From the IMG/VR virus record IMGVR_UViG_3300021131_000031, positions 1-33,794 of that record: a stretch of 33,794 nt of DNA; one strand, written 5' to 3'. The DNA comes from a virus. Numbering within the stretch: the first letter of the stretch is position 1; each line of letters opens with the position of its first letter. Below the pieces are notes generated by a model. The model was given only the letters and a program-made list of their open reading frames with translations. It was not told the origin of the DNA and ran no database searches. The position numbers and the translations under genes are program-made. Of the stretch, positions 1 to 33,794 are shown piece by piece.

Positions 1-99
1 TCTGCCATTTGACAAAATATAGAACATTCAATATGTTGTTCAGATGGGTAATTACCATCAGTAGGTTTTAATTCATCAAGATAACGATCTTTAAATATT
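1..99. repeat. Terminal direct repeat, left copy (circular contig overlap)
   Basis: These 99 bases are identical to the last 99 bases of the window (33696-33794). They lie inside a gene that reads leftward across the junction, and joining the ends restores an uninterrupted reading frame. The simplest reading is a circular or circularly permuted genome with an assembler overlap. A true short terminal repeat is less likely because it sits mid-gene. Confidence 0.95.
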
Positions 100-710
100 G
101 TTTGTTTTTTAAACCTTTCCAATTTGGCCATGCGATCAAAGTTTTCAGGAAAATCAATTTTTATCTTATTCCAATATCCCATACCGCCTTTAACGCAACC
201 TATGCAATTATTGTTATGGTATCCAAGCCGATACATAGCTGGCAATTCAATATTGGCCTTTTCCAACATTGCCAAACAATCCTCTTTACTTAAAGCATTG
301 TCAATCAATGGAGTCCAAATATTAACGTCAGCATTTGCATCAATAAATCGATCCAAGCGGTGTTGTTCTTCTGCCGTATAACCGAACACCTGACGATCAT
401 CAGGCTTTTCAAATCTTTCACGAACTTGTTTTTTTAACGACCTGGTGCAAGGTGCGCCCTTGGGTGTACGAATGTAGTTTTTTTCAAAAACTCGATAAAT
501 AGAACGATCATAAAAATCATTGCCCAAAATGATGATTTCTTGGCCAAACCATGTTTCACATTCTTTTAGAAAACGCTTGTTGTCAGGATGCTCCTCAAGC
601 ACTTCGGTATAAGCAATTATCAAAGGACATTTGCCATTGTTTTCAGCTATCGCAAGTTTGGTAGCAATAGCAGATGCCGCACCACAAGAAAACCAACAGA
701 CTATTCTCAT
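1..710 (-). CDS. PAPS reductase-like PP-loop protein, N-terminal part (cut by window edge)
   Basis: Reads leftward from ATG at 710 off the window edge and resumes at 33794 to a TGA at 33680-33682, giving 241 residues across the circle junction. The N-terminus (MRIVCWFSCGAASA) has a degenerate SxGxxS PP-loop at residues 8-13, as in the phosphoadenosine phosphosulfate reductase/ATP pyrophosphatase superfamily. Further conserved-looking elements are PCTRSLK at 87-93, CIGC at 169-172 and CSIFC at 229-233, which could bind metal or Fe-S. The start overlaps the RusA gene stop in an ATGA (707-710), so the two are translationally coupled. Phage proteins of this family are common but their substrate is unknown. 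Sulfur metabolism or DNA modification are both possible; I do not choose between them. Confidence 0.8.
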   Translation of the reverse strand, partial: MRIVCWFSCGAASAIATKLAIAENNGKCPLIIAYTEVLEEHPDNKRFLKECETWFGQEIIILGNDFYDRSIYRVFEKNYIRTPKGAPCTRSLKKQVRERFEKPDDRQVFGYTAEEQHRLDRFIDANADVNIWTPLIDNALSKEDCLAMLEKANIELPAMYRLGYHNNNCIGCVKGGMGYWNKIKIDFPENFDRMAKLERFKKQTIFKDRYLDELKPTDGNYPSEQHIECSIFCQMA

Positions 711-1126
711 TCCGTTTCCCTAATTAAAACCTCAACATGAGGCACACCATAAGTTTTGGTGATGTGTAAATTTACAATCTGTGAATCTGACACAAAAATC
801 ACACCATTGCACGCATCCAACACCGATTTGGCAACATTATCCGCATCGGGCTTTTTAATTGCCTTTTCTAAGCCATTTAAACAAGCCGTGGTGCGTTTTT
901 TTGAATGGCTTGATGGGATGCCCAAGGATATGTAAACAAACGCGTCTAACGCCGTTTTAAGCGGTTCCGATCCGCCCATTGATTTTTGTGCCGCCAAACG
1001 GATTATGCTTTCATAGGCCAATGTTTTTGCATCGGTGTATGCCCTAACAAATCCGCCTTGGCGTGTAAACCGCGGGCGGCCTTTTCCGTGGGGTTGGCCA
1101 TCAACCCGAAATGTCACATGAAACAT
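707..1126 (-). CDS. rusA: RusA-like Holliday junction resolvase
   Basis: 139 residues, a usual length for RusA. The family cleaves four-way DNA junctions and is used by phages to resolve recombination or replication intermediates. Visible marks are KGRPRF at residues 15-20 and the KKPDADN block at 91-97, followed by FVSDSQ. D94, D96 and D114 fit the three metal-binding catalytic aspartates of RusA in spacing. The stop overlaps the start of the PAPS reductase-like gene by 4 nt. The start lies inside the end of the 58-aa gene upstream. It belongs to the leftward block with the DUF1376 protein, so replication and resolution genes are expressed together. Confidence 0.92.
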   Translation of the reverse strand: MFHVTFRVDGQPHGKGRPRFTRQGGFVRAYTDAKTLAYESIIRLAAQKSMGGSEPLKTALDAFVYISLGIPSSHSKKRTTACLNGLEKAIKKPDADNVAKSVLDACNGVIFVSDSQIVNLHITKTYGVPHVEVLIRETE

Positions 1127-1277
1127 TTAATTCATCCATTCTTTGTTTGATCGCTATCCCCAATCCATTAAACATTCCGGTTGGGTGGTTTTCCATTTCT
1201 TTCACTTGTTGCCGCACATAATCTATCCATCCGGGATTAAGCGCAAGGCGTGCGTAGTGTTCAACAAAATCAACCAT
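1101..1277 (-). CDS. Small hypothetical protein, 58 aa
   Basis: ATG at 1277 to TGA at 1101. It begins MVDFVEHYARLALNPGWIDY and looks soluble and helical, with no motif I can name. It fills the gap between the DUF1376 gene and rusA exactly: it overlaps the DUF1376 stop by 8 nt and the rusA start by 26 nt. This tight packing is the main evidence that it is translated. Confidence 0.7.
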   Translation of the reverse strand: MVDFVEHYARLALNPGWIDYVRQQVKEMENHPTGMFNGLGIAIKQRMDELNVSCDISG

Positions 1278-2052
1278 TATTTTTGATCATTTTGAATCTA
1301 GCTTTGACCTCATCAGGCATCGCCACGGCGTTTTTGGCATCGTTCTCTAGCTTGATCAAGGTTGGATCGCGTCCGGCCTTGCTAGGCACCGTCTGATGGA
1401 TGATATCGGCCTTATTGGCAACCCATTCGGCCTTAAATGTTGACCAACCACGTTCACAACAAACCTTGATGGCCTCATCTATGGTCAAGTTGGCTTTGGC
1501 CGCCTCCGCTTGAATTGATGCGATCAACGTTTCGGTTAGTGTTTTGTTTTTGGCTTTCAAGACTTTTTCAAAATCTGTATATATATGGTTATTGGTTATT
1601 GGTTCTTGGTTATTGGTTGCATCAAGTACCCTTGATGTACCCATCATGTGTCCACCATGTTCCCTTAATGTACACAAATAACCATCTAAATCTCCTGCAA
1701 TGTAAGCATTTATGTATCTTTCTTTATTTACTAAAGACTTTGTTAAAGGGTTATCCCTTAAATAACTGCCATAAGATGAAATGGCTTGATGCTCGCGAAA
1801 CTTTTTAATTTCAATGTCTGCCCTTGGATGAATGTATCCATTTGGCGTATCCCTAAAAAACTCATTAAGGACAGAAAGCACATCGGCCTCATGCTCAACC
1901 ATGCGAATTTGGCGAGCAATAGTGCGTTGTTTTATCGGTAATTCGTGGAGATAGTAGTGGTCAAGTAGCCTGCGAAAGGCAATATCTTCAATGATACTTA
2001 AATGATGGGTGTGGGATTGATAATCCCCAATGTGGAAATTGTAGTAGTGCAT
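1270..2052 (-). CDS. DUF1376 (YdaU-like) phage replication-type protein
   Basis: 260 residues. The N-terminal domain, with YYNFHIGDYQSHTHHLS at 3-19 then a LLDHYYL segment near 29-35 and VLNEFF at 61-66, is a clear DUF1376 domain, found in phage and prophage proteins encoded where replication initiators usually are. The C-terminal half is charged and helical (residues 157-260) and could bind a partner such as a helicase loader; this is inference. Upstream sequence on the coding strand has an AAAGGT ribosome site. The gene contains tandem repeats at 1587-1618 that encode a TNNQEPITNNH linker. With no polymerase or helicase in the window, this is the best candidate for a replication initiation function. 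Confidence 0.82.
   Translation of the reverse strand: MHYYNFHIGDYQSHTHHLSIIEDIAFRRLLDHYYLHELPIKQRTIARQIRMVEHEADVLSVLNEFFRDTPNGYIHPRADIEIKKFREHQAISSYGSYLRDNPLTKSLVNKERYINAYIAGDLDGYLCTLREHGGHMMGTSRVLDATNNQEPITNNHIYTDFEKVLKAKNKTLTETLIASIQAEAAKANLTIDEAIKVCCERGWSTFKAEWVANKADIIHQTVPSKAGRDPTLIKLENDAKNAVAMPDEVKARFKMIKNNG
1587..1618. repeat. Tandem 7-nt repeats inside replication gene, possible origin iterons
   Basis: GGTTATT recurs at 1587, 1594 and 1608 with a variant GGTTCTT at 1601 and a partial copy at 1615. The repeat abuts an AT-rich stretch at 1571-1586. Nearby, CCCTTGATGTAC (1629-1640) recurs as CCCTTAATGTAC (1662-1673). Phage lambda places its origin iterons inside the O initiator gene, and this arrangement looks similar. 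The repeat itself is seen directly; an origin function is inference. Confidence 0.55.
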
Positions 2053-2116
2053 TTTTTACCTTTTTGAATCGCACCTTTGCAAAAAAACGGCGGCAGAGGA
2101 AGGTGTAACCCTTTTC

Positions 2117-2138
2117 GGTTGGATAGCTACCCCCAACC
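2117..2138. other. Stem-loop between Cro-like and DUF1376 genes
   Basis: GGTTGG (2117-2122) and CCAACC (2133-2138) form a 6-bp stem around a 10-nt loop. On the leftward transcript it lies between the Cro-like stop and the DUF1376 start, with no U-run next to it. It may be a weak attenuator or mRNA structure; function unknown. Confidence 0.4.
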
Positions 2139-2169
2139 TAGCCGCGTTCTCAAAAAGTATAAACTAAAT

Positions 2170-2322
2170 TTACAAAAACCACTCCGGCTTTAGCAACTTT
2201 AATTGCCAAATTCGTGCTTGGGGAATGATTTTCCAATTGGTAACCGCTTGTCTTTGGATGCCCAATAGGCGAGCCAAGGATGCTTTATTACCAGCCAGTT
2301 CAATTGCTTTTTCTAATGTCAT
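2170..2322 (-). CDS. Cro-like helix-turn-helix repressor
   Basis: 50 residues from ATG at 2322, or 55 from an in-frame ATG at 2337. The protein reads MTLEKAIELAGNKASLARLL then GIQRQAVTNWK, the size and helix-turn-helix layout of small Cro/YdaS-type DNA-binding proteins: helix 2 around NKASLARLLG and recognition helix around RQAVTNW. It is the first gene leftward of a divergent control region holding operator-like palindromes at 2321-2419. Neither start has a strong ribosome site, and one operator-like element lies between the two ATGs, so the start is uncertain. No partner CI repressor gene was found. Confidence 0.8.
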   Translation of the reverse strand: MTLEKAIELAGNKASLARLLGIQRQAVTNWKIIPQARIWQLKLLKPEWFL

Positions 2323-2419
2323 GTTGTAATTGTACATCAGTATTTACTTATTTACAACATTAGGGAATATACCTATAAAAAAAGATTTGCATAAAGTAAA
2401 TTTTGATGTACATTACATC
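2321..2419. promoter_or_regulatory. Divergent control region with operator-like palindromes
   Basis: Several matched half-sites lie between the Cro-like gene and the rightward early genes. ATGTTGTAA (2321-2329) is mirrored by TTACAACAT (2352-2360). TGTACATCA (2331-2339) is mirrored by TGATGTACA (2404-2412). A compact palindrome GATGTA-CAT-TACATC occupies 2405-2419, and a near match, GTTGTA-ATTG-TACATC, occupies 2323-2338. The spacing and relatedness of these arms are what Cro-type operators look like. The likely ligand is the Cro-like protein encoded next door (inference). Confidence 0.65.
2351..2379 (+). promoter_or_regulatory. Rightward early promoter
   Basis: TTTACA (2351-2356) and TATAAA (2374-2379) are separated by 17 nt, each one mismatch from the sigma70 consensus. 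The -35 box overlaps the TTACAACAT operator arm, so a bound repressor would block it. A second weaker candidate is TTGCAT (2387-2392) with TACATT (2409-2414), whose -10 overlaps the GATGTA/TACATC palindrome. These would drive the early genes from 2466. Confidence 0.6.
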
Positions 2420-2465
2420 CATGCCCTAACAAATCGTATGGGGTCTTTTAAGAAAGCAAACAGAA

Positions 2466-2753
2466 ATGCAAACATTAAAGCAAATTAAATCAGGCGCAAC
2501 ATTAGATCAACCAATTTACATTAGCAAGCCATACGTTATTTTAAGCAATGAGGGTATGGTTTTGTGGGCGGGCGAATTTGATGAAATGATAGCCTTAGAT
2601 TCTTATTACGATAATTGTATTGCCGATATTCGCAAATATGATTTGCATCTTAGTGACAACACACGTTTCAAAATCATGGATTGGAAATACGATGCGCCTT
2701 TGAATGTTGAATTCTTAGGTGCCGCGCCAGCACGCAATGGCGAAGATTACTAA
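2466..2753 (+). CDS. Hypothetical early protein, 95 aa
   Basis: First gene of the rightward early block. It starts MQTLKQIKSGATLDQPIYIS, is soluble, and has no motif I recognise. The ribosome site (AAGAAAG) is modest. Its TAA shares an A with the next ATG (TAATG at 2751-2755), so the genes are coupled. The position right after the control region suggests an early takeover or regulatory role (inference). Confidence 0.7.
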   Translation: MQTLKQIKSGATLDQPIYISKPYVILSNEGMVLWAGEFDEMIALDSYYDNCIADIRKYDLHLSDNTRFKIMDWKYDAPLNVEFLGAAPARNGEDY

Positions 2754-2971
2754 TGACGAAAGACCAAGCCAACCTAATACTAGATCAAGTAAAGGTTGGC
2801 GTTCCATATCCAACCCACATTATTAACCAAGCACTAACAATTACAGGTGATTTAAATGCAAAAAAATTACAGAACAACAAATTACAGAACGACGAACGAA
2901 GCATTTCGGAATACTTTGGAGTATGGGGCGGCGATCGAGAAACCAATCCCCAAGATGTTTACAAAACTTGA
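2753..2971 (+). CDS. Hypothetical small protein, 72 aa
   Basis: Begins MTKDQANLILDQVKVGVPYP and continues with THIINQALTITGDL, a pattern I recall from small phage proteins of unknown role (family name not known to me). Its last 39 codons overlap, in another frame, a 59-aa membrane protein starting at 2856. The N-terminal part looks more family-like than the tail, so the tail may be constrained by the overlapping gene. Confidence 0.62.
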   Translation: MTKDQANLILDQVKVGVPYPTHIINQALTITGDLNAKKLQNNKLQNDERSISEYFGVWGGDRETNPQDVYKT

Positions 2972-3035
2972 ATTGTTTGCCTATGCTTTGGCCGTCATTG
3001 TGATTTTATTAGACATGATTGTTTGGAGGCCATGA
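2856..3035 (+). CDS. Small single-span membrane protein overlapping the previous gene
   Basis: 59 residues from ATG at 2856 with an AGGTGA ribosome site just upstream. The N-terminus has a repeated NYRTTNYRTTNEAF motif, then LEYGAAIEKP, and residues 40-56 form one hydrophobic span (LFAYALAVIVILLDMIV). It overlaps the 72-aa gene by 116 nt in a different frame. The next gene starts 1 nt after its stop. Topology is probably N-in with a very short outside tail (inference). Function unknown. Confidence 0.65.
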   Translation: MQKNYRTTNYRTTNEAFRNTLEYGAAIEKPIPKMFTKLELFAYALAVIVILLDMIVWRP

Positions 3036-3036
3036 A

Positions 3037-3231
3037 ATGAAAAGATTTAACAAAATTGAAAAAAGTTGTGAAGAAGCATTGATTAAATATGCCGCGTATG
3101 ACAAATACGCATTTGAATCTGGTTATTACAAATCACAATTGAAATATGCTTGCATTGAAATTGATGAAGCACAACAAGAAATCGAATCACTTAAAGCAGA
3201 AATTCAAGAATTGAAAAAGGAATTAGCATGA
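3037..3231 (+). CDS. Hypothetical coiled-coil protein, 64 aa
   Basis: I chose ATG 3037 because GGAGG at 3025-3029 is well spaced for it; a TTG at 3019 would add six residues with no better signal. The C-terminal third, IEIDEAQQEIESLKAEIQEL, is a strong heptad pattern. It overlaps the ERF gene start by 4 nt (ATGA). Function unknown; a partner-binding role near the recombination genes is possible. Confidence 0.65.
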   Translation: MKRFNKIEKSCEEALIKYAAYDKYAFESGYYKSQLKYACIEIDEAQQEIESLKAEIQELKKELA

Positions 3232-3797
3232 AAAACATTTCAACGGCATTGGTTAAAGCACAAAAGATGTTTAACCCAGCGTTAAAGCAATCCATTAACC
3301 CACACTTCAAAAGCCGTTATGTTGACTTGGCGGGTTGTGTGGAGGCGGTGATTGACGCGCTAAACGACAACGGCATTTACTTATTACAAAAAACATACGA
3401 ATGTCAAGATGGCGTGATTGTAGAAACCATATTCATTCACGAAAGCGGCGAAAGACTGGAATGCGGAATGTTGCACTTTCCCGCGGTTAAAAGTGACCCT
3501 CAAGGCTACGCATCGGCATTGACCTATGCCCGCCGATATTCGCTAATGGCCGCTTGTGGAATAGCGCCTGAAGATGATGATGGAAACCACGCATCCAAAA
3601 AGATAGAAACAAAAATCATCACCCACGTTAATGTTAAAGAATTGGATAAACTAATTGAAAAGATGCGCCACGCGGAAAACCAAGAGCAGTTGGTTGCATC
3701 GTATCGAATAGCATTTCAGGCTTGCCAAAGCGAAAAGATTCATCAAGACAAAGTAATTGCGGTCAAAGATGAAATGAAAGAAAAGGTGCCAACATGA
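3228..3797 (+). CDS. erf: ERF-family single-strand annealing protein
   Basis: 189 residues. Family marks are NPHFKSRYVDLAGCVEAV near 24-41 and DPQGYASALTYARRYSLMA near 91-109, followed by GIAPEDDDGN. ERF proteins bind single-stranded DNA and anneal homologous strands; P22 Erf is the type member and circularises phage DNA. It is followed at a short distance by a YqaJ-type exonuclease and an SSB-like protein, a complete two-component recombination set. It is at the short end for the family, with a variable charged C-terminus. Confidence 0.92.
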   Translation: MKNISTALVKAQKMFNPALKQSINPHFKSRYVDLAGCVEAVIDALNDNGIYLLQKTYECQDGVIVETIFIHESGERLECGMLHFPAVKSDPQGYASALTYARRYSLMAACGIAPEDDDGNHASKKIETKIITHVNVKELDKLIEKMRHAENQEQLVASYRIAFQACQSEKIHQDKVIAVKDEMKEKVPT

Positions 3798-3931
3798 ATA
3801 ATCGTGATGATGAAGTAGATTATTGGGCGGAACAGGACGCAATTGAAGATATGTACAAAAATGAATTGGCAAATCACCCAAATTGCAAAGACCCTGATCA
3901 CCCTGGTTGCGGGGCGTGCCAAGATGATTAA
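3794..3931 (+). CDS. Small Cys-rich hypothetical protein, 45 aa
   Basis: Starts in the ATGA overlap with erf. The N-terminus is acidic (MNNRDDEVDYWAEQDAIEDM) and the C-terminus holds C-x8-C-x2-C in a HPNCKDPDHPGCGACQDD stretch, which could coordinate a metal. Small proteins with this layout occur in many phage recombination regions as far as I recall; role unknown. Confidence 0.6.
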   Translation: MNNRDDEVDYWAEQDAIEDMYKNELANHPNCKDPDHPGCGACQDD

Positions 3932-4256
3932 TTCAACAATTCAACTAATGCTATATCACGATGATGAATTTAGCGATGAATTCATCGAATGGGTGCCTAA
4001 CAACACCCATGTTGTTGATGCGTTTATACACGAAACACTAAAGATCATTCGCAAGGGATACACACATTATTCCGGCCGCACAATCTTGGAAGTATTAAGG
4101 CATCATTCCGCATTGAATGAAACCAACGGGCCGTGGAAATTGAATAATAATCACACGCCTTATCTATGCCGCTTATTTGGTTTATTGAATCCTAGATACG
4201 CGGATATCTTTGAATATCGCATTGTTAAAAAACCTAAATTTAGATTGGCCGCATGA
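3924..4256 (+). CDS. Phage protein with predicted winged-helix-type domain
   Basis: 110 residues from ATG 3924, overlapping the preceding stop by 8 nt. A longer in-frame start at 3843 would lie within the previous gene and is less likely. The middle and C-terminus, IRKGYTHYSGRTILEVLRHH then LNNNHTPYLCRLFGLLNPRY, resemble a widespread small phage protein thought to carry a winged-helix fold. It may bind DNA; no partner is known. Confidence 0.68.
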   Translation: MINSTIQLMLYHDDEFSDEFIEWVPNNTHVVDAFIHETLKIIRKGYTHYSGRTILEVLRHHSALNETNGPWKLNNNHTPYLCRLFGLLNPRYADIFEYRIVKKPKFRLAA

Positions 4257-4468
4257 TGAAAAAAGTTAAACAAAAAACAAAAGAACAATTGCACGAAGAA
4301 ATTATGCAATTATTTGTTGGCCAAAAAATGTCAACAACATTTGAAACATTGATCGAAACAATGGTTGGTGTGTCTAATTTTATGGAAATTGAGCCATTTG
4401 ATGTGATTGATATGGTTGTTGCCGAATTAAACATTTATAAGGAGATGGAAGATGGAACAACGAAGTGA
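4253..4468 (+). CDS. Hypothetical protein, 71 aa
   Basis: Starts in an ATGATG overlapping the previous stop; ATG 4253 or 4256 are both possible. The N-terminus is lysine-rich (KKVKQKTKEQLHEEI) and the rest is acidic and helical. It overlaps the exonuclease gene by 17 nt. No motif recognised. Confidence 0.62.
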   Translation: MMKKVKQKTKEQLHEEIMQLFVGQKMSTTFETLIETMVGVSNFMEIEPFDVIDMVVAELNIYKEMEDGTTK

Positions 4469-5060
4469 TGAATGGTTTGCCGCACGCCTTGGAAAAGTAA
4501 CCGCAAGCCGCGTGGCGGATGTGATTGCAAAGACAAAGACGGGCCCAAGTGCAAGCCGCGAAAACTACGCCACACAATTGGTTTTGGAAAGGCTAACCAA
4601 TAAACAAGCGGAAAGCTACACCAATGCGGCGATGCAATGGGGCACGGAAACGGAGCCAATGGCGCGGCAAGCCTATGAATTAAAACGTGGGCTATTTGTT
4701 AATGAAACCGGCTTTGTGGATCACCCAACGATAGAAATGTCAGGCGCAAGCCCCGATGGCCTAGTGGGCACGGATGGGTTGATCGAGGTAAAGTGCCCAA
4801 ATAGCGCCACACACATGGAAACCATGCTAACGCAAAAGGTGCCGGTTAAATATATTCCACAAATGATGTGGCAAATGGCTTGCACCGGCCGCAATTGGTG
4901 TGATTTTGTTAGCTATGATCCGCGGTTTCCGGAAAATCTACAAATATTCATTGAAAGGGTGACATACGATCCAACATATGTGCGGATGTTGGAATTAGAA
5001 ATTACACAGTTTTTGGATGAAGTTACGAAAAAAGTTGAAATATTAAGGAAATTCAAATGA
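4452..5060 (+). CDS. YqaJ/lambda-type recombination exonuclease
   Basis: 202 residues. Begins MEQRSDEWFAARLGKVTASR, the hallmark start of YqaJ-like viral recombinases. SPDGLVG (100-106) and IEVKCP (111-116) supply the PD-(D/E)xK nuclease residues D102, E112 and K114. The enzyme should resect double-stranded DNA ends to give single strands for the ERF protein encoded just upstream. It overlaps the SSB-like gene by 4 nt (ATGA). Confidence 0.93.
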   Translation: MEQRSDEWFAARLGKVTASRVADVIAKTKTGPSASRENYATQLVLERLTNKQAESYTNAAMQWGTETEPMARQAYELKRGLFVNETGFVDHPTIEMSGASPDGLVGTDGLIEVKCPNSATHMETMLTQKVPVKYIPQMMWQMACTGRNWCDFVSYDPRFPENLQIFIERVTYDPTYVRMLELEITQFLDEVTKKVEILRKFK

Positions 5061-5323
5061 GCAAGGTATTAAAAGAAATCAAAGTGATTAGCGGCACCTA
5101 CACAAACAAAGATGGCCAACAGAAAAACCGCTATCAAAAGATTGGATCGGTGATTGATACAAAAAGCGGTCCAATGATGAAAATTGATTGCGTGCCAATC
5201 GTAAGCGGCGGATGGGATGGATGGGCCTACATGAATGATCCCGTAGAAACGCCTTACGCGGCCCCACAAGGCGGCCGGCCAATGGGGCGCGGGGCTATGG
5301 ATGATGATGTACCTTTTAATTAG
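5057..5323 (+). CDS. Small SSB-like protein with acidic tail
   Basis: 88 residues. The body is basic with aromatic residues (KNRYQKIG, GGWDGWAYM). The last residues, MDDDVPFN, closely match the acidic DDDIPF tip by which bacterial SSB recruits partner proteins, although one residue follows the phenylalanine. A small single-strand binding role fits its place directly after the exonuclease and annealing genes. It is much shorter than E. coli SSB, so an OB fold is not proven by eye. Confidence 0.68.
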   Translation: MSKVLKEIKVISGTYTNKDGQQKNRYQKIGSVIDTKSGPMMKIDCVPIVSGGWDGWAYMNDPVETPYAAPQGGRPMGRGAMDDDVPFN

Positions 5324-5331
5324 AACGGGTC

Positions 5332-5337
5332 TATAAT
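5332..5337 (+). promoter_or_regulatory. Perfect TATAAT -10 hexamer ahead of HNH gene
   Basis: TATAAT lies just after the SSB-like stop and 28 nt before the HNH start. No good -35 is seen at 16-18 nt upstream, so promoter activity is uncertain. If active it would give the HNH gene its own transcription, as is common for free-standing endonuclease genes. Confidence 0.3.
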
Positions 5338-5365
5338 GGTTGAACTATTAGCACAGGAGTTCAAC

Positions 5366-5800
5366 ATGGTTCGTTCTAAAGAATGTTTTAAGTGCAAAGC
5401 CATCAGGCCATTGGAAGATTTTTATAAACATCCAAGAATGCCTGATGGTCACGTTAATAAATGTAAGAACTGCAATAAAAACGATGTTACAGCCAACAGG
5501 AATAAGAATATTGAAAAAATCAGGGCTTACGATAGAGAAAGGTCAAAAGAGCCAGAGCGCATCAAGACGAATGCCGAAGTTAATCGTGCTTGGAGGGCAG
5601 AAGATAAAAGAAGAACCGCAGCACATAATGCCGTGGCTAGAGCCATCCGTAATGGCAGTTTATTTCGGTTGCCATGTGTTAGATGCAAAGCAGAAAAGTC
5701 CCTTGCTCATCACGAGGATTATGACAAGCCTTTGGAAATCATGTGGCTTTGCCAGCAGTGTCATAAACAAAGACACAAAGAATTAAAAGAAATGTTTTAA
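5366..5800 (+). CDS. Free-standing HNH endonuclease-like protein
   Basis: 144 residues from ATG 5366, chosen because AGGAG at 5354-5358 is well spaced; an upstream in-frame ATG at 5336 has no such site. Two Cys pairs at the N-terminus (ECFKCKA and KCKNCNK) suggest a zinc knuckle. The C-terminus has an HNH-type core: PCVRCKAEKSLAHHEDYDKP followed by LCQQCHKQRH. Such proteins are typical mobile homing-type endonucleases. Codon use is more AT-rich than the flanking exonuclease gene, consistent with insertion. Cleavage target unknown. Confidence 0.82.
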   Translation: MVRSKECFKCKAIRPLEDFYKHPRMPDGHVNKCKNCNKNDVTANRNKNIEKIRAYDRERSKEPERIKTNAEVNRAWRAEDKRRTAAHNAVARAIRNGSLFRLPCVRCKAEKSLAHHEDYDKPLEIMWLCQQCHKQRHKELKEMF

Positions 5801-5802
5801 TC

Positions 5803-6075
5803 ATGGAAAAAACACTAGAAGATGAAGAATTTGAACGTGTGCTTGCCAAAATAGATTGGCGGCATACGCCATCTAAAGACAGCCAATTAGTTTCATTGCG
5901 CCGTTGGGAAATTGACGAAATGATCCGATTGGCGGTTTTGGCAGAACGTGAGGCGTGTGCAGAAATCTGTGATGGTTTTTACCTATCTTGGATAGAAATA
6001 CAAGGTAGATATGAATTCATGGGTGAGGGAGCAAGCGAATGTGCTGGTGCAATTAGAGCAAGGGGACAAGAATGA
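5803..6075 (+). CDS. Hypothetical protein with EREACAE motif, 90 aa
   Basis: Short acidic phage protein ending in a LAEREACAEICDGFY segment and a CAGAIRARGQE tail. The same EREACAE and IRAR-QE elements recur in the protein at 6402-6605, and the DNA repeats nearly word for word, so the two share a duplicated C-terminal module. Role unknown. Confidence 0.65.
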   Translation: MEKTLEDEEFERVLAKIDWRHTPSKDSQLVSLRRWEIDEMIRLAVLAEREACAEICDGFYLSWIEIQGRYEFMGEGASECAGAIRARGQE

Positions 6076-6239
6076 ACAAAGACGAAACACTACGACTTGC
6101 ACTAGATACACTAAAAGAAGTGCGAGAAGAAACTTTTAGACTGATGAGAAATGGTGAAAGACTTTATTCAGAAGATAAAGTTTGGTCAACTATTATTACC
6201 ATCCAAGAAGTCTTGGCGCAAGGGGAAAAGTATGACTGA
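6072..6239 (+). CDS. Small hypothetical protein, 55 aa
   Basis: ATG 6072 overlaps the previous TGA (ATGA). The protein MNKDETLRLALDTLKEVREE is helical and charged. It links two coupled genes with no gap, which is the main support. No motif recognised. Confidence 0.6.
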   Translation: MNKDETLRLALDTLKEVREETFRLMRNGERLYSEDKVWSTIITIQEVLAQGEKYD

Positions 6240-6405
6240 ACAAAAAACAAAATTTACTTTTTATAAACCACCTGAGCCAGTTGGTTTCTGGTGTTTGTAT
6301 GATGGTTCACCAATGACAAAATTTGCAATGTTTCAAAAGCCTACTGATGAACAAATTAAAAACACAACAGAGTTGTTGGGATGGGTTTGGGAGGATGCAA
6401 AATGA
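6232..6405 (+). CDS. Small hypothetical protein, 57 aa
   Basis: ATG 6232 overlaps the end of the previous gene by 8 nt and has an AGGGGAAA ribosome site. Sequence starts MTEQKTKFTFYKPPEPVGFW. A longer in-frame version from 6151 would overlap the previous gene fully and is unlikely. Function unknown. Confidence 0.58.
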   Translation: MTEQKTKFTFYKPPEPVGFWCLYDGSPMTKFAMFQKPTDEQIKNTTELLGWVWEDAK

Positions 6406-6605
6406 CTAAAGAAGAAATCAGAGATATGGTAAAAGAGGCTGATTTGGATTGGCATACAGGTTGGACATTGGAAGATGATGCGCCAAACAGATTTGAAACC
6501 TTTGCAAAACTGGTAGCAGAAAAAGAACGTGAGGCGTGTGCTGAATTGATACCTCCGCAATATTTTCATTTTCGTGATTGGATACGAGCAAGGGAACAAG
6601 AATGA
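6402..6605 (+). CDS. Hypothetical protein with EREACAE motif, 67 aa
   Basis: ATG 6402 sits in an ATGA overlap. It carries KEREACAELIPPQYFHF and ends DWIRAREQE, a partial paralogue of the 90-aa protein at 5803. Function unknown. Confidence 0.62.
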   Translation: MTKEEIRDMVKEADLDWHTGWTLEDDAPNRFETFAKLVAEKEREACAELIPPQYFHFRDWIRAREQE

Positions 6606-6937
6606 TTAAAGATACAGCGGTACAAATACTTTTGGAACACTTTAGCGAAGGCATGGTACGCACTATTGTTGATGCTATTGCTAAAGATGAAGCATTAGAA
6701 AAAAAAGATGAGCCTGTGGCGTGGGGCATGGAAACAGACGGTCTTATCTATGATGTAATCTGTCCTGACGAACATGAGCGTGAAGAAGGCGAATACAACA
6801 TACCTCTCTACACCACTACAAAACGCACATGGGTAGGACTGACGGATGAGGATAGATATGAATTTGCAGCGGCCACATATAGTTGGGAAGAATTGCTTAT
6901 TGCGGCAGAAACCAAGCTAAAAGAAAAAAACACTTGA
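6602..6937 (+). CDS. Hypothetical protein, 111 aa
   Basis: ATG 6602 overlaps the previous stop (ATGA). The middle, DEPVAWGMETDGLIYDVICP then YNIPLYTT, resembles a short module seen in many unrelated small phage proteins; the C-terminus starts TWVGLTDEDRYEF. It ends the early operon, and its stop codon overlaps a TTGACA promoter element. Function unknown. Confidence 0.65.
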   Translation: MIKDTAVQILLEHFSEGMVRTIVDAIAKDEALEKKDEPVAWGMETDGLIYDVICPDEHEREEGEYNIPLYTTTKRTWVGLTDEDRYEFAAATYSWEELLIAAETKLKEKNT

Positions 6938-6964
6938 CAAACCCAAAATGTGATATAGTGTAAT
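6934..6964 (+). promoter_or_regulatory. Promoter ahead of the 112-aa gene
   Basis: A consensus TTGACA at 6934-6939 is followed by TATAGTGTAAT at 6954-6964. The exact -10 is ambiguous: TAGTGT gives a 16-nt spacer and TGTAAT gives 19. It lies in the only sizeable gap of this region and faces the gene at 7011. Confidence 0.6.
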
Positions 6965-7010
6965 TGCTACAAAGTGTAGTGTTTTTTGCAAAGAAACAAA
7001 GGAATCAATC

Positions 7011-7349
7011 ATGGGATATCCCAAAATGGAAAAGTTGCCGATGGGCGCTAAATCATCCGATCGCACCGGCGAAAAGAAAGTTAGCGTGCCCAAAGAGGAT
7101 AGAGAAATGTTTGTGCCGGGCGCATCGGGCGAGAAAATCCCCAAAGGCGCATTGTCTAGCGACACAAGCGGAGAGCGCCGCCGCCCAATCGAGGGTGGTG
7201 TTGGCATGGGAAAAATGGATGGAATCGGTGCGCGTGAATCCAAGCACATGGGGCACCACGATGGCCGTTTGGGCGAAATGAACACGGGTAGCCGTGAACA
7301 CGTTGCCTACGAACACAAACGCGCCGATCACGTTCAAGATTCAATGTAA
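7011..7349 (+). CDS. Hypothetical Gly/charged protein, 112 aa
   Basis: Starts MGYPKMEKLPMGAKSSDRTG with an AAAGGA ribosome site. Very hydrophilic, rich in Gly, Lys, Glu and His, and probably disordered. Two GEK/GER segments (SGEKIPKGALSSDTSGERRR) look like degenerate internal repeats. It is the only gene between a strong promoter and a 12-bp hairpin, so it may be expressed separately and highly. Role unknown. Confidence 0.65.
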   Translation: MGYPKMEKLPMGAKSSDRTGEKKVSVPKEDREMFVPGASGEKIPKGALSSDTSGERRRPIEGGVGMGKMDGIGARESKHMGHHDGRLGEMNTGSREHVAYEHKRADHVQDSM

Positions 7350-7352
7350 AGC

Positions 7353-7389
7353 GAAATGCCCCAACGTCTAGAACACATTGGGGCATTTC
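7353..7389 (+). terminator. Long hairpin after the 112-aa gene
   Basis: GAAATGCCCCAA (7353-7364) pairs perfectly with TTGGGGCATTTC (7378-7389), a 12-bp stem with a 13-nt loop. It begins 3 nt after the stop codon. The AT flank of the stem supplies a short UUU only, so termination may be partial. Confidence 0.65.
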
Positions 7390-7418
7390 TAACCACAGAA
7401 ACTAAGAGGGTAGTTAAT

Positions 7419-7667
7419 ATGGCTGAAGACAATTGTAAATCATGCCGGTTTTACTTAGGCCACGATATTGGTAGTTGCCGGCGTTATCCGGATTTCAAAA
7501 CCCGTAGCCAAAATGAATGGTGCGGTGAATTTGCAGAGAAGCTCTTGGTGATAGCAGTTGCCGAGAATTTGCCCGAGGTTAAACCCTTGGGCGTTTTTTC
7601 AGCTTTAGGCATGAGTGAACCAACTATGCCGGCACCCAAGCGTGGGAGGCCACGGAAAAATGATTAA
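7419..7667 (+). CDS. Small zinc-finger plus AT-hook protein
   Basis: 82 residues from ATG 7419 with an AGAGGG ribosome site. The N-terminus has four cysteines, C-x2-C and two more in SCRRYP and EWCGEF, consistent with a zinc site. The C-terminus PKRGRPRKND is a clean AT-hook, the minor-groove binding motif centred on RGRP. Together they suggest a small DNA-binding protein, perhaps a regulator or nucleoid-type factor. It overlaps the GroES-like gene by 8 nt. Confidence 0.68.
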   Translation: MAEDNCKSCRFYLGHDIGSCRRYPDFKTRSQNEWCGEFAEKLLVIAVAENLPEVKPLGVFSALGMSEPTMPAPKRGRPRKND

Positions 7668-7935
7668 GCCACTAAGAGACAAGATATTTGTAAAGCCAAT
7701 CCAACGAATTCAAACCGATTTGTGGATACAGACGGCGGAGGCACCAACGGTTGGCCACATAACGGCGTTGGGCGATGATGCGGCCGATCAAGGGCTAAGT
7801 GTTGGGGATAAGATTTATTTCGGCACACTAGCCAAAGATTACAAAGACGAATATCTTAAATACCAAGAATTAAAAGATGAAAATATCATTGTAATGTCAT
7901 GGCAAGATGTGTGTTTTGTTGAGGAGATGGAATAA
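7660..7935 (+). CDS. GroES-like co-chaperonin
   Basis: 91 residues from ATG 7660. The pattern IKPLRDKIFVKP at the start, VGHITALGDD, LSVGDKIYFG and the end IIVMSWQDVCFVEE follow the Cpn10 beta-barrel order. A mobile-loop-like stretch, QRIQTDLWIQTAEAPT, sits where GroES binds GroEL. Phage co-chaperonins (T4 gp31 is the best known) adapt the host GroEL to fold the coat protein; that role is inferred. The capsid genes lie downstream. Confidence 0.75.
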   Translation: MIKPLRDKIFVKPIQRIQTDLWIQTAEAPTVGHITALGDDAADQGLSVGDKIYFGTLAKDYKDEYLKYQELKDENIIVMSWQDVCFVEEME

Positions 7936-8078
7936 TGCCGTTAATTAAATCAATCAAACCCGAGGCGTTCAAAAAGAACATCAAGGCGGAATTAAAAGCC
8001 GGCAAGCCAATCAAGCAAGCCGTGGCGATCGCGTATTCAGAAAAGCGTGAGGCGGTCAAGAAACCAAAAAAGAAATGA
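7935..8078 (+). CDS. Small basic protein, DUF6496-like
   Basis: 47 residues, coupled by TAATG to the GroES-like gene and by ATGA to the ParB-like gene. Reads MPLIKSIKPEAFKKNIKAEL and contains KQAVAIAYSEKREA, a short element I associate with small phage proteins of the DUF6496 type. Highly basic, may bind nucleic acid. Function unknown. Confidence 0.6.
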   Translation: MPLIKSIKPEAFKKNIKAELKAGKPIKQAVAIAYSEKREAVKKPKKK

Positions 8079-8584
8079 TACAAATCAAGGAAAAGCTGGT
8101 ATCAGAGCTAATTCCTTATGTAAAAAACAGTCGCACGCATTCTGACGAACAGGTTGCACAAATAGCGGCAAGCATAAAGGAATTTGGCTGGACTAACCCA
8201 ATACTTATTGATGGCGAAAACGGCATCATAGCTGGGCATGGAAGGGTCATGGCCGCTAGAAAGCTAAAGTACGACAAAGTACCAACAATTGAGCTAAAAG
8301 ACTTAACTGAAACCCAAAAGAAGGCTTACATAATTGCTGACAACAAACTTGCATTAAATGCTGGCTGGGATAATGAAGTTCTAAAGATTGAAATATCAGA
8401 TTTACTTGCAGACGGGTTTACCCTTAGTGTTTTGGGTTTTGATACCGATGAACTGCAAAAGCTGTTAGATGTGCCAGACTTTGAGCCTGCAACGCAAGAT
8501 GACCAAAGCAAATTAGACGAACTAGAACCTAAATGGATTGCTTGCCCACATTGCGGGAAAGAATTTGATGCAAGACAAACCTAG
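8075..8584 (+). CDS. ParB-like nuclease-domain protein with C-terminal zinc ribbon
   Basis: 169 residues. Residues 1-100 form a ParB/sulfiredoxin-type domain: IPYVKNSRTHSDEQV, NPILIDGENG and the AGHGR motif (53-57) with RVMAARKL after it. In many phages this domain is fused to an adenine or cytosine DNA methylase; here the fusion partner is absent and the protein ends with a CPHCGKEFD knuckle. The next gene, overlapping by 17 nt, is Mom-like, so the pair may act together in DNA modification. ParB-domain proteins can also bind CTP or cut DNA; which applies is unknown. Confidence 0.82.
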   Translation: MIQIKEKLVSELIPYVKNSRTHSDEQVAQIAASIKEFGWTNPILIDGENGIIAGHGRVMAARKLKYDKVPTIELKDLTETQKKAYIIADNKLALNAGWDNEVLKIEISDLLADGFTLSVLGFDTDELQKLLDVPDFEPATQDDQSKLDELEPKWIACPHCGKEFDARQT

Positions 8585-9275
8585 CCTAAAAATTGATTGG
8601 GCAAGCCATGAATCGGCTAAGTATGCTTGCACTAACTGGCATTACAGCAAATGTGTGCCTGTGTTCAAGTGTGTTCGCATAGGGGTTTGGGAAAACGATA
8701 AATTTATTGGCGTTGTTTTATTTGGACAGGGTGCAACACCTGAAATTGGTTCGCCATATAAATTGAAACAAATTGAGATATGTGAACTAACAAGGATTGC
8801 TCTTACCAAACACATAACGCCAGTTTCTAGAATATTGTCTATTGCGTTTAAGTTTTTGCACAAGAGTTCACCAAATCTAAGAATGATTGTTTCATTTGCA
8901 GATGAAGGTCAAGGCCATCATGGTGGAATCTATCAAGCAACAAATTGGATTTATACGGGTGGTGCTGAGACACACGCTTATTTAGTAAACGGCGTACAAT
9001 ACCATCCAAAATCATTACATTCAAAATACGGCGTAGGTGGTCAATCTATACCGTGGTTGCAAAAGAATGTAGACAAAAATGCAAAACGGATTATTTCTGG
9101 ATTCAAACACAGATATTTGATGCCGCTTGATGATGACATGAAGAATCAAGTAGCAAAGTTAGCAAAGCCTTATCCTAAGCGTGTGAAGCAGGCGATGGTC
9201 GATTCCCTCGACACAGCGGCGGTGCATCACCGACCCACACGCTCCATATTGGCAGAAGTAACCGAAAATGCTTAA
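8568..9275 (+). CDS. Mom-like DNA adenine modification protein
   Basis: 235 residues from ATG 8568; an upstream in-frame codon at 8538 has less support. It matches the Mom family by eye: NWHYSKCVPV (23-32), GVWENDKFIGVVLFG (39-53), CELTRIAL (72-79), VSFADEGQGHHGGIYQATNW (108-127) and KSLHSKYG. Mom of phage Mu is a GNAT-like enzyme that converts adenines to a carbamoylmethyl form and protects phage DNA from restriction. This phage likely does something related to its own genome. The preceding ParB-like protein may assist. AT-richer codon use than the terminase genes suggests separate acquisition. Confidence 0.85.
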   Translation: MQDKPSLKIDWASHESAKYACTNWHYSKCVPVFKCVRIGVWENDKFIGVVLFGQGATPEIGSPYKLKQIEICELTRIALTKHITPVSRILSIAFKFLHKSSPNLRMIVSFADEGQGHHGGIYQATNWIYTGGAETHAYLVNGVQYHPKSLHSKYGVGGQSIPWLQKNVDKNAKRIISGFKHRYLMPLDDDMKNQVAKLAKPYPKRVKQAMVDSLDTAAVHHRPTRSILAEVTENA

Positions 9276-9290
9276 ATTCCCCTTAATAAA

Positions 9291-9638
9291 ATGAATAGAG
9301 AACATATTGTTACAGATGAGCATAAAAAGCTAGTGGAAAGTACTAGCGGATTAGGCTTGCCTCACGAACAGATAGCAATTCTTGTGGGGATAGACGATAA
9401 AACGCTACGTAAGTATTACCGCACTGAGCTTGATCTAGGCAAAGCTAAAGCCAATGGCCAGATCGCCAAGACGTTATTCAGCAAGGCGATTGCTGGAGAT
9501 ACCACTTCTTTGATCTGGTGGACTAAAGCGCAGATGCGTTGGTCTGAAACGGTCAAACAAGAGTTAACTGGTGAAGATGGATCGCCATTATTATCGGGTA
9601 TTCAGGTGTCTTTTGTAAAGCCCAATGACCCAAGCTAA
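9291..9638 (+). CDS. terS: Probable terminase small subunit
   Basis: 115 residues. The N-terminal half looks like a helix-turn-helix (LPHEQIAILVGIDDKTLRKY), followed by ELDLGKAKANGQIAKTLF and IWWTKAQMRWSE, a combination often found in genes directly before the large terminase. TerS recognises the packaging site and regulates TerL. It overlaps the terL gene by 14 nt. Sequence similarity between small terminases is low, so position carries much of the call. Confidence 0.7.
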   Translation: MNREHIVTDEHKKLVESTSGLGLPHEQIAILVGIDDKTLRKYYRTELDLGKAKANGQIAKTLFSKAIAGDTTSLIWWTKAQMRWSETVKQELTGEDGSPLLSGIQVSFVKPNDPS

Positions 9639-10884
9639 CATAGATTTTCCTCTTAAGTTGCAATGCCTATTCCAATCGGCACGTTATAAAGTGCTTTGGG
9701 GAGGGCGAGGAGGGGCCAAATCTTGGGGGATTGCAAGGGCGCTATTGATCATTGGCGCGAATAAAGCCACACGCGTGTTGTGTGCGCGTGAATTCCAAAC
9801 ATCCATTAGGGATTCCGTTCACAAGCTACTATGCGATCAAATTGGCGCAATGGGGCTAACGGATTTCTATGAAATAACCGATAGAACAATCCGCGGCAAG
9901 AATGGATCGGAATTTAACTTTGTTGGGTTGAAAAACAATGTGGCCAACGTGAAAAGCTATGAGGGCGTTGACATTTGTTGGGTGGAGGAGGCGCAATCGG
10001 TTAGTGGCCGATCATGGGCAACGCTAATTCCAACGATCCGCAAAGAGCAATCAGAAATATGGGTTTCATTCAATCCGGAATTGGAAAGTGATGAAACTTA
10101 CCAACGATTCGTGTTGCACCCGCCGGAAAATGCTATTGTGCAAAAGATCAATTGGTCTGATAACCCTTGGTTTCCGGATGTATTGCGGCAAGAAAAAGAT
10201 GCGCTAAAGAATCGTGATCCAGAGGCTTACAACATGGTTTGGGAGGGAATTTGCCGCCAAACCGTGGATGGGGCCATATTCGCCAAAGAAATTCAATTGG
10301 CCGATCTACAAGAAAGAATTGGCAAAGTGCCCTATGACGCGATGAAACCCGTTCACGTTGTCTTTGACTTGGGATGGGCGGATGCCACGGCGCTATGGTT
10401 TGTGCAATTCGTGGGCATGGAAACGCGCCTTATCCGCTATTTTGAGACAAGCCAAGAGACAATGAGTGCTATTTTGGCCAAGATGCAAACGTTTGGCTAT
10501 GTTTTTGACACACTATGGTTGCCACACGATGCGGAAAACAAGACACTAGCCGCGGCTGGTCGATCCATCGAGGAAATAGTGCGGGCGGCCGGCTATAAGA
10601 CGCGAATCATACCGCGCACGCCCATTGTGGATTCAATTAACGCGGCACGAACGATTTTTAGTAATTGTTATTTCGATAGAATAAATTGCGCCGATGGGCT
10701 ACAATGCCTTAGACACTATCGCTATGAGGTTGATCCGGATACAAAACAGTTTAGCCGCACGCCCCTACATGATCAGTATTCGCACGGTGCCGATGCTTTC
10801 AGAATGTTGGGGCTAATGATTCAGGAGCCCAAAAAGATGGTTGTTAAAAAACCCGTTTACGAACCCGCTAATTGGATGGGATGA
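9625..10884 (+). CDS. terL: Terminase large subunit (PBSX-type)
   Basis: 419 residues. The ATPase half has a Walker A GGRGGAKS at 26-33 and a Walker B-like VDICWVEEAQ at 116-125 with E122/E123, then a coupling segment WVSFNPE. The nuclease half has the RNase H-like acidic residues D249 (VVFDLGWAD), D303 (LPHDAENK) and D391 (HGADAF). The protein powers DNA translocation into the procapsid and cuts the concatemer. Length is normal. It overlaps the portal start by 4 nt. Confidence 0.95.
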   Translation: MTQANIDFPLKLQCLFQSARYKVLWGGRGGAKSWGIARALLIIGANKATRVLCAREFQTSIRDSVHKLLCDQIGAMGLTDFYEITDRTIRGKNGSEFNFVGLKNNVANVKSYEGVDICWVEEAQSVSGRSWATLIPTIRKEQSEIWVSFNPELESDETYQRFVLHPPENAIVQKINWSDNPWFPDVLRQEKDALKNRDPEAYNMVWEGICRQTVDGAIFAKEIQLADLQERIGKVPYDAMKPVHVVFDLGWADATALWFVQFVGMETRLIRYFETSQETMSAILAKMQTFGYVFDTLWLPHDAENKTLAAAGRSIEEIVRAAGYKTRIIPRTPIVDSINAARTIFSNCYFDRINCADGLQCLRHYRYEVDPDTKQFSRTPLHDQYSHGADAFRMLGLMIQEPKKMVVKKPVYEPANWMG

Positions 10885-12986
10885 ATATGGCCGAAAATCA
10901 AACCGAATTTGATCCGCGTATTGACCTAGCGAAAAAGTTTCTAAAGCTAGCGAATGATGCGGATACTAATAATCGTGCCGAGGCGCTAGAGGACTTAAAG
11001 TTTGCGGCCGGCGATCAATGGCCAGTGGAAATTCAAAATAGCCGTTCACTTGAGGCACGCCCATGCCTAACGATCAACAAAATTGACGCGTATGTGCGTC
11101 AAGTAACCAACCAACAACGTCAGCAACGGCCACGAATCAAGGTTCACGGCATGAATAGTTCGTCCGATGAAAAGGTTGCCGATATCCTAACGGGCATTTG
11201 TCGCCACATCGAGGTGCAATCCGATGCCGATCATGCCTATGACAACGCATTCAATTACGCCGTTAGAATGGGTTTTGGCTATTGGCGCATAGAAACCGAT
11301 TATGTGCGCGAGGATTCCTTTGATCAAGAAATCTACATTAAGCCCATTCACAACCCATTCACCGTCTATTTTGACCCAAATAGCACGTTGCCGGATGGAT
11401 CGGATGCGGAAAAGTGCCTAATTACGCAAGTGGTTAGCAAAGAGGTATTCCGTAAGATGTATCCGGATGCGGATGATGGTGCCGGCTTTACACAACGTGG
11501 CACCGGCGATTCCAATGCCGAATGGGTGATGCGTGAGGATATACGAATAGCCGAATTTTGGTATACGGAGCGCAAGGCGGATAAGCTATGCCTATTAAGC
11601 AATGGTGAAAAAGCATTCCGATCCGATTTGCCCGATCAGGCGGAAATGTTGGCCCGCGGCTTGGTGGTGATTGAGGAAAGGCCATCATTCAAACGCGAGG
11701 TTAAGCAAATCATTTGCACGGGCATGGAAATCTTGGAAGAAGGCAAGTGGGCTAGCAAATATATCCCCATCATTCCGGTCTACGGTGAGGAATTCGTTGT
11801 TGAAAACAAGCGCAAAAAATACGGCTTGGTGCGGATGGCCAAAGACCCACAAAGGATGTATAACTTTTGGAAAACGGCCATTACCGAATCGGTTGCACTA
11901 GCGCCCAAAGCCAAATGGTTGATTGCCGAGGGGCAAGATGAGGGCCACGAAAACGAATGGGCACAGGCAAATATTAAATCCATGCCGGTGTTGCGTTATA
12001 AGCAAAAAGATATTGAGGGTGTGATGGCACCCACGCCCACGCGGATTCAACCGGAATCACCGCCCGCGGGCATTATGGCCGCCGCCGATGGGATTAATAG
12101 CGATATGCAAGCCGTTTTGGGCATTTTTGATCCAAATCAAATGCCAACCGGAAACATAAGCGGCAAGGCGCTAAACGGCCAACAACAACAAATTGATCTA
12201 TCTAATTACCATTATTACGATAATCTAACCCGATCCATCAAGCACACCGCACGCGTGATTCTTGATTTGATCCCCAAAATCTACGATAACGCACGCGTGA
12301 TGCGGATAATTGGCGATGATGGCAAGCCGGATTTGGTGGAAATCAACAAAAAAGGCCAAGACGAACAAGGCGTGGAAAAGATATTAAACGATGTGACGGT
12401 GGGCGAATACGATGTGGTGATGGATACGGGCCCCGGCTACAACAGCAAGCGGATCGAGGCGGTGCAATCAATGATGCCATTGCTAAGTGCCGATCCAAAT
12501 CTAATGAATGTGGCCGGTGATTTGATCTTTAGAAACATGGATTTCCCCGGTGCGGAAACAATTGCAGATCGTTTGGCCGCTAGCAACCCATTGGCACAGA
12601 TTGACGATAAATCGCCCGTGCCGCCACAAGTGCAAATGCAATTGAAACAAAGCCAACAGACAATTCAACAATTACAACAACAGTTGCAAGGAATGCAATT
12701 GATGCTGAAAAACCGTGCGGATGTGGAGCAAATGAAACAAGATGCGGAAACCAAGCGCACCTTGATCAAAGAAACCAACAAAGCCCACGATATTGAATTG
12801 CGCGATCAACAAAAGCATATTGATATGAAGATGCGAACGGATACACAAGCGCATGACACGGTTGTTAAGACACAGACGCAATTAGAAGTGGAACAAATTA
12901 AAGCCCAATTGGCCATTTATCTAAGCCATTTGGATCGGATTAGCGAACGTGAAGCAAAGGCGGAAGCCATAGAAAGGGCCATCTAA
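10881..12986 (+). CDS. P22-like portal protein
   Basis: 701 residues from ATG 10881, which makes an ATGA with the terL stop; ATG 10887 is also possible. The start region (LEDLKFAAGDQWP, RPCLTINKIDAYVRQVTNQQ, RIKVHGMN) and NPFTVYFDPNS are typical of P22-type portals, the dodecameric ring at the capsid vertex for DNA entry and exit. The length is close to P22 gp1 (725). The C-terminus from about residue 580 is a long Gln-rich coiled coil, like the barrel helix region of this family. It overlaps the next gene by 1 nt. Confidence 0.92.
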   Translation: MNMAENQTEFDPRIDLAKKFLKLANDADTNNRAEALEDLKFAAGDQWPVEIQNSRSLEARPCLTINKIDAYVRQVTNQQRQQRPRIKVHGMNSSSDEKVADILTGICRHIEVQSDADHAYDNAFNYAVRMGFGYWRIETDYVREDSFDQEIYIKPIHNPFTVYFDPNSTLPDGSDAEKCLITQVVSKEVFRKMYPDADDGAGFTQRGTGDSNAEWVMREDIRIAEFWYTERKADKLCLLSNGEKAFRSDLPDQAEMLARGLVVIEERPSFKREVKQIICTGMEILEEGKWASKYIPIIPVYGEEFVVENKRKKYGLVRMAKDPQRMYNFWKTAITESVALAPKAKWLIAEGQDEGHENEWAQANIKSMPVLRYKQKDIEGVMAPTPTRIQPESPPAGIMAAADGINSDMQAVLGIFDPNQMPTGNISGKALNGQQQQIDLSNYHYYDNLTRSIKHTARVILDLIPKIYDNARVMRIIGDDGKPDLVEINKKGQDEQGVEKILNDVTVGEYDVVMDTGPGYNSKRIEAVQSMMPLLSADPNLMNVAGDLIFRNMDFPGAETIADRLAASNPLAQIDDKSPVPPQVQMQLKQSQQTIQQLQQQLQGMQLMLKNRADVEQMKQDAETKRTLIKETNKAHDIELRDQQKHIDMKMRTDTQAHDTVVKTQTQLEVEQIKAQLAIYLSHLDRISEREAKAEAIERAI

Positions 12987-13393
12987 TGCCATTAGTAACA
13001 AGTGAAAATCGTGATGAATTTATTGCCAAAGAAATGGCAAAAAAACAAACACCTAAACAACATGAATCCGTTAATTTGCCTGAAATTGGTGAAAAGGCTA
13101 ATGTTGTTCAAAGTCACAAAGAACGAAATTGGCAAAGTGCTAATGCAATGCGTCAATCTTTAGAAAATACATTATTTACTGGTGAAAGATTAAAACAATT
13201 CAAGCCAGGTGAATGGAAAAGAAACGATCCAAAATTTTATGGTGAAGAAATGGAATCACCGCCTAAAGATATAAATAAGTGGAAACACATGGTAACTAGT
13301 TACCATCATCCTAAACATGGTGAACATCATATTGTTACAAGTAATGACAAACGTGGCCACACTATTACGCATTACGAAAAACGTAAAGATTGA
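12986..13393 (+). CDS. Hypothetical protein, 135 aa, between portal and scaffold
   Basis: Coupled to the portal by TAATG. Hydrophilic, His- and Lys-rich at the C-terminus (MVTSYHHPKHGEHHIVTSND). No family recognised. Base use is richer in A and T at third positions than the portal gene, suggesting a later insertion. The TTGACA of the scaffold promoter overlaps its last codons. Confidence 0.62.
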   Translation: MPLVTSENRDEFIAKEMAKKQTPKQHESVNLPEIGEKANVVQSHKERNWQSANAMRQSLENTLFTGERLKQFKPGEWKRNDPKFYGEEMESPPKDINKWKHMVTSYHHPKHGEHHIVTSNDKRGHTITHYEKRKD

Positions 13394-13418
13394 CAAAGTA
13401 ATGATTTCGTGTAAAGAT
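13390..13418 (+). promoter_or_regulatory. Promoter for scaffold and capsid genes
   Basis: A consensus TTGACA at 13390-13395 is followed after 16-17 nt by TAAAGAT (13412-13418), a moderate -10. The downstream leader has an inverted repeat ACCTTAC/GTAAGGT at 13427-13442. It would allow strong expression of the scaffold and coat genes. Confidence 0.5.
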
Positions 13419-13469
13419 TACACAAAACCTTACCCGTAAGGTATACGGGGTTAATTCTTAGGGAAACCT

Positions 13470-14360
13470 ATGTCGGAAAAAGAAGCGGGCCAAGTGCTCA
13501 CAAGCGAGAATGCGGCGGAATTTTATGCAAATCGTTTAGGTTTAGCTGATCGTGCGGATGATGTGGCGGTTGAGGAAACTCCCGAGCCATTGCCCGAGGC
13601 GGCCAAGAATGAACCGGCGGAGCAAGAGGATGCCAAACCCGCAGAGGAAAAGAAGGCTAACCCAAAGTTAGAAAAAAGATTTTCCGAATTGACGAAACAA
13701 CGCGAGGCGGCGAAGGCGGAGGCGGAAGCGGAACGCCAACAAAGGCAAGCGTTGGAGGAAAGGTTAAGGTCATTTGAGCAACAGGCGGCACCACAAAGGC
13801 CGAGCGTTGATCAGGAACCGCAACCGGGGCAATTTACGGATGCGTTTGAATATGCAAAGGCATTGGCACAATATTCAACCGAAACGGCACTAGCGCAACG
13901 GGATAAACAAGAGGCGGAGAAAATTGCTAATGTGGAAAGACAAAAGGTTATCCAATCTTGGTCATCCAAATTAGAAAAAGCCAAAGCCGATTTGCCCGAT
14001 TACGATGAAATGGTTTCAACGGCGAATGTGGTTGTTTCCGATGATATCCGCGATTCTATTTTGGAATCTGATGTGGGGCCAAGAATCCTATATCACTTGG
14101 CGGAGGATTTGGAATTTGCACAAAAGCTAGCGGCCATGCCAACCCGTAAAGCCTTGCTTGAATTGGGAAAATTGGAAAAGCTATACGAGCGGGCGGAGCC
14201 GGCAAAAGAGACTGCGGTGAAGACAAGTAAAGCACCCGCACCGGTGCGCGGATTGAAACCAAGTGGTGGTGTTGCGGATATTCCCATTAATTCTAGTGGC
14301 GAATTTCACGGAACATATCAGGCGTGGAAAGAGGCAAGGCGGGCGGGAAAAATTCGATAA
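13470..14360 (+). CDS. Scaffolding-type protein
   Basis: 296 residues with TAGGGA as ribosome site. The order is an acidic, Pro/Glu-rich disordered N-terminus (1-60), a Lys/Glu/Ala coiled coil (about 62-112, LEKRFSELTKQREAAKAEAE), a helical middle and a basic C-terminus ending WKEARRAGKIR. Scaffold proteins of P22-like phages are helical with a basic C-terminal coat-binding end. Position between portal and coat supports the call. No protease gene is adjacent. Confidence 0.78.
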   Translation: MSEKEAGQVLTSENAAEFYANRLGLADRADDVAVEETPEPLPEAAKNEPAEQEDAKPAEEKKANPKLEKRFSELTKQREAAKAEAEAERQQRQALEERLRSFEQQAAPQRPSVDQEPQPGQFTDAFEYAKALAQYSTETALAQRDKQEAEKIANVERQKVIQSWSSKLEKAKADLPDYDEMVSTANVVVSDDIRDSILESDVGPRILYHLAEDLEFAQKLAAMPTRKALLELGKLEKLYERAEPAKETAVKTSKAPAPVRGLKPSGGVADIPINSSGEFHGTYQAWKEARRAGKIR

Positions 14361-14394
14361 TGTTTTTTAATTTAACAAAGAAAGGGAAATTGTC

Positions 14395-15006
14395 ATGAGC
14401 AATAATTTATTGACTATTTCAAAAATTACTAATGAGGCTTTGATGGTCCTGGAGAATGAACTCACGTTCACCTCAGAGGTCGATCGCAACTATGATGATC
14501 AATTCGCGGTTGTTGGCGCAAAGATTGGCGCAACCGTTAATGTGAGACGTCCTGGTCGATTTGTAGGTACTATGGGCCCCGCTTTGAACGTTGAAGATTT
14601 CAACGAATCAAGCGTACCCGTCACACTCTCAAATCAGTTCCATGTGGACACTCAATTTACCACCCAGGACTTGGCGCTATCCCTTGATATGTTCAGCGAC
14701 CGGGTTCTCAAACCGGCCGTGGCCGCCATAGCAAACCGGGTAGACCGTGATGGCTTGGTGATGGCAAAAAACAATACCGCAAATATTGTTGGCGTTGCTG
14801 GAACACCTCCCACAGGTTTAATCACCTATCTAACCGCCGGCGCATATCTTGATGCCGAGGGCGCACCACGCGATGGCCGCCGTGCTTGTATCATTGAACC
14901 ATTCACATCGGCAACAATCGTTGATTCGCTCAAAGGTTTGTTTGTGCCCCAAGAAGCCATTGGCGAGCAGTATCGCAAAGGTTTGATGGGTAGAGATTCT
15001 GCGGGT
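14395..15006 (+). CDS. Major capsid protein, exon 1 (P22-coat-like)
   Basis: 204 codons from ATG 14395 (ribosome site AAAGGGA) to the 5' splice site. The N-terminus, SKITNEALMVLENELTF, then YDDQFAVVGAKIGATVNVRR and HVDTQFTTQDLALSLD, fits P22-type coat proteins with the HK97 fold. Without splicing the frame runs into the intron and stops at TAG 15031-15033, giving a 212-residue fragment. Spliced to exon 2 the product has 414 residues, close to P22 coat (430). The junction gives GRDSAG joined to MNWKMDQNV with no lost or extra codon. Confidence 0.9.
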
Positions 15007-15251
15007 AAAGTTATGCCCGCATACTTGCACTAGGCAAGTTGGCAAAATTCTCTCTGATTGACTTGGAAGTCTGGAAGCAGACGACAGGGCGGAAGCGATA
15101 AGCACCGTGAACGACTAAGTGAGAGAACCCGAAAGGGATGCGATAGTCTGAACAGAGGTATAACAAAAGAAGCCTCTGAGGGTAGATCGAAGAATCAACC
15201 CCGCCATCGAAAGGTGGTCAGTAAGCTGAAAAGCTGAAAGTAACAGAATTG
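15007..15251 (+). ncRNA. Group I self-splicing intron in the capsid gene
   Basis: 245 nt, no coding capacity. P1: exon GCGGGU (15001-15006) pairs with GCCCGC (15015-15020), with the last exon U facing a G, the diagnostic wobble at the cut site. P2: 15023-15028 with 15034-15039. P3: UUCUCUC (15048-15054) with GAGAGAA (15121-15127). P7: GACUA (15113-15117) with UAGUC (15144-15148). P8: CCC-GAAA-GGG (15128-15137). P9: CAGAGG (15153-15158) with CCUCUG (15173-15178). Two more hairpins with GAAA loops lie at 15204-15217 and 15224-15235. The intron ends in G (15251). A possible P10 pairs UUAU (15011-15014) with exon 2 AUGA. A hairpin at 15069-15082 belongs to P4-P6, which I could not fully resolve. 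Strand order P3-P7-P3'-P8-P7' is that of group I. Confidence 0.95.
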
Positions 15252-15884
15252 ATGAATTGGAAAATGGATCAAAACGTTGTGAGCCAAACGTTCGGCAATA
15301 GCCCCACATCGGTTCTATCGTGCAACACAAGCACCGCAACGGGCTTTTTGACATCTGGATGGGCACAGTTCTCAACGATCGCTCTAAGCGCCACTACGGC
15401 GGCTGGAAACTTGAACGTTGGTGATGTGATTCAGATTGCAAACGTCTACGCCGTCAACCCACAAAACCGCCAAGCCTATGGTTCCAACAAGTTGCGAAAC
15501 TTTGTTGTCACCGCCGCCGCAACGGTTGCCACAAGCGGAACCACTAGCGTGACAGTTAGCCCCGCTATCATCACCGCCGGTCAATTCCAAAACGTTAGCG
15601 TGACAAGCCCAGGCGCGTCAACCGTTACACCGTTTAACAATTCCGGTACCGTGTCACCACAAAATATCATCTTACATCGCAATGCTTTTTGCTTGGCCGT
15701 GGCCGATCTTGAGCTCCCGGAAGGTGTCCATTTTGCGGGCCGTGCCTCTGATAAAGAGATCGGTTTGTCACTCCGAGTTGTAAGGCAATATACAATCAAC
15801 AATGATAGTATTCCAACGCGTTTGGACATCTTGTATGGTTGGGCACCGCTTTACCCCGAATTGGCTTGTCGCGTTGCGGCTTAA
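15252..15884 (+). CDS. Major capsid protein, exon 2
   Basis: 210 codons plus stop, in frame with exon 1 after intron removal. It opens MNWKMDQNVVSQTFGNSPTS, which continues the coat fold, and includes a beta-rich middle (LNVGDVIQIANVYAVNPQNR) that matches in place the region following the coat core in P22-type proteins, then HRNAFCLAVADLELPEGV and a C-terminus ending LDILYGWAPLYPELACRVAA. No ribosome site precedes the ATG at 15252, so it should not be translated alone. Confidence 0.9.
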   Translation: MNWKMDQNVVSQTFGNSPTSVLSCNTSTATGFLTSGWAQFSTIALSATTAAGNLNVGDVIQIANVYAVNPQNRQAYGSNKLRNFVVTAAATVATSGTTSVTVSPAIITAGQFQNVSVTSPGASTVTPFNNSGTVSPQNIILHRNAFCLAVADLELPEGVHFAGRASDKEIGLSLRVVRQYTINNDSIPTRLDILYGWAPLYPELACRVAA

Positions 15885-15908
15885 TCTTAAACATTAGGAG
15901 AATTAATC

Positions 15909-16349
15909 ATGGCAAATCCAGGACCAGCAACCACAGTAAGCAATCACCCACAAGTGCTTGGAACAAACCAAGCATTGCGTTTGATTGCATCCGCACAATC
16001 CGTAAACTTGGCCATCGCTGGTGACACAGCAATGACAGTTTTGGATGTATCTAAATTTGTGCCCGTAAGCGTGGTTATCACCAATGGCTTGAACTCTAGT
16101 GGTGCAACAACCACTATTGCTACGGCCACAGTTGGTGCCTACACCGGAGCGGCCGCATCAGGTTCGACCATATTGACTACCGCGGCTTTAACTAGCAACA
16201 CCGGTGGCCCTTATGTGACAATCACCGCCGCAACAAATCCCAACACCGCTATATCTAACCCAACAAACATTTATGTTAATGTTGGAACTACGATTGCCGC
16301 GACTTGTGACGTTTTTGTCTACGGCTATGACCTCACATTTTTACCTTAA
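15909..16349 (+). CDS. Probable virion protein after the coat gene, 146 aa
   Basis: Follows the coat gene by 24 nt with an AGGAG ribosome site. Thr-, Ala- and Gly-rich beta-type sequence (TTTIATATVGAYTGAAASGS) with no cysteines until C133. Its composition and place suggest a head decoration or minor head protein. It is the last gene before a strong terminator, so it is likely made with the coat. No family recognised. Confidence 0.65.
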   Translation: MANPGPATTVSNHPQVLGTNQALRLIASAQSVNLAIAGDTAMTVLDVSKFVPVSVVITNGLNSSGATTTIATATVGAYTGAAASGSTILTTAALTSNTGGPYVTITAATNPNTAISNPTNIYVNVGTTIAATCDVFVYGYDLTFLP

Positions 16350-16366
16350 TCTGTGAGTAAATAAGG

Positions 16367-16399
16367 AAAAAGCCGCCTACAAAATGGGTGGCTTTTTTT
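16367..16399 (+). terminator. Rho-independent terminator after capsid operon
   Basis: AAAAAGCCGCC (16367-16377) pairs with GGTGGCTTTTT (16387-16397), including one G-U pair, followed by the rest of a seven-T run. The loop is TACAAAATG. This separates the scaffold/coat unit from the next virion genes. Confidence 0.88.
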
Positions 16400-16435
16400 C
16401 GTTTTGATATACAATTAACTTGAAAGGAATTCATC

Positions 16436-16762
16436 ATGTCCTCAACAACCGTCACGCGTGGCAATTCCCACGAAACTTTCTACATTGGCCCAAGCCTAAC
16501 GCCCGTTTCGGTGGCATCTTATACAAGCGCCGCACAAACATTTACCATTGCCGGCCTACAAACAAGTGACATTGTTCAAGCCGTTGGTTTACAAGGCGCA
16601 CAAACCGCTGGAATCATCATTGCCGAATGCGATGTTTTGAATCCAAACGTTTTGACAATGCAATTTGCCAACACTACATCCGGTGCGGTTGTTCCTGCGG
16701 CCGGTACTTATGTGTTTCAAATTACACGCGTTGAAGGCCCATTGCCCACAACGGCGGTCTAA
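16436..16762 (+). CDS. Hypothetical virion-type protein, 108 aa
   Basis: Ribosome site AAAGGA. Beta-rich, Thr/Ala/Val-rich (ASYTSAAQTFTIAGLQTSDI), no catalytic motif. The next gene starts right after its stop with no spacer. Likely a small structural protein of the head or neck; no family recognised. Confidence 0.62.
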   Translation: MSSTTVTRGNSHETFYIGPSLTPVSVASYTSAAQTFTIAGLQTSDIVQAVGLQGAQTAGIIIAECDVLNPNVLTMQFANTTSGAVVPAAGTYVFQITRVEGPLPTTAV

Positions 16763-17110
16763 ATGGCTAGTTCAACAGTTCAACGCAATGCGGGTCAGAC
16801 GTATTGTTTTAGCGTGACCAATAGTGCCCATTCAAGCACTTTGGTGGACGATACGACAAACGATCAGATCAACTACTGCTCATTCCTAAACACCGGCGCG
16901 GCACCAATAGCGGTTAAATTCGCTAATTATTCACCTTGCCCTGCCGCAACGTTTCCGAGTGATGGGACACCGGGTGACTATGTTTTGCCCGCGGGCATGA
17001 CATCGCCACTCATCTTGGCAACACCCACAACGCCCTTTTACATGACAGCAATCAGTAATAGTGGCACGGCGGGTTTGCTTTATGTGACGGCCGTTGGCGA
17101 TCAAAGTTAA
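16763..17110 (+). CDS. Hypothetical virion-type protein, 115 aa
   Basis: ATG follows the previous TAA directly. Beta-rich sequence with three cysteines (YCFSV, NYCSF, SPCPA). It resembles its upstream neighbour in length and composition (both begin MxSSTV), so they may be related structural proteins. Function unknown. Confidence 0.62.
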   Translation: MASSTVQRNAGQTYCFSVTNSAHSSTLVDDTTNDQINYCSFLNTGAAPIAVKFANYSPCPAATFPSDGTPGDYVLPAGMTSPLILATPTTPFYMTAISNSGTAGLLYVTAVGDQS

Positions 17111-17114
17111 TGAT

Positions 17115-17134
17115 GGGTGCCCTACGGGGCATCC
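17115..17134 (+). other. Stable hairpin with UACG tetraloop before tail fibre gene
   Basis: GGGTGCCC (17115-17122) pairs with GGGCATCC (17127-17134), with one G-U pair, around a C(UACG)G loop of the very stable UNCG class. It is placed after one stop codon and 15 nt before the tail fibre start. There is no U-run, so it is more likely an mRNA-stability or expression-tuning element than a terminator. Confidence 0.5.
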
Positions 17135-17149
17135 GCTTTAGGGGTAATA

Positions 17150-19624
17150 ATGGGCACTTTAGTCTTTCAAGCCGCCTTGGGTGGCCAAGTATCGGTAACA
17201 GGGCCAAACACGGCATCTAGCTACACAATAGCGGTGCCCACGGTTAACGGCACATTTGTTACGACCGGCGATAGCGCCACGGTGACGAACACCATGCTTG
17301 TGAATAGTTCAACCACTATTAACGGCACCGCCATCGCTTTGGGCGCAAGTGGCACCGTGACGGCCGCCAACCCTAATGCTTTAACGATTTCCACGGGTTT
17401 GACCGGATCATCCTATACCGGCGCGACCGCGGTAACAATTGCAATTGACACATCGGTGGTGGCCACACTAACCGGCACCCAAACGCTAACGAATAAGACG
17501 CTAACAAGCCCCATCATTTCCACGATATCCAACACCGGCACGTTAACTTTGCCAACAAGCACGGATACATTGGTTGGGCGGGCAACAACGGATACGCTAA
17601 CAAACAAATCAATTAGTGGATCAACCAACACGCTAACCAACATTGGAAATGCGGCACTAACTAATTCCACGGTGACGATTGGATCAACAAGCGTTGCATT
17701 GGGTGCCACGGTAACCACGTTTTCGGGCGTGACATTGACAAGCCCAACATTCACCGCGCCGGCCCTTGGAACGCCCGCTAGCGGCGTTTTAACGAATACT
17801 ACGGGCCTACCCATTAGCACCGGCGTTTCGGGGCTAGGAACGGGCGTTGCCACATTCTTGGCCACACCATCAAGCGCAAATCTAGCCGCCGCGGTTACAG
17901 ATGAAACCGGCACCGGATCATTGGTGTTTGCCACAAGCCCCACGTTGGTTACACCGGCTTTGGGCACGCCATCAAGCGCAACATTAACGAATGCCACAGG
18001 ATACCCAACAAGTGCTTTGTCGGGCAATATCAACCTTACGACACAAGTTACAGGTACATTGCCTGTTGCCAATGGTGGTACTGGTGTCACCACATCAACA
18101 GGGTCAGGCAACAATGTTTTAAGCACCTCTCCCACATTGGTAACCCCAGTATTAGGAACACCCACTAGCGTTACATTGACCAACGCCACAGGATTACCTT
18201 TATCCACAGGCGTTACAGGAACACTACCGATTGCCAATGGCGGTACAGGCCAGACCACGGCAAGCGCAGGGTTTAATGCCTTATCGCCTATTACAACAAC
18301 TGGTGACTTGATTCTTGGTAATGGCACTAACAGCGCAACAAGATTGGCGATTGGTGCAAATACTTATGTGCTTACATCTAATGGCACAACGGCATCATGG
18401 CAAGCATCTGCTGCTAGTGGCGTGTCTTCTTTTACGGCAGGCACAACAGGATTTACACCAAGCACAGCAACGACAGGGGCGGTGACATTGGCAGGCACAC
18501 TAGCCACTACCAATGGCGGTACAGGCTTAACATCATTCACATCAGGCGGTGTGGTCTACGCAAGCTCTACAAGTGCTTTGGCTACTGGGTCTGCGTTGAC
18601 GTTTGATGGTACTAATGTTGGTATTGGAACTTCTAGCCCGCTTGCAACTTTAGATGTAAGTAATGCTGCTGCTCGTATTCGTTTAGCATCTTCAACAGGA
18701 ACTAACAACGCTTTATTATCTTTTACCAATTCTGGAGGAACATCTTATGTTGGCTTGGATAATTCTGCTGGAGGATTGACTGCTGCTTACGCATTGAACT
18801 TGTACCAAAGCGGAGCTTACCCAATTACATTTAGCACCAACAGCACAGAAAAGATGCGCCTCACAAGCGCAGGCAATCTAGGTATAGGTACAACTAGTCC
18901 TGTAAGCAATTCAGGATATAGTGCTTTAACCATTTCAAATACTACTGGCGCACAAGCATATTACATATCTACTACTTCGTCAGTAACAGCATATATTGGT
19001 GCAGATAATAATGGTGGGTATATTGCTACATCAACAAATAATCCATTTATATTTAGAACAAATAATACAGAACAAGCCAGAATAGACACTAACGGAAACT
19101 TATTTGTAAATTGCACAACGACACCATCAGCATCTGTTGCTGGAGTTCAACTTTGTAATCCTGCTGGGACTGCCTCTAAATCTAGTTGTGGTGCAACAAC
19201 AAGCGGTATAAACCATTTGATTTTCTTAAATGGAAATGGTGATGTTGGTCGAATTTCAACAAGCGGGTCAAATACTTCTTATGCAACATCATCTGACTAT
19301 CGACTGAAAGAAAACATTGCCCCAATGACAGGTGCGCTGGCAAAAGTGGCATTACTCAAGCCTTGCACATACAAGTGGAACGCTGATGGCTCTGATGGCG
19401 AAGGTTTCATTGCCCATGAACTTGCTGAAGTTGTGCCTCAATGCGTGACTGGTGAAAAAGATGCAATTGATGAAGATGGTAATCCAAAGTATCAAGGTAT
19501 CGACACATCATTCTTGGTGGCTACTCTTACATCAGCAATCCAAGAACTCTCTGCTTTAGTCACAGCACAGTCAGCAACAATTACATCACTAACAGAGCGT
19601 ATAACTGCATTGGAAAGTAAATAA
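17150..19624 (+). CDS. Tail fibre with C-terminal S74 intramolecular chaperone
   Basis: 824 residues from ATG 17150, which has an AGGGG ribosome site; a GTG at 17117 lies inside a hairpin and is less likely. Residues about 1-500 are Thr/Gly-rich with fibre repeats ([20 protein letters not shown]-type units). The end, from about residue 714 ([11 protein letters not shown]), is a peptidase S74 domain, which trimerises the fibre and then cleaves itself off, as in endosialidases. The last residues are a heptad helix ([20 protein letters not shown]). It should bind the host surface. Composition shifts near 18040 suggest mosaic origin. Confidence 0.92.
17737..18210 (+). repeat. Three imperfect repeats in tail fibre gene
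   Basis: Units near 17737-17830, 17933-18020 and 18123-18210 each encode a SPT(L/F)-x-PALGTP-S-LTNATG-type segment. Between units two and three, and after unit three, lies a [12 protein letters not shown] type element. Such repeats lengthen fibre shafts and are recombination targets between phages. Confidence 0.7.
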
Positions 19625-19971
19625 TGAATACCTACACATGGACAATTTCTGCGCTAGACGCATATCCAACAACACCACAACCTGATTGCGTGTTCTGCGC
19701 CCATTGGCAATGTGTTGCGACCAGCGACCAAACGCAAACAGTAAATGGTCAAGCAGTCCCCTACACCGCAAGGATTTATAGCACTTGCAACATTGTTTAC
19801 AACCCTAATGAACAATACATTCCTTATGCCAATTTGACACAGGCAGAGGTATTAAATTGGATTTATGAAAATGGCGTTGACCAGACGGCAACACAGACCG
19901 CATTGGATGGCATGATTGAAAATCAGATTAATCCTACTGTGGTAACACCACCTTTGCCTTGGACTGCATAA
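19624..19971 (+). CDS. Hypothetical protein after tail fibre, 115 aa
   Basis: TAATG coupled to the tail fibre. Reads [20 protein letters not shown] then a small beta domain with four cysteines, and ends with NWIYENGVDQTATQTALDGM. The layout is like small proteins found directly after fibre genes (DUF7936-like, from memory), which may be fibre assembly or virion factors. Uncertain. Confidence 0.62.
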   Translation: MNTYTWTISALDAYPTTPQPDCVFCAHWQCVATSDQTQTVNGQAVPYTARIYSTCNIVYNPNEQYIPYANLTQAEVLNWIYENGVDQTATQTALDGMIENQINPTVVTPPLPWTA

Positions 19972-20123
19972 TGGAAACAATAACTTTATCAACAACATTG
20001 GTTAACCAAATATTAGGCTATTTGGCCACTAAGCCATTCCAAGAGGTTGCGCCGCTAATTGATGCCATCCAAAAAGAAGGGCAAAAGATTGCGCCCGATC
20101 AACACGTTGTAATACCCGCATAA
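19971..20123 (+). CDS. Small hypothetical protein, 50 aa
   Basis: TAATG coupled to the previous gene. METITLSTTLVNQILGYLAT followed by KPFQEVAPLIDAIQKEG, helical. I have a memory of similar short proteins in this position in podovirus genomes; no function known. Confidence 0.62.
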   Translation: METITLSTTLVNQILGYLATKPFQEVAPLIDAIQKEGQKIAPDQHVVIPA

Positions 20124-20132
20124 GGATAACAA

Positions 20133-21104
20133 ATGACGAGTCCCATCGACATTATTTCATCGGCATTGAAAGATATTGGCGCATTGGCGGCCGGTGAAAC
20201 ACCCGATCCCGCGGCGGCGCAAGATGCGTTTGTGATGATGAATCGCATGATTGATCAATGGTCAAACGAACAAATGATGGTTTACTATAAAACCGAAATT
20301 GTCTATCCCATTACGCCCGGTCAGACGCAATACACCATCGGGCCGGGCGGGGAAATTGGCGCGGTTTTTACCGGATCAATCGTTAATAACGTGTTAACAG
20401 TTACCGCCATCACAAGTGGCGCTATTGCGTTGGGGATGACACTTAGCGGCACCGGAATTACCACGGGCACAAAGATCAATGGATTTGCAACCGGTGCGGG
20501 CGGAAACGTTAACGAATTGGGCACCTATTTGCTTAACATTAGCCAAAACGTGACAAGCACAACAATCAACGCATACTATCAACGACCATTGAGCATTAAT
20601 TCGGCTTTTGTTAGGATCAACACCAATTCAAACGGCACGCCAATTATCAATGGCGGTTTGGATTATCCGGTGGCCGTGTTGAATCTAGAAAACTACAACA
20701 TGATCGGTTTGAAAACGCTAAACGGCCCGTGGCCAAAGGCGGTTTATTATCAACCAAGCGATCCATTGGGAAACATCTTTGTGTGGCCAAATCCCGCACA
20801 AGGTGAAATGCACTTGTTTTGCGATACGCTATTTAGTAGCTATGTAACAATCAACGATCCGATCATATTGCCCCAAGGCTATGAAATGGCACTTGAATGG
20901 TGTTTGGCGGAAAGATTAATGCCATCGTATGGCAAGGCAAGCGCAACGCAAATTCAAATGGTTAATGCCTTTGCGGCACAAGGAAAATCAACGCTAAAAA
21001 GAACAAATATGAAACCGGTGCAAAATTCAACATATCCCGATGCGCTATTGGTATCAAGGGCGCGTGATGCGGGTTGGATTTTATCGGGCGGTTTCTTTAG
21101 ATAA
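20133..21104 (+). CDS. P22 gp4-like tail accessory protein with inserted domain
   Basis: 323 residues with AAGGATA as ribosome site. The start, [20 protein letters not shown] and MMNRMIDQW, and the end, [20 protein letters not shown], match P22 gp4-type adaptors that bind the portal after packaging. P22 gp4 is about half this length. The extra length comes largely from a beta-type domain at residues 78-147 (20364-20573) beginning [20 protein letters not shown]. The same domain type occurs twice in the next protein. Without it the protein is a regular adaptor. Confidence 0.82.
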
Positions 21105-21113
21105 GGACGCAAG

Positions 21114-23072
21114 ATGCCGGACTTTGGCTTTGTTGGCGCAAGTTACACCGCACCATCTATTTATCAGGATGCGCAGGAGTGTATTAATTACTTTCCCGAG
21201 GTTGATCCAACCAAACAACCAACGGACAGGGGTGTTGTTGCGCTATATCCAACACCGGGGCTAACGGCGCAATTGGTTTTGCCGGCGGGGGCGGAGGTGC
21301 GTGGGCTTAGAACACTTAGCGGCGGATCACAAGCAATAGCCGTTTGCGGTGCCTATGTGTATCTTTTATCTAGCAACCTAACACCTACCATTGTCGGTAT
21401 TTTAAACAGCGCTAGCGGCCGTGTAGGGCTTGTGGATGATGGTTTATACGCCTATATTGTTGATGGCACCTATCGCTATTCGTGGCGCATTTCAACGCCA
21501 ACAACGGCCATCTTTACCGGATCAATTTCGGCCACAACACTAACGGTTTCCAACATTCAAAGCGGCACAATCGCGATTGGGCAAGTGTTGTTTGGTGTTG
21601 GTGTGGCGCAAGAAACGGTCATCACAGGCGGATCGGGCTTATCGTGGACGGTTGATATATCGCAAACGGTGCCAAGCACGCTAATGAATTCATTGATAAC
21701 GGCAAGTTTTACCGGATCAACCGCATCGGGTGCAACCAATTCAATATTGTTAACCACATCAACATTGTATTTAGGGCAAACAATTCAAGGCGCTAGCGTG
21801 CCCGTAAATTCGGTGGTGATCGCCATCAATACGCCTAGCGGTGGCTTTAATTCTTACACGCTAAGTAGCAACACCACGGTGGCATCGGAAACGATGTATG
21901 CGCTAGATTTTACGGTTTTGCCTAGCACCGATGGGGCGTTTAGCGGTGCAACGACGGTTGATATCATTGACAATTATTTTGTTTATTCACGCCCATCTAG
22001 CCAGCAATTTGGGGCATCGGATGCGCTAAGCCCTATATCGCAACAATTGAGTTTTGCATCTAAAGATGGCGCACCGGATCAATTGGTGGCGTTGATTGTG
22101 GATCATCGTGAGGTTTATTTATTGGGTGAAACATCGAGTGAGGTGTGGGTGGATGCGGGGCTTTTTCCGTTTCCTTTTCAGCGCATACCAGGCACGTCAA
22201 CCCAACACGGCATTGCGGCACAAAATAGCGTCTCTCGCGTTGCCAATAGCTTTGCTTATGTAAGCCGAAATCTACGCGGACAAGGCCAAATCATGCAAAT
22301 GAATGGCTATGTGCCCCAACGGATTTCAACCCATGCCGTAGAAAACACATTGGTCAATCAATACATTAATGACGCAATTGCGTGGACTTACCAATTGGAA
22401 GGCCATGAAGTTTATGTTGTTTCGTTTCCTACTATTAACATCACTTGGGCTTTCGATTCCACAACGGGCCTTTGGTATAAGTGGCTTTATTGCACCACGG
22501 CCAACCAATACCAACGGCACCGCGGTAATTGTTCGTGTGTATTCCAAGGCATGGTGCTTGTGGGTGACTACGCCAACGGAAAGATATATGAGTTGGATAA
22601 TACCAACTATACCGATGATGGAAATAACATTAGGCGGCTAAGACGCGCACCGCATTTGGTGGCGGATTTGCAAAGGCAGTATTTCGAGGAATTTCAGATT
22701 CAATTCCAACCGGGCGTGGGTTTTACGGGCCTATCCGTTGCGCCATTTGTCTATCTTGGCACGCCTTATATAATTTACCCAACCGCTACATTGATTGTTC
22801 CGGCCACGCAAACGGTTGTGATCGGATTTGCACAATTGCAAAACACCACAACCAATTTTCCACAAGCAATGTTGCGTTGGTCTGATGACGGCGGTAGCAC
22901 TTGGTCTAACGAACATTGGGTGACAATTGGTCAAACCGGCAAGTATAAAAACCGTGCCATTTGGCGGCGATTAGGCCAAGCGCGTGATCGGGTGTTTGAG
23001 GTGGTGGTGACCGATCCGGTTAAAGCCGTGATTGTTTCGGCCAATTTGAAAGCTAGCGGAGGCGAAAATTGA
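21114..23072 (+). CDS. P22 gp10-like tail accessory/head-closure protein
   Basis: 652 residues. The start [20 protein letters not shown] with QECINYFPE, the middle ([35 protein letters not shown]) and the end [17 protein letters not shown] match P22 gp10-type proteins, which close the portal channel below gp4. P22 gp10 is 472 residues. The excess includes a double insert at residues about 132-266 (21507-21911) with two copies of the FTGS-type domain seen in the gp4-like protein. Next to gp4-like as in P22. Confidence 0.87.
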
Positions 23073-23302
23073 CAATTACAACCAATACCACACAGTTACA
23101 ACCATATCCACAAAGTGAATTTTTGGATAAAGTAACAAATCGGCCTACACGGGCATGGCAACAATTCTTTTTGAATTTGTTGAACTTCACCCCAAGCACC
23201 ACGGCAACCACGGGATCGGGCACATTGCCGGCGCATCCGGTTGGTTTCATAAATATCACGGTAAATGGGCAACATTTTAAAGTGCCGTATTACAATATAT
23301 AA
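23069..23302 (+). CDS. Small hypothetical protein, TTG start, 77 aa
   Basis: Starts with TTG at 23069, overlapping the previous TGA, with GGAGG at 23058-23062 well spaced. Reads [20 protein letters not shown] then [19 protein letters not shown], a helical element typical of short tail-region proteins of podoviruses (from memory). Ends with a small beta segment. Possibly a tail assembly or virion component. Confidence 0.68.
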
Positions 23303-23313
23303 ATGGGGGAATA

Positions 23314-25191
23314 ATGACAACAACCGCAATATCAAACGCCGTTTCAGATGCCGCCGCGGGCTTGCCATCGGGCTGGACGCAATATGTGGCGGATAACATT
23401 GGATCGGCCGCTGGCCAACAAGCGATTGTTGCGGCCGCCGCCAATTATGGAATTACCAATCCAGCCACAATTGCTAGCTTAGTAAACCAAGCCACGGGCA
23501 TGAATGTGACGGCGGCACAAGTGCAATCGGTTGCCGCACCAACTCCAACGCCTACACCAGCACCTACCCCAGCACCGGCACCGGCGGCATCTAGTGGCAC
23601 ATCATTGGCCAACATTGCCGCGGCACCGGCGCAATATCAAGCATTCACGAGTAGCAACCCTGGTGGCATCGGCACAAGTTACGGCCAAGCATCGCCAGAT
23701 TTAATAAGCCAAGCGCAACAATCCAATCCAGCTTTGGCAACCGCTTTGCAAAATGGAACGGCACAATACAATGTTGATGACACAGGAAACGGCTATTTAG
23801 TTGATACAAGTACTGGCCAACAAATCGGTGGAACTTACAATGTAACTTCTACTCCAAGCGGCCAAACAGCAATTAGTATTCCAACCTCTAGCGGTGCAAT
23901 GATTCAAGCAATCGTTGGATCATCGCCTAGCGGAAATGGTATGTTATCGCCAGTCACATCTAATAATGTGTTTAATGTTGGATTAAATTCTAGTGAAGGT
24001 GGTTTTGCTGGCGGTATTTCCAATTTTACTAAACCAGTAGAAACGGCCGCATTATTGTATGCGGGCGGACAATTAGCTGGTGCCGGTCTTGATGCGGCCG
24101 GTCTTGGTACTACCGCGGCCGCTCCGATGGTTGTCGGTAGTGCGGGCGGCGAACCTTTATTAGGCACGGCAGTAGGTACAACGCCAGCATCAGGCGCATT
24201 GGCGGCCGGTGGAATTGGAACAGATTTTGCCGCTCCAGCGGTAGTTGGAACAGGAGCGGGAACAACATTAGCTGATGTTGGTGCTGGAACGGCGGCGGCA
24301 GGCGGTGCGGCCGCGGGTACTGCGGCAGAAACGGCAGGAACGACGGCGGCAGGTGGAACGGCGGCGGCGGGAGGTGCGGCCGCTGGTGCCGCTGGAGGTG
24401 CGGCGGCTGGAGGTGCGGCGGCGGGAGCGGCGGCTGGTTTAACCGCCGCACAAATTGCCGCATTAGGCACTGCCGGCGTTAGTTTGTTAACTAATAGCAC
24501 GCTAAACAATGCAAACAATAGCGCCGCGGCAACACAAGCCGCCGCCGGCCAAAACGCACAAAACTTGATTCAAGGGCTATATACCCAACAAGGCCAATTG
24601 CAATCGCCTTATCAACAGGCCGGTGTTAATGCTTTAAACACGCTAGGATCGCTTGGATCGGGCACCTATAACACCATGTCACCCACGGGTGATGTAACGG
24701 GCACCGGCACCGGATCAGGCTATCTAACCAATCAATTTAACAACACCGATTTAAATGCCCAATTAGCACCCAATTACGCATTTCAATTGCAACAAGGCCA
24801 AGGCCAAGCACAAAACGCGGCCAATGTTGGCGGTGGGCTATTAAGCGGAAATACCTTACAAGGATTAAATAAATATACGCAAGATTACGCACAAGGCGCG
24901 TATCAAAATGCGTTTACTAATTACCAAACCCAACGCACCAATATTTACAACAATTTGGCGGGCCAAGCCGGATTAGGCCAAAACGCTAACGCACAATTAA
25001 GTAGCTTAGGCGGTGGATTAGCGCAAACCTATGGAAATGTCACCACGGGATTGGCGGCAAGTGCGGCGGGCCAACAAGTTGCCAACGCACAAAACAACAC
25101 CAATTTGTTAAGTAATTTGACAAATGCCGCGGTTACCGCATTTGCGCCAACACCAACACCAACGCAAATTGTTATTAAAGCACCCGCATAA
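23314..25191 (+). CDS. Large Ala/Gly-rich protein, candidate DNA ejection protein
   Basis: 625 residues. The N-terminal region has two short helical units (QAIVAAAANYGITNPATIAS), then a Pro/Thr linker (TPTPTPAPTPAPAPA), a Gly/Ala stretch at about 325-375 and a Gln/Asn-rich C-terminus with QSPYQQAGVNALNTLGSLGS and NAANVGGGLLSGNTLQGLNK. Proteins of this sort between the tail accessory genes and the tail fibre or lysis genes of podoviruses are often ejected with DNA to form a channel across the envelope (P22 gp7, gp16, gp20). No enzymatic domain is visible. Confidence 0.66.
   Translation: MTTTAISNAVSDAAAGLPSGWTQYVADNIGSAAGQQAIVAAAANYGITNPATIASLVNQATGMNVTAAQVQSVAAPTPTPTPAPTPAPAPAASSGTSLANIAAAPAQYQAFTSSNPGGIGTSYGQASPDLISQAQQSNPALATALQNGTAQYNVDDTGNGYLVDTSTGQQIGGTYNVTSTPSGQTAISIPTSSGAMIQAIVGSSPSGNGMLSPVTSNNVFNVGLNSSEGGFAGGISNFTKPVETAALLYAGGQLAGAGLDAAGLGTTAAAPMVVGSAGGEPLLGTAVGTTPASGALAAGGIGTDFAAPAVVGTGAGTTLADVGAGTAAAGGAAAGTAAETAGTTAAGGTAAAGGAAAGAAGGAAAGGAAAGAAAGLTAAQIAALGTAGVSLLTNSTLNNANNSAAATQAAAGQNAQNLIQGLYTQQGQLQSPYQQAGVNALNTLGSLGSGTYNTMSPTGDVTGTGTGSGYLTNQFNNTDLNAQLAPNYAFQLQQGQGQAQNAANVGGGLLSGNTLQGLNKYTQDYAQGAYQNAFTNYQTQRTNIYNNLAGQAGLGQNANAQLSSLGGGLAQTYGNVTTGLAASAAGQQVANAQNNTNLLSNLTNAAVTAFAPTPTPTQIVIKAPA
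24291..24435 (+). repeat. GC-rich Ala/Gly low-complexity tract
   Basis: Near-tandem GGTGCGGCGGC-type units encode runs of AAGGAAAG. The local base content is much richer in G and C than the surrounding gene. Slippage-prone, and the cause of a long spurious open frame on the other strand. Confidence 0.75.
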
Positions 25192-25201
25192 GGAATAAAT
25201 C

Positions 25202-26797
25202 ATGCCCGTATTTACCGATTATGCCGTTAGCAAGCCAACAACATTAAGCGATATGTTGGGGAATCTAAACACCTTGCAACAATATCAACAAGCGCAACAA
25301 TTAAACCCGTTGCAATTGGAAAAAGCACGCCTTGAATTAGAAAGACAACAAGCAACGCAAAAACCTGAAATTGAACGTGTTACATCTTTATCTAGGCAAC
25401 AACTAGGCCAAGAAAAACCAAACATTACCTCTTCCGAACAAGCCGCTGAACAAGCAAAAATAGCAACACGAAAAGCACAATATGATTTAACCGGCCAACA
25501 AGCCGAAGATATGAATAATGAATTGGGCGCATTGATCCCAGATAAACGCATTCAAAACATTAATCCTGATGACCCAAAATCAGTTAAAGCGGCCAAAGAG
25601 GCGGTAATAGAAGCACATAAAAGATTAGTTAGGCGTGGAATTGATGAAACATCGGTTGAGGCGCATTTAAGACCAATCCACAATTTAATTGATGAAAAGC
25701 CGGAAGTGTTGGGGCAAGCATTAACCAACATTGTTAATCGCGGACAAAATACCACACAATTTGCACAAGCTAATTTGGCACCAACCGTAATTAGCCAAGG
25801 CACCAAACAAACATTGCAACCAACATCATTGTTTCAACCTACCCGCCAAGCGCAATCATTGCAAACCAACCCCGCACCAGGATCGTTTGTTGAAGTTAAC
25901 AATATCAAATATCAAGTTGGCGAAAATGGCGTTTTAACTCCGGTAAAAATTGGCGCACCAGCCGCCGCCGCACCGGCCGCCATTCCCGCCTCTGGTGTGG
26001 CCAATCCGCAAGGTGGCCCATTACCCGCGGGAATGGCGTTGCCTCCAGCAACCAATGGGATACCAACTGGATTGCCAAACACATCCGCCATCACGCCCAA
26101 TACGCAAAATATGCCAAAAATTGCATTGGATATGCCAATTGCACCCGGTGGAATTCCGCAATTAAACACGCAACAACAAGCGCGATATGATGCGGGAATG
26201 GCTAGAAAAGATGCGTCTATTGCGGCCGATAAAGTGGCAAGCGAAAGCGATCAAAACATTCGCAAGATTTACGAAAACCTTGGTGCCGCCACAGGTAGCC
26301 AATTGGGCCAAGTGGTGCGTAATTTGCAAACATCACTTGTTGGAAATCCTAGCCTAAATGAATTAGCTAAAAACTTGGCTATGCAACAATTGAATAATGA
26401 ATCAATATTTGGCGCACCAACCAACGCGGCACGAGAAACCGTAAATAACATAAGCGGATCAACCGATATTGATCCAAAGGCATTGAAAAGCATTGCGGAT
26501 CGTGCCTATGCAACAAACACCGCGGCACACGCCTACACGGCGGGTTTAAAGGCGTTTATGGCCAAGCATGGCCCATACAATGGCCCAATCCACGAACAAA
26601 ATTATCGCGCCGAATTCAACGCCAATTACGATATCAGAAACTTTATGTTGCAAAACATTAATAAATCTAATCTTTCACCAATCCAAAAAGATTTTGAAAG
26701 GGCAAAGCTATTTGCGGATTTAACGCCGGATGAGGCCAAAACATTGCAACGCAAGCAAAAGATGATGAAACGCATTGAAAAAGGTGAATTTCAATGA
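25202..26797 (+). CDS. Candidate DNA ejection/internal virion protein, 531 aa
   Basis: Reads MPVFTDYAVSKPTTLSDMLG, then a Gln-rich helical region (LQQYQQAQQLNPLQLEKARL) with coiled-coil character, a small FVEVNNIKYQVGENGVLTPV beta element near residue 226, a Pro/Ala linker and a helical C-terminus. It lies in the middle of the three-gene set that corresponds in place to the P22 ejection proteins. It shares an ATGA with the next gene. No enzymatic motif recognised. Confidence 0.63.
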   Translation: MPVFTDYAVSKPTTLSDMLGNLNTLQQYQQAQQLNPLQLEKARLELERQQATQKPEIERVTSLSRQQLGQEKPNITSSEQAAEQAKIATRKAQYDLTGQQAEDMNNELGALIPDKRIQNINPDDPKSVKAAKEAVIEAHKRLVRRGIDETSVEAHLRPIHNLIDEKPEVLGQALTNIVNRGQNTTQFAQANLAPTVISQGTKQTLQPTSLFQPTRQAQSLQTNPAPGSFVEVNNIKYQVGENGVLTPVKIGAPAAAAPAAIPASGVANPQGGPLPAGMALPPATNGIPTGLPNTSAITPNTQNMPKIALDMPIAPGGIPQLNTQQQARYDAGMARKDASIAADKVASESDQNIRKIYENLGAATGSQLGQVVRNLQTSLVGNPSLNELAKNLAMQQLNNESIFGAPTNAARETVNNISGSTDIDPKALKSIADRAYATNTAAHAYTAGLKAFMAKHGPYNGPIHEQNYRAEFNANYDIRNFMLQNINKSNLSPIQKDFERAKLFADLTPDEAKTLQRKQKMMKRIEKGEFQ

Positions 26798-29214
26798 CAA
26801 CAACCGCATTAGATCAAGACCCAGATGTTTCATTTTTTGAAAAATTCAAATCCAAAGCCGGAACAAATTCGGAATTGGAACAACGCCTAAATGTTTTAAA
26901 ACAAAGACACAAAGACATAACCGGCAAAGAATTAAAAGACGTAAACCTAGCAAGCGATGAATTGCTTGCCGAACATGGTTTGCATCGGCCTGATGGCAAA
27001 AGCATTCAAATCAATCCTAAATCTAATGTTGATCCGTTGGATTTTGATCCGGATGTGGCTGGCATAAAAGCGCCAACAACAATAACGCAAGCAATGGGCG
27101 TTCAACCAAATCAAAATTTGCCAAATCAAGGCAATGAATATGTTGGTAAAGCATTGCAAACGGCATTTGATCTTAAAAAGAAAATGCAAGGTTTGGCCGC
27201 AAGTGGTGCCGATGTTATAGCTGGCGCACCTAGTATGCTTGCAAGCACCGGTGGTTATTTGGTGCCACGCGCATTAAGCGGTGTTTCACACTTAATTCAT
27301 AAAGTAACTGGTGGGCCGGAAAACTTACTTACGCCGGAAGAAACGCAAGCGGCCGCCAATCGTGTAGCGGCACCACTAAGCCAACCCGTTGGTAAGCTAA
27401 CTGGCATGGCGGAAACGCCCGAATACAAACAAGCATTGCCATCGCAAGTGATGGATTACATTGGATCGCATTTCAATGAAGGCGCAGAAGCAATAGCAAA
27501 GCGCACAGGCGTTCCGGTTCAAGATGTGCAAGCCGCCATAAATGGATTAATGCTTGCCGCGCCATTGGGCGTTAAAGGCGTTGCAAAAGCCACTAAACCG
27601 TGGATGCAAGAATTGCAAATTACGCGTGAGGCAAAAGCAAAAAACAAATCTATTTTTGCCGAACCAGAACAAACAGCACAACCGGCACAACCGGCACAAC
27701 CTACATTGCAAACCGCGGCACAACCAATTCCGCAAACAACGACACAAGTCGCACAAACAACGCCAATGACACAACAAATGGCGGCACCGGTAGAAACAAT
27801 TGCGCCACAAGAAAGGCTAACGGCACAAACAAGTATGCCGGAAGAAGTTGCCGCACCTCCTCTTGCAAATGGCGTTCAACCACATATTGCCAAGGCAAAA
27901 TCCGATGTGCTTACGCGCCTTGGGTTTGCGCCCGAGGAACAACGGGTTAGTGCCGTTACCGGCGACGCCCTTAACGCCGCTATTGATGCAAACCTATCCA
28001 AATTTATTGATCACCCATTGGGCAAAGAAGCCTATGAACATTTGGCCAATGAAAGGCAAAAACTATCCGATTTCAATAGCAATCTTATTAAAGAAACCGG
28101 ATCGGATGTTATTGGAAATGATCAATCTAGCCTAACATCAAAAGGTAAAACGGTTGATTTACCAATTAAGAAATTTAGTGAATGGTTTGATACCCAAACA
28201 AGCAAGCTATACCAAGATGCCGATAAAAAATCAGGCGGTTTGCCGGTTGTTGATCCAAAAGATATTAGAACATTGTTGGATGATCGTGAATTCAACAACA
28301 CCGCTAATGCAAAAAATCAAACCCAATTAGTTGGCGCAATTAAAGATCAATTGAAATTGATTGAAGATACAAACCCAAATGGGTTAACGGTTAAAAACAC
28401 AGAAGAATTCCGTAAATGGCTAAATACTATTTGGAACAAAGATAATAGTGCTTTGCTTGGTAAAGTAAAAGAACAAATCGACAATTCAGTTTTAAAACAC
28501 GCCGGTGAAGATACTTACAAACAAGGGCGTGATCTTTGGAAATTGAAAAAGGAAACTTTGGAAGACCCAAAAGGGATTGCCAAATTATTTGATTACGATA
28601 TTAATGCGCCAATTAATAGAAGAACGCCATTTCAAAATATCGCCAACGATGTTATTAATCTTGACTCGGAACAATTTGCACATATTAAGAAAACATTAGA
28701 TAGTGTGCCGCCTGAATTAAAAGCCGAATCCGCAAAAGCAATTAGTGTTTTGCAAAGCCATTATTTAGAAAATTTAATGGAAAAAGGATCGACAAATAAA
28801 AAGAAATGGAATGAAAAAAACGTTTCTAATTTCAGAAAAGCACACAAAGCAAATGAAGAAATTTTATTCAAAGATCGGCCAGATTTATTGAAAAAGCTAG
28901 ATGATTTGGAGGCCGGTGGGCATATATTAGATTACGATCCATCATATATTGGTGCGGCCGCACAAGCACAATCCGCTATTAAACGTGGCATATTGCCGGC
29001 TATGATTCAAAAGGGATCAACGGCCGCGGGTGGTGCGGTTGGTGGCACGGTTGGATCGGTATTTGGCCCCGGTGGTGTGGCCTTGGGTGCCGGCGGCGGT
29101 GCTGGATTGGGTGAAATGCTTGGCGGAAAAATCACATCTGGCATGGAATCTAGGGCGGCCAAAACCGATTGGGCTAAACGGACATTATTATCTGAATTAG
29201 GAAAACAACCATGA
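26794..29214 (+). CDS. Candidate DNA ejection/internal virion protein, 806 aa
   Basis: Largest of the three. The N-terminus is charged, followed by a hydrophobic or amphipathic segment near 125-165 (MQGLAASGADVIAGAPSMLA), a Gln/Pro/Thr linker around 285-345 with PAQPAQP repeats, a long helical part, and a Gly-rich C-terminal segment (GGAVGGTVGSVFGPGGVALG) that could insert in a membrane. Amphipathic and glycine-zipper segments fit proteins ejected to form a conduit. Overlaps the next gene by 4 nt. Confidence 0.63.
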   Translation: MTTTALDQDPDVSFFEKFKSKAGTNSELEQRLNVLKQRHKDITGKELKDVNLASDELLAEHGLHRPDGKSIQINPKSNVDPLDFDPDVAGIKAPTTITQAMGVQPNQNLPNQGNEYVGKALQTAFDLKKKMQGLAASGADVIAGAPSMLASTGGYLVPRALSGVSHLIHKVTGGPENLLTPEETQAAANRVAAPLSQPVGKLTGMAETPEYKQALPSQVMDYIGSHFNEGAEAIAKRTGVPVQDVQAAINGLMLAAPLGVKGVAKATKPWMQELQITREAKAKNKSIFAEPEQTAQPAQPAQPTLQTAAQPIPQTTTQVAQTTPMTQQMAAPVETIAPQERLTAQTSMPEEVAAPPLANGVQPHIAKAKSDVLTRLGFAPEEQRVSAVTGDALNAAIDANLSKFIDHPLGKEAYEHLANERQKLSDFNSNLIKETGSDVIGNDQSSLTSKGKTVDLPIKKFSEWFDTQTSKLYQDADKKSGGLPVVDPKDIRTLLDDREFNNTANAKNQTQLVGAIKDQLKLIEDTNPNGLTVKNTEEFRKWLNTIWNKDNSALLGKVKEQIDNSVLKHAGEDTYKQGRDLWKLKKETLEDPKGIAKLFDYDINAPINRRTPFQNIANDVINLDSEQFAHIKKTLDSVPPELKAESAKAISVLQSHYLENLMEKGSTNKKKWNEKNVSNFRKAHKANEEILFKDRPDLLKKLDDLEAGGHILDYDPSYIGAAAQAQSAIKRGILPAMIQKGSTAAGGAVGGTVGSVFGPGGVALGAGGGAGLGEMLGGKITSGMESRAAKTDWAKRTLLSELGKQP

Positions 29215-29762
29215 GCGTTAATCTTTCACCCGTAGGAAATGGCTTTCAATTCCTATCAAGCACCACGCCCAACGTGCCATTGGCCGGCGGGTATATCTAC
29301 ACTTACCAAGCCGGATCAAGCACACCGCTAAACACCTACACCGATAACACCGGCAACACGGCAAACACCAATCCGATCGTGTTGGGCACCGATGGGCGGC
29401 CGCCTAATGAGATATGGTTAACAAGTGGTTATTCTTATAAATTCGTTTTGACGGATGCAAGCAATAACACCATTCAAACACTTGATAACCTATATGGAAT
29501 TATTGGCACTACGCCATCGGTTTCCGCGGTGCCCGCCGGTGGAATCATTATGTGGAGTGGATCAATTGGATCAATCCCAACCGGCTATGTGCTTTGTAAC
29601 GGATCAAATGGAACACCGGATTTGCGTGATAGGTTTGTTGTGGGTGCCGGCAATAGCTATTCCGTGGGGAATAACGGAGGCTTTGCATCAAGTGGCGTGG
29701 TGACCAGTTCAGGCACAAACAATCCGCTTTATTACGCTCTAGCGTTTATTCAGAAAACATGA
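29211..29762 (+). CDS. Short tail protein with head-binding-like and collar-type domains
   Basis: 183 residues. The N-terminal domain, FLSSTTPNVPLAGGYIYTYQ then TNPIVLGTDGRPPNEIWLTS and YKFVLTDASNN, resembles the virion-binding domain of podovirus tail fibres. The C-terminal part, IPTGYVLCNGSNGTPDLRDR followed by FVVGAG, is a phage tail collar motif. It could be a second, short receptor-binding fibre or a neck fibre. It is the last virion gene and couples (ATGA) to the lysis block. Confidence 0.82.
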   Translation: MSVNLSPVGNGFQFLSSTTPNVPLAGGYIYTYQAGSSTPLNTYTDNTGNTANTNPIVLGTDGRPPNEIWLTSGYSYKFVLTDASNNTIQTLDNLYGIIGTTPSVSAVPAGGIIMWSGSIGSIPTGYVLCNGSNGTPDLRDRFVVGAGNSYSVGNNGGFASSGVVTSSGTNNPLYYALAFIQKT

Positions 29763-29953
29763 GTGATACTGAAAAGGATTTGGCCGTCCATGTGGCCGTT
29801 TGCGATCAACGCTACAAACAAATTGCCGATCATTTGCGCGATGGCGAAAGGCGCATGACAAAGATTGAATATTTGATTTATGGCGTGATGTTGTTGGTTT
29901 TGCTTGGCCCAGGCGTGGCTGGTGCTTTCTTTCACAAGTTTTTTGGGATGTAA
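29759..29953 (+). CDS. Small membrane protein with coiled-coil head, XhlA-like
   Basis: 64 residues. A soluble amphipathic N-terminus (VCDQRYKQIADHLRDGERRM) precedes one membrane span (YLIYGVMLLVLLGPGVAGAF). This order is that of the XhlA-type haemolysin/holin-associated proteins. First gene of the lysis block. Whether it makes holes or regulates another protein is unknown. Confidence 0.65.
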   Translation: MSDTEKDLAVHVAVCDQRYKQIADHLRDGERRMTKIEYLIYGVMLLVLLGPGVAGAFFHKFFGM

Positions 29954-29956
29954 CAA

Positions 29957-30661
29957 ATTGACCCGTTCACACTTGTCGCTTTGGCAACTTCGGCCTTTAA
30001 ACTGGTCAAAGAATCATGCGAGATGTACAAAGAGGGCAGGCAGTTCGTTGTTGATACAAAAAAGGAAATTGACGGCGTTATTGGGGACGCCAAAAAGATA
30101 CACGCCGATGCCAAGGGAATTTGGGGTTTTTTAACGGGTTTATTTGGTGGTAAAAAAGAGCAAATTCAACAAAAACCCGTTGAAAAGCCAGTTAAAAAGA
30201 AGAAAGCGGTTGAATTTGATGAAAATTTGATCTTTTCACAAGTGGCCGATGCGTTAACCAAGTTTTTCCACGCCTATAACGCATTGAAAGCGTATGCCAA
30301 AGAACAAGAAGAATTGGCGCTAACGGCAACGAATGATGAAGGTAACGATATTGCCATCAGGTTGGTGATTGCTAACTTACAAATGGAAAAGTTAAACCAA
30401 GATTTAGCAGATTACATGGTCTATCATGTGCCCGATGAAATGAAAGACTTGTATACGCGTGTGAACAAGATGATTGGTCATATTTCCAATGTGCAAGCGC
30501 TAGCGAGAAAAGCGGAATTGGACAAGAAACGGAAGGCCGCATGGCAAAAACGCCAAAAGGAGCAAGAAGTTCAGGACAAGATAACAGTTATAACGGTAAC
30601 CTTTCTAATGATCGCGTGGATATGGATAATGATGATGATCGTGCGTTCTTCGTCTATGTAG
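29957..30661 (+). CDS. Membrane-anchored helical protein, probable ATT start
   Basis: The frame opens 4 nt after the previous stop and the best protein start reads ATT GAC CCG TTC ACA, which would give MDPFTLVALATSAFKLVKES; that beginning matches homologues I remember. GGGATG (29945-29950) is well spaced for ATT at 29957. The first standard option is TTG 29981, which has no ribosome site and removes eight residues. The protein (234 residues) has a basic linker (KKEQIQQKPVEKPVKKKKAV), a helical domain and a C-terminal membrane span (ITVITVTFLMIAWIWIMMMI). It overlaps the next gene by 121 nt. Function unknown; position suggests a lysis or envelope role. Confidence 0.68.
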   Translation: MDPFTLVALATSAFKLVKESCEMYKEGRQFVVDTKKEIDGVIGDAKKIHADAKGIWGFLTGLFGGKKEQIQQKPVEKPVKKKKAVEFDENLIFSQVADALTKFFHAYNALKAYAKEQEELALTATNDEGNDIAIRLVIANLQMEKLNQDLADYMVYHVPDEMKDLYTRVNKMIGHISNVQALARKAELDKKRKAAWQKRQKEQEVQDKITVITVTFLMIAWIWIMMMIVRSSSM

Positions 30662-30780
30662 TCGTAGTACTAATGGTTGTGGTTTTGTTTTTTATTCCGA
30701 TTTTAAGTTGGATGTACATTGACATAAAAATGATGGAAATTCGTGTTAATAAGGCACTTGCAAAGATTGAAGGCAAATGA
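30541..30780 (+). CDS. Membrane protein overlapping the previous gene, 79 aa
   Basis: ATG 30541 has GGAAGG at 30531-30536. A downstream in-frame ATG at 30622 gives a 52-residue form without a clear ribosome site. From DNDDDRAFFVYVVVVLMVVV onward it has one long hydrophobic span, then MYIDIKMMEIRVNKALAKIE. I recall this segment from podovirus lysis regions. The first 121 nt lie in another frame of the preceding gene. Possible holin or lysis regulator. Confidence 0.62.
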   Translation: MAKTPKGARSSGQDNSYNGNLSNDRVDMDNDDDRAFFVYVVVVLMVVVLFFIPILSWMYIDIKMMEIRVNKALAKIEGK

Positions 30781-30998
30781 TTAAAAAATCCATTTTTCTA
30801 TACACGTCAATGTTGATATGTATACTTTTTCCATTTTTGTGTACAGGTTGCCATGACCAGTACCGCTATTTTTGTCAAAATCCTGATAACTTTGGTGCGG
30901 CGCAATGCCAAAAGCCTCGATGTGAATTTGACCAAACGTGTCCGGAATATTTAGTTGCGCCGATTTTGGAGAAAAAGGTTGAACAATCTAACAAATGA
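30777..30998 (+). CDS. Small Cys-rich lipoprotein-like protein
   Basis: 73 residues, ATGA coupled. The N-terminus MIKKSIFLYTSMLICILFPF then LCTGC is a signal peptide with a lipobox (L-C-T-G-C, cleavage before C25). The rest, HDQYRYFCQNPDNFGAAQCQ and KPRCEFDQTCPEY, has five more cysteines which may form disulfides in the periplasm. Similar proteins occur in podovirus lysis regions; role unknown. Confidence 0.72.
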   Translation: MIKKSIFLYTSMLICILFPFLCTGCHDQYRYFCQNPDNFGAAQCQKPRCEFDQTCPEYLVAPILEKKVEQSNK

Positions 30999-31452
30999 AG
31001 AAATAGAAACGCGGGTGTGGGCCATTGTGGTGATGGCCATAACCGCCGTTTTGTTTTTTATTGTTGTTGCACTTATTTATAGAACAACGTTTGTTATTCA
31101 ACCGATCAAAGCAATTTCGCCGATGGATCAGGCCGATCAGAAAATGCTTAACGACATTGTTTTGCTTATTGTCGGCGCTATTGGGGGCGTGGCGGGCAAG
31201 AAAGTAGCAGGCGGTGTGGCAGGTACCATAGGGGCTATAAAACAGGCCACAGCGCCCCAAATGGGGTGCTATGGTATGCAGATGCCACAAAACAATTCGT
31301 TTCAAACATTTGGTGCTTTGCCCACATTTGCCGCGCCAAGGTTTGACGAATCTTGGGTTCCGCCGCCGCCGCCAAGTGGGCCGCCGGTGTTGGAAGATGA
31401 AGCGGAACGCGAAAGAATGGCAAATGCAAGGGATAGCACCAAAAATGTTTGA
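30979..31452 (+). CDS. Membrane protein with Pro-rich tail, holin candidate
   Basis: 157 residues if TTG 30979 is the start (GGAG at 30966-30969); TTG 30955 is also in frame, and no ATG is well placed. A first span (VWAIVVMAITAVLFFIVVAL) and a Gly-rich second segment (IVLLIVGAIGGVAGKKVAGG) precede a Met/Pro-rich tail with WVPPPPPSGPPVLEDEAERE. Two hydrophobic segments and a charged tail are holin-like, but no family is certain. Overlaps the i-spanin gene by 8 nt. Confidence 0.62.
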   Translation: MNNLTNEEIETRVWAIVVMAITAVLFFIVVALIYRTTFVIQPIKAISPMDQADQKMLNDIVLLIVGAIGGVAGKKVAGGVAGTIGAIKQATAPQMGCYGMQMPQNNSFQTFGALPTFAAPRFDESWVPPPPPSGPPVLEDEAERERMANARDSTKNV

Positions 31453-32011
31453 TCTTTTTACACATTTATTCCATTATTTGGCGATATTTGCGTTGAGTAT
31501 TGGAATGGGCGCATACTTTTTAAGCTATTTGGTGGGTTTTTTACCCATGTTAAAGCCCCACGCCTTGGTGATTCAAGTGGTGGGAATTGTGTTAGTAGTT
31601 TTAGGGGGATATTATGTTGCAGATGAAAATGGCTATCAGCGCCGCGTTGCTGAAGATCAAGCAGAAATTGACCGACTTAATTCAGAAGCTCGCGCCAAAG
31701 AAGCCGAATTAAACGTCAAAATTGACAAAGCCAATGGCGCTTTGCGAAAGGCAAAAAATGACATTCAAACAAAAGTTGCTAGTCTTAATGCCCGTGTTGA
31801 TTCTGGCGAATTGCGTTTCCCCGCCGGTTGTGTACAAGCCGATCCAAGTGCCGCCGATGGAAATCAAACCAATGCAAGCGAATCTAACCGACAGGTTGTT
31901 AAAGATATTATCGCCATCGCCGCAGACGGTGACAGAGCAATCACCAGCCTTAACGCCTGCCTTGCCCAATACAATCAAGTAATGGAAACCGTGAACGCGG
32001 GGGTTAAATGA
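31445..32011 (+). CDS. Inner-membrane spanin (Rz-like) with two membrane spans
   Basis: 188 residues from ATG 31445. Two hydrophobic segments (LAIFALSIGMGAYFLSYLVG and ALVIQVVGIVLVVLGGYYVA) are followed by a long charged coiled coil (AEDQAEIDRLNSEARAKEAE) and a C-terminal domain with two cysteines. Classic Rz has one N-terminal span, so the extra span is unusual. A small lipoprotein is encoded inside it in another frame, which is the Rz1 arrangement. Together they should fuse inner and outer membranes at the end of infection. Overlaps the endolysin gene by 4 nt. Confidence 0.78.
   Translation: MFDLFTHLFHYLAIFALSIGMGAYFLSYLVGFLPMLKPHALVIQVVGIVLVVLGGYYVADENGYQRRVAEDQAEIDRLNSEARAKEAELNVKIDKANGALRKAKNDIQTKVASLNARVDSGELRFPAGCVQADPSAADGNQTNASESNRQVVKDIIAIAADGDRAITSLNACLAQYNQVMETVNAGVK
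31758..31982 (+). CDS. Outer-membrane spanin lipoprotein (Rz1-like), nested
   Basis: 74 residues from ATG 31758, wholly inside the i-spanin gene in the next frame. Signal peptide MTFKQKLLVLMPVLILANC with likely lipidated C19, then a short Pro-rich mature part (VSPPVVYKPIQVPPMEIKP). The residue before the cysteine is Asn, not the usual Gly, Ala or Ser. Pro-rich small lipoproteins nested in Rz-type genes are the standard o-spanin design. Confidence 0.8.
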   Translation: MTFKQKLLVLMPVLILANCVSPPVVYKPIQVPPMEIKPMQANLTDRLLKILSPSPQTVTEQSPALTPALPNTIK

Positions 32012-32604
32012 TCAGCGCCGAAAAATTACATCAATTGGGGATTGGAACGGAATGGAGCGAGCCATTGACCACGGCGTTTACCGCCTTTGGGATCAACGAT
32101 TTTAAACAACAAGCGGCCTTTATCGGCCAATGCTCACATGAATCAAACCATTTTAAGACGTTGCAAGAGAATCTTAATTACCGCGCCGAAACGTTGCAAA
32201 AATTGTTTAACCATCATTTTAGGGATATGGATGAAATACAAAAATATGCCCACAAACCTGAAATGATTGCCAATCGCATTTATTCCAAAAGAATGGGCAA
32301 TCGTGATGAATCTAGCGGAGATGGATGGCGGTTTCATGGCCGCGGGTTGATCCAATTGACTGGACACGATAATTATTGGCATTGTGGCCAAGTTGTTCAA
32401 AAAGACTTGGTAAAAGAACCCGATCTAGTTGCCTCGCCAATGTATGCCGCCCTAAGCGCTGGGTGGTTTTGGAACACGCACGGTTGCAATGCCATTGCGG
32501 AAAAAGAAGATTGGGTTGCGTTGACCAAACGCATCAACGGGGGCACAATTGGGCTAGATGATCGAATTTCGTTAACTAAACACGCACTAAGCGTATTGAG
32601 GTAA
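32008..32604 (+). CDS. GH19 endolysin (chitinase-like lysozyme)
   Basis: 198 residues, ATGA coupled to the i-spanin. FIGQCSHESNHFKTLQENLN (38-57) carries the catalytic glutamate at 45, and NRIYSKRMGN, GDGWRFHGRGLIQLTGHDNY (104-123) and KRINGG are GH19 core elements. The enzyme cuts peptidoglycan glycan strands. No signal peptide or membrane anchor is visible, so a holin should release it. Confidence 0.93.
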   Translation: MISAEKLHQLGIGTEWSEPLTTAFTAFGINDFKQQAAFIGQCSHESNHFKTLQENLNYRAETLQKLFNHHFRDMDEIQKYAHKPEMIANRIYSKRMGNRDESSGDGWRFHGRGLIQLTGHDNYWHCGQVVQKDLVKEPDLVASPMYAALSAGWFWNTHGCNAIAEKEDWVALTKRINGGTIGLDDRISLTKHALSVLR

Positions 32605-32606
32605 AT

Positions 32607-32822
32607 ATGGCAACCCATTTTAAAATCACACGCGGCGAATCAAAAAAAGACGATGATTCTCACTATGTCATTAAAAAAGAATGGCAAAAAGAACGCGAAC
32701 ACGTTATGAAAATTGAAAAAGAATTGAAAAAGCACGAAAAGACCGATATGTCACACGCGCACCCAAGACATAGCCCATCAAGCCAACCTAGCGCGGGCAT
32801 TCCAGCGTTGCGTAAGGGCTAA
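32607..32822 (+). CDS. Hypothetical charged protein, 71 aa
   Basis: Ribosome site is weak (GAGGT overlapping the previous stop). Very charged: KKEWQKEREHVMKIEKELKK, followed by a His/Pro/Ser tail. Last rightward gene; its TAA overlaps the stop of the convergent HNH-like gene. Conserved function unknown. Confidence 0.58.
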   Translation: MATHFKITRGESKKDDDSHYVIKKEWQKEREHVMKIEKELKKHEKTDMSHAHPRHSPSSQPSAGIPALRKG

Positions 32823-33133
32823 CGGTTTAAATACAAATCCGTTAATGGCACGCCTTTTGGCCAAAGATTATTGATTTGTAAATAGTGAATGGTTTGAATG
32901 TGCGCTAAATACCATGCGTGCATTCTTTCCGCCTTGGTCATTAAATGGCCGGCATCTATTTCTTGATGGCAAGATTGGCAAAGTGCCGCCACATAATTAT
33001 CCGATGCTTTGATGCCGCGGCCCTTTCCGCCGTGCCAATTAGAATGCGCGGCCTGAGATTCGTGATGACCACACCGTTGACAATTCATCGCCGCCACGAT
33101 CTTTAGTAAGGATTTGTTGCGAATGTAATTCAT
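32819..33133 (-). CDS. HNH-like/DUF968-type protein
   Basis: 104 residues from ATG 33133. Two Cys pairs (C18-x2-C21 and C52-x2-C55) frame the motif QAAHSNWHGGKGRGIKASDN, then ALCQSCHQEID, as in phage HNH/DUF968 or Ref-like recombination nucleases. A downstream ATG at 33088 would drop the IRNKSLLKIVAAM lead that I believe is conserved. The first 95 nt overlap the NrdR-like gene in another frame. A recombination or DNA-nicking role fits the company of rusA. Confidence 0.82.
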   Translation of the reverse strand: MNYIRNKSLLKIVAAMNCQRCGHHESQAAHSNWHGGKGRGIKASDNYVAALCQSCHQEIDAGHLMTKAERMHAWYLAHIQTIHYLQINNLWPKGVPLTDLYLNR

Positions 33134-33263
33134 CTTTGGAAATGATTTCACGTGTGCTATATCGGTGCCCGCCCTTACATTCGTATCGCCGCCGTTTGGA
33201 TTCATCATCATTGGTGCGTGTTTCTAATATTTTGCCGTTTAAACCACAATTGGGGCATTTCAT
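33039..33263 (-). CDS. NrdR-like zinc-ribbon protein
   Basis: 74 residues from ATG 33263, which overlaps the previous stop in an ATGA. It starts MKCPNCGLNGKILETRTNDD and goes on with SKRRRYECKGGHRYSTREI, the NrdR/Ogr-like pattern of two CxxC-type knuckles (C3, C6, C29, H33) around basic residues. The ATP-cone of true NrdR is absent. Likely a small DNA-binding regulator. Its last 31 codons overlap the HNH-like gene. Confidence 0.75.
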   Translation of the reverse strand: MKCPNCGLNGKILETRTNDDESKRRRYECKGGHRYSTREIISKDELHSQQILTKDRGGDELSTVWSSRISGRAF

Positions 33264-33586
33264 TCGTGTGACCTTATGCCTAACCGCTCGGATGCCTCGC
33301 GCGTGCGCCAAATGTCAATTGATAGCCGGCTAGCCTCTAGCTTATATTTCATTTCCTCCTCAACACACACCGCGGCCGTCAAATCATCAATTATTTTGGT
33401 GTATTCAGGATTCACTAGCGCCTCACGTTCTTGTGCCGCAATTTGGTTAAATTCACCGGCCACGGATCGCATGATCATCGCCTTGGCGGTTTTTAGTTTT
33501 AATTCGCACCCAATCCTAGCCGATTTGGCCACGGCGTATTGGGTGGCATTGTCGTAAATATATTGCGCGTGCCGTTCAGGTGTCAT
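33260..33586 (-). CDS. Hypothetical helical protein, 108 aa
   Basis: ATG 33586 has GAGGAAA upstream and lies inside the end of the 35-aa membrane peptide gene (11-nt overlap). A longer in-frame version from 33640 is less likely. Helical, with TAAVCVEEEMKYKLEASRLS. No family recognised. Coupled to the zinc-ribbon gene. Confidence 0.65.
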   Translation of the reverse strand: MTPERHAQYIYDNATQYAVAKSARIGCELKLKTAKAMIMRSVAGEFNQIAAQEREALVNPEYTKIIDDLTAAVCVEEEMKYKLEASRLSIDIWRTREASERLGIRSHE

Positions 33587-33683
33587 TAGACATTTCCTCA
33601 AGTAAAGCCCACAAGGCCATGCAAAAACAAATAACCACAAAAGTGATTAAAAACAATCCAAAAATAATCAACAAGGTATTCAT
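33576..33683 (-). CDS. Small membrane peptide, 35 aa
   Basis: ATG 33683 overlaps the PAPS reductase-like stop (ATGA), and TGA is at 33576. MNTLLIIFGLFLITFVVICF then CMALWALLEEMSNDT: one membrane span with an acidic tail. It fills the gap between two coupled genes. Too short for standard gene callers. Function unknown. Confidence 0.58.
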   Translation of the reverse strand: MNTLLIIFGLFLITFVVICFCMALWALLEEMSNDT

Positions 33684-33794
33684 TTGTAAGTTTCTTCTGC
33701 CATTTGACAAAATATAGAACATTCAATATGTTGTTCAGATGGGTAATTACCATCAGTAGGTTTTAATTCATCAAGATAACGATCTTTAAATATT
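33680..33794 (-). CDS. PAPS reductase-like protein, C-terminal part
   Basis: The end of the gene that begins at 710 on the other side of the circle junction. The last codons read CQMAEETYK and TGA (33680-33682). The copy of the 99-nt overlap is contained here. See the N-terminal entry for function. Confidence 0.8.
   Translation of the reverse strand, partial: IFKDRYLDELKPTDGNYPSEQHIECSIFCQMAEETYK
33696..33794. repeat. Terminal direct repeat, right copy
   Basis: Exact copy of bases 1-99. See left copy. Confidence 0.95.

Follow-up and report, generated by a model that had tools for sequence, protein, structure and literature searches.

How might a virus make a full-length coat protein from a gene whose reading frame is broken by a stop codon? 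The major capsid gene of an IMG/VR virus record (IMGVR_UViG_3300021131_000031) raises this question, and the whole 33.8-kb record (33,794 nucleotides) is the window analysed here. The window carries a P22-like head module, in which terminase (PF04466), portal (PF16510) and coat (PF11651) genes are recognized by Pfam profile search. The coat frame, like every feature described below, is on the plus strand; it starts at 14395, is interrupted by a TAG (15031-15033) and continues from 15252, a pattern already noticed in a preliminary description of the sequence. Both halves match the P22_CoatProtein family PF11651, with exon 1 (14395-15006, residues 1-204; E=8.1e-12) corresponding to profile positions 1-206 and exon 2 (15252-15884, residues 205-414 and the stop codon; E=8.8e-17) to positions 254-420. 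Joined at 15006/15252, the predicted junction reads GATTCTGCGGGT/ATGAATTGG, and the resulting 414 residues match the major head protein group PHROG 283 over 1-413. These Pfam and PHROG matches and the neighbouring P22-type portal and terminase identify the gene as a P22-type coat.

The coat gene is unbroken in many of the window's close relatives. The closest intronless relative at the DNA level, L126, is 95.1% identical over 1245 nt, and since this alignment is gap-free, the insert corresponds exactly to 15007-15251 and zero codons are lost. The earlier claim that the 15006/15252 join yields a continuous 414-residue coat with all codons kept is thus borne out by L126.

The 245-nt insert has the architecture of a compact group I intron and contains no endonuclease ORF. 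P1 (15000-15021) consists of seven pairs between the exon sequence UGCGGGU (15000-15006) and the internal guide GCCCGCA (15015-15021), with a U-G at the 5' splice site. It is followed by the P2 hairpin (15023-15028/15034-15039), apparent from folding and sequence, whose loop contains the in-frame TAG. P3 (15048-15054/15121-15127) encloses P4 (15062-15065/15085-15088), P5 (15069-15073/15078-15082) and P6 (15089-15092/15105-15108), and forms a pseudoknot with P7 (GACUA/UAGUC, 15113-15117/15144-15148). P8 (CCC-GAAA-GGG, 15128-15137) and J8/7 (AUGCGA, 15138-15143) complete the core, and the 3' part includes the P9 hairpin (15153-15178), the P9.1 hairpin (15180-15201) and two GAAA-capped hairpins, P9.2 (15204-15208/15213-15217) and P9.3 (15224-15227/15232-15235). 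The conserved 3' end, GUAACA...G (15240-15251), finishes with a terminal G at 15251; 3' ends were sought at G-ending positions only, and for coat copies the intact relatives agree with them. The preliminary description had listed P1 with its U-G, P2, P3, P7, the GAAA-capped P8, P9, two more GAAA hairpins and the terminal G, all of which are present, as are P4, P5, P6 and P9.1, which it did not list. It had also placed 245 nt near the minimum for the class; the intron is indeed small, but members of its family reach 196 nt. The insert folds with z = -4.0, and none of 200 shuffles is as stable. Minimum-energy RNA folding by itself does not recover the P3/P7 pseudoknot of the window intron.

A strong match of the Rfam group I model to 15007-15251 had been expected, and this expectation failed. 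When cmscan was run with Rfam, no match was found anywhere in the window at the gathering score, and the group I model gave none around the insert even at E<=10. Six loci with relatives of the intron were searched together with a T4 control, and only T4 nrdD was matched (105 bits); at gathering and permissive thresholds alike, RF00028 matched no family member tested. Because the T4 nrdD control was detected, the Rfam library works and misses this intron family. The failure is that of a model blind to the family, and does not make the intron call wrong. The incompleteness of the Rfam group I model has been noted in the literature (PMC11878797), and subgroup covariance models for group I introns were reported in 2025 (PMC11835236).

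Comparative evidence for the fold comes from an alignment, A1, of 68 non-redundant compact copies, which was tested against the group I structure; the GUAACA sequence is its last block and served as its 3' anchor. In A1, 94.3% of cells are paired and 39 of the 52 pairs have changed on both sides. Cells with double changes number 694; shuffles give 217 +/- 17 such cells, and slid controls never exceed 137. P3 has double-sided changes in all seven of its pairs across the 68 relatives (98.3% of cells paired), P9 in five of six (99% paired) and P9.1 in eight of eight; P5, P6 and P8 also covary, P9.2 and P9.3 are supported by covariation and sequence, and P4 varies on one side only. P7 is invariant in 68/68 and was part of the search pattern, so covariation is uninformative on this element. 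RNAalifold, run unguided on the family, predicts P3, P4, P5, P6, P8, P9 and P9.1.

A covariance model of the family, R1, scores the window intron at 188.7 bits (15044-15245). On the complete T4 genome, only two R1 matches reach E<=10. One spans 45615-45781 (E 0.2) and the other 138508-138535 (E 2.2); each is weak, and both overlap introns found by RF00028. The T4 group I introns span only a few hundred bases, and therefore it is unlikely to be luck that both weak matches land on them.

Could the insert instead be some RNA element of similar shape that does not belong to group I? The complete failure of the Rfam model is what such a reading would predict, yet the model's known incompleteness (PMC11878797), the P3/P7 pseudoknot, P4-P6, J8/7, the U-G 5' site, the terminal G and the reciprocal R1 matches on two T4 introns make this explanation very improbable. 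We regard as more improbable still the idea that the insert is dead or mis-assembled and that the coat gene yields two separate proteins, which is how an interrupted coat is annotated in GenBank record MW202674.1. The break falls mid-protein within a single-domain family match, the catalytic core is conserved with compensatory changes, P1 is refitted to each exon, and other contigs carry copies at the same site. Assembly error as the origin of the insert was rejected because those contigs are independent.

The refitting of P1 can be stated quantitatively. The window P1 scores 18 with its own exon, versus a mean of 6.2 for mismatched pairs in the family. Among non-redundant copies, the mean is 15.5 with the own exon and 6.2 with exons of other sites, and the own-exon score exceeds the latter mean in 54/54 cases; own scores were helped in that P1 guided some boundary choices, and the coat boundaries also rest on intact relatives. 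Automatic choice of splice sites, based on P1 score and an open frame, gave wrong boundaries at several sites. Coat boundaries were set from intact relatives, and those of the codon 386 and 391 sites, where an extra hairpin lies within the P1 loop, were set by hand.

Covariation, the pairing of P1 with the exon, intronless alleles and the T4 matches thus agree with the preliminary description of an endonuclease-free group I intron with exact boundaries in a major capsid gene. That assignment is about as certain as sequence evidence allows, and from it we infer splicing. In the process that we propose, the late mRNA would be transcribed with the intron still inside, and pairing of the guide GCCCGCA with the exon end UGCGGGU would place the 5' splice site at the U-G. 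A guanosine bound in P7 would then attack this site, and joining of the exons would give one 414-residue coat protein. Unspliced RNA would yield a 212-residue fragment. It follows from the in-frame stop codon that production of coat protein, and of virions, would depend on splicing. We are highly confident that 15007-15251 is a self-splicing, endonuclease-free group I intron in a P22-like coat gene, and that it is one of a large family missed by Rfam; the course of splicing proposed here is its most likely mode of action.

The family was surveyed with a P7/J8-7 pattern, which retrieved at least 120 viral contigs with about 140 copies. A narrower pattern, scanned to completion, found 44 contigs, including 8/8 of the pattern-bearing contigs among the first 120. 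Scaling up from the narrower pattern, we estimate that some 660 IMG/VR contigs carry a family intron, with a range of about 330-1500 that reflects the counting error on 8. The family consensus matches 4 of 50,697 phage records, which are MW202674.1, two of Desulfovibrio phage 7757, and Roseobacter phage CRP-118; elsewhere it matches one plasmid record and, in a set of 84,980 prokaryote species genomes, 13 contigs.

Several of these records were inspected individually. In MW202674.1 (L001:2198-3713), the GenBank annotation of the intron-split coat consists of two coat proteins and a hypothetical protein within the intron. In CRP-118 (OR420741.1, L219:2940-3186), also an isolated phage, an unannotated intron lies between two annotated ribonucleotide reductase pieces; its P1 is AATCCGT/GCGGATT, and Rfam misses it. 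Desulfovibrio phage 7757, likewise isolated and 142 kb in size, has an intron core scoring 128 bits (L220:2493-2708), and its genome shows weak RF00028 matches at three other places.

About 70% of copies are compact (102/142 among the matches listed, and 29/44 in a second sample of 35 contigs picked by core motif irrespective of gene). The other 40 of the 142 matches listed include some with an antisense LAGLIDADG gene in L6, some with GIY-YIG, and some cut by contig ends. LAGLIDADG-like genes antisense to the host gene were observed in loop L6 of introns in L012, L015, L079, L113, L115 and L121; one tested member matches PF00961, and another missed Pfam at 0.001. Intron-encoded endonucleases, as in homing introns, therefore occur in other family members, and no homing endonuclease domain was found in the window intron or in the scanned window proteins, a scan that covered larger ORFs.

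Most family members lie within capsid genes of bacterial viruses from the environment, genes that they have evidently invaded repeatedly and at many sites. Homologues of the window coat flank 52/142 copies among the matches listed, and the next host-gene groups are the PHROG 1357 capsid type, then PHROG 9953, a group weakly resembling the SU10 type, and PHROG 1328. A few copies are in portals and ribonucleotide reductases. In the second sample, 37/44 copies have a homologue of one of these host genes no more than 450 nt away, nearly always of a capsid type. P22-type coat genes contain at least ten insertion sites, at codons 38/39, 51/52, 85/86, 109, 204/205, 205, 354, 382/383, 386 and 391 in window numbering, where the window's own site is 204/205. 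About 12 sites occur in the PHROG 1357-type capsid gene among the matches listed, some with boundaries assigned automatically. One coat gene, in L014, contains three introns.

A different kind of interruption was observed between coat codons 40 and 41. This element of 32-41 nt with an in-frame stop is present in L017 (1740-1800) and about 20 other contigs, including L016, L021, L029, L052, L061, L070, L076, L078, L252, L258 and L428. It consists of GTGGTA, usually an immediate TAA, CCTGCCTC, a small hairpin and TTGAGG. It accompanies a family intron at codon 51 in 19/19 testable contigs, and two more run off the contig end; three codon-51 introns occur without it. The arrangement recalls translational bypassing, or else re-initiation within a split gene.

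Relationships among the introns suggest how these sites might have been colonized. In a phylogeny covering 101 introns, the 40 site labels require 48 changes, compared with a minimum of 39 and a shuffled value of 78.7, and by starred branches sites 85 and 386 require three changes each. Introns thus appear to be kept at their sites for some time, yet single sites have been invaded more than once. The tree neighbour of the window intron is that of L092, at codon 391 (SH-aLRT 96). At codon 85 of the MW202674.1 coat, an intron 83% identical to that of the window has its P1 rewritten to GUGGAU/GUCCAC.

One candidate route to new sites, possible but rather doubtful in our judgement, is RNA-level reverse splicing into abundant capsid mRNA at 4-7-base guide matches, followed by DNA copying and recombination. 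Since this proposal concerns the mobility step only, it leaves the group I identity intact. The nearest relatives at different sites share 2.54 bases of the 5' exon end, versus 1.64 by chance; when collapsed to 30 site pairs, sharing of the 5' exon gives p=0.0008 and sharing of the 3' exon is without effect (p=0.52), in a test performed after suggestive pairs had been noticed. Over all pairs, intron identity shows no significant correlation with exon similarity (p=0.26). Among individual cases, two 95%-identical introns in L022 have the seven bases AGACGCU in common at different places in the contig, those of L059 and L060 share the ten identical bases CAAGTTCGGT despite differing in position and reading phase, and the L092 intron has a CCAU that lies 15 nt away from the one normally occupied. 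The predominance of capsid genes is also what mass action on an abundant mRNA would predict. However, an insertion into an essential gene survives only with a functional P1, so that matching targets are expected by any route; they are predicted by reverse splicing and equally by selection for splicing after any insertion. Our suggestion that this is a compact, Rfam-invisible lineage multiplying mainly by guide-directed reverse splicing into capsid mRNA and subsequent phage recombination, and not by homing, is offered a shade more tentatively still.

At the window's own site, the flanks point to transfer at the DNA level, which also weighs against reverse splicing there. The window and intronless L126 differ at 61/1245 coat positions, and eight of these differences fall within the 15 nt before the junction. 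All eight are synonymous and five lie outside P1. A cluster of this size was reached in 0/20,000 codon-position shuffles, whether at the insertion site itself or in 15-nt windows anywhere. This looks like co-conversion, in which another intron-bearing phage would have donated the intron along with exon DNA. Two more close pairs, L084/L146 and L064/L157, show an excess of flank differences of this kind, which is absent in distant coat pairs and slight over all coat copies (0.18 near vs 0.16 far). Genes for the recombination proteins ERF and YqaJ and for RusA are present in the window phage. Among its other genes is one for DNA modification, encoding a Mom-family protein (PF25680, E=7.8e-51) at 8538-9275.

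Introns in L436 and L438 occupy the window's site and have an identical P1; they were found by an exon-junction pattern for this site that is otherwise too loose. Their P1 and P3 are as in the window, and their 3' halves are different, a pattern that suggests recombination of introns with each other.

Movement driven by endonucleases, with the compact copies being relics whose endonuclease gene has been lost or depending on LAGLIDADG or GIY-YIG enzymes that related introns supply in trans, is a serious contender for the mobility step, to which it too is confined, and we give it nearly an even chance. The members with an antisense LAGLIDADG gene (PF00961) in L6 or with GIY-YIG, and the co-conversion-like flanks, fit this explanation well. 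It has more difficulty with the compactness of most copies and the lack of a homing endonuclease domain among the scanned window proteins, and homing alone revisits the same site and leaves ten sites per gene unexplained. The mobility that we propose for the family combines two steps. The introns would persist through movement, reaching new sites rarely, where a target matches the short guide, and passing from an occupied site to intronless alleles through DNA recombination that carries flanking exon along. Both the recombination step and the route to new sites are what we infer from the flanks and the guide matches.

These results have practical consequences. Because the standard model misses the family, hundreds of environmental virus contigs probably have capsid genes whose annotation shows them as broken or split. 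The means by which group I introns arrive at new sites is a long-standing question, on which the ten sites in one coat gene, together with a 95%-identical intronless allele for the window's site, constitute a natural experiment. Laboratory tests are possible, since members are present in Roseobacter phage CRP-118 and in Desulfovibrio phage 7757.

Accounts of phage group I introns centre on DNA-metabolism genes and on movement driven by endonucleases; the present family targets the major structural gene at many positions, is mostly enzyme-free and is missed by the standard model. The T4 introns of nrdD, td and nrdB belong to subgroup IA2. Like the T4 introns that RF00028 detects, the window's family has a P3-P9 core, a P7 of the GACUA/UAGUC type, a U-G 5' site and a terminal G, and resides in phage protein genes. 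The T4 introns differ in that they interrupt nucleotide metabolism genes, carry their own endonuclease genes and are visible to RF00028, which does not detect the window's family. Introns in capsid genes are already known. Mycobacteriophage LittleE has a group I intron in its major capsid gene, for which splicing was demonstrated, as an 819-bp insertion with an HNH gene at a single site (PMC3706429), and a major capsid intron of lactococcal phage Tuc2009 is cited in the same paper. Here, a compact family occupies about ten sites in one coat gene and has members in several capsid families. Compact multi-copy introns are likewise known from the Jug phages, whose introns of about 206 nt number 18.5 per genome, with mostly stand-alone endonucleases and with splicing seen in metatranscriptomes (PMC12363816). 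These resemble the present family in being compact and multi-copy, in a comparison made by description only, and differ in residing in huge gut phages and in host genes such as terL and nrdD. For nuclear rRNA gene introns, movement to new sites has been deduced from the phylogeny of the introns and from their short pairings with the 5' exon, much as here; those introns are not in phage mRNAs, and the present family shows signs of flank transfer at the DNA level too. No description of this intron family was found in the literature searched, which comprised open-licence papers. What appears to be new is the combination of a lineage outside the standard model that is centred on capsid genes, occupies many sites per gene, is mostly enzyme-free and has targets matched to its guide.
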